DNA from: an uncultured Pelagibacteraceae bacterium
GTDB taxonomy: Bacteria > Pseudomonadota > Alphaproteobacteria > Pelagibacterales > Pelagibacteraceae
Length of the DNA stretch: 64,000 nucleotides
Assembly (NCBI GenBank): GCA_902521355.1
Contig: CABYRT010000004.1
Location: 1 to 64,000, forward strand
Direction: 5' to 3'
The notes under the pieces are model-generated. The model ran no database searches. It was not told the DNA's origin and was given only the letters and a program-made list of their open reading frames with translations. This document shows positions 1 through 64,000 of the stretch, one piece after another. The position numbers and the translations under genes are program-made. Each line of letters begins with the position of its first letter. Position 1 is the stretch's first letter.

Positions 1-914
1 ATTCTAAGGAAATCTCTAATCTCATTTATAGTTATTTTTAATTTGTTGGAAAAATCAACAATTTGATTTTTTTTATTTGATACATCTTTTTTTGTAGATA
101 TTTTATTCATTAAAATATTTCTTGTCGTAGTTTTTATTAAGTCTTGAACCATTAAATTTATAGAGTCTCTTATAGTTTGATATACAAGAATATCATTATT
201 TTCACTTTTTAATTTGTTTTTATATGATTTTAAAATCTCATCAAAAAAAGAGATTTGTTTAAGATCGTTTAACTTAAACAATTTAGCTTTTATTCCATCT
301 TGAATATCATGGTTATTGTATGCAACGTCATCGGATATAGATGCAATTTGAGCCTCCAGTGAGGAGTTTTTTGAAAAATTAATTTTATTTTTTAAATTTT
401 TCAAACCAATTAAATTATTTATTTTGACTAGCTTTGTTACCGGACCATTATGTTTAATAAGACCATCTAATGTTTCTAATGTTAAATTAAGACCTTCAAA
501 TTTAAAATATTTATTTTCAATGAACATTACTATCCTAAGTGTTTGAAGGTTGTGGTCAAATCCCCCATATTCATACATACATTCATTTAGGGACTCTTCT
601 CCCGCATGACCAAAAGGTGTATGACCTAAATCATGAGCTAAGCTTAATGTTTCAGCTAAATCATCATTTAAACCTAAGTATTTAGCAATTGTTCTAGCAA
701 TTTGTGATACTTCAATGGAATGTGTGATTCTGGTTCTATAATGATCTCCTTCAGTATTCACAAATACCTGGGTTTTGTGCTTCAATCTTCTAAATGAGGT
801 AGAATGAATTATTCTATCTCTATCTCTTTGAAAAGGTGATCTGAAAGGATTGCTCGCTTCTTTGAACAGTCTACCTTTTGATGCAAATGTTCCTAATTTT
901 GAGTAATTTTTCAT
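1..914 (-). CDS. dgt: dGTPase (deoxyguanosinetriphosphate triphosphohydrolase family, HD domain), C-terminal part cut off by window edge
   Basis: Reverse-strand reading from ATG at 914 (MKNYSKLGTFASKGRLFKEASNPFRSPFQRDRDRIIHSTSFRRLKHKTQVFVN...HDLGHTPFGHAGE) stays open to base 1; HD motif typical of dGTPases. Not in ORF track because it is truncated. Confidence 0.9.
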   Translation of the reverse strand, partial: MKNYSKLGTFASKGRLFKEASNPFRSPFQRDRDRIIHSTSFRRLKHKTQVFVNTEGDHYRTRITHSIEVSQIARTIAKYLGLNDDLAETLSLAHDLGHTPFGHAGEESLNECMYEYGGFDHNLQTLRIVMFIENKYFKFEGLNLTLETLDGLIKHNGPVTKLVKINNLIGLKNLKNKINFSKNSSLEAQIASISDDVAYNNHDIQDGIKAKLFKLNDLKQISFFDEILKSYKNKLKSENNDILVYQTIRDSINLMVQDLIKTTTRNILMNKISTKKDVSNKKNQIVDFSNKLKITINEIRDFLR

Positions 915-964
915 TCTTTAAAAATGGCAAAATATTATTATATTGTTTTTATCAATGTTTAATT

Positions 965-1282
965 ATGATTAAAGAAATTAAATTTACAGATAATGCTATA
1001 AAGCAGATAAACCATCTTCTTTCATCAAAAGATAAAGGGTCATTTTTTAGAATCGCTATTAAAGGTGGTGGATGCTCTGGATTTCAATATGATTTCTCAT
1101 TTGATAACTCTGCTAAGGATGATGATCTACAACAAGATAATATCCTTATCGACAAAACATCGGCTGATTTACTAAAAGGATCTGAAGTTGATTTTGTAAA
1201 AGAATTGATCGGAGATTCTTTTAAAATAAACAACCCACAAAGTAAATCTTCTTGTGGTTGTGGCGTATCTTTCTCGCTTTAA
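965..1282 (+). CDS. erpA: Iron-sulfur cluster insertion protein, IscA/ErpA family
   Basis: C-terminal SCGCGVSFSL and GGGCSGFQY motifs of A-type Fe-S carriers; ATG at 965 (MIKEIKFTDNAIKQI) is more plausible than ORF start 878. Confidence 0.85.
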   Translation: MIKEIKFTDNAIKQINHLLSSKDKGSFFRIAIKGGGCSGFQYDFSFDNSAKDDDLQQDNILIDKTSADLLKGSEVDFVKELIGDSFKINNPQSKSSCGCGVSFSL

Positions 1283-2058
1283 TGATAATTAGTTCCTGGA
1301 ATGTTAACTCTGTAAGAGCAAGAATTGAAAATATTAAAGAGTATTTAAAAAAATATTCACCAGATATTTTAATGATGCAAGAGATCAAAGCTCAAGATGA
1401 AAACTATCCTTACGAAGACTTTGAAAAATCAAATTACCAAAATTATGTATTTGGTCAAAAATCATATAATGGGGTTGCAATAATTTCTAAAAAAAAATTG
1501 GACAAAATTGAAAAAGATATTTTTAAAGATAAAAATAAACAATCAAGAATTATTACAGCAGATCTAAAACATAAATCAAAAACAATTAAATTAATAAATA
1601 TATATACACCTAATGGAAATCCAGTTGATACAGAAAAGTATACTTACAAATTATATTGGCTAGAAAGTTTAATTAAGAAGTTAAAAGGTTATTTAAAAAA
1701 AAAAGAAAATATAATTATTGGTGGTGATTTTAATATAATTCCATCTGCAGAAGATGTTCATAATCCTAAAGGATATGAAAATGATGCTTTGTTTAGACTA
1801 GAGATAAGAAAAAAATTAAGAGAATTATTAAGTTTAGGTTTTCATGATGCATATAGATATATTCATCCTGACAAAGAAGGATATACGTTTTGGGATTATA
1901 CAAGCGGTGCATGGCAAAAAAATAATGGCATGAGAATTGATCATTTCTTAGTTTCAAACTCAATTATAAATCTTGTGAAAGATGTAAAAATTAATAAATT
2001 TCCTCGTGGAAGACAAAAACCTTCGGATCACACACCAATTGAAATTGAATTAACTTAA
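1282..2058 (+). CDS. xth: Exodeoxyribonuclease III
   Basis: MIISSWNVNSVRARI, QEIKAQDENYP, GGDFNIIP, SDHTPIEIE; start at 1282 overlaps erpA stop. Confidence 0.92.
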   Translation: MIISSWNVNSVRARIENIKEYLKKYSPDILMMQEIKAQDENYPYEDFEKSNYQNYVFGQKSYNGVAIISKKKLDKIEKDIFKDKNKQSRIITADLKHKSKTIKLINIYTPNGNPVDTEKYTYKLYWLESLIKKLKGYLKKKENIIIGGDFNIIPSAEDVHNPKGYENDALFRLEIRKKLRELLSLGFHDAYRYIHPDKEGYTFWDYTSGAWQKNNGMRIDHFLVSNSIINLVKDVKINKFPRGRQKPSDHTPIEIELT

Positions 2059-3048
2059 AGATTTTATTTTATTAACAAGTTCCTCATTAATATTTCTAGG
2101 TCCAGTATCTAATCTGTTTTTGTGACGTCTTTCACCAGGCAACCTAACCTCTCCCATTGATTTCATTTTCTCAAAGAATTTATTTGAATGACTATCCCAA
2201 TCAGAATTCGATAATTTGTCAGGAGATATAGCTAAAATAAACTCTCCACCACTTGGTGGTCCACCATCGTCTGTATCCTTCTCAGCCGTCTCATAACTAA
2301 AATTATCTCCTACTAAGGCTCCAGCAAGTAATTCGACCATCATTGCTATCCCTGAGCCTTTATAGCCGCCAAATGGCAACAAAACTCCACCATCTGCTAT
2401 TTCACCAGGATCTGTTGTTTCTTTTCCATCTTTAGTTAAACCAGTTCCTATTGGGACCTTGTGCCCTTCTCTTTTTGCAACTTGAACCTCTCCCATAGCC
2501 ATCGATGCAGTAGCCATATCATAAACTACAGGTGGTTTATTTTTTCTTGGCCAAGCAAATGAAATTGGGTTTGTTCCAAATAAAGGTTTAATTGCTCCTG
2601 CTGGTGCAACTGCTGGCTTGTATGATGTACAAGCAAAAGCAACAAGTCCTTGCTCTGCTATTGCTTCTGTCTCGGGCCACATAGAAGCCATATGATGAGA
2701 GTTAGTAATTGCTAAAACAGCTACTCCATTTTCTTTTGCAGCTTTAACTAGTTCTGGTATTCCGTATTTTAAAACCATTGGGGCAAGACTATTTTTCCCA
2801 TCTGCTTTAACAACACTAGCAGTTAATTTTGAAATCACTGGTCTAGCCTTACCATTAATTTTTCCGCTTTTTAAACCAGATACATAAGCGGGTAATCTAA
2901 ATAGACCATGAGATAATGATCCATCTCTTTCAGCATTTTTGATTAAAGTAGATAAAGTATCTGCTGTTTCTTCATCGCATCCATTAGATATTAATGTTTT
3001 TTTAGCTAAATGAAAAATTTCTTCTAAACTTAAAGGAACGGTTGCCAT
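2050..3048 (-). CDS. Malate/L-lactate dehydrogenase family oxidoreductase (Ldh family, YlbC/DpkA-like)
   Basis: Family pattern NSHHMASMWPETEAIAEQGLVAFACTSYKPAVAPAGA / FGTNPISFAWP. Confidence 0.8.
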   Translation of the reverse strand: MATVPLSLEEIFHLAKKTLISNGCDEETADTLSTLIKNAERDGSLSHGLFRLPAYVSGLKSGKINGKARPVISKLTASVVKADGKNSLAPMVLKYGIPELVKAAKENGVAVLAITNSHHMASMWPETEAIAEQGLVAFACTSYKPAVAPAGAIKPLFGTNPISFAWPRKNKPPVVYDMATASMAMGEVQVAKREGHKVPIGTGLTKDGKETTDPGEIADGGVLLPFGGYKGSGIAMMVELLAGALVGDNFSYETAEKDTDDGGPPSGGEFILAISPDKLSNSDWDSHSNKFFEKMKSMGEVRLPGERRHKNRLDTGPRNINEELVNKIKSLS

Positions 3049-3092
3049 AAATAATATTAGATATTATTTACGGCAAAAGTTCAATTTTTTAA

Positions 3093-4184
3093 TTAACAAC
3101 CTTTAAAAGATTTAGACATATTTCTGATTAAATCAAAATATAAGTCTTTTCCAGGATCCAAAGTAGCTCCTAATGGGTCTACAATACCAGTTTTAATATT
3201 CATATCTTTTGCTACAGCTTTAATGATATTTGGATTAAACTGTGGTTCAGAAAATACGCAAGCAACTTTATCATGCTCAATTATTTCTCTGATTTCAGCC
3301 AATTGTTCTGCTCCTGGCATTACATCTGTATTGACTGTAAAAGCACCCAATATATTAACATTAAATCTTTTTTCAAAATATTGGTAAGCATCATGGAAAA
3401 CAATTGATGCTACACTCTGATTTAATTCAGAAGAAACGTCACTAACAAGTTTATCAATATCTTTTAGTGCTTTCTTTAAGTTGCTTTTATATTTTGATGC
3501 GTTCTTAGCATCATTTTCAATTAAATGCTCTGCCATTTCATTTAATATAACTTTAGCATTCATTGGATCTAACCAAATATGTGGGTCATGCTCACCGTGG
3601 TGGTGACCTTCATGTCCTGCATGATCATCGTGATCATCATGGTCATCTTTCTTTTTATGTCCATGGTCATCATGATCGTCATGCCCATCTTTCTTTTTAT
3701 GGTCATGATCATCGTGGTCGTCTTCTTTATGGCCATCTTTTTTTTTGTGGTCGTGATCATCATGATCGTCTTCCTTATGGCCATCTTCTTTATGTCCGTG
3801 ATCGTCATGATCACCAAAAATATTTCGTTCTCTGAATTTTAATTTATTAAGACCTTTAATTTCCATTAATTCAATTTTTTCTGCTTTTTTTGCAATTGAA
3901 TCTAATGGTTTTTCCATGAAGTTTTCTAGATCTTCACCTACCCAAAAAATAAGATCAGCTTCTTGTAACATCTTTGCATGAGATGGTTTTAACGGAAATC
4001 CATGTGGTGAAGAATATCCATCGACTATTAGGTCTGGTTTAGCAACTCCATCCATCAGATAGCTAGCTAAAGAATGTATAGGCTTAATTGAAGCTACAAC
4101 TTTTATTTCTGCTTTTGCTGATGTAAAAAGAGCTAAAAAAGATAATATTGTAATTATTAATGTTGATTTTTTTAAGTTTTTCAT
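3093..4184 (-). CDS. znuA: Zinc ABC transporter substrate-binding protein with long His/Asp-rich metal-binding loop
   Basis: ZnuA fold motifs (VASIKPIHSLASYLMDG, HDPHIWLDPMNAK, VFHDAYQYFEKRF) and low-complexity GHDDHDHKKK insert. Confidence 0.93.
   Translation of the reverse strand: MKNLKKSTLIITILSFLALFTSAKAEIKVVASIKPIHSLASYLMDGVAKPDLIVDGYSSPHGFPLKPSHAKMLQEADLIFWVGEDLENFMEKPLDSIAKKAEKIELMEIKGLNKLKFRERNIFGDHDDHGHKEDGHKEDDHDDHDHKKKDGHKEDDHDDHDHKKKDGHDDHDDHGHKKKDDHDDHDDHAGHEGHHHGEHDPHIWLDPMNAKVILNEMAEHLIENDAKNASKYKSNLKKALKDIDKLVSDVSSELNQSVASIVFHDAYQYFEKRFNVNILGAFTVNTDVMPGAEQLAEIREIIEHDKVACVFSEPQFNPNIIKAVAKDMNIKTGIVDPLGATLDPGKDLYFDLIRNMSKSFKGC
3570..3815 (-). repeat. In-frame degenerate tandem repeat coding for the His/Asp/Lys-rich loop of ZnuA
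   Basis: Repeated HKEDDHDDHDHKKKDG-type units directly visible. Confidence 0.9.
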
Positions 4185-4203
4185 AATTTAATTTAGTGTT
4201 AAT

Positions 4204-4236
4204 TGTTATAATATAACATTGTGTAATAATATAACA
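4204..4236. promoter_or_regulatory. Two tandem Zur-box-like palindromes in the divergent znuA/znuCB promoter
   Basis: TGTTATAATATAACA (4204-4218, perfect palindrome around one central base) and TGTAATAATATAACA (4222-4236), 18 bp apart. Confidence 0.75.
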
Positions 4237-4256
4237 TTAATAAGTCAAGGTAATAA

Positions 4257-5003
4257 ATGACAATTGAGAACAATGTATTAGTAAAATTAACTGAAGTTGG
4301 ATTAAAACAACGGAATAAATGGCTTGTAAAAGGCGTTTCTTTAATTGTTGAAAGAAGAAAGATAGTAACATTAATTGGGCCAAATGGTTCTGGCAAAAGC
4401 ACAACTGCAAAAATTGCGATAGGACTTCATAAGAATATAGAAGGCAATGTAGAAAAATTTACTGATAAAATTGGATATGTTCCTCAAAAGATTTCAATTG
4501 ACTGGACATTGCCACTTAAAGTGAGTGATTTTATGGTTTTAACAGATGAACTCGATGAAGAAAAAATAAATGAAGCTTTAAAATTAACGGGTGCAGATCA
4601 TCTTAAAAACCAGAATTTAGGAAATTTATCTGGTGGAGAATTTCAAAGAGTGCTTCTTGCAAGAGCAGTTTCAAAAAAACCTGATCTTTTAGTATTGGAT
4701 GAGCCGGTTCAAGGAGTTGATTTTACTGGGGAGATTGCATTGTATAAATTAATAAAAGAAATAGCAGATAAATTAAATTGTGGAATTTTATTAATTTCTC
4801 ATGATTTGCATACTGTTATGACAGCAACAGATCATGTTATTTGTTTAAATGGCCACGTGTGTTGTTCAGGAACACCAAAAGACGTTGCAATGAATAATGA
4901 GTATAAACTGTTATTTGGCGAACAAGCTTCACAAACTCTTTCTATATATGAACATAAGCATGATCATGTTCATTCAAATGACGGAGATATAAAAAAAAAT
5001 TAA
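4257..5003 (+). CDS. znuC: Zinc ABC transporter ATP-binding protein
   Basis: Walker A GPNGSGKST, LSGGEFQRVLLARA, divergent to znuA; His-rich C-terminus EHKHDHVHSND. Confidence 0.92.
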   Translation: MTIENNVLVKLTEVGLKQRNKWLVKGVSLIVERRKIVTLIGPNGSGKSTTAKIAIGLHKNIEGNVEKFTDKIGYVPQKISIDWTLPLKVSDFMVLTDELDEEKINEALKLTGADHLKNQNLGNLSGGEFQRVLLARAVSKKPDLLVLDEPVQGVDFTGEIALYKLIKEIADKLNCGILLISHDLHTVMTATDHVICLNGHVCCSGTPKDVAMNNEYKLLFGEQASQTLSIYEHKHDHVHSNDGDIKKN

Positions 5004-5807
5004 ATGTTTGATGATTTTTTTATAAGAGCTTTAATTGCTGGTATAGGTGTTGCTTTTGTAACAGGTCCTTTGGGCTGCTTTGTAGTTTGGAGAAGATTAT
5101 CTTATTTCGGAGATACATTAGCACATTCAGCATTACTTGGTGTTACAATGGCATTGGCATTCGAAATTAATATAGCAATTTCGATATTTATCATTTCATC
5201 AGTAATAGCAATCATATTAGTTAAACTTGAAAAAAATACTAATTTGCCCGGTGATGCTTTACTTGGTCTTTTAGCTCACTCAGCATTAGCAGTTGGCTTA
5301 GTGGTAATTGGTTTTCTCTCATTTATAAGATTTGATGTCATGGGACTATTATTTGGAGACATATTAGCTGTTAATGTTGATGATTTGATAATTATATGGG
5401 GAGGAGGAGCAATAATTTTAATTGTATTAAAAATAATTTGGAAACCTTTATTTGCTTCAACAGTAAATTATGAACTTGCAGAAGCAGAAGGATTAAATCC
5501 TGATAGAGCAAAAGCAATATTTACTATTTTAATGGCAGCAATAATTGCAATTTCTATAAAAATTGTAGGACTTTTATTAATAACTGGGATGTTAATAATA
5601 CCAACGGCTATGGCTCGTAACATATCAGATACTCCCAAAAAGATGGTAATTTTTTCTATTTGTGGAGGATTATTATCAGTAATCATGGGTTTATTTTCTT
5701 CATTGCAATTCAATACTCCTTCGGGTCCATCTATCATTGCTGCAGCGTTATTATTATTTGTAATATCTCTATTTAAAATTAAACAGACGATACAATTGAA
5801 AAACTAA
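5004..5807 (+). CDS. znuB: Zinc ABC transporter permease
   Basis: ABC-3 family permease motifs (RRLSYFGDTLAHSALLGV), adjacent to znuC. Confidence 0.93.
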   Translation: MFDDFFIRALIAGIGVAFVTGPLGCFVVWRRLSYFGDTLAHSALLGVTMALAFEINIAISIFIISSVIAIILVKLEKNTNLPGDALLGLLAHSALAVGLVVIGFLSFIRFDVMGLLFGDILAVNVDDLIIIWGGGAIILIVLKIIWKPLFASTVNYELAEAEGLNPDRAKAIFTILMAAIIAISIKIVGLLLITGMLIIPTAMARNISDTPKKMVIFSICGGLLSVIMGLFSSLQFNTPSGPSIIAAALLLFVISLFKIKQTIQLKN

Positions 5808-5831
5808 TGGGAAATTGATAAAAGAAAAACT

Positions 5832-6230
5832 ATGCTTAAACAGGAAACACTATCAAAAAATCAACAAATAGTTCTTGATTTCATTGAAAAAGTAAATGAG
5901 CCCATAAAAGCTTATTCAATTTTACATAATGTGCAAAAAAAAGGTATTAAAGCCCCTCTTCAAGTTTATAGAGCGCTTGATAAATTGGTTGAAATTGGAA
6001 AAATTCACAAAATTGAAAGTAGAAATGCTTTCGTTGCATGTAAAAATTCAAATTGTCAGATCTCAAAGGCAACAGCATTTTCAATATGTGAAAGCTGTGA
6101 AGAAGTAAGTGAAATTAGTGACAGCAAACTTTCAAAATATTTAAAAAATTTTCAAGACAAAGCGGGTATGAAATTCAATAAATATAATCTTGAATTCTTT
6201 GGGCTTTGTAAAAAATGCTCTATCAAATGA
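5832..6230 (+). CDS. zur: Fur-family zinc uptake regulator
   Basis: Winged helix plus CESCEE / CKKC zinc site; downstream of znuCB. Confidence 0.88.
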   Translation: MLKQETLSKNQQIVLDFIEKVNEPIKAYSILHNVQKKGIKAPLQVYRALDKLVEIGKIHKIESRNAFVACKNSNCQISKATAFSICESCEEVSEISDSKLSKYLKNFQDKAGMKFNKYNLEFFGLCKKCSIK

Positions 6231-6766
6231 AGATCTCCAAAGGAGATAAAATAGAAGAAATTACACTTCCAAGAGATGACGGGTCTACATTTAATTTATC
6301 AGAAACACATGGAAAGAAAGTTCTTTTAACTTTTTACAGAATAGCTGGATGTAGTTTTTGCAATCTTAGATTAAACGAAATTAATAAAAGATTTAATGAG
6401 TTAGGAAATAATTTTACACATGTTGCAATATTTCACTCGCCGGTTGATAATTTAAGGTCATATATGAAAAAACATAACAATTTACCTTTTACTGTACTGG
6501 CTGATGAAGATTTTAAATATTTTCAAAAATATGAAATTGAAAGATCAATGATGAAAACATTATCTGCAATGCTATTTAAATCTCATAAAATAATACCTGC
6601 AATGTTAAAGGGATATATTCCTTTAAAAATTAAAGGTCATTTTGATATAGCTGTTACAGATGTTTTGATAAACGAACAAGGCACAGTTGATGAAGTATAC
6701 TACGCCAAGAAAGATATAGCCGATCACTTCAGTTTTGAGAAAATTAAAAAATTTGCAACAAGCTAA
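6227..6766 (+). CDS. Peroxiredoxin-like (AhpC/TSA, thioredoxin-fold) protein
   Basis: LTFYRIAGCSFCNLRLNEIN thioredoxin-like CxxC; ATGA overlap with zur. Confidence 0.75.
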   Translation: MKISKGDKIEEITLPRDDGSTFNLSETHGKKVLLTFYRIAGCSFCNLRLNEINKRFNELGNNFTHVAIFHSPVDNLRSYMKKHNNLPFTVLADEDFKYFQKYEIERSMMKTLSAMLFKSHKIIPAMLKGYIPLKIKGHFDIAVTDVLINEQGTVDEVYYAKKDIADHFSFEKIKKFATS

Positions 6767-6772
6767 AAACAG

Positions 6773-7111
6773 ATGTTATTTTTTATTTTTAAAGTTGTAG
6801 CAGCAGGTTTAATTGTTGCTTTTTCAAGTTGGTTGGCTGGTCAAAATCCTAAGCTCGCTGGATTTATTATTGCATTACCCTTGGTATCACTAATAGCGAT
6901 ACTGTTTTCGTATTATGAGCATAATGATACAGAAAAAACAGTAATGTTTACAAAAAGTATATTTATTGCAGTACCAGCAAGTTATTTATTCTTTGTACCC
7001 TTCTTTTTTGCAAAATCTTTTAATATGAATTTTTTCATAATTTATATTACAGGTTTAATATTGCTAATCGGAGGATATTTTATCCATAGATACATAATCA
7101 ATTTAATATAA
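6773..7111 (+). CDS. Small integral membrane protein (resembles DUF3147 family)
   Basis: Four predicted hydrophobic segments, ~112 aa; family assignment from memory. Confidence 0.5.
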   Translation: MLFFIFKVVAAGLIVAFSSWLAGQNPKLAGFIIALPLVSLIAILFSYYEHNDTEKTVMFTKSIFIAVPASYLFFVPFFFAKSFNMNFFIIYITGLILLIGGYFIHRYIINLI

Positions 7112-7130
7112 AATAATAATTTTAATAAAT

Positions 7131-7148
7131 CTTTAACATAACTGTCAT
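7131..7148 (+). promoter_or_regulatory. PHO-box-like element upstream of the 7170-8956 operon
   Basis: CTTTAAC-ataa-CTGTCAT, two 7-mers with 11-bp period. Confidence 0.55.
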
Positions 7149-7169
7149 AAGTATAGAGAAAGGAGTTTT

Positions 7170-7391
7170 ATGTTTTTAAAAAAATATCTCAAATGGATAA
7201 GCACATTTTTAGTCTTAACAGGAATATTGCTTACAAATTTAAATATATATCCAATTAATATATATTTTCATGGTCTTGGTGTAGTTGGATGGACAATATC
7301 GGGTTTTTTATTAAAAGATAAGGCCATATTAACTAATTTTGGATTACAAATTCCTTTGTTTGTAATTGGTATTTATAAAATTATTTTTTAA
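7170..7391 (+). CDS. Small hydrophobic membrane protein, 73 aa (possibly DUF6552-like)
   Basis: Good SD (AGGAG) 5' of ATG; 2-3 hydrophobic helices; translationally coupled to arsC. Confidence 0.6.
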   Translation: MFLKKYLKWISTFLVLTGILLTNLNIYPINIYFHGLGVVGWTISGFLLKDKAILTNFGLQIPLFVIGIYKIIF

Positions 7392-7822
7392 TGAAAAATA
7401 TTTTATTTGTATGCACAGGAAATTCAGCGAGAAGCATTATCGCTGAGAGTATTATTAATAACGAATACTCAAATAAATTTAATGCTTTTAGTGCTGGTAG
7501 TAATCCATCTGGAAAAATCAATGAAGATGTTAAAAGTTTTTTAGAAAAAAATAAAAGTTATGATCTAACTAATTACAGTTCTAAAAACTTTGAAGAATTT
7601 ATCAATAAAGAATTAAAAATGGATCATGTAATAACAGTATGCAACAACGCAAATAATGAGGTATGTCCTATTTGGCCTGATAAAAACCAAATTATACATT
7701 GGGATATAGAAGATCCGGTAGCTAAACTTCAAAATGCAAATGACGAAGAAAAGCAAATAATCATTAGAAAAACTTTCAATATTATAAGTAATAAAATTAA
7801 AGATTGGATAGATGAAAAATAA
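7391..7822 (+). CDS. arsC: Arsenate reductase, low-molecular-weight phosphatase (LMWP) family
   Basis: P-loop VCTGNSARS (CX5R) and TVCNNANNEVCPIWPD. Confidence 0.85.
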   Translation: MKNILFVCTGNSARSIIAESIINNEYSNKFNAFSAGSNPSGKINEDVKSFLEKNKSYDLTNYSSKNFEEFINKELKMDHVITVCNNANNEVCPIWPDKNQIIHWDIEDPVAKLQNANDEEKQIIIRKTFNIISNKIKDWIDEK

Positions 7823-8471
7823 AAATAGATATTTTCTTTCAGAGTTCATTGGAAGTTGCTTTCTGGTCATGATCATAGTTGGATCAGGTTTAATGGCAGA
7901 AAATCTAACTAATGATATAGCAGTAATGCTAATAGCAAACACATTGGCAACCGGAGCTGGATTGTTTGTGCTAATAACAGTATTTGCTGATGTATCTGGG
8001 GCTCATTTCAATCCATTTGTAAGTATTGCTATGACAATTACAGGAAAGTTAAAAAAAAACCTTCTACCCTTTTATATTTCTGCTCAGATACTTGGATGTT
8101 TGCTAGGTGTAGCATTAGCTAATTTCTTTTTTGAACATCAGGTTTTTGAATTATCAACAAAGTCAAGGAGTGGGATTTATATTTTTACTTCTGAAATAGT
8201 TGCTACGTTGGGTCTTATTTTAATAATTTTTGGTTCAATGAGATCAGGTAAAATAGCTGTTGCTGGATCAGTTGGTTTATATATCACTGCTGGTTATTGG
8301 TTTACCTCTTCAACTTCTTTTGCAAATCCTGCTGTAACAATAGCAAGAACATTCACAGATTCGTTTACTGGTATAAGTTATTTAAATACTCCTTTTTATA
8401 TAATTGCAGAATTAATTGGTATGTTAATTGCTGTTTATATCGCAAAAAAATTATTCTTAGAAAAAGATTGA
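7812..8471 (+). CDS. aqpS: MIP family aquaglyceroporin, AqpS-like
   Basis: GAHFNPFVSIAM and SFANPAVTIAR boxes; overlaps arsC. Confidence 0.85.
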   Translation: MKNKNRYFLSEFIGSCFLVMIIVGSGLMAENLTNDIAVMLIANTLATGAGLFVLITVFADVSGAHFNPFVSIAMTITGKLKKNLLPFYISAQILGCLLGVALANFFFEHQVFELSTKSRSGIYIFTSEIVATLGLILIIFGSMRSGKIAVAGSVGLYITAGYWFTSSTSFANPAVTIARTFTDSFTGISYLNTPFYIIAELIGMLIAVYIAKKLFLEKD

Positions 8472-8956
8472 AAAATTTAAAACTAACAAACAATATTAAA
8501 TTAATTAATAAAAAATTTAAAAAAAAAGAATTTTATCATTTTTTAAAAACCTCAAACCTTTCAATAGTAATACCCAAAATTAAGAACAAGTATATTTTGG
8601 TTTCACAAAAAAGAATTCCTATAAATCAAATTAATTTTGAGTTTCCATCTGGTATAATTGAAAAACATGAAACAGCTTTAATATCTGTTAAAAAAGAATT
8701 AATTGAAGAAACAGGATATAAATCAAGAAATAAATTAAGAAAAATTACTTCATTTTATTCTGAACCAGGTCGACTCACCACTAAAATTACTGGTTTTTTT
8801 TGTAATAATCTTATTAAAATTTCAAAGCCTGAAAAAGGAATTAAAATCCACATAGTTTCAGATCATCAAATAATTAAATTAATTGAGAATGGTAAATTTA
8901 ACAATGCATCTCATATAGGAATGTATTTGTTTTATAAAAAGAAATACGCTCAATAA
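8468..8956 (+). CDS. NUDIX hydrolase
   Basis: GIIEKHETALISVKKELIEETGY NUDIX box; probable TTG start at 8468 overlapping aqpS stop. Confidence 0.75.
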   Translation: MKNLKLTNNIKLINKKFKKKEFYHFLKTSNLSIVIPKIKNKYILVSQKRIPINQINFEFPSGIIEKHETALISVKKELIEETGYKSRNKLRKITSFYSEPGRLTTKITGFFCNNLIKISKPEKGIKIHIVSDHQIIKLIENGKFNNASHIGMYLFYKKKYAQ

Positions 8957-8974
8957 TAATACTGAGCGTATTTC
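8941..8974. terminator. Perfect 12-bp stem-loop overlapping NUDIX stop codon
   Basis: GAAATACGCTCA-ataataatac-TGAGCGTATTTC. Confidence 0.65.
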
Positions 8975-9106
8975 AGGGGTTTAATGTTTACAATTTAATC
9001 ACAGAAGAATATTACATTTGGATTAAAGATATATTTCAATAAAATTAAAAATATATTAAAGAAGAAAAATCACTAACCTGTAAGTTGTAATAAATTAAAT
9101 TATATA

Positions 9107-10618
9107 TTAATTATTTGAATAAATTACTCTTGGTTCTAAAAATAATTCTCTCGCCAAAGCTTTAAATCTTTTTGTGGCTTGTTTAGAAATTATTTCTTGA
9201 TGTTGTGCTGGAATTTTTAAAAATACAGAGTTGCCTCTTTTATACAATTTAAATTCCTCTAAAAAGATAGTTGAAATAGATGTTAGTGAGTGAGCAAATC
9301 TTAAGGCTGCACCAACTTGTTTGCTAGAAAAAATTTCATTATTATTTAAAAAAGTTAAATATTCTATTTTTGGATTGTATTTAATACTGCAGTACCTCCA
9401 ATAACATGAAAGAGCTATTTGAATTCTTTCTTTATGTGAAAGTCTCAATAAAGGGGTATTTAATGTTTCTTGAAAAACTAATTCTGCCTTTTGAAAAGCA
9501 CCTAGTCCCCAATCCATATGACTTAAAACACAAGCTAAATTAAGCAATTTTTCATCAAAATGTTCATTACCATCAAATACAGGTTTGATAAATTCATGAT
9601 ACTTTTTGTAGGTTAATCCCAAATCACCTCTCTTCTTCGAAATATATTCTAATGATTTTTCAAAAACTTGAGAGTTATCAATATTTTTAAAGTAATCTTT
9701 TGCTAGAGATCCCTCTCTAATACCGCTTATAGAACAAATTATGTTTTTTGGATTTGTGACTTTCATGATCTCATCTAAAATAATAGAGCTATATGGTAGA
9801 TAAGGTGTTCTAGATTTAGATATATATTCAACTGTTTTTAGTTTTGCTTTATTAAACGATGCTATTTTTTCTACAAATGATGATATAGTTTCATAATTTA
9901 CTGAATACTGATGAATTATATGGACAGGATGTTTATTTTGAAACAGATGAAGTTTAAATAAAGCTCTCCATGTTCCTCCAACTAAATACAAATTTTCAAA
10001 TTTTTTTTTAGATAACCATTTCTCATCTCTCAAAAGTTGTTTTATATATTTAGAAAGGTTTCTCTTTTTTACAATTGGATTATTAAGTAGTCTTAAAACA
10101 CCTAAGGGTAAAGATGTTTTATTAGTAATCAAACCATTTTCAACTCGAGCTAATTCTAAACTACCTCCACCAAGATCAGCAACTAACCCATCTACATTAT
10201 CAAATCCAATTTTTACACCCTCTGCTGAACAAATTGCTTCTTCCTCTCCACTTAAGATTTCTATTTTTTTTTTAAAAAGGTTTTCTACGTATTCAACAAA
10301 GGGTTTTGCATCTGTTGCTTCTCTTAAAACAGCAGTTGCTATTATTTTTAAATTAACAATTTTGGAAACATTTAAAATTTCTGAAAATCTCTTCAATACT
10401 TTTTGGGCATAATCCACACCAGATTTATGAAGTTTTCTTGACTTATCTAAATTTTTACCAAGTTCACAAACGGCTTTTTCATTGAAAAAAGGCACACGAG
10501 ATGAGTTAAAATCTTCATAGATTAACATCCTGATAGAATTGGAACCTATATCAATTACTGCTAATTTAGCAGGTTTTAATTTCAGATTTTGATTATTTTT
10601 TAAAACTTTAATTTCCAC
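9107..10618 (-). CDS. ppx: Exopolyphosphatase (Ppx/GppA family)
   Basis: AVIDIGSNSIRMLIYE, ADLGGGSLEL, SGIREG. Confidence 0.92.
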   Translation of the reverse strand: MEIKVLKNNQNLKLKPAKLAVIDIGSNSIRMLIYEDFNSSRVPFFNEKAVCELGKNLDKSRKLHKSGVDYAQKVLKRFSEILNVSKIVNLKIIATAVLREATDAKPFVEYVENLFKKKIEILSGEEEAICSAEGVKIGFDNVDGLVADLGGGSLELARVENGLITNKTSLPLGVLRLLNNPIVKKRNLSKYIKQLLRDEKWLSKKKFENLYLVGGTWRALFKLHLFQNKHPVHIIHQYSVNYETISSFVEKIASFNKAKLKTVEYISKSRTPYLPYSSIILDEIMKVTNPKNIICSISGIREGSLAKDYFKNIDNSQVFEKSLEYISKKRGDLGLTYKKYHEFIKPVFDGNEHFDEKLLNLACVLSHMDWGLGAFQKAELVFQETLNTPLLRLSHKERIQIALSCYWRYCSIKYNPKIEYLTFLNNNEIFSSKQVGAALRFAHSLTSISTIFLEEFKLYKRGNSVFLKIPAQHQEIISKQATKRFKALARELFLEPRVIYSNN

Positions 10619-12758
10619 TTTTAATTAATCTTAAATTTAATTTTTTTGGTTTCATTTTTAATTTAGCTTTACCTCTTCCAGATAAACTAGGATTATTCAT
10701 AAAATAATCATGGGCTGAAAAAGAATCATTTTCACTATATTTAATTTTTTTATAATTTCCACTAGCATCAAGTTCCCAACTTTGGTTTTTATCTAAATAA
10801 TTAGCTAACATAATTTGATCAAGAACCTGTTCGTGGACTGTTTGGTTTTCAATTGGAACTAGAAGTTCTACTCTTCGATTTAAATTTCTTGGCATTAAAT
10901 CTGCTGATGAAATAAAAACTTTTGCATCTCTACTAGGCATTGTTTTTCCATTTGCAAAACAATAAATTCTTGAGTGTTCCAAAAATCTTCCAATCATGCT
11001 TTTAACTATTATATTTTCAGATTTATCTTTAACTCCAGGTCTTAAACAACAAACACCTCTTACAAATAAAAATATCTTTACTCCAGCATTTGAAGCTTCG
11101 TAAAATTTATCAATTATCGCTGGATCTACTAAGGAATTCATTTTGGCCCATATTTCACCTTTTTTACCTTTTTTGACATTTGTAATCTCGTTAGCAATAC
11201 ATTTGTTCAAGGTTTCCCTAAGATTAATTGGTGATATAGATATTTTACTAAGATTTCGTGGTTTTGAATAACCAGTTACATAATTAAAAAATTTTTCCAC
11301 ATCAGTTGCTAATTTTTTATCAGAACTAAATAAAGATAAGTCAGTATAAATTTTTGCATTAACTGGGTGATAATTGCCAGTTCCCAGATGTATATAAGTT
11401 TGAATTTTTCCCTGCTCTTTTCTTAATATTAAAGATGATTTTGCATGTGTTTTATATTTTGCAAAACCATAAACTATTTGAATTCCTGCCTTTTCTAAAC
11501 TTCTTGAAAGTTGAATGTTTGCTTCTTCATCAAATCTTGCTTTGATCTCTATTAAAGCGGTTACTGTCTTTCCATTTTCAGCTGCTGTTATTAAGGCTTT
11601 AACAATTGGAGAATCTAGCGTTGTTCTGTATAGAGTTTGTTTAATTGCTATAACTTTTTTATCATATGCAGCTTGATTTAAAAACTCAACGACAGCATCA
11701 AATGTTTCAAAAGGGTGATGAACTATTAAATCTTTTTTTTTTATAGTATCAAAAAAATTATTATTAAACTCCTTTAATCTCTCAACCTCCCTGGGATTAA
11801 AATTTTTAAATCTTAATTTAGAATTTTTAATTTTACAAACTTGGTCTATATCTTGAATTCCAACAATGCCTTCAATTTCATAGATGTATTCAGATTTTAC
11901 GTTTAACTTATTGGTTATAAACTTAATTAAGTCATTATTACTATTTTTTAAAATTTCTAAACGTACTATGTCACCTGTTCTTCTTCTTTTTAAAGCCAAT
12001 TCAAAAGATCTTACTAAATCTTCGGCCTCCTCTTGAATTTCTACATCACTATCTCTTATAACTCTAAATAACATTTTTTTATCTAAATCATGATCAGGAA
12101 ATATTTCAGAGGCAAAAAAACTTATAACATCATCTATAATTAAAAATTTTTTAAAACTTTTATTTCCATCTATTTCAATAAATCTTGATAAAGCTTTTGG
12201 AATTACTATTATTGTATTTAAAGTCCTTTTTTTATTTTTCTTATTTAATCTCATAACTAATGCTCTTCCTTGATTTGCAATAAATGGAAAGGGATGAGCT
12301 GGGTCTATTGCTGATGGGGTTAGCAGAGGGTAAATTTCTTCATTAAAAATTTTAAATAATCTTTTTTGTTCAGGTTTACTTAAATTTTCAGGTTTAACTA
12401 TACTTATATTTGCTTTTTTTAATTGAAGAATTAAATCTCTATATATTTTATTTTGTTTATTAAGAAGATTATTTGTTTCCAAAATAACTTCACTCATTTG
12501 TTCATCAGGAGTAAGACCATCAGAACTAAGTGAATCTACATCTTGTTTGATTTGACTATATAAACCTGCAACACGAACCATGAAAAATTCATCTAAATTT
12601 GATCCTGCTATAGATAAAAATTTAATTCTTTCATAAAGAGGATTTTCAAAATTTTGGGCCTCAAGAAGAACTCTGTCGTTGAATTTTAGCCAAGACAGCT
12701 CTCTATTTATGTATTTAGATTTTAGTGTTTCTTTATCTTGTTTTTTTAATGCAGTCAT
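10608..12758 (-). CDS. ppk1: Polyphosphate kinase 1
   Basis: NRELSWLKFNDRVLLEAQ, KQTLYRT, KARFDEEANI, YKTHAK, GTGNYHPVNAKIYTDLS. Confidence 0.96.
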   Translation of the reverse strand: MTALKKQDKETLKSKYINRELSWLKFNDRVLLEAQNFENPLYERIKFLSIAGSNLDEFFMVRVAGLYSQIKQDVDSLSSDGLTPDEQMSEVILETNNLLNKQNKIYRDLILQLKKANISIVKPENLSKPEQKRLFKIFNEEIYPLLTPSAIDPAHPFPFIANQGRALVMRLNKKNKKRTLNTIIVIPKALSRFIEIDGNKSFKKFLIIDDVISFFASEIFPDHDLDKKMLFRVIRDSDVEIQEEAEDLVRSFELALKRRRTGDIVRLEILKNSNNDLIKFITNKLNVKSEYIYEIEGIVGIQDIDQVCKIKNSKLRFKNFNPREVERLKEFNNNFFDTIKKKDLIVHHPFETFDAVVEFLNQAAYDKKVIAIKQTLYRTTLDSPIVKALITAAENGKTVTALIEIKARFDEEANIQLSRSLEKAGIQIVYGFAKYKTHAKSSLILRKEQGKIQTYIHLGTGNYHPVNAKIYTDLSLFSSDKKLATDVEKFFNYVTGYSKPRNLSKISISPINLRETLNKCIANEITNVKKGKKGEIWAKMNSLVDPAIIDKFYEASNAGVKIFLFVRGVCCLRPGVKDKSENIIVKSMIGRFLEHSRIYCFANGKTMPSRDAKVFISSADLMPRNLNRRVELLVPIENQTVHEQVLDQIMLANYLDKNQSWELDASGNYKKIKYSENDSFSAHDYFMNNPSLSGRGKAKLKMKPKKLNLRLIKSGN

Positions 12759-12771
12759 ATATTTAAAATTT

Positions 12772-13296
12772 ATGCTTAAATTATACGTTATGCGTCATGC
12801 AAAATCTAGCTGGGACCACCCAAATCTTGATGATCATGAAAGACCATTAAGTAAGCGTGGCGAGAAAAATGCAAAAAAGATTTGTGAATTTTTTGTTAAA
12901 AAAAATTATAAGTTTGATTACATATTACTTTCATCATCAAAGAGAACAAAGAAAACCCTAAAAATTTTATTAAAAAAAATAGATAAACCAAAAAAAATTA
13001 TTTCTTCAAAAAAATTATACTTATCAAGTGAAGATAAAATTATAGATATAATAAAAAAAATACCAAAAAAATATAAATCAGTGCTTTTAATTAACCATGA
13101 ACCTACTGTTAGAAATCTAATACGATTACTGACAAAAAATCACAACAACAACCATTTTAAATTATTAAACTACAAATTTCCGACATCGGCATTTGCAAAA
13201 ATTTATTTTGATTTTAATGAATGGAATAAATTAGATGGAAATGGTTTAATTAAAGAATTTACTAGGCCTAAAGACCTTCAAGATTCTAAAGAATAA
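12772..13296 (+). CDS. SixA-like phosphohistidine phosphatase (histidine phosphatase superfamily)
   Basis: LYVMRHAKSSWDHPNLDDHERPLSKRG RHG motif; start at 12772. Confidence 0.82.
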   Translation: MLKLYVMRHAKSSWDHPNLDDHERPLSKRGEKNAKKICEFFVKKNYKFDYILLSSSKRTKKTLKILLKKIDKPKKIISSKKLYLSSEDKIIDIIKKIPKKYKSVLLINHEPTVRNLIRLLTKNHNNNHFKLLNYKFPTSAFAKIYFDFNEWNKLDGNGLIKEFTRPKDLQDSKE

Positions 13297-13961
13297 CCTG
13301 CTGATCTTACAGTTCTAATTAAAGGCTTAGTATTATCTATATTAATAGCCTGTCTTAATCTTCTGATATGCACATCGACAGTTCTAGTTTCAACGTAAAT
13401 ATTTTCTCCCCAAACATTGTTTAAGAGTTGTTCTCTTGAATATACTCTTTTTGGATTTTTGATAAAAAAATCTAATAATTTAAATTCTGTAGGTCCTAGA
13501 GATATTTCAATGTTATTTCTATAAACTCTTTTTGTTATTCTATCTATTTTTAGATCTGTAAACTCAACAACATCAACGGTGGATTGTGGTTTTGATCTTC
13601 TGAGTAATGATTTAATTCTTGCATTAAGTTCTTTTTGACTAAATGGTTTTGTTACATAATCATCTGCACCTGTATCAAAAGCTCTTAATTTGTCCTCCTC
13701 CTCGCCTTTTGCTGTTAACATTATTACTGGTATGTCATTATGCTTTTTGTCTTTTTTTAAATTTTTACATATTTCAACGCCTGACAAATCGGGCAACATC
13801 CAATCCATTAATATTAAGTCAGGAAGCTTATCTTTAATTTGTTTAAGCGCATCTTCACCATTTTCACAGAAACTTACTTTGTAACCCTCTTTTTCAAGGT
13901 TATACTTTAGTAGAGTTATTATAGCAGCCTCGTCCTCAGCTATAAAAATATGAGCCGACAT
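13278..13961 (-). CDS. phoB: Phosphate regulon response regulator
   Basis: Receiver plus OmpR-type wHTH (DVHIRRLRQAIN...IRTVRSAGYSLE), end of pst operon. Confidence 0.93.
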   Translation of the reverse strand: MSAHIFIAEDEAAIITLLKYNLEKEGYKVSFCENGEDALKQIKDKLPDLILMDWMLPDLSGVEICKNLKKDKKHNDIPVIMLTAKGEEEDKLRAFDTGADDYVTKPFSQKELNARIKSLLRRSKPQSTVDVVEFTDLKIDRITKRVYRNNIEISLGPTEFKLLDFFIKNPKRVYSREQLLNNVWGENIYVETRTVDVHIRRLRQAINIDNTKPLIRTVRSAGYSLES

Positions 13962-13964
13962 ATT

Positions 13965-14672
13965 TTACTTTTCTCCAGTAACAATAGGTTCTGTGCCTTT
14001 TGGTCGATCACCCTCTAGATATTCTCCCTTAACTAAATAATATACTTGCTCAGCAATGTTGGTTGTATGATCACCTATTCTCTCTATATTTTTAGTTACA
14101 AATAATAAGTGGGTTCCATCACTTAAGTTATTTTCGTTATCTTTTAAATATCTAATCACTTCTTGCATGCATAAATTTGTTAAATCATCAATTTGTTCGT
14201 CGCTTTCCCATACATTAATTGCCATACTCGAAGATCTTTCTAAATATGCATCTAATATTGATTTCAATTGTTTTTGAACATCCGAAGATACTCTTATAAT
14301 AGCTTCTACTAAATTTTTTGGTAAATTTTCATTTAACAAAAGAGTTCTTTTAGAAATATTTTTTGCTAAATCACCTATTCTCTCAAGGTCAGAAGATATC
14401 TTTAAAGCAGTGACTGTTTCTCTAAGATCTATGGCCATAGGTTGTCTTAAAGCAATTAAATTTACTACTTGCTGTTCAATTAAAGTCTCAAATTTATCAA
14501 TTTTTTCATCATCTTTAATTACTGCCTCAGCATTATCACTATTTCTTGTGGTAATTGCTTGAATAGCTTTACCCAAAGCTTCTTCACAAAATCCACCCAT
14601 TTTAATTATATTGCTATTTAAATTTTTAAGTTCTTCTTCGTAAGACTTTACTGTATGTGGTGCTTCGGTCAT
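13965..14672 (-). CDS. phoU: Phosphate signaling protein PhoU
   Basis: DLERIGDLAKNISKR / NIERIGDHTTNIAEQVYYLVKGE. Confidence 0.96.
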   Translation of the reverse strand: MTEAPHTVKSYEEELKNLNSNIIKMGGFCEEALGKAIQAITTRNSDNAEAVIKDDEKIDKFETLIEQQVVNLIALRQPMAIDLRETVTALKISSDLERIGDLAKNISKRTLLLNENLPKNLVEAIIRVSSDVQKQLKSILDAYLERSSSMAINVWESDEQIDDLTNLCMQEVIRYLKDNENNLSDGTHLLFVTKNIERIGDHTTNIAEQVYYLVKGEYLEGDRPKGTEPIVTGEK

Positions 14673-15427
14673 TATCCAAACCTCCCTGTGATATAATCCT
14701 GAGTTTTTTTGTTTTCTGGATTCTTAAATATTTTATCAGTAGAACCATGTTCTATCAATTCTCCAAGGTGAAAAAAACCTGTATTTTGAGAAACTCTTGC
14801 AGCTTGTGCCATTGAGTGAGTGACTATTATAATAGTATGGTCTTTTTTTAACTCATCAATTAGTTCTTCTATTTGAGCTGTAGCAATAGGATCTAAAGCA
14901 GAACAAGGCTCGTCCATTAGAATAACTTCAGGTTTAACTGAAATTGCCCTTGCTATACATAATCTTTGTTGTTGTCCACCAGACAAACCAGTACCTGGTT
15001 CATGAAGTCTATCTTTCACCTCTTCCCATAATGCTGCCTTTTTTAAGCTAGTTTCAACTATTTCATCCATTTCACTCTTTGATTGAGCCATACCATGAAT
15101 TGTTGGACCATAAGAAATATTTTCATAAATAGTTTTAGGAAAAGGATTTGGTTTTTGAAAAACCATACCAATTTTTTCTCTTAATCTAACAACATCACAA
15201 CTTTTATCATTGATATCAAAATCATTAATTATAATTTGCCCTTTTACTCTACATATATCAATTACGTCATTCATTCGGTTTAGACATCTTAAAAAAGTAG
15301 ATTTACCACAACCTGAAGGCCCAATCAGTGCTGTAACTTGATTTTCTTCAATATCTAAATTTATATTGAATAGAGCTTGTTTTTTTCCATAGTAAACATC
15401 TACATTTTTTGAATTTATCTTTATCAT
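14672..15427 (-). CDS. pstB: Phosphate ABC transporter ATPase
   Basis: [32 protein letters not shown]; start MIKINSK at 15427 preferred over 15448. Confidence 0.96.
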
Positions 15428-15428
15428 C

Positions 15429-16697
15429 TTAACTCCATTTTTTTTCAAATTTATGTCTAATTATTTGTGCAAATAAGTTCATTATAATTAAAAATCCTAA
15501 TAGAACCATAATACAGGCAGAAACTTTCTCGACAAAACCTCTTTCAGCGCTCTCTGCCCAAATATAAATTTGCACTGGCAAACTTGCAGCTGGATCTAAA
15601 GGAGATCCTGGTATTGTATTTACAAAAGCCACCATGCCAATCAATATCAAAGGTGCGGTTTCACCTAAAGCTTGGGCCAAACCAATTATTGTACCGGATA
15701 AAGTCCCTGGCATAGATAACGGAACTGTATGATGCATTGTAGTTTGCATTTTACTAGCACCCATTGCAAGTGCTGCCTCTCTTATACTTGGAGGAACTGC
15801 TTTTAAAGATGCTCTACAAGCAATAATAATTGTTGGTAAAGTCATCAACGATAAAGTTATTCCACCGACTAGAGGTGTTGACCTAGGTAATTGAAATACA
15901 GCCAGTAAAATACCCAGTCCCAAAAGACCAAAAACAATTGAAGGTACTGCTGCTAAATTATTTATATTTACCTCAATAAAATCAGTGAATCTGTTTTTAG
16001 GAGCAAATTCCTCTAAATAAATTGCCGCTAGAACTGCTACAGGAAAAGCTATCATTAAACAAACAAGTATAGAAAAAATTGATCCCATAAATGAGCTTGC
16101 TATACCAGCTAATTCAGCTTCTCTTGAATCAGGATATGTAAAAAAACTTAAATTGAATTTACTTTCAACTTTTCCTAGTTCTACAAGTTGATCAAAAATC
16201 TTTAATTGATAATCCGTAACTCTTCTTTGATCTTCAGGTAAATCTCTTGGATAATTGCCTTTAAATACTTGATCTAAATCATCTGAGGCAGTTAAATAAA
16301 CATCTTTAGTTTTTCCAATTAATGAGGGGTCGTTTAAAAGTTCCCTTTTAATCTCTCTTTCGAAAAAGTAAGAGACCATTCTCTTCAGCTCATTTTCTTG
16401 ATCCTCATTAGCATTTGGATCCAAATCAGCCATTGATTTTAATGCTATATCGTAATAATCAGCATCTTTTAAATCCTCTTTAGAAGGATTTTGCTCTAAC
16501 ATCATTAATTCAGCATCAAAAGTAACTGGAACAATAAGCCAAGTTTTTTGAAAGGCTGAATAGCCTGTCGAAAAAATTTTAAAAATAAAGATTGTTAAAA
16601 ATAAAAGTGCCATAAAAATTGCACCTTGACCGTATAATCGAAATCTCTTTTCAGCTTTATATCTTTTATTTAATAATTGTTCTTTATTTTTATTCAT
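15429..16697 (-). CDS. pstA: Phosphate ABC transporter permease
   Basis: Family motifs ([28 protein letters not shown]), operon context. Confidence 0.94.
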
Positions 16698-18075
16698 ATT
16701 TTTCTCTATATTTTTTAACTACTCTTAAGGCCACAATATTCAAACAGAGCGTTACTAAAAATAATGACATACCTAAAGCAAATGCAGCTTGCGTTTTTGG
16801 GTCGCCAAAAGCTTGATCTCCAATTAATATTACAACAATTTGCGCTGTAATTGTTGAAGTAGATTCTAATGGATTTAAAGTTAAATTAGCAGCTAAACCA
16901 GAGGCCATAACAACTATCATTGTTTCTCCAATTGCTCTTGAAACACCTAATAAAATAGAACCAACAATACCTGGTAATGCTGCAGGAAAAATAACTTTTT
17001 TTATCGTTTCTGATTTAGTTGCTCCCATAGCGTAACTTCCATCTCTTAAACTTTGAGGTACACTTGTAATCACATCGTCACTTAAACTTGAAATGAATGG
17101 TATAATCATAATGCCCATTACTCCGCCTGCCGCTAAAGCACTTTCAGCTGAAACGTCTAAACCCATGCTATTACCTATTTCCTTTAAAAAAGGTCCAACT
17201 GTTAGAGCAGCAAAAAATCCATAAACAACTGTTGGTATACCAGCTAAAATTTCAATTAAAGGTTTTGCGTATTGTCTAACTTTAACTGATGCATACTCAG
17301 CCAAATAAATTCCACTCATTAGTCCAATAGGAATAGCAACACACATAGCTATGAAAGCAATAAAAAAAGTACCAGCAAAAATAGGGACTGCTCCAAAAGT
17401 ATCGGAATACATTGTCGGATCTAAAGCCTCTGAAGAATCTCTAACAAAAGCTTTTGCAGGATACCAATGAGTTCCAAAGACAAAATCAAATAATGGAATT
17501 ACTTTAAAAAAATCTATAGTTTGAAATATAAGTGAAAATACTATTCCAACAGTAGTTAATATTGCAGCTAAAGAAGCTGTAAATAAAACTGCTTTCAAAA
17601 ATTTTTCAACTGGTTCTCTTGTTCTAGAATTAGATGAAATTTTTTTATAAGCGTAAGCAACAGAGGCAATAATTATAGATAATACTATAACAGCTTTTGA
17701 ACTTTGAGCTATTGATCGAAGACTTAAATATTTTTCAGCTGAAGCCTCAATAAAAGGTGTAATTTCTCCGGTAAATTGTCCTCGAGACAATGCTTTTGTT
17801 TTTTCGTAAATTAAATTTAATTCATCATCAAGATAACCTTGATTTGAATAATCACTTAAGATTAATAGTTTTACAATTGTGGGCTCAAAAATTGCCCATA
17901 AAGAAAAAATTATAAAAGCTGGTATTGCACACCAAATTGCAAGATAATAACCATAAAATTGTGGTAATGCAGTTAATCTTTTATTTGTAGATTGAATTGT
18001 ATATGCTTTTCTACGTCCAAAATAATAACTTGTGAAACCCAGAAGAACAATAAATATAAACAATATTAAGTTCAA
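16690..18075 (-). CDS. pstC: Phosphate ABC transporter permease
   Basis: GIYLAEYASVKVRQYAKPLIEILAGIPTVVYGFFA, SRAIGETMIVVMASG. Confidence 0.94.
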   Translation of the reverse strand: MNLILFIFIVLLGFTSYYFGRRKAYTIQSTNKRLTALPQFYGYYLAIWCAIPAFIIFSLWAIFEPTIVKLLILSDYSNQGYLDDELNLIYEKTKALSRGQFTGEITPFIEASAEKYLSLRSIAQSSKAVIVLSIIIASVAYAYKKISSNSRTREPVEKFLKAVLFTASLAAILTTVGIVFSLIFQTIDFFKVIPLFDFVFGTHWYPAKAFVRDSSEALDPTMYSDTFGAVPIFAGTFFIAFIAMCVAIPIGLMSGIYLAEYASVKVRQYAKPLIEILAGIPTVVYGFFAALTVGPFLKEIGNSMGLDVSAESALAAGGVMGIMIIPFISSLSDDVITSVPQSLRDGSYAMGATKSETIKKVIFPAALPGIVGSILLGVSRAIGETMIVVMASGLAANLTLNPLESTSTITAQIVVILIGDQAFGDPKTQAAFALGMSLFLVTLCLNIVALRVVKKYREKYE

Positions 18076-18114
18076 AGAATCTCCTTTATTGAAGACTTTA
18101 CTCTTATTTCAAAA

Positions 18115-18142
18115 AAAAGGGGTCTAAAAAGACCCCCTTTTT
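18115..18142 (-). terminator. Stem-loop between pstS and pstC (attenuator/partial terminator)
   Basis: AAAAGGGGTC-taaaaa-GACCCCCTTTTT. Confidence 0.75.
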
Positions 18143-18166
18143 AATTATTTGTTAACAGAGTAATAA

Positions 18167-19198
18167 TTAATTACCCATAGCAACTAGCTTCGTAGCATTA
18201 GTTCTAGTTGTTTTATACAACTTAGAGTCTAATGGAACTAAACCAATATCTGCTAAGTAACCACCTTTTCCAATAGCTTTCTTAGTTGTGAATTCTTTCA
18301 CAAACTCATGTAATCCTGGAATTACTCCAACGTGAGCTTTTTTCACATAGAAGAATAAAGGTCTAGCAACAGCATAACTATAATCTTGAATAGACGCTAA
18401 TGATGGTTGTCCACCATCAATGCTAGCAGCTTGTAATTTATCTTTAGCAGCTAAGAAATAGCTGAAACCAAAGAAACCAAACATATCTTTATCTTGAGTT
18501 AACTTTTGGATTATTAAACTATCGTTTTCTCCTACTTCAATAGCAGCTCCATCTTCTCTGTAAAGTTTTTGTGGTTTTTTGTATTTTTTATTTCCAGCTT
18601 CAAAACCTGCTTTATAAAGAGCTTTAGCTTCTTTAGTCATGCCTTTTTTCATTACTAAAGAATTCCAAGCATCTCTAGTTCCTGATGTTCCTGGTGGGAT
18701 CATTACTGAAATTTTTTGTTTTGGTAAGCTAGGGTCAATTTGGTCCCAAGTTTTATAAATATTTGGAACTAACTTACCATCAACTACTGTATGAGCAGCT
18801 AATGCTAAATATAATTGTTCTTTAGTAAAGTTTACTGGTTTTGCATCTTTGCTGTAAGCTAATGTAATACCATCGTTACCAATTACGATCTCAACAATAT
18901 CATTTACACCATTTTTCTTACATAGGGCTTTCTCTTTGTCTTTCATAGCTCTTGATGCATTTGTAATATCTGGATGTTGCTCACCAACACCAGCACAGAA
19001 TAGTTTAGCTCCTCCACCAGTACCAGTCGACTCGATTACAGGAGTTTTGAATCCTGAACCACCAAATCTTTCAGCAACAACAGTCGCGTAAGGGAATACT
19101 GTAGACGAACCAACTATCTTAATTTGATCTCTTGCTTGAGCAACAGTTGCTATTGATAGAGCAACTAAAGAAGCAATCACTATAGTTAGTTTTTTCAT
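18167..19198 (-). CDS. pstS: Phosphate-binding periplasmic protein
   Basis: Signal peptide then IKIVGSSTVFPYATVVAERFG, ESTGTGGGAKLFC; pstC downstream. Confidence 0.95.
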   Translation of the reverse strand: MKKLTIVIASLVALSIATVAQARDQIKIVGSSTVFPYATVVAERFGGSGFKTPVIESTGTGGGAKLFCAGVGEQHPDITNASRAMKDKEKALCKKNGVNDIVEIVIGNDGITLAYSKDAKPVNFTKEQLYLALAAHTVVDGKLVPNIYKTWDQIDPSLPKQKISVMIPPGTSGTRDAWNSLVMKKGMTKEAKALYKAGFEAGNKKYKKPQKLYREDGAAIEVGENDSLIIQKLTQDKDMFGFFGFSYFLAAKDKLQAASIDGGQPSLASIQDYSYAVARPLFFYVKKAHVGVIPGLHEFVKEFTTKKAIGKGGYLADIGLVPLDSKLYKTTRTNATKLVAMGN

Positions 19199-19268
19199 TA
19201 TCTTTAATCCTTTCGTTATTTATTAATTAAAAGATGCCTGACTCGTATAAATTTATTGAATCTTTAAT

Positions 19269-19286
19269 ATTACAGAATTATTACAG
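19269..19286 (-). promoter_or_regulatory. PHO box upstream of pstS
   Basis: Minus strand reads CTGTAAT-aatt-CTGTAAT, perfect direct 7-mer repeat with 11-bp period. Confidence 0.8.
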
Positions 19287-19307
19287 TTTTGTTAAAAACC
19301 TAACTTT

Positions 19308-19916
19308 TTAGTTGTATTTCATTGAGACAATAATCTCACTATTTTCAGTTTCTAGACCACCTTTGCATGAAACTGGATTTACGTTATCCTTAAAAGCAAG
19401 ATCTGGGGTTGGTCTTAAGACAACTTCCAGTTTTACCAAATTAACTAATTCCTCAAGAATACTCTGGTCATAACGCCATTTTGGCCAACTAGTAGGAGTA
19501 GAAAAAATAGATGTTAAATAGCTTGTCGCCATAGTAAACCTATAATTACTCATATTTTCATTTCTCAGTAAATGATCTCTAACAGAATTAAATATGTTTC
19601 GACATCTCAATGAATCTGACATGTAGTTCTCTTTTTTTAAATTTTCATTTACTGGAATTGAAACAATTAAATCTACTGTATTTCTCCAATAGGAACTGAG
19701 AACATCTATATATACATCTTCATACGGTACATCTTTATGTTTTTTTATTTCAGGATATGAACTTTTTAAGTCTTCCTGTAATCTAAAGATACCAATATCA
19801 AAAACAGTTAATTGCTGGTTTCTTAAAATTGTAGAAATATCTGATGCATTACTTTTAGTAATGATCGACATTAAAAAAAAAATAATAATTAAAATACTAT
19901 GTAATATCTTAATCAT
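19308..19916 (-). CDS. Hypothetical exported protein between phoR and pstS
   Basis: 202 aa with N-terminal signal peptide (ILHSILIIIFFLMSIITKSNA); no family recognised. Confidence 0.7.
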   Translation of the reverse strand: MIKILHSILIIIFFLMSIITKSNASDISTILRNQQLTVFDIGIFRLQEDLKSSYPEIKKHKDVPYEDVYIDVLSSYWRNTVDLIVSIPVNENLKKENYMSDSLRCRNIFNSVRDHLLRNENMSNYRFTMATSYLTSIFSTPTSWPKWRYDQSILEELVNLVKLEVVLRPTPDLAFKDNVNPVSCKGGLETENSEIIVSMKYN

Positions 19917-20010
19917 AAATTAATTTTAAATAAACTAAGATACGAATCAACAAAAGATTTGTTAAATCTTGGTTGAATAAGAGTTAATTTTAAACAATTT
20001 TTTAAATTAC

Positions 20011-21159
20011 TTATTTTGTTGGAAGATATATCTTAATTTCAGTACCTTCATTAACTTTACTGAGAATCTCATAGTCACCTCTGTGTTGAGATATAATATG
20101 TTTCATTATAGCTAAACCTAAACCTGTACCACCAACCTTTTTACTTTTTTCTGTATCTACTCTAAAAAATCTTTCAGTTATTCTTGGAATTAGCTGGTGA
20201 GGTATTCCAACACCTTCATCTTTAATGATAATGGCAATATTTTTATCAATTAATTTACCTTCACTGATTTGACTTTTTACGTATATATTTTTTCCATCTT
20301 GTGAATATTTAATTGAATTATCAATTAAATTTGAAAATACAGTTAACAATTTATCATTATCACCAAAAACTAAGGTTGGTTCCATAAGTTCAATATGTAA
20401 ATTGATTTTCTTTTTTTTAAGAATTAATTCAAAGTTACTTTTAATATTAGTAAAAAGATCATTTAAGCTCACAATTTTATTCGGCTTGATATGTTCTTCC
20501 AATTCTATTCTACTTAAAATCAATAAATCATTGATTAGGTTTTCCATTCTTAATACTTGATCAGACATGATAGACATAAATTTTTTTTGCGCCTCTTGGT
20601 CTTTTGAAGCTGGTCCAAGAATAGTTTCTAACGAACCTTTAATCGAAACTAAAGGTGTTCTTAATTCATGACTCACATTTGCAACAAAATCAGTTTTTAG
20701 TTTTTGTGCTTTTGTTATTTCTGTAAAATCTTTTAGAAACAATACGACAGAATTTATTTCTGGAAACAAATGGGTCGGACCAGGAATAACATAGATTTTG
20801 TAAAGTTGATAAGATGGTAAATTTATTTCTACATTGACATTTTTTGTAGTTTGATCTTTGATAGCCTCTTCAATCGTTTCTAATAATTTTGTATCTCTAA
20901 TTACACTTGAAATATTTTTATCAATTAGGTTTTCTCCAAAACGTTGTTTTGCACTTTTGTTTAGATATTTGATTAAATTATATTTATCTAAAGCAAAGAA
21001 TTGATCTTCTAATTCTTCAATAATTACTCTTTTTCCTAAATCATCCTTATTAGTCTTGTTTACAACTGGTGCTGTGTTTTCTGGCTTAATATTTTTTTTA
21101 AATAAAAAATATAATAAAATGATTATTATAACTATAAGTATCAACTCTGCCCAAAACAT
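20011..21159 (-). CDS. phoR: Phosphate regulon sensor histidine kinase
   Basis: FVANVSHELRTPLVSIKGSLETI, NLIDNSIKYSQ, GTGLGLAIMKHI; PAS-like N region; next to pst genes. Confidence 0.9.
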   Translation of the reverse strand: MFWAELILIVIIIILLYFLFKKNIKPENTAPVVNKTNKDDLGKRVIIEELEDQFFALDKYNLIKYLNKSAKQRFGENLIDKNISSVIRDTKLLETIEEAIKDQTTKNVNVEINLPSYQLYKIYVIPGPTHLFPEINSVVLFLKDFTEITKAQKLKTDFVANVSHELRTPLVSIKGSLETILGPASKDQEAQKKFMSIMSDQVLRMENLINDLLILSRIELEEHIKPNKIVSLNDLFTNIKSNFELILKKKKINLHIELMEPTLVFGDNDKLLTVFSNLIDNSIKYSQDGKNIYVKSQISEGKLIDKNIAIIIKDEGVGIPHQLIPRITERFFRVDTEKSKKVGGTGLGLAIMKHIISQHRGDYEILSKVNEGTEIKIYLPTK

Positions 21160-21193
21160 GGATATGTTTTAACAAATGTAATGTATATTGTCT

Positions 21194-22201
21194 TTAATTA
21201 TTAGGTGAAATATTTTCAAAAAATATTTTTGCCGTTTCCTCCCAAGAATATTTTTTTGCAAAATCAAGACAATCTTGACGACTTACCTTCAAAGCTTTTA
21301 AAGCAGAGGTTTTCAAATCATTATCTAAAGTATCAATATTAGTACCCCCTAATATATCTTTAGGTCCCGGTACAGGGTAAGCTGCGACTGGTGTGCCACA
21401 ATTTAAAGACTCTAAGACAACTATACCAAACGTATCTGTTTTACTTGGAAATACAAAAACATCAGATGATGCAAAATGAGAAGCTAATTCTCCATTTGTT
21501 TTCTCACCTAAAAAAATGTCTTTTGGAAACTTTTTTTTTAAATTGTTTAAATCAGGACCTTTACCAATTATAATTTTAGTACCTTCAAGATCTAAATCTA
21601 AAAATGCTTTGATGTTTTTTTCAACAGCAACTCTTCCAACATATATCCATATAGGTCTTTTATAAGGTAAGTCTTTCTTAATGGGGTTTTTAAATGCACC
21701 ATGATTACCTCCTCTGGTCCATGTAACCATTTTATTGTTATCAATACCTAAAGAAATTAATTCTTCACGCATAGATTCTGTTGTTACTAAAATTCTTTCA
21801 GCTTTATTATGAAAATTGCATAAAAATTTTTCTGACCATTTAGCTGGAATGATAGGCATATAAAGTTTCATGTATTTATCAAATCTTGTGTGAAAACTTG
21901 TGGTAAATTTTAAGCCATTTTTAATGCAATGTCTTCGTGCCATAAACCCTAAGGGTCCTTCTGTTGCAATATGTATTGCATCAGGTTTAATTGATTTAAT
22001 TAAGTTACTTACACGGGGCCAAACATTTAAGGACAATCTAATTTCATTATATTTTGGCATGGGCATGGTAAGAAATTGTTGAGGAGTAATATATTCAATA
22101 GTTTGACCTTGTGATTTAAGAATTTCACCAGTTTCGTGGAGAGTTCTTACAACGCCATTAACTTGAGGGTAATAAGCATCGGTAACAATTAATATTTTCA
22201 T
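21194..22201 (-). CDS. agt: Glycosyltransferase family 4 (Agt-like diacylglycerol glycosyltransferase candidate)
   Basis: MKILIVTDAYYPQVNGVVRTL, GRVAVEKNIKAFLDL, SKTDTFGIVVLESLNCGTPVAAYP; adjacent to plcP-like gene. Confidence 0.75.
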   Translation of the reverse strand: MKILIVTDAYYPQVNGVVRTLHETGEILKSQGQTIEYITPQQFLTMPMPKYNEIRLSLNVWPRVSNLIKSIKPDAIHIATEGPLGFMARRHCIKNGLKFTTSFHTRFDKYMKLYMPIIPAKWSEKFLCNFHNKAERILVTTESMREELISLGIDNNKMVTWTRGGNHGAFKNPIKKDLPYKRPIWIYVGRVAVEKNIKAFLDLDLEGTKIIIGKGPDLNNLKKKFPKDIFLGEKTNGELASHFASSDVFVFPSKTDTFGIVVLESLNCGTPVAAYPVPGPKDILGGTNIDTLDNDLKTSALKALKVSRQDCLDFAKKYSWEETAKIFFENISPNN

Positions 22202-22204
22202 TCT

Positions 22205-23011
22205 TTAAGATGCTTTTTTGAATGAACCGATCCTGTTATTATCAATATTTTCTGAAATATATTCGTTTCTTTTTTTATCCCAATAAATTATCTCAAAAGT
22301 TCCATCATATTTTTCTGCCAAGGCTGTACATGACTCAACCCAATCGCCACAATTTAAATAATTAACACCATCAAGATTTAAATTTTCAGCATGATGTATG
22401 TGTCCACAAATTATTCCATCAAATTTTTTCCTTTTTGCATATGAAGAAAGTGTGTTTTCATATTCACCTATAAATTTTACAGCATTTTTTACCTTATATT
22501 TTAAAAATTTTGCCAATGACCAATAGTCTTTACCTCTCAATTTTCTAAAAAAATTTATAATAACATTAATTTTAAGTAATAATTCATAGGCAATAGCTCC
22601 TAATTTAGAAAGCCATTTAGCATATTTCATTACTCCGTCCCAAGCATCACCATGAACAACTAAATATTTTTTTCCTAACTGCGTTTCATGAATAACTCTA
22701 TTTACTATTTTAATATCACCTAAATGCATTGGAATAAATTTTCTAAATACCTCATCATGATTTCCAATTATGTAAAATACTTTTGTCCCGTGCCTTGCTT
22801 TTCTCAATATTTTTTGTATGACATCATTATGCTCTTGAGGCCAATAGAAACTCTTTTGCATTGCCCAAACATCGATTATATCTCCAACTAAATAAAGGTT
22901 CTCGGATCTTGAATTCTTAAAAAATTCTAAAAGCTTGTTAGCTTGACAACCTTTGGTTCCAAGATGCACATCAGATATAAATATACTCTTATATTTTAAT
23001 AACGGAGGCAT
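22205..23011 (-). CDS. plcP: Calcineurin-like metallophosphoesterase (UDP-2,3-diacylglucosamine hydrolase-like; PlcP-type phospholipase C candidate)
   Basis: FISDVHLGTKG, VGDIIDVWAM, GNHDE, CGHIHHAE; linkage to GT4 and phoR/pst. Confidence 0.75.
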   Translation of the reverse strand: MPPLLKYKSIFISDVHLGTKGCQANKLLEFFKNSRSENLYLVGDIIDVWAMQKSFYWPQEHNDVIQKILRKARHGTKVFYIIGNHDEVFRKFIPMHLGDIKIVNRVIHETQLGKKYLVVHGDAWDGVMKYAKWLSKLGAIAYELLLKINVIINFFRKLRGKDYWSLAKFLKYKVKNAVKFIGEYENTLSSYAKRKKFDGIICGHIHHAENLNLDGVNYLNCGDWVESCTALAEKYDGTFEIIYWDKKRNEYISENIDNNRIGSFKKAS

Positions 23012-23025
23012 TAAAAAAACCTATT

Positions 23026-23043
23026 TTGTAACACAACTGTAAC
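23026..23043 (+). promoter_or_regulatory. PHO-box-like element in plcP / lipid-kinase intergenic region
   Basis: TTGTAAC-acaa-CTGTAAC, 11-bp period. Confidence 0.65.
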
Positions 23044-23061
23044 TCGAATCATTTAATTCTT

Positions 23062-23079
23062 ATGTCATTGAAATGTTAA
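23062..23079 (+). promoter_or_regulatory. Second PHO-box-like element in the same intergenic region
   Basis: ATGTCAT-tgaa-ATGTTAA, 11-bp period. Confidence 0.5.
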
Positions 23080-23110
23080 AGATTTATTAAAAATTAGTTA
23101 CGAAAAAATT

Positions 23111-23995
23111 ATGCATTATTGTTTGATTTATAACCTTAATTCTTCAACAGGGAAAAAAATAAAATTTGTAAATAAGATTTATGAAAAATTAAAAATTAAC
23201 AACTCTGTAGATTATTTCAAAACCAAATCTGAAAAAGAGGCGAAAGAAATATTTTTGGAATTTAAAAATAAAAATTATGATAGATTGATAGTTGCTGGTG
23301 GAGATGGATCAGTATCATTTGCTATCAATGAATTGATAAAAAATGACTTTGATTTTAATGATAAATTTGCAATTGGGTACATACCGGCTGGAACAGCCAA
23401 TTTACTTCAAGCAGAGTTATCGATAAATAAAAAAGTAGACGATATTTGTAATATTTTAACATCAAATAATTATAAACAATCTAATCTTATAAAAATAAAT
23501 AAAAATTATTTTTTTTTAATGGCTGGTATTGGTTGGGATGCTAAAATTGTTCACTCTATTGATACACGTATAAAAAAAATACTTGGTAAGATAATATTTG
23601 GTTTAAAAGGGTTTCAGCATTTTTTATTTATGAAAAATAATAAACTTGATGTTTTCTTTGATGGTCAAAAATATCAAGCTGATTGGGTATTAAGTTCTAA
23701 TACCAAATATTATGCTGGTCATCATAAGATAAATAAGTCAAACATTTTTGATGATAGATTAATAACTTATGTTTTTAAAGATTTAAGTAGGCTAAAATTA
23801 ATGTATTATATTATTTTGATAATTATTTATGGAGATTTATCAAGAAACAAATCTGTTATAACCACCTATTCAAAAAGTATCCAAATTAATTGCAATAATT
23901 TTGAAATTCCCGTTCAGGTTGATGGAGATAATTTTGGATGTCACAATAAGATTGATATTGAATTTTCACAAAAAAAAGTAAATTTTTTACTATAA
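23111..23995 (+). CDS. Diacylglycerol kinase catalytic domain (lipid kinase) family protein
   Basis: VAGGDGSVSFAINELI, GYIPAGTANLLQAEL, VQVDGDNFG. Confidence 0.85.
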   Translation: MHYCLIYNLNSSTGKKIKFVNKIYEKLKINNSVDYFKTKSEKEAKEIFLEFKNKNYDRLIVAGGDGSVSFAINELIKNDFDFNDKFAIGYIPAGTANLLQAELSINKKVDDICNILTSNNYKQSNLIKINKNYFFLMAGIGWDAKIVHSIDTRIKKILGKIIFGLKGFQHFLFMKNNKLDVFFDGQKYQADWVLSSNTKYYAGHHKINKSNIFDDRLITYVFKDLSRLKLMYYIILIIIYGDLSRNKSVITTYSKSIQINCNNFEIPVQVDGDNFGCHNKIDIEFSQKKVNFLL

Positions 23996-24079
23996 TTTTA
24001 ATAACAAAATTTTAGACAAATTATTTTACTTAGAAATTTAAATTAAATATAATAATTTAAATTTTCATAGGAGGTGATG

Positions 24080-24289
24080 ATGGGTAAGATGTTAAAGAAA
24101 AATGAAAGAAGAAAAAAAAAGTTTATCAAATCAATAGATAAACTTAAAAATAAGATTAATTTAAAGGAAAAAAAACTAGCTAAAATTAATATAAAAATTG
24201 CAGGTATTGAAAAAAAAGTTGCCGAAAAAAAAGCAAAAAAATTAGCTAAAAAGAAAACTAGTGAGAGTCCTGCGTCTGTAAATAATTAA
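24080..24289 (+). CDS. Small lysine-rich, probably coiled-coil protein (69 aa)
   Basis: AGGAGG SD immediately 5' of ATG 24080; MGKMLKKNERRKKKFIKSIDKLKNKINLKEKK... Confidence 0.6.
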   Translation: MGKMLKKNERRKKKFIKSIDKLKNKINLKEKKLAKINIKIAGIEKKVAEKKAKKLAKKKTSESPASVNN

Positions 24290-24303
24290 TGTATAAAAAT
24301 TGT

Positions 24304-24335
24304 CCCTCCCCTTTTTTATAACAAAAAGGGGAAGG
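24304..24335. terminator. Stem-loop in the 24.3 kb intergenic region
   Basis: CCCTCCCCTTTTTT-ATAACA-AAAAGGGGAAGG; U-rich stretch follows only on the minus strand (about 24294). Confidence 0.5.
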
Positions 24336-24455
24336 TAGTTAATCAACAAAATTTTAAACAAAGAGGAAATGAAGATGTTTTATTATTTAAAATTTTTGTT
24401 AATTATTTTTAATAAACTTTAATGACAAAAATATTTATAGATTGTTACAATTTAA

Positions 24456-25295
24456 TTAAAATAATTTAATCCCAATCACACCTATTAAAATAAATAAAAT
24501 TGATATGATTTTTTTTAAATTGATACTTTCTTTTAATAAAAAATATCCAATAAATATTGATAATAAAATACTTGTTTCTCTTAAAGATGTAACAACGGGT
24601 ATTGGAGCTTTTGTAAATGCCCATACAGCCAAGGCATAACTAGCATATGATAATGTTACACCGTAAAAAAATATCATTTTACCCTCTCTATAAACCCTTT
24701 TAATAATATCCTTTTGACCTCTTAAACTAAGAATAAATGGGAAAATCATAGCGTTTAATATGAAAGACCAGCTGACAAAAGATATTGCAGAATTACTCAC
24801 TCTTGCTCCATATCCATCTACGAGTGAGTATGAGCCAATAAACAAACCTGTTGTAAAAGAAAATTTAATTACATTTAAGCTACTGTTTTTATAATCGGAA
24901 ATACCAAGAAAAAAAATACCAAAACATATTAATAAAATAGAGATCAAAATAAACTTATTTAAAACAACGCCTAAAAATAAAATTGAGACTACAGTTACAA
25001 ATAAGGGGCCTGTGCCTCTTGCTATAGGATAGACTTTTGTCAAATCTCCAATTTCATATGATTTAAGCAAGAACCATTGATAGCCGATGTGAACAACAAT
25101 ACTTGCGAAGATATAAGGTATACTTTCTATTGAGGGTGCGGGTAACAAGATGATTGCAACAATTGAAAAAGGTATATGACCTAAAATTATAGCTGCTAGA
25201 GCAACTGCTTTATCCGAGTGCTTTTTGACCATGCCATTCCAAGTGGCATGAAGTAGTGCTGCCAATAAAACGATAGAAAATACCAATGTATCCAT
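24456..25295 (-). CDS. EamA/DMT family transporter
   Basis: About ten hydrophobic segments, EamA-type repeats. Confidence 0.8.
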   Translation of the reverse strand: MDTLVFSIVLLAALLHATWNGMVKKHSDKAVALAAIILGHIPFSIVAIILLPAPSIESIPYIFASIVVHIGYQWFLLKSYEIGDLTKVYPIARGTGPLFVTVVSILFLGVVLNKFILISILLICFGIFFLGISDYKNSSLNVIKFSFTTGLFIGSYSLVDGYGARVSNSAISFVSWSFILNAMIFPFILSLRGQKDIIKRVYREGKMIFFYGVTLSYASYALAVWAFTKAPIPVVTSLRETSILLSIFIGYFLLKESINLKKIISILFILIGVIGIKLF

Positions 25296-25303
25296 AAAGA
25301 GTA

Positions 25304-26509
25304 TTAATTAACTCTACCGTAAATATCTTGATATCTAACTATATCTGTCTCTTTTAAAATAGGTCCAGTTTGTATTTCAATAATTTTTACTTTTTTCTTA
25401 AATTTATTTTCTATTCGATGAATTGCTTCTCTTGGTATGAATATTTTTTCTCCGGGTATTTTAAAGAAATTTTTCTTGTTTAATGTAATTAGAGGTTTTC
25501 CATCGGTAATGGTCCAATATTCAGATCGATGAAAATGCTTTTGCAAGCTTAATTTAGACTTAGAATTAACTACTAATTCCTTCACTAGAAAGTTTTTACC
25601 TTCATATAGATTGGTATATCTGCCCCATGGTCTATGAAAAACATTTTTTTTCTTAAAGTATTTGTTTTTGTTTTTTTTATATATTTTTGATATTTCAAAC
25701 CAATTTCCAAGATCTGACCATGGAATACTAAGTTTTATTGCATTTATATTCTTTGATTTTTCAAGAATTGCATAATCAAAAGAAATTTCCTTACATTTAT
25801 CAAAGAATTTTTTATTCAAAAAATATGTATTATTTCTAACCTTAGATTTTTCTAAAGATTTTAGACATGCTTTATAAATGCTAGGCTGATATTTTTTAAA
25901 GTTATTAATTATTGATGATTTTTTTAAGTAAAACATACCAGAATTCCAATAGCCTCCAGATCTGATTATCTTTTTGGCTTTTTGCTCTGTTGGTTTTTCA
26001 ATAAATTTAGTTACTTTATTTAACTTATTTATACTTTTTGTTTTAAGATATCCGTACTCATTAGATGGTCTTGTAGGTTTAATCCCAAATATAAATATAT
26101 TTTCATCACTTAAATTTTTAACATTATTTTTTATTGCTCTTGTTAAAATACTTGGATTTTCAATCAAATGGTCTGAGGTAAAAAACATTATTGGTTGATC
26201 AGTTGGAATATCTTTAATTAAAACACTTACTAAAATAGCTGGTGCTGTATTTTTTTTTGCTGGTTCTAATATTATTTTATATTTTTTTATTTTTGATTTT
26301 TTTAATGTTTTCTTAACATCTTTTAAATATTTAAGATTTGTACTGATAATTGGGAAATCGTAAGAATTATTATTTATTCGTTCAAAAGCTTTTTGTAATA
26401 AAGTCCAACCACCAAAATCAATAAATTGTTTTGCTTGAGTATTTTTTAAATTGGGCCAAAGTCGTGTTCCTGCACCACCACAAAGTATTACAGGTCTAAT
26501 TTTCATCAA
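25304..26509 (-). CDS. manC: Mannose-1-phosphate guanylyltransferase (possibly with mannose-6-phosphate isomerase domain)
   Basis: [33 protein letters not shown]-terminal cupin-like [13 protein letters not shown]. Confidence 0.88.
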
Positions 26510-28224
26510 ATATCTGCGTAAGTTTTAACCTCGTTTTTACCACCTGGATGGGTAGGTGCACCTAAATAAGCTGGACCTACTGTTTGAGCATATTTCCAAA
26601 GAGTTCCGTTTCCAAAGTTCATTTTTCTTTGTTTCCATTTCTTTTTTCTCAAACTAAGCTCTTTTTTACTTAATCTAACGTTAATAGTCCCCTTTTTTGC
26701 ATCTATATCAATTATATCTCCGTTCTTTAAAAGGGCTATTGGGCCGCCTATAGAGGCCTCAGGACCCACATGACCGATACAGAAGCCTCTGGTAGCCCCA
26801 GAGAACCTACCGTCCGTTATAAGGGCTACTTTCTCCCCTTTTCCTTGTCCATAAATTGCAGCTGTTGTCTGCAACATTTCTCTCATTCCCGGACCACCTT
26901 TGGGACCTTCATATCTAATTATAATTATATCGCCGTCTTTGTATTTTCTTTCTTTTACAGCTTTGTAAGCTTTTTCTTCAGAGTCAAAACATCTTGCTCT
27001 TCCAGTAAATTGTAATTTTTTTAAACCTGCAATTTTAACAATTCCACCTTCTGGAGCTAAATTACCTCTTAATCCAACAACACCACCAGTTGGTGTAATT
27101 GGATTTTTATAACTTCTCATTACTTTTTGTTTTGGATTAAATTTCACATTTTTTAAATTCTCTTTCATTGTCTTTCCTGTAACAGTCATACAATCTCCAT
27201 GGATATATCCACCATCGTAAAGAGTTTTTAAAAGCATTGGAACACCACCTGCTTCCCACATATCTTTTGCAACATATTTTCCACCTGGTTTTAAATCAGC
27301 AAGATAAGGAGTTCTTTTAAAAATTTTTGCAACATCCATTAAATCAAATTTAATTCCAATTTCATTTGCAATAGCTGGTAAGTGTAAACCTGCATTAGTA
27401 GATCCACCTGTAGCAGCAACAACTGTTGCAGCATTTTCTAATGCTTTTCTTGTAACAATATCTCTTGGTCTAATATTTTTTTCTAAAAGTTTCATTACAG
27501 CTTTACCGCTGTTAACGGCATACTTATTTCTTTCTTTATAAGGAGCAGGTGTTCCTGCTGAATATGGTAGGGCTAATCCAATTGCTTCTGAAACACATGC
27601 CATTGTATTTGCAGTAAATTGACCACCACAAGCACCTGCACTTGGACAAGCTTTTAATTCTAATTTTCTAAGGGCGTGAGCTGTCATTTTTTTTGAAGTA
27701 TATTTTCCAACACCTTCAAAAACATCAACAACAGTTACATCCTTACCTTCAAATCTACCTGGAAGTATTGAACCACCATAAATAAATACACTAGGAATAT
27801 TTAATCTCACCATAGACATCATTAGACCTGGTAAAGATTTATCACATCCTGCTAAACCAACTAAAGCATCATAACAATGACCTCTTACAGTTAATTCAGT
27901 AGAATCTGCAATTACATCTCTTGAAATCAATGAAGATTTCATTCCTTCATGACCCATAGCGATACCATCAGTAACTGTTATTGTACAAAACTCTCTAGGA
28001 GTTCCTCCTGATGAATTTACGCCTTGTTTTACAAATTGGGCTTGTTTCATTAAATTAATATTACAAGGTGCAGCCTCATTCCAAGTTGAAACAACACCAA
28101 CAAAGGGTTTTGCTACATCTTTTTCGGTTAAATCCATTGCATAATAAAAGGATCTTTGTGGAGCTCTATCAGCACCTACAGTTGTATATCTACTTGGTAG
28201 TTTTTTTTTATTAAATTTCCGCAT
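26506..28224 (-). CDS. ilvD: Dihydroxy-acid dehydratase
   Basis: [47 protein letters not shown]. Confidence 0.96.
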
Positions 28225-30851
28225 TATAGACTTTCTAAAGTATAATTTAATTTATTAACATCTTTTTCTAAATTAATAAAGTTAGACTTTTCTTGCTCAA
28301 CAATATCATTTGGAGCTCTTTCAATAAAACTTTTATTATTTAGCCTTGTATTAATTTTTTCCATCTCTTTCTCAATTTTATTCTTTTTATTTAATAATGT
28401 TTCTTTAATTTTTGACAAATCTACATCTTCATCAAAGTAAATTTTAAATATTTCACCTTTAATGACCAAGTTTGCCGAAGGTTTTTTTATATCCTCAGTT
28501 ACAAATTCATTAATTCTGCCAATTTTTTTTAATGTATTGGAGTTATTTTCAATAAATTTCTTAATTTCAGGATTTATTTTATTCACTAGTATTTTAACAA
28601 ATGAACCTGGGCTTATTTCTATTTCATTTTTAAAAGACCTAATAGATGAGACAAATTCGATTATTTCATTTACTTCATCAGAGTCTTTATCTTTATTAGA
28701 AATGGCTTCAGACCAGTTTTTTAACATAAGAAAATCTTTTCCATCTTTATCCAATTTATTTTTCAACCATATTTCCTCGGTTAGAAAAGGTATGAATGGG
28801 TGTAAAATAACTAGAATTTGAGTAAATATGAAGCTAGCTACATTTCTTGTTTCTTCGATATTTTCATTATTTTCTGAATAAAAGACAGTTTTAGATAATT
28901 CTAAATACCAATCACAGAACGAATGCCATACAAATTGATATGCAATTCTTGCAGCCTCATCAAATCGATAACTATCTATTGATTTTTTAATCTTTTCATT
29001 AGTGTTAGTGAATTCAACAAAAATCCATTTATTAATATTTAGTTTTAAATCATTAGGCGTTTCTATATTTTCAAATTTACAATCGTTTTGAATGAGAAAA
29101 TTATTAGCGTTCCATATTTTATTTAAAAAATTTCTATAACCTTTAACTCTATCCTCTGATAACTTTACATCTCGTCCAGGAGATGCCATTGACAAAAGTG
29201 TAAATCTTAAAGCATCAGCACTATATTTTTCTATTAATTCTAATGGATCAATTACATTGCCTTTAGACTTTGACATTTTTTGACCTTTTTCATCTCTAAC
29301 TAATGCATGGACATAAATATTTTTAAAAGGTTCTTTGTTTTGAAATTCCATTCCAAACATAATCATTCTTGCAACCCAAAAGAAAATTATATCAAATCCT
29401 GTTACCAATACTGAAGTTGGATAAAATTTTTCTAAATATTCATTTTTTTCTGGCCATCCTAAAGTTGCAAAAGGCCATAAACCAGATGAAAACCATGTAT
29501 CAAGAACATCTGGATCTCTAATTAATTCAACATCTTTTTTATAATGTTCTTTAGCTAATTTATTAGCACCTTCTTCTGTTTCATCTACAAATATTTCTCC
29601 ATCAGGTCCATACCATGCAGGTATTTGATGACCCCACCAAAGCTGTCTTGAAATACACCATGGTTCTATATTATCCATCCATTGAAAATATGTTTTTGTC
29701 CAATTAACTGGAAAAAAATTAGTTGTTTTATTATTTACTATTTCTTTTGCTTTTATTGAAAGCTTCTTAGCATCTGCAAACCATTGCTCAGTTAAATAAG
29801 GTTCAATTATAGAATTAGATCTATCACCATAAGGAACTTTATTTTTAATTTTTTCTTCTTTAACAAATAATTCTTTATCAGTTAGTTCTTTTAAAATTCT
29901 TTTTCTAGCTTCAAATCTATCAAGTCCAATATAATTATCAGGAGCATTTTCATTGATTTTTCCATCTGGTGTAAAAACATTTATAACTTCTAAATTATTT
30001 CTCTCTCCTACATCATAATCATTGAAGTCATGTGCTGGCGTAATTTTAACAGCTCCAGTCCCTTGTTCTGGATCTGCATAATCATCTTCTATAATTTTTA
30101 TTTTTCTATCGACAATTGGAACTATGACATTTTTATTTACTAATGATTTATATCTTTCATCTGATGGATTAACTGCAACTGCTGTATCTCCTAACATGGT
30201 TTCTGGTCTAGTAGTTGCAATAGTTATAAATTTATCTGTTCCTTCGATTGGATATTTGATGTGATATAGTTTTGAATTAACTTCTCTTTGATCTACTTCT
30301 AAATCCGATATTGCCGTTTTTAATACAGTGTCCCAATTTACTAATTTTTTTGATTTGTAAATTAATCCATTTTTGTACATTTCAACAAAAACTTTTAATA
30401 CAGATTTTGATAGATTTTCGTCCATGGTGAAGGCATTTCTAGACCAATCACACGAACAACCTAATTTTTTTAATTGATTAATAATAATATCACCATACTG
30501 ACCTTTCCATTCCCAAACTTTTTCTATGAATTTATCTCTACCTAAATCATTTTTATCTATACCTTCAGATTTAAGTTTTTTTTCTACTAATGCCTGTGTA
30601 GCAATACCTGCATGGTCAGTTCCTGGTTGCCATAAAGTTTCAAAATTATTCATTCGATGATATCGAGTTAATAAGTCTTGAATAGAATTATTTAATGCAT
30701 GTCCCATATGAAGACTACCAGTTACATTTGGTGGTGGGATGACTATCGAAAATTGTTTTTTATTAGATTTTGGTTTAAATAATTTTTTTTCTTCCCAATA
30801 AGAATAAATCTTATTTTCAACATTTTCGTGAATATATTTGTCTGAACTCAT
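28224..30851 (-). CDS. valS: Valyl-tRNA synthetase
   Basis: [43 protein letters not shown]. Confidence 0.97.
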
Positions 30852-30966
30852 GGATAATTATTTTATAAATTAATCATATCAATAAACAACAATGAAATTA
30901 TCCGTTAAATTTATAGACTAAATTATAAAATTAATTATATATGTCCTCATTGAATATTTAATTCAT

Positions 30967-31040
30967 GGCAACGTGGCGGAATGGTTACGCAGAGGATTGC
31001 AAATCCTTGTATCCCGGTTCGATTCCGGGTGTTGCCTCCA
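30967..31040 (+). tRNA. tRNA-Cys(GCA)
   Basis: Cloverleaf with acceptor GGCAACG/TGTTGCC, U discriminator, encoded CCA, anticodon GCA. Confidence 0.93.
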
Positions 31041-31093
31041 CAATTTATTTTTGTTGAGATAATATAAAAAAAAAGTAAGTTGTGATTTTACAT

Positions 31094-31169
31094 TCCTCGG
31101 TAGCTCAGTTGGTAGAGCAGTTGACTGTTAATCAATTGGTCGCAGGTTCGAGTCCTGCCCGAGGAGCCA
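31094..31169 (+). tRNA. tRNA-Asn(GTT)
   Basis: Acceptor TCCTCGG/CCGAGGA, anticodon GTT, encoded CCA. Confidence 0.95.
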
Positions 31170-31181
31170 ATTGAAAATCAG

Positions 31182-31556
31182 TTATCCTGTTTTAGAAATA
31201 TTTACTTGGTTGATCTGAATGTTTTTACTAAACTTAATTTTTTGATCTTGAGTAAGTTCAGAATAAACTTTAACTAAAAAATTATAGTTAACATTCATAT
31301 GACCTTCTTTAGATTTTTCTAAATTTATCAAATATTCTGAAAAATCTTCAAAAAAATAGTTTATTGGTACTTTAAGATAGTTAGATAGTTGTAGTAATCT
31401 AATCGAACTTACACCATTTGTTCCTTTTTCATATTTTTGTATTTGTTGAAATGTAACATTTATTGCTTTTGCGACTTTAGTTTGCGTTAAACCTAAAGCC
31501 AAACGTCTAAGTTTTAATTTATTACCTAGATGTTTATTGAAATTTTCTTCCATCAA
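31182..31556 (-). CDS. XRE/Cro-CI family helix-turn-helix regulator
   Basis: KLRLRRLALGLTQTKVAKAINVTFQQIQKYEKGTNGVS. Confidence 0.88.
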   Translation of the reverse strand: MMEENFNKHLGNKLKLRRLALGLTQTKVAKAINVTFQQIQKYEKGTNGVSSIRLLQLSNYLKVPINYFFEDFSEYLINLEKSKEGHMNVNYNFLVKVYSELTQDQKIKFSKNIQINQVNISKTG

Positions 31557-31698
31557 AGACCCCTCTTTAATTAAAAATAATAAGTTGAGTTAATAGAAAT
31601 CAAAAAGTTATTTCAAGTAAAATAATTTTAAAAAGAATAATAATTTTTAAGATTTTATAAAGCTGTCAAGCGACTTTTTAGCAATTTAGTTATAATTT

Positions 31699-32433
31699 TT
31701 ATAATATTTGGCTCAAAAAAAGCTTTGTTCTATCGCTTTTTGGGTTAGCAAAAAACTCTTTTGTTTCTGCCTGTTCTACTATCATACCTTCATCCATAAA
31801 AATAACTTCATCTGCAACTTCTTTTGCAAACCCCATCTCATGTGTTACAACAATCATAGTCATACCAGCCTTAGCTAAATTAACCATTGCATCTAAAACT
31901 TCTTTAATCATTTCAGGATCTAATGCTGACGTTGGCTCATCAAAAAGCATTATTTTTGGCTCCATACACAACGCTCTCGCTATTGCACATCTTTGTTGTT
32001 GACCACCAGAAAGTTGGCCCGGATATTTATAAGCTTGATCAGCAATCTGAACTTTTTCTAAATGCTTTAAAGCTAATGCCTCAGCATCTTTTTTAGGCAT
32101 TTTTTTTACCCATATTGGTGCCAATGTGCAGTTATCCAATATTGATAAATGAGGAAATAAATTAAATTGTTGAAAAACCATTCCAACCTCAGCTCTTATT
32201 TGTTCTATATTTTTTGTCTCTTCAGTTAATTCAGTTCCATCAACAACAATTGATCCTTCCTGGTGTTCTTCAAGTCTATTAATACATCTAATTAATGTAG
32301 ATTTACCTGAACCAGACGGACCACAAACAACAATTTTTTTATTTTTCTCTACGTCTAAATTAATGTTTTTTAAGACTTGGAAATCTCCAAACCATTTATT
32401 CATCTCTTTTATTTGAATTATTTTATCTGACAT
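31699..32433 (-). CDS. aapP: General L-amino acid ABC transporter ATPase
   Basis: Polar amino acid ABC ATPase motifs; aap gene order. Confidence 0.92.
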
Positions 32434-33875
32434 TATCTCTCAGTTTTATATTTTTGCTCTAAATTATAACTATATTTACTCATTGCATAGCAAATAATAA
32501 AAAATACTATTGAAGCAAACACATAACCTTCCATAGCAAAACCTAACCATTCAGGATTTGTTTTCGCAAGATTAAGCATTCCTACGATTTCCAAAAGACC
32601 AACAACAAAAATTAGAGGTGTATCTTTTACAAGTGCTAAAAATGTATTAGCTATACCTGGAATTACTAATTTAAGGGCTTGTGGTAAAATCACAAATATA
32701 TGCATTTTCCAGTAACCCATTCCTAAGGATTTTGCAGCATCATATTGTCCTCTAGGTAAAGCCTGTAAACCACCTCGAATTACCTCTGCTACATATGCAG
32801 CTTCAAACAATGATATAGCAATTATAACTCTAACTAGTTTATCTATAAACATGTCCTCTGGTAAAAACATGGGAAACATAACAGACGACATAAACAAAAC
32901 TGTTATTAAAGGAACTCCTCTCCAAAATTCTATAAATCCAATAGAAATGTATTTAATTATTGGTAAATCAGATCTTCTTCCTAAAGATAAGAATAATCCA
33001 ACTGGAAAACAGAATATTAAACAGAAAAATGAAACTATAAAAGTTAGTGATAATCCACCCCAAGCTCCAGTTTCAACCCATTCGAAAGCTTGTATCTTTC
33101 CTAATTCAATTAGTTCTTCATAAAAAAATACATACTTTAATAATATATAAATCGTGATCGGTATTATTAAAAAATAATACATTTTAAATTTCGAAGGGAT
33201 AAAGAAACCAATTATAATAGAGATCACTGCTGCAATAATTCCATATGAAAAATCAAAAAATATTGGACCACCAGAAATAAAAAAGAATATAAATAAAAAT
33301 GCAATTATTGGATAAATTACAACATAATATAATGTTAGATATTTTTTAAATTTTTCTGTTGCAAAAAATCCTACTCCACCGAGAAAAGCAAGAGCAATAA
33401 AAGATAAATTTATTCTCCACTGTTCAGCATTTGGATACATTCCATACATAAATCTATTAAACCAAGTTTTTATATAAGCCCAACATGCTCCAGATCCAGA
33501 ACATGCATCCTTTGAGTCACCAGCAAAATTAGCATCGATTATAAACCAACTCAAAAGTGGTGGAAGCGATTTTATAACTGCAAAAATAATTAATAACGAC
33601 AAAAGAGCATTAAATTTATTTGTATTAATATTTTTGTTAACAATGTCTAAAAATTTTAAACCTGAATATTCAATTCTTATTAAATGCAAGCCAATAAAAC
33701 CTATTATTAGAGGTAAAAAGTAACTTATTGATCCTGGTAGAAAACTAGTCAAATCTAAACTGAAAAAAGAATTCAAGAATACAATTAAAATACTGAGAGA
33801 GAATAAACTAATACCTGAATACAAGTAAGCGTAAAGATTATTTTTGTCTGGTGATAAAAAATTTAATTTATTCAT
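32433..33875 (-). CDS. aapM: General L-amino acid ABC transporter permease
   Basis: HisM-type permease, [13 protein letters not shown], operon position. Confidence 0.9.
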
Positions 33876-35020
33876 TATTTTTCTTTAATTGCTATTTTTT
33901 TATTATACCAATTCATAAATATTGAGATTGTTATGCTTAAAGTTAAATAAGTTAACATTGTAATTGAAACAATTTCGATCGCTCTTCCCGTTTGCATCAA
34001 AGCTGTTCCTGCAAAAACAAGTACTAAGTCTGGATATGCAATAGCAGCAGCAAGAGAAGAATTCTTTGTTAAATTTAAATATTGATTGGTTGTTGGAGGA
34101 ATTATAATCCTCAATGCTTGAGGCATAACGACTAATTTAAGAACTTGATTAGGAGTTAAACCAATTGAAGCTGCAGCTTCTTTTTGACCTTTGCTAACAC
34201 CCTGAACACCAGCTCTTACACATTCAGCTATAAAAGTTGCAGTGTATAAAGATAAAGCTAATGCTAATGAAATTAATTCTGGAGGTAATTTAAGGCCACC
34301 TTTATAAGTAAAGGATGTTTGTGATAGTTGTTCAATAACCGGTATTTCAATCGATGCATTAACCCCGCCTAGTAAAAAACTTAATAATGGTAAAATAATT
34401 AAAAGACCAATTGAAATTAACAAAACAGGAGTTTGAATTCCTTGATTTTCTTGTTTTTTTTTTGCGTATAACCTTACAAAGAATATAGCTATTATTGCTG
34501 CAATTACTGAATAAATAAAAATATTTAAATTATTCCAAACAAAAGCAGGAATAAAAAAACCTTTAATTGTTAAAAAGAAAACCCCAAAAATTGGTTCTGC
34601 TTTTTCTGGTAAAGGTAATGCTCTTAAAGCAGCAAAATACCAAAAGAATATTTGTAATAGCAAAGGAATGTTTCTAAAAAATTCCACGTAAATTGCTGCA
34701 GTTCTCTCAATCAAGTAATTACTTGATAATCTAGCTATTCCAACAACAACTCCAATTATAGTTGCAAATACAATTCCAATAACTGAAACTAAAATAGTAT
34801 TTAAAAGTCCAACTAGATAAGCTCTAAAATAAGAGTGTGAACCATCATATTCTATTAGAGAAAACTGTACATCAAATGAGGATTCTTGAGTTAAAAAACC
34901 ATAACCGAATGTGATACCCCTATTTTCCATATTAACTTGAGCGTTATATGAAAAGAAACCGAATACTAGAATAACAACTACTAGCGTAAGTAACTGAGGT
35001 AATATTTTCTTAAAATTCAC
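33875..35020 (-). CDS. aapQ: General L-amino acid ABC transporter permease
   Basis: YVEFFRNIPLLLQIFFWYFA, operon position. Confidence 0.9.
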   Translation of the reverse strand: MNFKKILPQLLTLVVVILVFGFFSYNAQVNMENRGITFGYGFLTQESSFDVQFSLIEYDGSHSYFRAYLVGLLNTILVSVIGIVFATIIGVVVGIARLSSNYLIERTAAIYVEFFRNIPLLLQIFFWYFAALRALPLPEKAEPIFGVFFLTIKGFFIPAFVWNNLNIFIYSVIAAIIAIFFVRLYAKKKQENQGIQTPVLLISIGLLIILPLLSFLLGGVNASIEIPVIEQLSQTSFTYKGGLKLPPELISLALALSLYTATFIAECVRAGVQGVSKGQKEAAASIGLTPNQVLKLVVMPQALRIIIPPTTNQYLNLTKNSSLAAAIAYPDLVLVFAGTALMQTGRAIEIVSITMLTYLTLSITISIFMNWYNKKIAIKEK

Positions 35021-35043
35021 TGTTAGTATGATTTATAAAAAAA

Positions 35044-35066
35044 AGGGCTAGAAAAATCTAGCCCTC
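35044..35066 (-). terminator. Stem-loop between aapJ and aapQ (attenuator)
   Basis: AGGGCTAGA-aaaaa-TCTAGCCCT. Confidence 0.7.
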
Positions 35067-35087
35067 TTTATATTCTTTTTAAAAGAA

Positions 35088-36128
35088 TTATCTTGCTGGT
35101 GGTACGTAAAGAATTCCACCTTTTGTCCATAACTCATTTGGACCTCTGTCAGGAAGAATTCCAGTGTCAGCTATATTTCTTTTATAGCTTTCACCGTAGT
35201 TACCAACTTGCTTGATTATTCTTAAACTCCACTCATTATCTAAACCTAGAGCAGCTCCTAATTCACCTTCAGCACCAACTAATCTTTTTACAGCTGGATT
35301 ATCAGAAGTTTTCATCATATCAGCATTTGCTGATGTTACGCCATACTCTTCAGCTTCGATCATAGTGTTTAGTGACCATCTTACGATATCTTCCCAAACA
35401 GAATCACCTTGTCTAACAACTGGGCCTAATGGCTCTTTTGAAATAGTTTCAGGTAATACCATGTGGTCATCTGGGTTGCTCAATTTAATTCTTTGAGCAG
35501 CTAAACCAGATTTATCTGTAGTATATGTATCACATCTACCAGCGTCATATGCCGCTACAACTTCGTCAGCTTTTTCAAAAGTGACTGGCTCATATTTAAT
35601 TCCTTTAGAATTAAAGAAATCTCTCATATTAAGCTCTGTTGTAGTTCCAAGGTTAGTACATGCAGAAACACCAGCTTTAAAATCATTCACTGATGAAATT
35701 CCTGAATTTTTTCTAACCATAAAACCTTGACCATCGTAGAAGTTTACTCCTACGAAAGTAAGACCGATATCCGCATCCCTTGAAAGAGTCCAAGTAGTAT
35801 TTCTAGATAGAATATCTATCTCGTTAGATGTTAATGCAGTGAATCTTTCTTTAGCGCTTAGTGGAGTAAATTTAACTTTACTTGAATCACCTAGCACTGC
35901 AGCAGCTACTGCTCTACATACATCAACGTCAACACCAGTCCAGTTTCCTGCAGCATCAGCATTAGAAAATCCTGGTAGACCTTGTGAAACACCACATCTC
36001 ACAAAACCTTTTTTTTGAGTGTTTTTAAGAGTTTTTGACTTTTTGGCAGCCATAGTTTCTGTTGTAAAAGTGAACAGAACAGCAAACATAGCAACAACTG
36101 AAGTCAATCGTTTTACTAATTTAAACAT
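35088..36128 (-). CDS. aapJ: General L-amino acid ABC transporter substrate-binding protein
   Basis: KKGFVRCGVSQGLPGFSNADAAGNWTGVDVDVCRAVAAAVLGD. Confidence 0.94.
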   Translation of the reverse strand: MFKLVKRLTSVVAMFAVLFTFTTETMAAKKSKTLKNTQKKGFVRCGVSQGLPGFSNADAAGNWTGVDVDVCRAVAAAVLGDSSKVKFTPLSAKERFTALTSNEIDILSRNTTWTLSRDADIGLTFVGVNFYDGQGFMVRKNSGISSVNDFKAGVSACTNLGTTTELNMRDFFNSKGIKYEPVTFEKADEVVAAYDAGRCDTYTTDKSGLAAQRIKLSNPDDHMVLPETISKEPLGPVVRQGDSVWEDIVRWSLNTMIEAEEYGVTSANADMMKTSDNPAVKRLVGAEGELGAALGLDNEWSLRIIKQVGNYGESYKRNIADTGILPDRGPNELWTKGGILYVPPAR

Positions 36129-36259
36129 TATATATTCCTCTTGTTTATTTATTTGTTAACAAATAATTCAAAGTTATTTTTGAATTGTCCAAGTAAAGCA
36201 GAAACAATGAAACGCATCAATATAAAATTAATGGCAAAATTTACGCATTATTTGGATTT

Positions 36260-36336
36260 TGGCGCGCTCTGAAGGATTCGAACCTTCGACCTACGGTTTA
36301 GAAAACCGTTGCTCTATCCAGCTGAGCTAAGAGCGC
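36260..36336 (-). tRNA. tRNA-Arg(TCT)
   Basis: Minus-strand GCGCTCT...TTCTAAA...AGAGCGCGCCA cloverleaf. Confidence 0.94.
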
Positions 36337-36360
36337 ATAAAGTTGATTTATAATACTAAA

Positions 36361-37770
36361 TTAATTTTTGAAAAGAAATTTTTTTAATAAAATAATCACA
36401 GTTAATAGTTCAATTCTTCCAATAATCATAAAAATAATTAATGAAATTTTACTAAACATATTAAAATTGTAAAAATCTAGTTTAGCCAGATTATACATTT
36501 CAGAATTAACAGTGTTCATTATAGTTAAAATACCTAATTTAAAAGATACTTCAAAATCTAAGTTAGAAACAGTTAACAATATTGTTATTATGAATAAAGA
36601 AAATATAAAAATGATTATTGCGAAAAAATATTTATTAATATCATTAATACTAGCACTAATTTTATTTAAAGATAATTTATTTGAATAAATTTGGTTTGGT
36701 TTTGAATGAGATAACAAATTATTTAAAGAAAATTTAATTAAAGTTAAAACTTTTATTACTCTTAAACCTGAGCTTGTTGAAAAAAAAGAACCACCAAGAA
36801 TTACAAGTATAAGAAAAACAAAAAAAAGATTTTTAGGTACTTGTTCAAATGAAATTCCTATATTTGAAACGCTACTTGAAATAGAAACTAGTACATTCAA
36901 AAAATTATTATTATAATTAAAAAAAATAAAAGATAATACAATTACAATTAAAAGATAAATTAGAATATTAATATCTTCACTTAAATAATTAATATTTTTT
37001 TTCTTAAAAAAAATTAGATTAAAAATAAAAAAAAGACTAAAAAAAGGAAATAACATCGATATCGATAGAACAATTTTACTTATATCTGTAGCAAATGTAG
37101 TGTCAAAATTACTATTAGGTAAAAAACCACCAGATGATATTATTGTAAGAGAGTAGTTATAAGCTTCATAAGATCTTATATTTACTAATTTTAACATAAA
37201 AAAAATTAAAATTGTCATAGATAAGTAAATAACTATTATTTTAAATATCTGTTTAAATATTTCTGAAGAATTTAAAGAAATATAATTTGTCAAAGATCTT
37301 TTTAAATTTTCATCAAATACATCTATAAGTAATAATATTGAAAATAAAAAATATAAACCACCAATCCATTGTGAACTTGATCTCCACAAAATTAATGTTT
37401 GATCTAATTGATTCAAATCATTAAAAATTGTAAAACCTGTAGAAGTAAAACCAGAAATAGCCTCAAAATAACAGTTAATTAAACCTAAGCTATTTATATT
37501 AAATAAATAAGGTAAAGATATAATGGCAGGTAGTATTAGATAACCAATTAAAACAATTATAATTCTCTCAAACAAATTAATTTTCTCATATTTGTATTTA
37601 TTAAATAGAAAAAGAAAAAGTCCAATTATTAGAGATATTAAAAATGTAAAAATATAACTACTAAGGTTATTTAAAAGATTAAAATAATAAGAATAAATAA
37701 TATTAAAAAATGAAAAAAAACTTATAATAAGAAAAAAGATGCCAAAATATTTTAGGCCGAAGATATTCAT
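36361..37770 (-). CDS. trkH: Potassium uptake protein TrkH family
   Basis: EAISGFTSTGFTIF, GGSFFSTSSGLRVIK; next to trkA. Confidence 0.85.
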   Translation of the reverse strand: MNIFGLKYFGIFFLIISFFSFFNIIYSYYFNLLNNLSSYIFTFLISLIIGLFLFLFNKYKYEKINLFERIIIVLIGYLILPAIISLPYLFNINSLGLINCYFEAISGFTSTGFTIFNDLNQLDQTLILWRSSSQWIGGLYFLFSILLLIDVFDENLKRSLTNYISLNSSEIFKQIFKIIVIYLSMTILIFFMLKLVNIRSYEAYNYSLTIISSGGFLPNSNFDTTFATDISKIVLSISMLFPFFSLFFIFNLIFFKKKNINYLSEDINILIYLLIVIVLSFIFFNYNNNFLNVLVSISSSVSNIGISFEQVPKNLFFVFLILVILGGSFFSTSSGLRVIKVLTLIKFSLNNLLSHSKPNQIYSNKLSLNKISASINDINKYFFAIIIFIFSLFIITILLTVSNLDFEVSFKLGILTIMNTVNSEMYNLAKLDFYNFNMFSKISLIIFMIIGRIELLTVIILLKKFLFKN

Positions 37771-37773
37771 TTA

Positions 37774-39147
37774 TTAGATAGAGCTAATTCTAAACAAATT
37801 CTCCACTAAAGGTAATTGGTCTCTTTTAGCTAACAATACAACTGTATCGTCTTTCTGAAATATATATTTAGATGAAGGAAGTATAAACTTATTATCTCTT
37901 AAAATTGCACCTACACGAATTTCATCAGGCAAATCTGCATTTTTTAACTCTTTATTAACTAATTCTGATGATTCAATAATGTCAGCTTCAATAACTTCGT
38001 ATTCTCCGTTTAAGATTGTGTAAGCATTCTCAATTGTACCTTTATGAACATGTTTTAATATACTCGAAACTGTGCTCATTCTGGGATCAATTAGATCATC
38101 AATTTTTAAAGATGATTGTAAGAGTGAATAATTAGGTTTGTTAACTAATGCCATAGTTCTTTTATCTTTTGAGAATTTCTCAACAAGAACACTTACCATA
38201 AGATTATCTTCATCGTCGTTTGTTAAAGCTAATACAGTTTCAACTTCATCTAAATTAGCTTCATTTAATACATCTTCATCCAAACCATTTCCATTTATAA
38301 CAATTGTATCATTTAAATAATTTGCAATATGTTCAGCTCTATTTTTATCTTTCTCAATAATTTTTACTCTAGCTTCTTCAAAATTGTTTTCTATATTTGA
38401 GGCAAGATTAAATCCAATATTGCCACCACCTATAATAAGTATCTTATTTGCAATTTTTTCATTATGTCCAAAGACTTTAAGTGTCTCTTCCATTTGATTT
38501 GAATTAACAATAACATAAGCCTTATCATTATGTTGAAGTTTGTCATCTTTCTTTAATATTTTGAAACTTTCTTCTCTGATAACGCCTAATATATATGCAT
38601 TTAAATTTGGAAATTTATTAGTTAATTCTTTTAATTTAGTTTCATGGATTGGACATTTTTCATCAATTAAGATTTCTAATAATCTGAGTTTATTTTCTGC
38701 AAATGGAACATTATCTAAAGCGCCTGGTGCTTCTAGCTTTCTTTGTAGTGATTTAGCAATTTCTAACTCAGGAGAAATTACATAATCTATTGGTAAATTA
38801 TCTTTGTTAAATAATTTTGAAAATTTTGGATCTAAATATTCTTGAGATCTGATTCTAGCGATTTTTTTTGGTACTTTGAACAATGAATATGCGATTTGAC
38901 AAATAAGCATATTTATTTCGTCATTTCTTGTTACAGCTATTAACATATCGGCCTCTGCTGTATTAGCCCTGTCTAAAATTTCAGGAGAAGTAGCTTTGCC
39001 TACAATCGCTTTTACATCGAGAGACTCATTAATTTTTTGGATATCATCACTTGATTGATCAATTACAGTTATAGAATGGTTTTGCTCAGTTAGTAGTTTG
39101 GCTATAGTAAATCCTACTCTGCCAGCACCACAAATTATTATATTCAT
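37774..39147 (-). CDS. trkA: Trk system potassium transporter TrkA
   Basis: Two NAD-binding RCK halves (IICGAGRVGFTIAKLL; ILIIGGGNIGFNLA). Confidence 0.94.
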   Translation of the reverse strand: MNIIICGAGRVGFTIAKLLTEQNHSITVIDQSSDDIQKINESLDVKAIVGKATSPEILDRANTAEADMLIAVTRNDEINMLICQIAYSLFKVPKKIARIRSQEYLDPKFSKLFNKDNLPIDYVISPELEIAKSLQRKLEAPGALDNVPFAENKLRLLEILIDEKCPIHETKLKELTNKFPNLNAYILGVIREESFKILKKDDKLQHNDKAYVIVNSNQMEETLKVFGHNEKIANKILIIGGGNIGFNLASNIENNFEEARVKIIEKDKNRAEHIANYLNDTIVINGNGLDEDVLNEANLDEVETVLALTNDDEDNLMVSVLVEKFSKDKRTMALVNKPNYSLLQSSLKIDDLIDPRMSTVSSILKHVHKGTIENAYTILNGEYEVIEADIIESSELVNKELKNADLPDEIRVGAILRDNKFILPSSKYIFQKDDTVVLLAKRDQLPLVENLFRISSI

Positions 39148-40502
39148 TAATTAAGATCCTTAACGCCTAGTAGTTTAAGCTTTCTATGAAGTGCCGATCT
39201 TTCCATACCAACAAATTTTGCAGTTTTTGATATATTTCCACCAAATTTTTTTATTTGAGATATTAAATATTCTTTTTCAAAATTTTCTCTCGCTTCTCGT
39301 AGTGGTATAGATAAATTTTCAGAAATTGAAAAAGTTTCATTTGCTGATTTAGATAGAGATTCTTTAATTATATTTAAAATTTTTTCATCATCATTTCCTG
39401 GCGAAAGAATTGCAATTCTTTCAATAAGATTACGTAATTCTCTTACATTTCCTGGCCAATCATAATTTAATAGATAATTATCATCTTTAATTTTAAATTT
39501 TTTGTAATTATAAGTTCTGCAAATATTTTCTATAAAATATTCAACTAACAATGGTATGTCTTCTATTCTTTTGTTTAATGGTTCTATTTCAATATTAAAT
39601 ACATTTAATCTATGAAATAAGTCTTCACGAAAATTTCCGTTTTTTATCTCAAGATTAATATTTTTACTAGAAGCACAAATAATTCTAACATCAACTTTTA
39701 TGTCATGATTGCTATTAATTCTCTTAAACTTTTGATCTATTACAACTCTTAAAATTTTTGACTGTGTTTCTAAAGGAATTTCAGTTACTTCATCTATTAA
39801 TAATACTCCACCAGATGCTTTTTCTAATGCACCATAGACAATCGAACCATCTTTTCTTTCTTCACCAAAAAGTTCTAACTCATATTTTTTCGAGTCTAAT
39901 AATGCACCGTTAATAATTATAAATGGTCCTTTTGAACGTTTAGAATTTTTGTAAATTTTTCTTGAAATCAACTCTTTTCCAGATCCAGTTGGTCCACTTA
40001 TAAAAACTCTACTTTCAGATTGTGAAAGTTTTTGTATCTGTTCTTTTATAGAGGTAATGTTTGTGCTTTTGCCTATAATTTCGAAGGAATGGAATAACTT
40101 ATTAGATAAAGATTTATTCTCTTTTTTTAGATTAAAATTTTCAACAGCTCTTTTAACAAAATTTAATAATCTTTCTTTATCAAAAGGTTTTTGAATAAAT
40201 TCGAATGCTCCGGATCTTAGTGAATTTATAGCCATTTCAATATTCGCATGTCCTGAAATTATAATGACTGGAATATCAGTATTTTTAGTTTTGATGTGTT
40301 CAAGCAGTTGAATGCCATCGTTATCTCCTTTATCTAATTTTACATCGATAATCGCAACGTCTGGTAATTTTTTGTCTATTTCAGAAAGTCCTTGATTGAA
40401 ATTTGCGGCTAATCTTGTTTTATATCCAGCATCTTGTATTAACTCATCAAGAATATTTCTAATATCTGCATTATCATCAATAATTAATATCTCTGTTGCC
40501 AT
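39147..40502 (-). CDS. ntrX: Nitrogen-regulation-type sigma54 response regulator
   Basis: Receiver, AAA+ sigma54 domain and Fis-type HTH (ISKTAKFVGMERSALHRKLKLL). Confidence 0.92.
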   Translation of the reverse strand: MATEILIIDDNADIRNILDELIQDAGYKTRLAANFNQGLSEIDKKLPDVAIIDVKLDKGDNDGIQLLEHIKTKNTDIPVIIISGHANIEMAINSLRSGAFEFIQKPFDKERLLNFVKRAVENFNLKKENKSLSNKLFHSFEIIGKSTNITSIKEQIQKLSQSESRVFISGPTGSGKELISRKIYKNSKRSKGPFIIINGALLDSKKYELELFGEERKDGSIVYGALEKASGGVLLIDEVTEIPLETQSKILRVVIDQKFKRINSNHDIKVDVRIICASSKNINLEIKNGNFREDLFHRLNVFNIEIEPLNKRIEDIPLLVEYFIENICRTYNYKKFKIKDDNYLLNYDWPGNVRELRNLIERIAILSPGNDDEKILNIIKESLSKSANETFSISENLSIPLREARENFEKEYLISQIKKFGGNISKTAKFVGMERSALHRKLKLLGVKDLN

Positions 40503-40505
40503 GAA

Positions 40506-42278
40506 TTACTTTGGAAGTATTATTTGAACTTTAGCTCCATTATTTGTGTTTAAGAATTTAATTGATCCATTATGGTCATTTATTATTTTATCTGCTATTG
40601 ATAATCCTAAGCCAGTACCTTTTTCTTTAGTTGTATAATATGGTTTAATAATATCCTTGGTTTTTTTATCTTTGAAACCTTCACCTGTATCTATTAAGTT
40701 GATTGTTATATAGTCTCTTCTTTGGTTTATTTCTATATCAATATTTTTCAATAATTTAGAGCTTTTTTTAGCTCTCTCCTGAATACTCTCAATAGAATTT
40801 TTAATCAAATTAAAAAATAATCTATTAAACTGTTCATTATCAAAATTAATTATAACTTTTTTTCCGGTTTTGTTAATAATGTTAAAGCGAATAGAATTAT
40901 CTAATTTTTTTAATAGATTAATATTCTCATCTAATACTTTAATTAAATCATTATTTTTAATGAGAGGTTTTGGCATTCTAGCAAAATCAGAGAATTCATT
41001 AACTAAATTTTCTATTTGTTGAATTTGTTTTAAGATTGTTTTTAAATTTGCTTGAAATTTTTCTTTTTTTTCATTGTTTAATTCAGGCAAATATTTTGAA
41101 TTTAGATTATCAATTGTTAATTGGATTGGCGTTAATGGATTTTTAATTTCATGTGCCATTTTCCTTGCAACAGTTTCCCACGCTTCGTGTCTCTCATTAG
41201 ATAATAATTTATCTTGCTGACTCTTTAATTTTTCAATCATAGAATTAAAATTTTTGTTTAATAATTCCATTTCTCTGTCAGCTTTAAGTTCGGGAACTTT
41301 CACATTTAGATTTCCTTTTCCTATTCTCTCTGATGCTGATATTAAGTTATTAATAGAAATGAAAAATCTTGAAGAAAATCGTATAGCTATTGTTATTGAT
41401 AAAAATAGTAATAGTGTCACTAAAGAAATATAAATTATAGCGAATGAAATTCTAATACCTAAACTTTGATTTTCTACTGTATAATAAAAATTTACCGCTT
41501 CTTCAGATTCAATTAAATAATTAGATATATTTTTATCTAAACTTTTAACAACATATAAAAAAGTGTCATCAAAGTTTTGCAATCTTATTACAGCAGCAGA
41601 CCTGTTTTCAGGGGCATTTATAATCTTCAGAGGCCTGTCATCTGATCTTACCATTTCAATAGCCTGGTCTTCTATTTTAATATATTTAGAATTATTTGCT
41701 GAAATAATTAATTCACCAGCAGAATTAATTAGATAAAGTTGATCTATATCTCTAATTATATTTTGAGTATTTAAAAAAGATTTAAACCTGTTTAAATCGT
41801 TTTTGTAAACATTGTGATATTTATTTAAATCAAAAGCGATTAAAACAATTTCTGATTGGATTTTATTTCTTTTTTCGTCAACATAATTTTTTGCGATTTC
41901 ATATGAATTGTTAACAGCGGTAGTAATTTTTTTATCAAAGTATTTTTCAAGAGCAAATGAAAAAATAAACAAAGAAAATATTGAAATAAGTAATGATGGA
42001 ATCAATGTAAATAAACCAAAAGAAATTATGTATTTTCTGTTTGCAACCGATCCTCTTACATTTATATTATTTTTAATTGAATTTTTGATGTCAACAAAAA
42101 TTAAGACAAAAAATAATATTAAAAAAGCAATATTTAAAATTAGAACGAGTTGTAAATTTTGTTGATTTAACTCAATAAAACTTCTTCCAATAAATGTTAA
42201 AAATGTAATAAAAGATAGAAATACAGTTAGAAGAAATAATATTATTATAAATAAATTTCTTTTTATAAAAGTTATCAT
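40506..42278 (-). CDS. ntrY: Sensor histidine kinase
   Basis: N-terminal TM region, HAMP, AHEIKNPLTPIQLTID; paired with ntrX. Confidence 0.92.
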   Translation of the reverse strand: MITFIKRNLFIIILFLLTVFLSFITFLTFIGRSFIELNQQNLQLVLILNIAFLILFFVLIFVDIKNSIKNNINVRGSVANRKYIISFGLFTLIPSLLISIFSLFIFSFALEKYFDKKITTAVNNSYEIAKNYVDEKRNKIQSEIVLIAFDLNKYHNVYKNDLNRFKSFLNTQNIIRDIDQLYLINSAGELIISANNSKYIKIEDQAIEMVRSDDRPLKIINAPENRSAAVIRLQNFDDTFLYVVKSLDKNISNYLIESEEAVNFYYTVENQSLGIRISFAIIYISLVTLLLFLSITIAIRFSSRFFISINNLISASERIGKGNLNVKVPELKADREMELLNKNFNSMIEKLKSQQDKLLSNERHEAWETVARKMAHEIKNPLTPIQLTIDNLNSKYLPELNNEKKEKFQANLKTILKQIQQIENLVNEFSDFARMPKPLIKNNDLIKVLDENINLLKKLDNSIRFNIINKTGKKVIINFDNEQFNRLFFNLIKNSIESIQERAKKSSKLLKNIDIEINQRRDYITINLIDTGEGFKDKKTKDIIKPYYTTKEKGTGLGLSIADKIINDHNGSIKFLNTNNGAKVQIILPK

Positions 42279-42315
42279 AAACTATGAATATATATAAAAA
42301 TTTATAAATAAATAC

Positions 42316-43416
42316 ATGAGTGATTGTTTTATATTATTAAGTGCGGGGAAAAGTAAGAGATTTAAATCAAAAATTAATAAACAATTTATAACGTATAAAA
42401 ATAAGCCTTTATTTGAGCATGCATTAAAAATTGCTCAAGACTCAAAATTATTTAAAAGAATTGTAGTAGTTTCAAATAAAAAAATAAAAAAAAAAAATTA
42501 CAAAAATATAGATGTGATAAAAGGAGGAACAGAGAGACATAATTCTACTCAAAAAGCCTTAGGTTTCTTAAAGAATAAAAAAATTGAAAATGTATATATT
42601 CATGATGCTGCAAGACCAAATTTATCAATAAATTTATTGATGAAATTAAAAAATAATTTAAAAAAAAATAGAGCTGTAGTCCCTTATTTAAATTCAGAAA
42701 ATTCAGTAAAATATAAAAATAATAATAAAATAAATAATTTAGATCGCGACAAAATCTTATTAACTCAAACGCCTCAATGTTTTAATTTTAGTGAACTTTT
42801 TAATTTATATAAAAATAATAAAAAAAAGATTACAGATGAAGCTAGTCTTTACATAAATAATAATAAGAAAATTAAATTTATCCTCGGAGATAAAAATAAT
42901 TTCAAAATAACAACCTTAGATGATTTGAAATACTTAAAATCAGAAACTTATTATGGAATTGGTTTCGATATACATAGATTAATTAAAAATAAAAAACTCT
43001 ATCTCGGAGGGGTAAAAATACCTTTCCACTCAGGCCTCAAGGGTCATTCTGATGGAGATGTAATTCTGCATGCAATTATAGATGCATTATTAGGTGCAAT
43101 GAGAAAAAGTGATATCGGAACACTATATCCAAGTAATTTAACTAAATTTAAAAATATTAGATCTAAAAACATGCTAACACCAGTTCTTAAGTTGTTATAC
43201 AATAATAACTTTTCAATAAATAATATAGATATAAATTTAATATGCGAAAATCCAAAAGTTTCAATAATTAGAAATAAAATAATAAAGTCATTATCAGATT
43301 TGCTTTCTATAAATAGAAATTTAATAAATTTAAAAGGGAAAACCGCAGAAAAATTAGGTATAATTGGAAAAGAACAAGCTATTGCATGTGAAGTTGTTTG
43401 TTCATTATCAAAATGA
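42316..43416 (+). CDS. ispDF: Bifunctional IspD/IspF (MEP pathway)
   Basis: IspD N-part (LLSAGKSKRFKSKINKQF, HDAARPN) fused to IspF (YGIGFDIHRL, GHSDGDVILHAIIDALLGA). Confidence 0.95.
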   Translation: MSDCFILLSAGKSKRFKSKINKQFITYKNKPLFEHALKIAQDSKLFKRIVVVSNKKIKKKNYKNIDVIKGGTERHNSTQKALGFLKNKKIENVYIHDAARPNLSINLLMKLKNNLKKNRAVVPYLNSENSVKYKNNNKINNLDRDKILLTQTPQCFNFSELFNLYKNNKKKITDEASLYINNNKKIKFILGDKNNFKITTLDDLKYLKSETYYGIGFDIHRLIKNKKLYLGGVKIPFHSGLKGHSDGDVILHAIIDALLGAMRKSDIGTLYPSNLTKFKNIRSKNMLTPVLKLLYNNNFSINNIDINLICENPKVSIIRNKIIKSLSDLLSINRNLINLKGKTAEKLGIIGKEQAIACEVVCSLSK

Positions 43417-43904
43417 AAAAAATAAATTTACTAATATCTACTTTTTTTGGGAATGGATATATTTCTAAAATTCCTGGAACTTTTACATCTTTGAGTACAT
43501 TGATAATACTTTATATACTGTTTGAGGTATCGGGGTTTAAAAATCTTAATTATATTTTGGTATTATATTCAATAATATTTTTTTATTCTTTTTATGCTGT
43601 AATGGACTCTGCAACTGAATTTGAAAACAAAGATCCCAGACAAATTGTAATTGATGAAGTGTTGGGCCAAGCAATGCCTTTAATACTTATAGTATATTTA
43701 TCATCTAAAAATTTAATAAACGTTCCGGTTGAAATATACTATTTATTATCTTTTATTCTTTTTAGATTTTTTGATATCGTTAAACCCTTCCCAGTAAATT
43801 ATTTTGATAAAAAACATAAAAATTTTTTTGGTATTATTATGGACGATATAATGGCTGGATTGTATACGATGTTAATAATATATCTTGTTTCATTTAAATT
43901 TTAA
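43413..43904 (+). CDS. pgpA: Phosphatidylglycerophosphatase A
   Basis: GNGYISKIPGTFTSL, DPRQIVIDEVLGQ; start at 43413 (ATGA overlap). Confidence 0.9.
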   Translation: MKKINLLISTFFGNGYISKIPGTFTSLSTLIILYILFEVSGFKNLNYILVLYSIIFFYSFYAVMDSATEFENKDPRQIVIDEVLGQAMPLILIVYLSSKNLINVPVEIYYLLSFILFRFFDIVKPFPVNYFDKKHKNFFGIIMDDIMAGLYTMLIIYLVSFKF

Positions 43905-44368
43905 TGAGTATTGATAGATTACACAAAAAACTTATTAAGAAAAAAATCTCTATATCTGTAGCAGAGTCTTGTACAGGTGGTTTGCTTTCTAGTAAATTAA
44001 CTAAATTAAATGGCTCGTCAAAGTATTTTAAATTGGGATTAATTACATACTCTAATAATGCTAAAATTAATATTCTCAAAGTTAAAAAAAATATAATTGA
44101 TAAATATGGAGCTGTAAGCCAAGAATGTTGTAAGTCCATGGTAGAAAATTTATCTAAATTATCAAAAAGTAAAATCAACTTATCAATTACAGGTATTGCG
44201 GGTCCTAAAGGTGGTACAAAAAATAAACCTGTTGGTCTTGTATTTATTGGTATCAAAAAAAGAAATAAAATTATTGTTATAAAAAAACTATTTGGTAAAA
44301 AGAAAAGATCGATAATACAAAATAATACAGTTAAAAAATGTATTAATTTACTGACAAGAATTATTTAG
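43904..44368 (+). CDS. CinA C-terminal domain / PncC-type nicotinamide-nucleotide amidohydrolase
   Basis: SVAESCTGGLLSSKLT, SITGIAGPKGGTKNKPVGLVFIG. Confidence 0.9.
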   Translation: MSIDRLHKKLIKKKISISVAESCTGGLLSSKLTKLNGSSKYFKLGLITYSNNAKINILKVKKNIIDKYGAVSQECCKSMVENLSKLSKSKINLSITGIAGPKGGTKNKPVGLVFIGIKKRNKIIVIKKLFGKKKRSIIQNNTVKKCINLLTRII

Positions 44369-44375
44369 TTAGAAA

Positions 44376-44813
44376 TTACAAACTTTCAGCTCTTTTTTGA
44401 AAAGCATCAGCTATTTTATTAAGCCCGTATTGAAAAGATTTTGACATTATAATATTAAGAAATTTATTTTTAATTTCAAAATCGACATCAAAATGTACTT
44501 CGGTGAAATTATCTTTCTCAATAAATTTCCAATTATTTTCTAAATAATTCAAAGGACCATCAATATTAGTCACGTGAATATGATCATTTTTTTTATCATA
44601 CATAACATCACTTTTATAAGTGTCAGTAAAAGGTTTTTTACCAATAGTTAAATCTGCGATAATTTTTATACAATCTTCAACTTCTTTTTTCTCATAAACC
44701 TTAGAATCTATACAAAATGGAATAAATTCAGGATACTTTTCAATATCTAAAACAAAATTAATAAGTGTTTTTTTATCGCGTTCTATTAATCGCGTTACTG
44801 ATGCTTTTGGCAT
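44376..44813 (-). CDS. COQ10/RatA-like START domain protein
   Basis: YPEFIPFCIDSKVYEKKE / SKSFQYGLNKIADAFQKRA. Confidence 0.88.
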   Translation of the reverse strand: MPKASVTRLIERDKKTLINFVLDIEKYPEFIPFCIDSKVYEKKEVEDCIKIIADLTIGKKPFTDTYKSDVMYDKKNDHIHVTNIDGPLNYLENNWKFIEKDNFTEVHFDVDFEIKNKFLNIIMSKSFQYGLNKIADAFQKRAESL

Positions 44814-44817
44814 TTAA

Positions 44818-45744
44818 TTAATTATGTCTATTTTTTTTTAATTTGGCAAAATCTTCATCAGCATGATATGAAGATCTAGTTAATGGTGAAGATGAAACTA
44901 ATAAAAAACCCTTTGACTTTGCTATTAATTCTAGATCTTTAAATTCATCTGGATGATAATATCTATCTAAAGGATGATGTTTTGCCGTTGGTTGAAGGTA
45001 TTGACCAATTGTTAAAAAATCAACATTTGCAGATCTTAAATCATCCATTACTTGGATCACTTCATCTTTTTCCTCACCCAAACCAACCATTATGCCTGAC
45101 TTAGTAAAAACTTGTTTATTATCTTTTTTTGCATTTTTAAGAAGTTCTAAAGATGAAAAATATCTAGCGCCAGGTCTAACCTTTACGTATAATCTTGGAA
45201 CTGTTTCAATATTATGATTAAAAACGTCAGGGTTTGCACTTAAAATAATTTTATAAGATTCACCTTTTCTAAGAAAATCCGGCGTTAAGACTTCTATTGT
45301 AGTATTTGGATTTTTTTTTCTAGTAATTTCTACAACTTCTTTAAAATGAGTAGATCCACCATCTGGTAAATCATCTCTATCAACAGATGTAATTACAACA
45401 TGTCTTAAATTTAATTTTTTAACTGCATTTGCAATTTTTATTGGTTCAAATTGATCCAATTTTTCGGGTTTCCCAGTTTTAACATCACAAAAGGCACAAG
45501 CTCTAGTGCAGGTATCACCCATTATCATAAATGTTGCATGTCTTTTACTCCAACATTCAGTGATATTTGGACAGTTTGCTTCCTGGCAAACAGTGGCTAA
45601 ATTGTTTTGATTAACTACAGTTTTGGTAAAAAAAAATTCCTTACTATCTGATAGTTTGGATCTAATCCAGGCTGGTTTCTTTTTAATTGGATTAACTGGA
45701 TTTTTAACTTTTTCAGGGTGTCTTGGTCTAATTTTGTCCATCAT
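44818..45744 (-). CDS. lipA: Lipoyl synthase
   Basis: [34 protein letters not shown]. Confidence 0.97.
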
Positions 45745-46033
45745 TTTTTATTATATAAGTAGTCTCTCCATCTTTTCCAAATAAAAATTTGTCTCGTATC
45801 AAAACTTCAATAAAATCAAGGTCTATATCTTTAGTTAATAAAGAGTTTTTGTGCTCCAATTCTTGAATTTTAAAATTCAAATCTGTTTGTTTTATCTTCA
45901 ATTCTTCATAAATTTCTTTTTTTTTTAAATAAGAGATTAGACCTCTATCACCACCTAATAAATTAAAAAAAAAGTAAATAAATAGAAATGTTATAATTAA
46001 AATAAAATAATTTTTTTTTATTTTTTCAAACAT
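45728..46033 (-). CDS. Septum formation initiator family protein (FtsB/DivIC)
   Basis: TM plus coiled coil; position next to enolase. Confidence 0.8.
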
Positions 46034-47292
46034 TAATTAAGAATATGCATTTTTGATTTTTTTCCAAGTTCTTGTTCAATTCTTAACAATTGGTTATATT
46101 TTGAAACTCTCTCCGATCTTGCTAATGACCCAGTTTTAATCTGATTAGAATCAGTTCCTACAGCAAAATCTGCAATAAATGTATCCTCGCTATCACCAGA
46201 TCTATGTGAAATTATGGTCTTATAACCAATTAATTTTGCAAATTTTATAACCTCAAGTGTTTCTGTGACAGTACCAATTTGATTTAATTTAATTAATATT
46301 GAATTAGCTGAAATATTCAAAAAACCAATTTTCAATCTTTCTAAATTTGTAACAAACAAATCATCCCCAACAATTTGTAATTTATTTTTTGTTTTATTTA
46401 AAAGCTTTGTCCAAGCTGACCAATCATTTTCACCAAATGGGTCTTCGATAGACATAATTTTATATTTTTGCACAAGTCTAAGATAATTTTCTATGGATTC
46501 ATCTACACTGGTGTACTTTTTAGAGTGAATTGAATATTTTTTATTTTTAAGCAACTCATTTGCTGCAACGTCCAGACATATAACTATGTCTTTTCCATTT
46601 TTAAAACCTGATAAATTTATAGCTTTTACTATAAGTTTAAGCGCGCTTTCATTATCATTTATCATTGGAGCAAACCCACCCTCATCTCCTACAGAAGTAG
46701 AATGACCCATTTTCTTGATTAAATCTCTCAATCTATTAATAACGATAAAACACATTCTAACACCTTCAGAAAAAGATTTAGCTTTATCAGGTCTTATCAT
46801 AAACTCTTGTATTCTGAGGCCATTATTTGCATGTGCACCTCCATTAATTATATTCATTAAAGGATAAGGTAATTTAAAATTTTTATTTATTAGCAAATTT
46901 TTATAAATTGGAATTTTTTTAATTTTAGAAGATAATTTTTTGACAGCTATAGAAACTGAAAGAATTGCATTAGCTCCAACTCTTTTTTTTTGTTTTGTTC
47001 CATCAAGCCTTATTAATAAATTATCTATCTTTTCTTGTTGATGAACATTAAAATTTTTTAACTTGTTTGATATTACGTTATTTATAAATTCAACTGGTTT
47101 TAAAACACTTCTTCCAAGATATTTTTTATTATTAATATCTCTTTTTTCAAAAGCTTCGTAAGTTCCAGTTGATGCTCCGGAAGGACAAATTGCTGATGCA
47201 CTCATATCTTTTACAAATACTTCTGTTTCTATAGTTGGATTTCCTCTGCTATCAAAAACTTGTCTTGCAATAACTTTAGAAATTTTAGACAT
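46033..47292 (-). CDS. eno: Enolase
   Basis: ARQVFDSRGNPTIETEV, SIEDPFGENDW, SHRSGDSEDTFIADFAV. Confidence 0.97.
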   Translation of the reverse strand: MSKISKVIARQVFDSRGNPTIETEVFVKDMSASAICPSGASTGTYEAFEKRDINNKKYLGRSVLKPVEFINNVISNKLKNFNVHQQEKIDNLLIRLDGTKQKKRVGANAILSVSIAVKKLSSKIKKIPIYKNLLINKNFKLPYPLMNIINGGAHANNGLRIQEFMIRPDKAKSFSEGVRMCFIVINRLRDLIKKMGHSTSVGDEGGFAPMINDNESALKLIVKAINLSGFKNGKDIVICLDVAANELLKNKKYSIHSKKYTSVDESIENYLRLVQKYKIMSIEDPFGENDWSAWTKLLNKTKNKLQIVGDDLFVTNLERLKIGFLNISANSILIKLNQIGTVTETLEVIKFAKLIGYKTIISHRSGDSEDTFIADFAVGTDSNQIKTGSLARSERVSKYNQLLRIEQELGKKSKMHILN

Positions 47293-48118
47293 TATTTTTT
47301 TTTATTAGATTATCTATTTCTACAATCTGATTAATAAGATTATCTAATTTATTAAGCGGAACCATATTTGGCCCATCAGAAGGAGCATTATCAGGATCTT
47401 GATGTGTCTCTATAAAAATAGCAGCAACACCCACTGCAACAGCTGCTCTAGATAAATGTTCAACAAATTCTCTTTGTCCTCCACTTTTGTCTCCTTGACC
47501 ACCTGGTTGCTGAACTGAATGAGTGGCATCAAAAACAATCGGATAACCATTTTTTGTCATTATGGGTATTGATCTCATATCTGTTACTAAAGTATTATAT
47601 CCAAAACTAGCCCCTCTCTCTGTTACAAGGATATTATTATTTCCTGACTCAGATATTTTTTTTGTTACATTTACCATATCCCATGGAGCTAAAAACTGAC
47701 CCTTTTTCACATTGATAATTTTTTTTGTTTTTGCAGCGGCAACTAATAAATCTGTTTGTCGACATAAGAATGCAGGAATTTGTAAAACGTCAACATGTGG
47801 CGCAACAATTGAGCATTGCTCCTCATTGTGAATATCAGTAAGGACAGGGACTTTTATTTGATTTTTTATTTTATCAAAAACTGGTAAAGATTTTTCTAAT
47901 CCAGCTCCTCTTTTACCTTTAAGACTTGTTCTATTAGCTTTATCAAATGATGTTTTGTATATAAATCCAATTTCATATTTGTCAGTAATATTTTTAATTT
48001 CCCCTGCCATGTCCAAAGCATGTTGCTCAGTTTCTAGTTGGCATGGTCCTGCTATTAAACAAATTTTATTTGAGTTAGAAATATTTATATCCTGACACTT
48101 AATAATTCTATTTTCCAT
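47285..48118 (-). CDS. kdsA: 3-deoxy-8-phosphooctulonate synthase
   Basis: LIAGPCQLE, YKTSFDKANRTS, FDATHSVQQPGGQG. Confidence 0.96.
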   Translation of the reverse strand: MENRIIKCQDINISNSNKICLIAGPCQLETEQHALDMAGEIKNITDKYEIGFIYKTSFDKANRTSLKGKRGAGLEKSLPVFDKIKNQIKVPVLTDIHNEEQCSIVAPHVDVLQIPAFLCRQTDLLVAAAKTKKIINVKKGQFLAPWDMVNVTKKISESGNNNILVTERGASFGYNTLVTDMRSIPIMTKNGYPIVFDATHSVQQPGGQGDKSGGQREFVEHLSRAAVAVGVAAIFIETHQDPDNAPSDGPNMVPLNKLDNLINQIVEIDNLIKKNNV

Positions 48119-49730
48119 GATAATTTTTTGAAGCTTTTATAAAAGATTTAAATAATGGATGTGGTGATAATGGTCTTGATTTAAACTCTGGATGAAATTG
48201 AACGCCAATAAACCAGGGATGATTTTTTAATTCAATTATTTCAGGTAATTTATTATCTGGAGACATGCCTGAAAATATTAATCCTTTTTTTTCAAATTTT
48301 GATCTTTGGTTGTTATTAACTTCATATCTATGTCTGTGTCTTTCTTTAATTTCATTTAATTTATAAATCTTTTTTATGGCAGAATTATTTTTTAATTTAG
48401 CTACATAAAGACCTAATCTCATTGTACCGCCTAAGTTTTTTTCTGTACCCTTAAAAACTTTTCCATTTTTGTTCCATTCATGGATTAATCCAATAACAGG
48501 GTAGCATTTTTTATCAAGCTCTGTAGAACCAGCATTTTTTATATTTAATTTGTTTCTGGCAAATTCAATAATTGCCATTTGCATACCAAAACAAATACCA
48601 AAAAAGGGTATTTTTCTTTCTCTTGCATATTTAATTGCTGCAATCTTACCCTCTGTTCCTCTTTTACCAAATCCACCTGGAATTAATATTCCTGAAACAC
48701 TTCTAAGTTTTTTGCTTATTTCATTTTTTTTTAGTTTATCAGATTCAATTCTTACTAAATTAACTTTTACATTATTTGCTATGCCGCCGTGTGTTAATGC
48801 TTCATCTAAAGATTTATATGCATCTTTTAAGTTTACATATTTACCAATTATTCCAATATTAATTACTTTATTATTTTTCAGAACAGTTGAAGTAATTTTT
48901 CTCCATGGATTTAAATTGGGTTTCTTTTTTGATTTTATTTTAAAATATTTTAAAACTTGTTTATCTAATTTTTGGTTATAAAAACTAATTGGTGCCTCAT
49001 AAATTGTTCTAACATCAACAGTCTCAATAACGTTTTCAATATCAACATTACAAAATAAAGATATTTTTTTTCTTTGCTCTAAAGGTATATGTTGCTCTGA
49101 TCTACATATAACAATATCCGGCTGTATACCGATACTTCTTAATTCTTTAACACTATGTTGTGTAGGTTTGGTTTTTATCTCATCAGAAGATTTCATAAAA
49201 GGAACTAATGTTAAGTGAACAAATAATGTTCTAGACCTTCCATGATCGTTTGAGAATTGTCTTATGGCTTCTAGAAACGGTAAACTTTCTATGTCACCAA
49301 CAGTTCCACCAATTTCACAAATTACAAAATCTTCATTAATAATGTCTTTGCTAATAAATTTTTTTATTCTATCTGTTATGTGTGGTATGACTTGAACTGT
49401 CTTACCTAGATAGCCCCCTTGTCTCTCTTTTTTTATCACATCGCTATAAATTTTACCTGTAGTAATATTATCCGATTGTTTTGATGATATATTTGTGAAT
49501 CTTTCGTAATGTCCTAAATCTAAGTCAGTTTCTGCACCATCATCAGTAACAAATACCTCTCCATGTTGAAAAGGACTCATTGTTCCAGGATCAACATTTA
49601 AATATGGATCCATTTTACGTATCCTGACTTTATAACCTTGTGACTTTAATAAATATGCAAGTGATGCTGAGGATAATCCTTTTCCAAGTGATGATACCAC
49701 GCCGCCAGTGACAAAGATATATCGCGCCAT
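48108..49730 (-). CDS. pyrG: CTP synthase
   Basis: YIFVTGGVVSSLGKGLSSASLAYLL, GICFGMQMA. Confidence 0.98.
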   Translation of the reverse strand: MARYIFVTGGVVSSLGKGLSSASLAYLLKSQGYKVRIRKMDPYLNVDPGTMSPFQHGEVFVTDDGAETDLDLGHYERFTNISSKQSDNITTGKIYSDVIKKERQGGYLGKTVQVIPHITDRIKKFISKDIINEDFVICEIGGTVGDIESLPFLEAIRQFSNDHGRSRTLFVHLTLVPFMKSSDEIKTKPTQHSVKELRSIGIQPDIVICRSEQHIPLEQRKKISLFCNVDIENVIETVDVRTIYEAPISFYNQKLDKQVLKYFKIKSKKKPNLNPWRKITSTVLKNNKVINIGIIGKYVNLKDAYKSLDEALTHGGIANNVKVNLVRIESDKLKKNEISKKLRSVSGILIPGGFGKRGTEGKIAAIKYARERKIPFFGICFGMQMAIIEFARNKLNIKNAGSTELDKKCYPVIGLIHEWNKNGKVFKGTEKNLGGTMRLGLYVAKLKNNSAIKKIYKLNEIKERHRHRYEVNNNQRSKFEKKGLIFSGMSPDNKLPEIIELKNHPWFIGVQFHPEFKSRPLSPHPLFKSFIKASKNYHGK

Positions 49731-49770
49731 GGAAGTATCTTATAGACCTAAAACTTAAAAATTCAAAGTA

Positions 49771-50070
49771 TTAATTATTGCTATCTGGAACCTTTGGAGC
49801 ATCATCAGTTTCCTCTATTTTATCTAAAACTGATGTTGTGGGCGTTAATTCACCTCTAGAAAGAATCGTTAAACACAGACTGCATATTATAAATAGAGTA
49901 GCAATTATTGCTGTAGCTTTAGTTAAAAAATTTCCTGCAGATCTTGAAAGCATAAAGTTATCTTGAGACACTCCAATGCCTAATGCGCCACCCTCAGATT
50001 TTTGAAATAGAACTAAGACAACTAGAATAGCCGCAAGAATAATATTAATTATTAATAGTATATTTTCCAC
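49771..50070 (-). CDS. secG: Preprotein translocase subunit SecG
   Basis: LVLFQKSEGGALGIG, two TMs. Confidence 0.92.
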   Translation of the reverse strand: MENILLIINIILAAILVVLVLFQKSEGGALGIGVSQDNFMLSRSAGNFLTKATAIIATLFIICSLCLTILSRGELTPTTSVLDKIEETDDAPKVPDSNN

Positions 50071-50075
50071 GAGGT

Positions 50076-50825
50076 TTAATTAGTTGATTTTTTAATTATA
50101 TCAATAAAATTTTTTGCTCTCAAAGAAGCGCTTCCTATTAAAAATCCTTTTAAATCATTAATTTTTTTTAACTCTGAAACATTTTTTGAATTAACAGATC
50201 CTCCATAGATAATTTTGCGTTTTTGATTTTTTTTTAATTTACTAATTATATTATTTATATCTCTAAAGTTTTTTCTTAATTCAGATGATTTTGGTATTTT
50301 TCCAGTTCCGATGGACCATCTAGGTTCATATGCAAAAATAATATTATTAATTTTTTTTATATTCTTTAATGCAATGGTTATTTGTCTTTTAAGTACTGAG
50401 AGGGTTTTATTATTTTTTTTTTCTTTATATGTTTCCCCAATACAAAGAATTACCTTTAATTTTTCTTTAAGTGCTGAATGAATTTTTTTATTTATTAGTA
50501 TATCATTTTCCTGATTTCTAATTTCAGAATGACCAACAATTACGTACTCGCCTCCTGCTGACTTAATTAATTTAGAATTAACAGATCCTGTAAATGCACC
50601 ATAATCATTTAATTGAGATAGGTTCTGAGCACCTACTTTAATTTTAGTGTTTTTTACTTTATTTTTAACCGATGAAATTAGGGTAAATGGTGGACAGTAA
50701 ATAATTTGATTTTTTTTATTTTTTGATTGTTTTAAAAATTTTATGGTTTTATTGATGCCAGAGATGTGACTTTTTTCTCCATTCATCTTCCAATTAGCTA
50801 TAAAGATCATATTATTATTTGTCAT
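50076..50825 (-). CDS. tpiA: Triosephosphate isomerase
   Basis: FIANWKMNG, VIVGHSEIRNQE, AYEPRWSIGTGK, YGGSVN. Confidence 0.97.
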   Translation of the reverse strand: MTNNNMIFIANWKMNGEKSHISGINKTIKFLKQSKNKKNQIIYCPPFTLISSVKNKVKNTKIKVGAQNLSQLNDYGAFTGSVNSKLIKSAGGEYVIVGHSEIRNQENDILINKKIHSALKEKLKVILCIGETYKEKKNNKTLSVLKRQITIALKNIKKINNIIFAYEPRWSIGTGKIPKSSELRKNFRDINNIISKLKKNQKRKIIYGGSVNSKNVSELKKINDLKGFLIGSASLRAKNFIDIIKKSTN

Positions 50826-50882
50826 CTTAGATAATTTAATTTATAGGTTTGTTTTTTATAATCAATATATAAAGAATTACTC

Positions 50883-52301
50883 ATGTTGGGAAAATTAAGA
50901 GGTTTTACAAATAGTAAATTGGCGGGTGTCCTCGTGGCTATAATAATTGTTCCTTTTGTTTTTTGGGGAATGGGAAGTGTCTTTAGTGGCGGGAATACAA
51001 ATAATATTGCTAAGATAAATAATAATTCAATTTCAACAAAAGACTTCATTGATCATATAAACCGATCAAGAATTAATCCTGATTATATAAAAGAAAATTT
51101 AGATAATAACATCTTAGAAAGAATTTTGAGCGATCTTATATCAAAAGATTTAATGTCAATGGAGTATAAAGATTTAAATGTAAAAGTATCAGATAGATCA
51201 TTAAAATTAAATTTACAAAACGACATAAATTTTCTTGATGATAACAAAAATTTTTCAAGATTAAAATATGAAAAATTTCTTTTAGAGAATAATATTATTG
51301 CAGCTGAATTTGAAAATAGATTAAAAAATTCTCAGTTAAGAAAAAGACTATTTGATTATATTGGTGGTGGTATTAAATCACCCTATTATCTACAAAATAA
51401 AGTTTACGTAGATGAGAACAAAAAAATAAATATTCAATACTATGATCTTGAATATGCTTATGATAAAAATATTTCAGACGATGAAATTAATAATTATATA
51501 ATCGAAAATGAGGAAAACTTAAAAGAAGCATACATTAATTTTAGTTATGCTAAAGTTGAACCCTCAAATCTAATTGAAATCAACGAATTTAACGAAGATT
51601 TTTACAAAAAAATTGATGAAATAGAAAATGATATATTAAATGAAGTTTCTTTAGAAGATATCGCTAGAAAAAATGAAATAAAATTGCAAAAAAGAGACAA
51701 TTTTAAGTTCGTAAATGAGGATGACGTATTAAAAGAAATTTACGAAAATAAAGAAAAAAAAGAAATAGTTTTAAAAGATAAAGACAATTACTTTTTACTA
51801 TATCAGATTACAAAAATAAATAATTTACTACCAAATAAAAATGATACATCCTTCAGAGATAAAGTTAAAAATAGAATTTTATTAAAGAAAAAATTTGATC
51901 TTAATAAAAATTTATTTGAAAAAATTCAAAATAAAGATTTTATTGACGCCGACTTTTACAATCTAGTAAAAAATAAAGAAAGTATAAATTCAGGAATAAT
52001 TAATTCAATTAATGATGATAGTTTATTTGATGAAACATCTTTAAAGCTTATTTATGAATTGCCAAAAAATAGTTTTGTTATGGTTTCAAATAGAGCTAAT
52101 AATATATTTTTAGCAAAAATTAATCAGATTACCTATGAAAATTTAAAAAGCACAAATGAAAATATTCAAGAATATTTAGCTAAAACAAATATGAATTTGA
52201 TTGATGATATTTATAGTTCCTATGATACATCACTTAACTCCAAGTATGAAGTTAAAATTTTTAATAACAATATAGATCGAATAAAAGATTATTTTAAATA
52301 A
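50883..52301 (+). CDS. PpiD/SurA_N-type periplasmic folding protein
   Basis: MLGKLRGFTNSKLAGVLVAIIIVPFVFWGMGSVFSG N-terminal anchor plus SurA_N-like region. Confidence 0.8.
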   Translation: MLGKLRGFTNSKLAGVLVAIIIVPFVFWGMGSVFSGGNTNNIAKINNNSISTKDFIDHINRSRINPDYIKENLDNNILERILSDLISKDLMSMEYKDLNVKVSDRSLKLNLQNDINFLDDNKNFSRLKYEKFLLENNIIAAEFENRLKNSQLRKRLFDYIGGGIKSPYYLQNKVYVDENKKINIQYYDLEYAYDKNISDDEINNYIIENEENLKEAYINFSYAKVEPSNLIEINEFNEDFYKKIDEIENDILNEVSLEDIARKNEIKLQKRDNFKFVNEDDVLKEIYENKEKKEIVLKDKDNYFLLYQITKINNLLPNKNDTSFRDKVKNRILLKKKFDLNKNLFEKIQNKDFIDADFYNLVKNKESINSGIINSINDDSLFDETSLKLIYELPKNSFVMVSNRANNIFLAKINQITYENLKSTNENIQEYLAKTNMNLIDDIYSSYDTSLNSKYEVKIFNNNIDRIKDYFK

Positions 52302-53758
52302 TGCTTAATATAAGCCTTAAACAATTTAAGATTAATCATAAAAAAAAAATAAACCAAATACTCTATTTATCCTTGGATAGTGATGGTTCTAAAGAAATAA
52401 TAAATTTAATAAATAATTTCTTTACTGAGAAAAATGCTTTTGTATTTGAGTCAGTAGAAAAAGGATTTATTAAAGGTAGATATACGATTTTTGGAAAAAA
52501 TCCTGATAAAATTTGGGAATTTAACAACAATGTGAGTAAGATATACTTTGACAACAAAGTTAAAATTTTAAAAGGTAGTGCAAAAAAAAATATAGAAAAT
52601 GTTATTGAAAGTTTTAAATTTAAAATTCCTAGAGAATTACCCTCAATTAGCTCCATAATATCAGGATACTTTTCATATGACATTATTAGATATCTAGAAA
52701 ATATTCCTAATAAAAATAGAGATGATTTAAAATTACCTGATGCTAGAATTATCAGACCAAGAGAATTAATAATACATGATAATATAAAAAAGAAATTATA
52801 TTTTATTATTAATGTTTTTTGTGATGAAAAAATAAATAATTATCAAATAAGGTATGAAAAAATAATTAGTCAAATTGAGAATTTAATTTTTTTATCGAAT
52901 TATAATAATTCGTATCTAGATAAAATTAATAAAAAAGTTAAAACAAAAGTAAAATCAAATATTTCTAAACAAAAATTTTTATCAAATGTAAAGAAGGCTA
53001 AAAAATATATTAAAATTGGAGACATATTTCAGGTAGTTCTAAGTCAAAGATTTGAAACCAAATTAAGTAAAAATCCAATAGAAATTTATAAAAAATTAAG
53101 GAAAACGAACCCTTCTCCTTTTATGTATTTTTTTAATTTTAAAGATTTTCAAATTATTGGAGCTAGTCCAGAAATACTTGTTAGGTTAAGAAATAATAAA
53201 GTCACTATTAGACCGATTGCCGGAACAAGACCAAGGGGGAAAAATAAAAAACAAGATTTATTTTTTGAAAAAGATTTACTGAATGACAAAAAAGAGCTTT
53301 CTGAACATTTAATGCTTCTTGATTTAGGAAGAAACGATACTGGAAAAGTATCAAAGATTAATACTGTCAAAGTGACTGAAAGTTTTTCAGTAGAAAGATA
53401 TTCTCATGTCATGCATATTGTATCCAATGTTGAAGGAGTATTTAATAATAAATACTCAAAATTTGAAACTATGTTGTCTGGATTTCCAGCTGGAACAGTA
53501 TCTGGGGCTCCAAAAATTAGAGCAATGGAGATAATAGATGAGCTAGAGACAACTAAAAGAAAAGTTTATGCCGGTGGAATTGGATATTTTTCAGCAAATG
53601 GTGAATTTGATACATGTATTGCACTTAGAACTGCAGTAGCTAAAAATAAGAAATTTTATGTGCAATCTGGTGCTGGAATAGTTGCAGATAGTAAACCACA
53701 AAACGAATATCTTGAAACAGTTAATAAAGCAAAGGCTCTATTAAAAGCAATTGAGTAA
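52301..53758 (+). CDS. trpE: Anthranilate synthase component I
   Basis: GDIFQVVLSQRFE, IAGTRPRGK, FPAGTVSGAPKIRAMEII. Confidence 0.97.
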   Translation: MLNISLKQFKINHKKKINQILYLSLDSDGSKEIINLINNFFTEKNAFVFESVEKGFIKGRYTIFGKNPDKIWEFNNNVSKIYFDNKVKILKGSAKKNIENVIESFKFKIPRELPSISSIISGYFSYDIIRYLENIPNKNRDDLKLPDARIIRPRELIIHDNIKKKLYFIINVFCDEKINNYQIRYEKIISQIENLIFLSNYNNSYLDKINKKVKTKVKSNISKQKFLSNVKKAKKYIKIGDIFQVVLSQRFETKLSKNPIEIYKKLRKTNPSPFMYFFNFKDFQIIGASPEILVRLRNNKVTIRPIAGTRPRGKNKKQDLFFEKDLLNDKKELSEHLMLLDLGRNDTGKVSKINTVKVTESFSVERYSHVMHIVSNVEGVFNNKYSKFETMLSGFPAGTVSGAPKIRAMEIIDELETTKRKVYAGGIGYFSANGEFDTCIALRTAVAKNKKFYVQSGAGIVADSKPQNEYLETVNKAKALLKAIE

Positions 53759-53760
53759 TT

Positions 53761-54324
53761 ATGAAAATAATTTTAATTGATAACTATGATAGTTTTACAT
53801 TTAATTTATATCATTACATATCTAAGTTTTGTCAAAATGTAGACGTAGTAAGAAATGATAGAATTAATACAAAAGAAATATTAAAGAAAAAATATAATAA
53901 AATTGTGATATCACCAGGTCCCGGTAATCCCGATCAAGCTGGAAACTGTCTATCAATAGTAAATGAATTGTATAATAAAATTCCAATACTTGGGGTTTGT
54001 TTAGGTCATCAAATTATAGGTCAAATATTTGGATCTAAAATTATTCAGGCTAAAGAATTGGTTCATGGAAAAACAAGTAAAATAATTTCAAAAAATATAG
54101 GGATTTTAAAAGGAATACCAAAAATATTTGAGGCAACTAGATACCATAGTTTAATAATCGATAAGAAAACACTTTCTAAAAATTTAGAAATTACAGCTAT
54201 GACCTCAGATGGAATAATTATGGGTGTTAAACATAGAATTTATGATGTTCATGGAGTACAATTTCATCCTGAAAGTATAAAGACAAAAGTTGGTTTAAAA
54301 ATTTTAAAAAATTTTATTAAATAA
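53761..54324 (+). CDS. trpG: Anthranilate synthase component II
   Basis: IDNYDSFTFNLYHY, GVCLGHQIIGQ, GVQFHPES. Confidence 0.97.
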   Translation: MKIILIDNYDSFTFNLYHYISKFCQNVDVVRNDRINTKEILKKKYNKIVISPGPGNPDQAGNCLSIVNELYNKIPILGVCLGHQIIGQIFGSKIIQAKELVHGKTSKIISKNIGILKGIPKIFEATRYHSLIIDKKTLSKNLEITAMTSDGIIMGVKHRIYDVHGVQFHPESIKTKVGLKILKNFIK

Positions 54325-55317
54325 ATGGAAAAATATTTAAAAAAACTTGAATTAAATGAAAATTTAACATTACAAGAAAGTGTTGGTGCTTTTGAAATTT
54401 TGATGAATGGAAAAGCTAAAGATAATGAAATTTATAAATTTTTAACTCTGCTCTCTAAAAAGGGTGAAGTTTCAACAGAAATAGCAGGTGGTGTCTCGGT
54501 ACTTAGAAATAAAGCGAAAAAAGTTAATGTAGATGACTGCATAGATACCTGTGGAACAGGCGGGGATGGCAAGGATACACTAAACATATCTACTGCTTCC
54601 GCATTATTACTTTCAAGTATGGGTATTAATGTAGCAAAACATGGTAATAAAGCAGTTTCATCAAAATGTGGATCTGCAGATGTTTTGGAAGCATTAAATA
54701 TAAATATTAATTTTGAGCCCAAAGATATCGAGAACCAAATAAAAAAAAATCATTTTGGATTTATGTTTGCTCCAAATTATCATAGCGCAATGAAATATGT
54801 TGGTCCAACCAGAAAAAAAATTGGGAGGAGAACAATTTTTAATATGATTGGTCCTTTGAGCAGTCCAGCAAATGTTGAAAAACAAGTTGTGGGAGTTTTT
54901 AATAAAAAACTTCTAGATATATTTGCTAGTGCTTTGAAAGATTTAAATATTAAATTTGCTTGGATTGTTAATAGCAATGATGGTTTAGACGAAATATCGC
55001 CATATGATAAAACTATCGTTAAACAATTAAGAAATGGGGAAATTAATGAAATGATTATTGATCCTAAAGAATTAAATGTAAATGCTGAAGGTTTTGATAA
55101 GATAGTTGGCAACGATGCAAAATTTAATTCGCAAAAAATTATAGATATATTTAAAGGTAATGATGATGACTTTTCCAAAGCAGTATCATTAAATGCTGCA
55201 GCTGGTTTAATAATATCCGAAAGAGAATATAATTTTAAACATGCGTATGAAAAAGCAAGGGATCATTTATTATCAGGAAAAACATATTTACATTTAGAAA
55301 AATTGAGAAATGTCTGA
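54325..55317 (+). CDS. trpD: Anthranilate phosphoribosyltransferase
   Basis: CGTGGDGKDTLNISTASALL, KHGNKAVSSKCGSADVLEAL. Confidence 0.97.
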   Translation: MEKYLKKLELNENLTLQESVGAFEILMNGKAKDNEIYKFLTLLSKKGEVSTEIAGGVSVLRNKAKKVNVDDCIDTCGTGGDGKDTLNISTASALLLSSMGINVAKHGNKAVSSKCGSADVLEALNININFEPKDIENQIKKNHFGFMFAPNYHSAMKYVGPTRKKIGRRTIFNMIGPLSSPANVEKQVVGVFNKKLLDIFASALKDLNIKFAWIVNSNDGLDEISPYDKTIVKQLRNGEINEMIIDPKELNVNAEGFDKIVGNDAKFNSQKIIDIFKGNDDDFSKAVSLNAAAGLIISEREYNFKHAYEKARDHLLSGKTYLHLEKLRNV

Positions 55318-56101
55318 GAATATATTAGAAAAAATAATTAATAAAAAAAGAAATAAAATTCAAATTTTAAAAAAAGATATTTCAATAAATTCTCTAAATG
55401 AGAAAATTACAAATCTAAAAAATTATATAAATTTTAAAGAAAAAATACTCAATAATATAAATAACGATAAAATCTCTATTATTGCAGAGATTAAAAAAGC
55501 CAGCCCTTCAGCTGGTATAATTATTGAAAATTATAACCCTGTTGAAATTGCCAATATATACTTAAAAAATAATGTAACTTGCCTGTCAGTTTTAACTGAA
55601 GAAGATTTTTTTTTGGGAAACTTAATTCATATTAGTAAAATTAAACAAAAAATAAATTTACCTATTTTATGTAAAGATTTTTTTGTTGATAAATTTCAAG
55701 TACATCTTTCTAGGAGTTATGGTGCTGATGCCATTTTAATAATTTTAGCTGGCGTTGATGAAGAAACCGCAGATGAGTTGTATGAAGAAGCAGAGAAACT
55801 TAAAATGTCTGTAATTATTGAAGTTCACACTGTTGAAGAGGCCAAAAAATCTCTAAAGTACAAAGATGCACTAATAGGTATAAACAATAGGAATTTAAAA
55901 ACACTAAAAACAGATATAAATACAACTTATGATATTCATAATATTTTAATTAATCATGACGGACCTTTAATTTCAGAGAGTGGAATAAAAAACAAAGAAG
56001 ATGTTTTGAAAATAGCCTCAGAAACTAAAATAAAAACATTTCTTATTGGTGAATCAATTTTAAAAAATTTAGAAAATAATAATATTTTTTCTATTTTATA
56101 A
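55310..56101 (+). CDS. trpC: Indole-3-glycerol phosphate synthase
   Basis: IIAEIKKASPSAGII, LCKDFFVDKFQV, IGINNRNLKTLKTD. Confidence 0.97.
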   Translation: MSENILEKIINKKRNKIQILKKDISINSLNEKITNLKNYINFKEKILNNINNDKISIIAEIKKASPSAGIIIENYNPVEIANIYLKNNVTCLSVLTEEDFFLGNLIHISKIKQKINLPILCKDFFVDKFQVHLSRSYGADAILIILAGVDEETADELYEEAEKLKMSVIIEVHTVEEAKKSLKYKDALIGINNRNLKTLKTDINTTYDIHNILINHDGPLISESGIKNKEDVLKIASETKIKTFLIGESILKNLENNNIFSIL

Positions 56102-56147
56102 AAAAAGTATTGAATTTGTTGGTTTTTTAACTCTTGTTTAACTGAAA

Positions 56148-56162
56148 GAACTTTTATAGAAC
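56148..56162. promoter_or_regulatory. LexA (SOS) box, alphaproteobacterial type
   Basis: GAAC-TTTTATA-GAAC directly upstream of lexA. Confidence 0.8.
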
Positions 56163-56184
56163 ATTCATGTACACAGTTTGTTCT

Positions 56185-56871
56185 ATGTTAACTAAAAAAC
56201 AAAAAAACCTGCTTTTATTTATCAACAAAAAGTTGAGATCCAGTGGTGTATCTCCGTCCTATGAAGAAATGAAGGAGTCGCTAAATTTAAAATCTAAATC
56301 TGGAATCCATAGATTAATCAGTGCCTTGGAAGAAAGAGGCTTTATTAAAAGATTAGCTCATAAAGCAAGAGCTTTGGAAGTCATTAAATTACCTGAGACA
56401 GCTTCTGCAAACGATATTTACAATAGCTTTTCACCAAGTGTAATTAAAGGTGGACTTGATGAGAGTTCAAATAGAAATAATTCTGATGAAAACGAAATCC
56501 CTGTTTTAGGAAAGATTGCTGCAGGTACACCTGTTGAAGCAATTCAAAACGAAGTTGCTAGAATACCTTTGCCCTCAAATATTGAAAAGAATGGAGAATT
56601 TTTTGGACTTAAAGTACAAGGAGACTCCATGATTGAAGCTGGAATAAATGATGGTGACACAGTAATTGTGAGAAAAGCTGATACTGCTGAAAATGGTAAA
56701 ATTGTAGTTGCTTTAATTGACGATCATGAGGCAATGTTAAAAAGAATTAGAAGAAAGGGTAAAACCGTAGCTTTAGAAAGCGCTAATCGTAATTACGAGA
56801 CAAAAATATTTGGCCCTGATAGAGTAAAAGTTCAAGGAATTCTAGTATCTTTATATAGAAACTTTTCTTAA
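56185..56871 (+). CDS. lexA: LexA repressor
   Basis: [13 protein letters not shown]...[51 protein letters not shown]; start at 56185 preferred over 56167. Confidence 0.95.
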
Positions 56872-56890
56872 AATAGTCTAAATAAATCTG

Positions 56891-58285
56891 ATGAAAATAG
56901 TAGCAACTAGATTTGCTCCATCACCAACTGGACCTTTACACATTGGAGGAGTAAGAACAGCATTATTCAATTGGCTATATTCAAAAAATAAAGGTGGAAA
57001 ATTTTATTTAAGGATAGAGGATACTGATAAAGAAAGGTCAAAAGATGAATTTAAAAATCAAATAATAAATTCACTAAAATGGATAGGAATTAATTATGAA
57101 GATAGTGAATACATTCAATCAAAAAAAATAGATGATCACATAAATATAGCTAATGAACTATTAAAAAAAGGTTTAGCTTATAAATGTTATTGTTCAAGTG
57201 ACGAAATTGAAGAACAAAAAAAAAGAGCAAAACAAAAAAAGATACCATATATTTACAACAGAAAGTGGAGAAATAAGAGTGAGTCAGATGCTCCGAAAGA
57301 AATCGATCCTGTAATTAGATTTAAAAGTAAAGTTGAGGGAAAATCTATCTTAAAAGATTTGGTCCAGGGAAATATAGAAATAGAAAATAATACTATTGAA
57401 GATTTTGTTATATTAAGAGCTGATGGATCACCAACATATAATTTGTCAGCATCAGTTGACGATCATTTAATGGGCATGACACATATAATTAGAGGTGATG
57501 ATCATAAAATAAATACATTCAAACAAATACAAATTTATGAAGCTATGAATTGGAAAGTACCATCTTTTGCTCACATACCACTAATTCATACAATGGAGGG
57601 AAAAAAACTATCAAAAAGAGATAATTCATCAACATTAGATGATTATTCAAAAATTGGAATAATGCCTAATGCTCTTAGAAACTATCTTCTTAGATTAGGA
57701 TGGTCATACAAAGATAAAGAAATTTTTAACTTAGACGAAAGTATCAAATATTTCAATTTAGAGGGGATTGGGAAATCACCTTCAAAATTAGATATTAGCA
57801 GAATTTATTCAATGAATGAACATTATATAAAAAATATTAATGAAAATGATCTGTTTAATTTTTTAACAACTTATTGTGAAACATATCAAGAAAAGATACC
57901 TGATTTAGCAAAGAAAAAAATTAAAGATTCATTACACTTTTTAAAAAATAAAGCAAAAACTTTGGAAGATATTTACAAAAATTCAAAGTTTTTAATAAAT
58001 GACAAATTTCAAATAGAAGAAGAAGATAAAAAACTTTTAGACGAAAAAGCTAAAAAAATTATTAAATTATTTAGTGATGATATTAATAAACTTTCAGATT
58101 TTACCAGAGAAACACTAGAACCAATAATAAATGGCCTGATAAAAAATAATAATACAAATTTTAAAGGAGTTGGGCAACCACTAAGAATATGCCTTACAGG
58201 ATCAAAGTTTGGACCAGGTATATATGATATATTATGTGCACTTGGTAAAGAGGAAGTGTCAAAAAGATTATCTCAAATAAGATAA
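56891..58285 (+). CDS. gltX: Glutamyl-tRNA synthetase
   Basis: RFAPSPTGPLHIGGVRTALFNW, KLSKRDN. Confidence 0.96.
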   Translation: MKIVATRFAPSPTGPLHIGGVRTALFNWLYSKNKGGKFYLRIEDTDKERSKDEFKNQIINSLKWIGINYEDSEYIQSKKIDDHINIANELLKKGLAYKCYCSSDEIEEQKKRAKQKKIPYIYNRKWRNKSESDAPKEIDPVIRFKSKVEGKSILKDLVQGNIEIENNTIEDFVILRADGSPTYNLSASVDDHLMGMTHIIRGDDHKINTFKQIQIYEAMNWKVPSFAHIPLIHTMEGKKLSKRDNSSTLDDYSKIGIMPNALRNYLLRLGWSYKDKEIFNLDESIKYFNLEGIGKSPSKLDISRIYSMNEHYIKNINENDLFNFLTTYCETYQEKIPDLAKKKIKDSLHFLKNKAKTLEDIYKNSKFLINDKFQIEEEDKKLLDEKAKKIIKLFSDDINKLSDFTRETLEPIINGLIKNNNTNFKGVGQPLRICLTGSKFGPGIYDILCALGKEEVSKRLSQIR

Positions 58286-59395
58286 CAAAACGTTGGAAGC
58301 TTCATTGCTTGATGAAGTATTCGATCTTAATTCCTCAATAGTTTTATTAACTTGTTTTAATTGTTCATTTATAATTTCTGGTTTTTTTAATAAATAATTA
58401 ACAGTTTTATATATTTCATATGAATTACATTCATTTTGTAAAAGTTCAGGAATAATTTCTTTATTGTTAATAATATTTATCATGTTTGCAAATTTTATTT
58501 TTAAAAATAATTTAGCAATAAAAAAATTTAGAAAATTCATTTTGTAAATTATTATTGATGGTACACCATATTTACAAACTTCAAGTGAAATTGTTCCGGA
58601 TTTAACAATTGCAAAAATAGATTTTTTAATTGTCGCAATTTTTATATTTTCATTTGAAATAAGATCAACGTTATCTAAGTTATTTTTTTTTATGATTTGA
58701 GATAAATAATCTTTAGAACCTTCAGTTGCATGAAATACATAATGATAATTATTTTTTTCTTCATTCATTTTTTTAATAAACCCAATAAGTATAGGCACAT
58801 GCGATTTCAGTTCAGACAGTCTACTACCAGGAAAAATTGAGATAATTTTTCCCTTTAATAATTCATTAATTTCAATCTTTTTGTGATTTGTATTATCTAA
58901 TATTGGGTGGCCAACAAATGTATTTTTTAGTTTTTCCTTATCAAAATATTTCTTTTCAAAATCAAATAATAAAAGAATGTGGTCTAAGAAACTTTTCATT
59001 TTTTTCACTCTACCCTCTCGCCATGCCCAAACTTTGGGTGCTATAAAATGAATTGTTTTGATATCTGGTTTTTTTAATTTAATTATTTTTGCAACACGAA
59101 GAGTAAAATCAGGACTATCAACACTAAATAAAATGTCAGGATTAAAATCTAAAACTTTTTTTACTGTTTCATTAATTTTTTTTTTTATCTTAAAAATATT
59201 TAACAATATGTCAGTAAAGGCTATATAAGTAATATCTTCTTGATCATATATTGACTTAATACCTATAGATTTTAAATGTTGACCTCCAACAGATAAAAAT
59301 TCAATGTCATTTTTTGTCTTTTTTAACTCTTTAATTACTTCACAGGCTAATTTATCACCTGATGGCTCGCCAGTTAAAATAAAAATCTTCTTCAT
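58268..59395 (-). CDS. lpxB: Lipid-A-disaccharide synthase
   Basis: TGEPSGDKLACEVI, SVDSPDFTLRVAK, KVWAWREGR. Confidence 0.96.
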   Translation of the reverse strand: MKKIFILTGEPSGDKLACEVIKELKKTKNDIEFLSVGGQHLKSIGIKSIYDQEDITYIAFTDILLNIFKIKKKINETVKKVLDFNPDILFSVDSPDFTLRVAKIIKLKKPDIKTIHFIAPKVWAWREGRVKKMKSFLDHILLLFDFEKKYFDKEKLKNTFVGHPILDNTNHKKIEINELLKGKIISIFPGSRLSELKSHVPILIGFIKKMNEEKNNYHYVFHATEGSKDYLSQIIKKNNLDNVDLISNENIKIATIKKSIFAIVKSGTISLEVCKYGVPSIIIYKMNFLNFFIAKLFLKIKFANMINIINNKEIIPELLQNECNSYEIYKTVNYLLKKPEIINEQLKQVNKTIEELRSNTSSSNEASNVLLSYLR

Positions 59396-60183
59396 TTAGC
59401 TATGACGAAAATGTTATTTCTATTAGCAAATTTCAATCCTTCTTGCTTATCTAAAAATATATTTTGACCTGATCTAACAACAATTCCTTTAATATTTGCC
59501 TTTTTACAATCTTTTAATGTCTCCAGGCCAATAGTCGGCAAATCAACACGTAAATCTTGCTTAGATTTAGGCATCTTTAGTAAAAGTTTATTTTTTAGAT
59601 TATTGTTTCTAATTGATTTTAACATATCTTTGGTACCTTTTCTTTTTTCGATAGAAATTATCTTCTGGTTATTAATCACTAATGCCTGAATATGATTAAG
59701 CGAATTTGTTTTATTCAATATTTGAATACCCTTTTTGATAGTAAGTTTATCAGTCATACTAGGTTTCAATTTTGTGTGACATCCTTTGCTTAAAGTTAAT
59801 TCTGGATTATAAGAATTTAATTTAATAACTTTTATTTTATTTTCCGACAATATATTGATCAATTCTTTTAGTATAGCTGCATCTCCTAGTTTAGATGCTC
59901 TGATAATTCTAGGGATATAGTAAATACCTTTAAGATCTAATTTAAGTTTTGACATTCTTGGTTTAACAATATTTCCTGCAAACAAAACTTTTTTACATTT
60001 TTTAGATTTAATTAATTCTATTATTTTGCCAAATTTTCCAATATTGATAAAATAACTATTTTTGTCTTTTTTGAATTTATTATTTTTTGACAAATCAATT
60101 ATGAAATATTTAATTTTCTTTTTTTTTAAACTTTTTAGAATTTCTAATGGTAATTTTTTTTCTCCTAAAAATAATCCGATCAT
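59392..60183 (-). CDS. lpxI: UDP-2,3-diacylglucosamine pyrophosphatase LpxI (DUF1009)
   Basis: DLRVDLPTIGLETLKDCKKANIKGIVV; between lpxA and lpxB. Confidence 0.92.
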   Translation of the reverse strand: MIGLFLGEKKLPLEILKSLKKKKIKYFIIDLSKNNKFKKDKNSYFINIGKFGKIIELIKSKKCKKVLFAGNIVKPRMSKLKLDLKGIYYIPRIIRASKLGDAAILKELINILSENKIKVIKLNSYNPELTLSKGCHTKLKPSMTDKLTIKKGIQILNKTNSLNHIQALVINNQKIISIEKRKGTKDMLKSIRNNNLKNKLLLKMPKSKQDLRVDLPTIGLETLKDCKKANIKGIVVRSGQNIFLDKQEGLKFANRNNIFVIAK

Positions 60184-60965
60184 TTAATATTTTCTGGAAG
60201 AGATATTGGTCGCTTTTTATCAGAATTTATAAAATCAATTACAGTTTTAACATATTTATTCTCTTTCATATCTGTATCTAGATTTTCTACATTTAATCTA
60301 AAATTTTGATTACTAAAAACTATATTATAAAATTTTTGCAATATTTTGATATCATCATTTGAAACTTTTGCTCTTCTTAGTCCAATAAGATTAAGACCAA
60401 CTAAATTGTTTCTATTTCCTAATGATAAACCAAACGGTATTACATCACTTAAAACACCAGTCATTCCTCCAACCATTGACAAATGTCCTATTCTTGAAAA
60501 TTGATGAACAGCGCAACTACCTCCAATAATGGCATTATCTTCAATTGTAACATGGCCTCCAACTTGAACATTATTTGCTAAAACTATATTATTGCCAATA
60601 TTACAGTCGTGAGCCACGTGACAATAAACCATCAATAAATTATTGCTTCCTATTTTAGTAATTGTACCACCTTGAGATGTACCTGGATTAATATTCACAT
60701 ATTCTCTAAATTTGTTGTTATCACCAATAATTATAGAATTCTTTTCGCCTTTATATTTTAAATCTTGGGGATCTGTACCAATTGAAACAAAAGGAAAAAT
60801 CTCATTATTTTTTCCTATTTTTGTATTCCCTTTAATACATATATGTGAATGTAGTTTTGAGCCTTCAGCTATTTCAACATCGGGGCCTATTATACAATAT
60901 GGCCCAATTTCAACATTTTCTGAAATTTTGGATTTTTTTTCTACTATTGCTGTTTGATGTATCAC
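60180..60965 (-). CDS. lpxA: UDP-N-acetylglucosamine acyltransferase
   Basis: Left-handed beta-helix hexapeptides; HVAHDCNIGNNIVLANNVQVGGHV. Confidence 0.96.
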   Translation of the reverse strand: MIHQTAIVEKKSKISENVEIGPYCIIGPDVEIAEGSKLHSHICIKGNTKIGKNNEIFPFVSIGTDPQDLKYKGEKNSIIIGDNNKFREYVNINPGTSQGGTITKIGSNNLLMVYCHVAHDCNIGNNIVLANNVQVGGHVTIEDNAIIGGSCAVHQFSRIGHLSMVGGMTGVLSDVIPFGLSLGNRNNLVGLNLIGLRRAKVSNDDIKILQKFYNIVFSNQNFRLNVENLDTDMKENKYVKTVIDFINSDKKRPISLPENIK

Positions 60966-61017
60966 ATTTAATTGATAACAAATTATTCTTTAAATGCTTA
61001 TCAAGAATTACTACTGA

Positions 61018-61470
61018 TTATTTCTTTCTATCGACAATAGTAGCTGCCCATTGAGCATCAGCCATTTTTTTTCCATTAACTAAAGCTTCTCCTTTGTATT
61101 TCCATACTTTTCCATGAGACCTTATAGCTTCAATATTTAATTCTAATTTACAATCAGGTATTACTGGATTTCTAAATCTGGCTTTGTCGACTGTCATTAA
61201 AAAAACTAATTTATTTTCATAAGTTTCTTTATCAATACCTGCGGCAGTAAGAGCTGCAGCTGCCTGACCAAATGCTTCAACAATTAATACTCCAGGCATA
61301 ACAGGTTCACCAGGAAAATGTCCTTGAACAAAAAAACTATCTTTTTTTACATTTACAACTGCTGTCGCAGATTTAAGTTTTTTAATATTTCTTAATTCAT
61401 CTATTAATAGCATTGGTTGTCTATGAGGCAATAAATCCTCTATTTGTTTTTTATTTAAATTCTCTGTCAT
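61018..61470 (-). CDS. fabZ: 3-hydroxyacyl-ACP dehydratase FabZ
   Basis: LLPHRQPMLLIDEL, GHFPGEPVMPGVLIVEAFGQ. Confidence 0.96.
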   Translation of the reverse strand: MTENLNKKQIEDLLPHRQPMLLIDELRNIKKLKSATAVVNVKKDSFFVQGHFPGEPVMPGVLIVEAFGQAAAALTAAGIDKETYENKLVFLMTVDKARFRNPVIPDCKLELNIEAIRSHGKVWKYKGEALVNGKKMADAQWAATIVDRKK

Positions 61471-62445
61471 TCAATTGTCTTTTAAAAATTTTCTAATATC
61501 TTTTGCAGGATATCCCATCACTTTGGAATTGTCTGGTATATTTTTTATAACTCCACTTCCACCACCAATTTGAACATTATTACCAATTTTTAAATGACCA
61601 GAAATACCAGCTTGTCCACCTATTGATACGTTGCTACCTATACTAGAGCTGCCAGCAAAACCAACTTGGCCAGTAATAATACAATTTTCTCCAATTTTTA
61701 CATTATGAGCTATATGAACTTGATTATCGATAAAAGTGTTTTTGCCTACAACAGTGTCTGAAATAGAACCTCTATCAATATTATTATTGCTCCCTATTTC
61801 AACATTATCATTAATTATTACCATGCCAACATGAGGATATCTAAAATTTTTATTTTTATCTGGAAAAAAACCAAAACCTTTTTTCCCTATTATTGTACCA
61901 TCTAATATTCTTACATTATTTCCTATAATTGAATTTTTGATTAATACATTATTACCAATAACACAATTTAAACCAATAATTACATTTGACTCAATAATAG
62001 TATTGTGACCTATGATAGAATTTTTTCCTATTTTAACATTTTTACCAATTAATGTATTTATTCCAAATTTAATTTTTTTAAAGTTTTTTTCTATTGGTGC
62101 TTTTAGTGAAAAATCGACTGCATCATTTAAAGAATTTGGATAAAAAAGTTTAGTAACTAATGCAACTGATTTCAAAACATTTTTTACAATAATTGGTTTG
62201 CTGTATTTTTTTACAATTTTAAAATATTTTTTACTTGTTAAAACATATCTAATTTTTGATTTTGATAATAAATCTATATATTTAAGGCTATTGAAGAAGG
62301 AAATATCATTTTTAGATCCTTTATCTAAATCTAATATATTGTTAATCTTTGGATTATCTTTAATGTTCTTTTCTTTGAGAACTTTAAGAATATCAGACAA
62401 ATAAATATTATCTCTTTTTTCAAAGAATTTATTTTTAATTTTCAT
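61471..62445 (-). CDS. lpxD: UDP-3-O-acylglucosamine N-acyltransferase
   Basis: Hexapeptide repeats; DNQVHIAHNVKIGENCIITGQVGFAGS. Confidence 0.95.
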   Translation of the reverse strand: MKIKNKFFEKRDNIYLSDILKVLKEKNIKDNPKINNILDLDKGSKNDISFFNSLKYIDLLSKSKIRYVLTSKKYFKIVKKYSKPIIVKNVLKSVALVTKLFYPNSLNDAVDFSLKAPIEKNFKKIKFGINTLIGKNVKIGKNSIIGHNTIIESNVIIGLNCVIGNNVLIKNSIIGNNVRILDGTIIGKKGFGFFPDKNKNFRYPHVGMVIINDNVEIGSNNNIDRGSISDTVVGKNTFIDNQVHIAHNVKIGENCIITGQVGFAGSSSIGSNVSIGGQAGISGHLKIGNNVQIGGGSGVIKNIPDNSKVMGYPAKDIRKFLKDN

Positions 62446-62959
62446 TTGATTTAATTAGATTTTTAGTTTTATCATTAAAAAGTAACAGAATATCATTTGT
62501 TATATCTAAATTTTTTATTCCGACCAGTACATTTTTTTTTTCAATTACTACTTCTATATTATTTTTTTCTACATATTCTGTTAAAAGAGGATTGAGAATT
62601 TTCAAAATTTCTAAACTATATTTTTTTTTTTCAGCGATTATTGTACTGTTAAATTTTTTTCTTAATGATTGATATTCATTAATTAATAAATTTATTTCAT
62701 TCAGCTTTTTTTTAATTTCATCTTGATTTAAAATATTTTTTTGATTGTTGAATTCAGTTTCTTTTTTCTTAATAATTTGTTCTTTATTAATAATTGTTGT
62801 TTTATTTTTATCCTGTATTTTTTTTATTTCTGATTTGTATAATTTTCCTAAATTTGAATTATCTATTATAAACTGAACGTCCAAGTAATTAATATTAGTC
62901 TCTGAAAATACTTTATTTGTAAAAAAAAATATTAAGAAAATGAAAAGTATTTTTTTCAT
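62435..62959 (-). CDS. skp: OmpH/Skp family periplasmic chaperone
   Basis: Signal peptide, INYLDVQFIIDNSNLGK, coiled coil; between bamA and lpxD. Confidence 0.85.
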   Translation of the reverse strand: MKKILFIFLIFFFTNKVFSETNINYLDVQFIIDNSNLGKLYKSEIKKIQDKNKTTIINKEQIIKKKETEFNNQKNILNQDEIKKKLNEINLLINEYQSLRKKFNSTIIAEKKKYSLEILKILNPLLTEYVEKNNIEVVIEKKNVLVGIKNLDITNDILLLFNDKTKNLIKSNEN

Positions 62960-64000
62960 TAAAAGGAAGTACCTATTTGAAATCTAAATTTTTCTGTAAC
63001 ATCGGTTGATGCCTCAGTAATTGGTATTGCATATGAAAAGGTGAATGGACCAATAGGGCTAAACCAATTTAAAGCAATTCCAGTTGCTGATCTTATTTTA
63101 TTTGAGTCGAGACTGCTATTATAGTCAACTTCCCAAACATTAGCTAAATCAAAAAATAAGTTAAAATCTATACTCTCATTTTCAAAAAATATATTTGGTA
63201 TAGTTGTATTTAAATTAAGAGATGTAGCATAATTTCCTCCAATAAATTGATTTCCATCTTTAGGTCCGATCTTTCCACTTTCAAATCCTCTTAAACGACT
63301 GCCAGGGATATAAACTCTTTTAGAAATTCTTACGTTATCATCTATAGAATTTATAGCTTGTATAAGTAATTTGGCAGAAAGAATAAAATTATCACTTATA
63401 GAATGGTAAGCAGCAGTTGAAAATCTATTCTCTATAGATAGATCATCTGAGTAAATTGGCAAAGTTTGTGAAAATGAATTTATAAATCCGTCAGTTGGTT
63501 GAAAATTTTGATCAAGTTTATTATATTTCACAACATAAGTAATTAGATTTTCAAAGTAATCACCATCTTGTTTTTTAACAACACTTGTTGCAGTAGAAGA
63601 TGTTTCAAGATTTTCGTAGAAATTAGAGATTTGAATATTTACAAATAGATCGTTCATTTGTTCAAATTCTGTACCTAAAGATAGACCGGTTCTACTTGTT
63701 TTATAACCACTTGAGGTCATGAAATCATCGGTTGAGCTCTCAATAACTGTTTTTATGGATTTATCTGAATTTTTATAGTTAGGATTTAATACTGAAAACT
63801 TACCTTTTATTGAGTCCTCTGTAATAGCAAGATTTGTATCTAATTTAATACCTAATCCTAGATAATTGTTTTCTTTAATACCTGCTGTTAAAGATGATCC
63901 GGTAGTTCCCGTGCCTGCACCAGCAAAAATTTCACCTGTTGCTTTTTCTTCAACTGTAATATCTATAATTTTACTTAAATTATTTTTTGATTTTGATTTA
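62959..64000 (-). CDS. bamA: Outer membrane protein assembly factor BamA, C-terminal part (truncated by window edge)
   Basis: Frame remains open past listed start 63720 to 64000; RLRGFESGKIGPKDG and C-terminal FRFQIGTSF beta-barrel signature. Confidence 0.92.
   Translation of the reverse strand, partial: KSKSKNNLSKIIDITVEEKATGEIFAGAGTGTTGSSLTAGIKENNYLGLGIKLDTNLAITEDSIKGKFSVLNPNYKNSDKSIKTVIESSTDDFMTSSGYKTSRTGLSLGTEFEQMNDLFVNIQISNFYENLETSSTATSVVKKQDGDYFENLITYVVKYNKLDQNFQPTDGFINSFSQTLPIYSDDLSIENRFSTAAYHSISDNFILSAKLLIQAINSIDDNVRISKRVYIPGSRLRGFESGKIGPKDGNQFIGGNYATSLNLNTTIPNIFFENESIDFNLFFDLANVWEVDYNSSLDSNKIRSATGIALNWFSPIGPFTFSYAIPITEASTDVTEKFRFQIGTSF

Follow-up and report, generated by a model that had tools for sequence, protein, structure and literature searches.

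Genes that adjoin phosphate-uptake genes and encode an LpxH-like phosphoesterase, a family 4 (GT4) glycosyltransferase and a diacylglycerol-kinase-family protein raise the question of whether they serve lipid A and lipopolysaccharide synthesis or the replacement of phospholipids by glycolipids. We addressed it for one such locus, in a stretch of 64,000 nucleotides (hereafter the window) from a genome in 31 contigs that is 85% complete. We consider it highly probable that the locus is a Pho-regulated membrane-lipid remodelling module of a HIMB59-like alphaproteobacterium, set within its phosphate island. This reading is built on gene identities, catalytic residues, linkage, PhoB-like sites and sugar-donor genes, from which enzyme activities, induction and the substrate and direction of the kinase are predicted.

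Layout of the locus and its phosphate island

Three open reading frames make up the module, and their lead domains score well above Pfam cut-offs. The gene plcP (22205-23011, minus strand, 268 aa, Metallophos) encodes a calcineurin-like metallophosphoesterase, predicted to be a PlcP-type phospholipase C; agt (21194-22201, minus strand, 335 aa, Glyco_transf_4/Glycos_transf_1) starts 3 bp downstream of it and encodes a predicted GT4 diacylglycerol glycosyltransferase; and dgk (23111-23995, plus strand, 294 aa) encodes a DAGK_cat lipid kinase and is divergent from plcP. The next gene after agt encodes a PhoR-like sensor kinase (20011-21159, minus strand, HisKA/HATPase), which matches PhoR models at 1e-84 but does not reach the curated cut-off. 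It is followed by genes for a 202-aa protein, pstS, pstC, pstA, pstB, phoU, phoB (13278-13961, minus strand, over the cut-off of the PhoB model TIGR02154), ppk and ppx. The sequence-only reading had proposed the three genes and their pho neighbours, and both were confirmed, the genes at the coordinates given there.

The relatives fall into two families (f1 and f2) of a single order. The 202-aa protein (19308-19916, minus strand) has no Pfam or NCBIfam match, and its gene lies between phoR and pstS not only in f1 but also in relatives further away (L101-L105, 37-39% identity). As this position is kept across relatives, the protein probably belongs to the function of the phosphate island. A small lysine-rich open reading frame lies at about 24082-24290 (plus strand), between dgk and an EamA transporter gene.

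Identity of the phosphoesterase and the glycosyltransferase

PlcP and LpxH have a common fold, and LpxH resembles the window phosphoesterase in its superfamily (calcineurin-like metallophosphoesterases) and in its D-x-H, GD-x-x-D/E and GH-x-H motifs. The metal motifs of the window protein are DVHL (D-x-H), GDIIDVW (GD-x-x-D), GNHDE (GNHD[E]) and GHIHH (GH-x-H), a complete PlcP set. LpxH differs in carrying GNRDF instead of GNHDE (19/19 LpxH rows compared), and GNHDE is also shared by nearly every PlcP row for which this motif was located. The window protein falls far short of two LpxH models (48.2 bits for a cut-off of 134, and 41.5 bits for a cut-off of 190). In BLASTP comparisons it is 47% identical to P. 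aeruginosa PlcP over 236 aa, versus 24% to E. coli LpxH over 118 aa. The P. aeruginosa reference was taken from a plasmid record, where a glycosyltransferase gene and cyaB come after it and azoR3 is close by, an order that we take to be the one expected of the PA3219-PA3218 locus in this species. A homologue from S. meliloti, encoded in the vicinity of genes for a LuxR regulator and an AHL synthase and presumably the original PlcP, is 46.9% identical to the window protein. In P. aeruginosa, mutants show that both PlcP and Agt1 are required for glycolipids (PMC8528852).

Phylogenetic placement against PlcP and LpxH had been named in the sequence-only reading as a check, and it favours PlcP. In a tree of 51 rows, the 19 LpxH rows form one separate clade (support 100/100) on a long branch, and the window protein lies within nested, well-supported PlcP groups. 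Nesting it in an LpxH subclade, which was picked once the tree had been seen, is 284 log-likelihood units worse and is rejected (AU test, p = 1.8e-75). An earlier AU test, which placed the window protein and all LpxH rows on one side, gave p = 0.108; this bipartition amounts to a rooting question, namely at which point among the PlcP sequences the long branch of LpxH is attached.

The lipid A step itself appears to be served elsewhere in the window. As the sequence-only reading had noted, LpxI is encoded at 59392-60183; both its domains (LpxI_N and LpxI_C) are over cut-off, and its gene is flanked by lpxA and lpxB, as part of an lpxD-fabZ-lpxA-lpxI-lpxB run, so that the step is filled without LpxH. 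No second LpxH-like gene was found in the 85% complete genome, the only other Metallophos match being, we assume, a YmdB-type protein, and none of the 21 sampled genomes of the class has an LpxH that reaches the cut-off.

These results bear directly on a reading of the pair as lipid A and lipopolysaccharide genes, with the phosphoesterase as LpxH and the GT4 protein as an RfaG-type core transferase. Such a reading has precedent, since the description of HIMB59 phosphate islands labels the genes LpxH and RfaG (PMC10734472), PlcP-like proteins in public records, including the plasmid matches, are annotated as UDP-2,3-diacylglucosamine diphosphatase, and the window protein is weakly similar to LpxH structures and models. 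It is opposed by the LpxH scores, the motifs, the tree and the presence of LpxI in the lipid A operon, and by the patchy occurrence of plcP across the genus, unlike that of a lipid A step; we therefore reject it as very improbable. By its sequence the phosphoesterase is PlcP, not LpxH, an assignment with which agt adjacency, the pho-island context and the PhoB-like sites also agree. A PlcP-class activity, that is Mn2+-dependent hydrolysis of phosphatidylglycerol (PG) and phosphatidylethanolamine (PE) to diacylglycerol, is predicted for it.

Two further groups of PlcP relatives were observed. In Pannonibacter and Fuscovulum, members of a distinct PlcP-related clade are encoded beside 'ceramide glucosyltransferase' genes (L211, L212, L213). 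In addition, 32 IMG/VR contigs filed as viral (L045-L076) encode PlcP relatives with 49-58% identity, several of them with an adjoining agt; these contigs are probably bacterial or prophage-edge DNA rather than phage-carried copies.

The proposal that the GT4 neighbour is Agt also held. The protein shows 41% identity to Agt1 of P. aeruginosa, its gene adjoins plcP, and all 15 mutation-tested residues of GTcp, the enzyme of SAR11 strain HTCC7211 (PMC8231724), are identical in it and bear the same numbers (G16, L56, G82, G85, H104, T162, R163, R190, K195, D256, T257, F258, G259, E264 and W320). On this evidence the protein is Agt, and an activity of the Agt/GTcp class, yielding MGDG and GADG from diacylglycerol, is predicted for it. 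In the window genome, an NDP-sugar dehydrogenase gene (over cut-off) adjoins a GalU-like gene (below the curated cut-off), which makes UDP-glucose and UDP-glucuronate plausible donors for Agt. No match to PF13444, sought as a sign of ornithine-lipid synthesis, was found in the window genome. In some relatives (L101:9780-11361, L105:9795-11403 and L106:9789-10529), an acyltransferase gene directly follows agt; in L101, and by appearance in L105, a PF13444 GNAT gene lies next to it, and the two resemble the olsA/olsB pair of ornithine-lipid synthesis.

The divergent kinase and its distribution

The dgk product matches DAGK_cat (PF00781) with 80.6 bits for a cut-off of 23.6 and carries the motif GGDGS, but it remains under every curated equivalog or subfamily cut-off (best score 98.7 versus 385; TIGR00147, 91.1 versus 118.65). 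Its best PDB match is DgkB (2qv7), with similarity over 226 residues. It thus resembles the DgkB/YegS/BmrU lipid kinases in its DAGK_cat domain, its GGDG[S/T] motif and its similarity to DgkB, and differs from them in its GTANLL and QVDGD motifs, its sub-equivalog scores and the fixed position of its gene beside plcP. It is the only PF00781 match in the window genome, where no match to PF01219 (DgkA) was detected either, so that no second diacylglycerol kinase was found there.

Throughout the order, plcP and agt are adjacent in 21/21 plcP-bearing genomes, in f1 and f2 alike, and pho/pst genes come next wherever the sequence reaches far enough. Within the genus, 8 of 37 genomes have plcP, and the kinase gene was found in exactly these 8 (in two of them just as a contig-end fragment) and in none of the remaining 29 (Fisher test, 2.6e-8, uncorrected for relatedness or genome incompleteness). 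Family f2, however, has plcP-agt and lacks the kinase gene, which indicates that the kinase is not essential. In a sample of loci obtained through an organism-titled search, the kinase gene is directly upstream of and divergent from plcP in 13/13 f1-like loci and in 14 of the 58 others with enough upstream sequence, that is in 27 of 71 overall, and it never occupies another place near plcP. Thirteen of these 14 non-f1 kinase loci have agt downstream, and the same order is found in distant Alphaproteobacteria (Azospirillum brasilense, Novispirillum itersonii and Caenispirillum bisanense). All eight of the plcP-linked kinases that were checked are PF00781 proteins, and most plcP-linked kinases carry GTAN(V/L)L and QxDGD motifs, while identity between lineages is about 20-35%, indicating fast divergence. 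Both the co-occurrence with plcP and the conserved divergent placement bear out the earlier suggestion that this gene is a linked part of the module. No description of this placement was found in the literature searched, a body that excluded Carini et al. 2015 on SAR11; a four-gene cluster is reportedly described there.

What the kinase acts on is less firmly indicated. Linkage to and co-occurrence with plcP argue for diacylglycerol as its substrate, as does its closest structural relative by sequence, the diacylglycerol kinase DgkB. In Pseudomonas putida, DagK and PlcP are listed together as Pi-induced proteins of lipid remodelling (PMC5082522). It is plausible that the kinase recycles diacylglycerol to phosphatidate and so closes a reversible cycle, as the sequence-only reading had suggested, although PlcP and the kinase acting simultaneously would waste ATP unless separated in time. 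A serious competitor, to which we give somewhat less than an even chance, accepts PlcP and Agt and has the kinase act on another lipid or in another envelope role. The YegS/BmrU-type family has varied substrates, and this kinase, besides scoring below all curated equivalog cut-offs and diverging quickly, is not encoded nearby in f2 and most other plcP-agt loci; a role other than diacylglycerol recycling fits less well with its strict co-occurrence with plcP and its conserved divergent placement.

Predicted Pho control and relation to published islands

A PhoB matrix was trained solely on PhoB boxes from the pstS promoters of relatives and scanned over 127,966 window positions. All of the six best sites are located at the phosphate island. 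The top two are tandem sites before pstS (19269-19297, minus strand, starting at 19269 and 19280), which are aligned in relatives. Two others are located between plcP and dgk: one toward dgk (23026-23043, plus strand, rank 3), 67 bp ahead of its start, and one toward plcP-agt (23075-23092, minus strand, rank 5), 63 bp ahead of plcP. The last two (ranks 4 and 6) overlap at 7120-7148 (7120/7131), at the far end of the island, before genes for a WzB-like low-molecular-weight phosphatase and a GlpF-like channel (7391-8471). A simple PhoB pattern has exact matches at pstS and 23027 only, the latter within the dgk-ward site, and 15 matches with one mismatch allowed, versus 6.1 expected in the window. 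Among relatives, no other block of the plcP/dgk intergenic region is as well conserved as the plcP-ward site, and the dgk-ward site is retained solely in close relatives of the window. Together with the surrounding pho island, these predicted sites suggest that plcP, with agt 3 bp downstream, is under Pho control.

In the mechanism we propose, low phosphate would lead PhoR-PhoB to turn on plcP-agt through the PhoB boxes between plcP and dgk. PlcP would then split phosphatidylglycerol and phosphatidylethanolamine into diacylglycerol, releasing the phospho-headgroup, and Agt would add a sugar from UDP-glucose or UDP-glucuronate to give phosphorus-free glycolipids. The divergent kinase would most likely return surplus diacylglycerol to phosphatidate, keeping diacylglycerol low and making phospholipid resynthesis possible. 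More tentatively, and with odds that we put a little short of even, the divergent arrangement may be a conserved three-gene switch of Alphaproteobacteria, in which one PhoB-controlled intergenic region balances the flow of diacylglycerol to glycolipid against that to phospholipid by means of a kinase subfamily (GTAN(V/L)L, QxDGD) that is linked to plcP and dedicated to this task.

The closest characterized systems are the PlcP-Agt pairs of Pelagibacter HTCC7211, Pseudomonas aeruginosa (PA3219-PA3218) and Methylosinus OB3b (PMC4796936, PMC8528852, PMC9239053), which likewise have plcP immediately upstream of agt, PhoB-type sites and the same catalytic residues; functions of PlcP and Agt homologues are documented in PMC8528852, PMC4796936 and PMC8231724. 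Unlike them, the window module has a divergent DAGK_cat gene on a shared promoter region and is embedded in a phoR-pstSCAB-phoU-phoB island. As for the island, it resembles the flexible phosphate islands published for HIMB59 (PMC10734472) in its WzB-like phosphatase, GlpF-like channel, ppx, ppk, SixA-like phosphatase, phoB, phoU, pstBACS, phoR, 'RfaG', 'LpxH' and DGK genes, and this match in content suggests that the window genome belongs to HIMB59. No alkaline phosphatase gene was seen among the island's open reading frames in the window, so that the nearest published form would be version D. That study also assigns two genes, as phosphatases, to the formation of extracellular polysaccharide, and sees no direct P function in the glycosyltransferase or in DGK (PMC10734472). 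Our reading differs in taking the island's LpxH, RfaG and DGK as PlcP, Agt and a linked kinase. The gene system is thus of a known kind and the island already published, and what appears to be new is the functional reading of the island and the conserved divergent kinase gene.

Public annotation of PlcP as LpxH hides the trait from genome surveys. Here, part of an already published phosphate island, from a streamlined lineage of the ocean, is re-read as membrane-lipid remodelling, which gives a phosphorus-saving role to islands reported as tracking ocean phosphate. With a lipid kinase travelling with PlcP-Agt, the reversibility of the lipid swap becomes a directly testable question.
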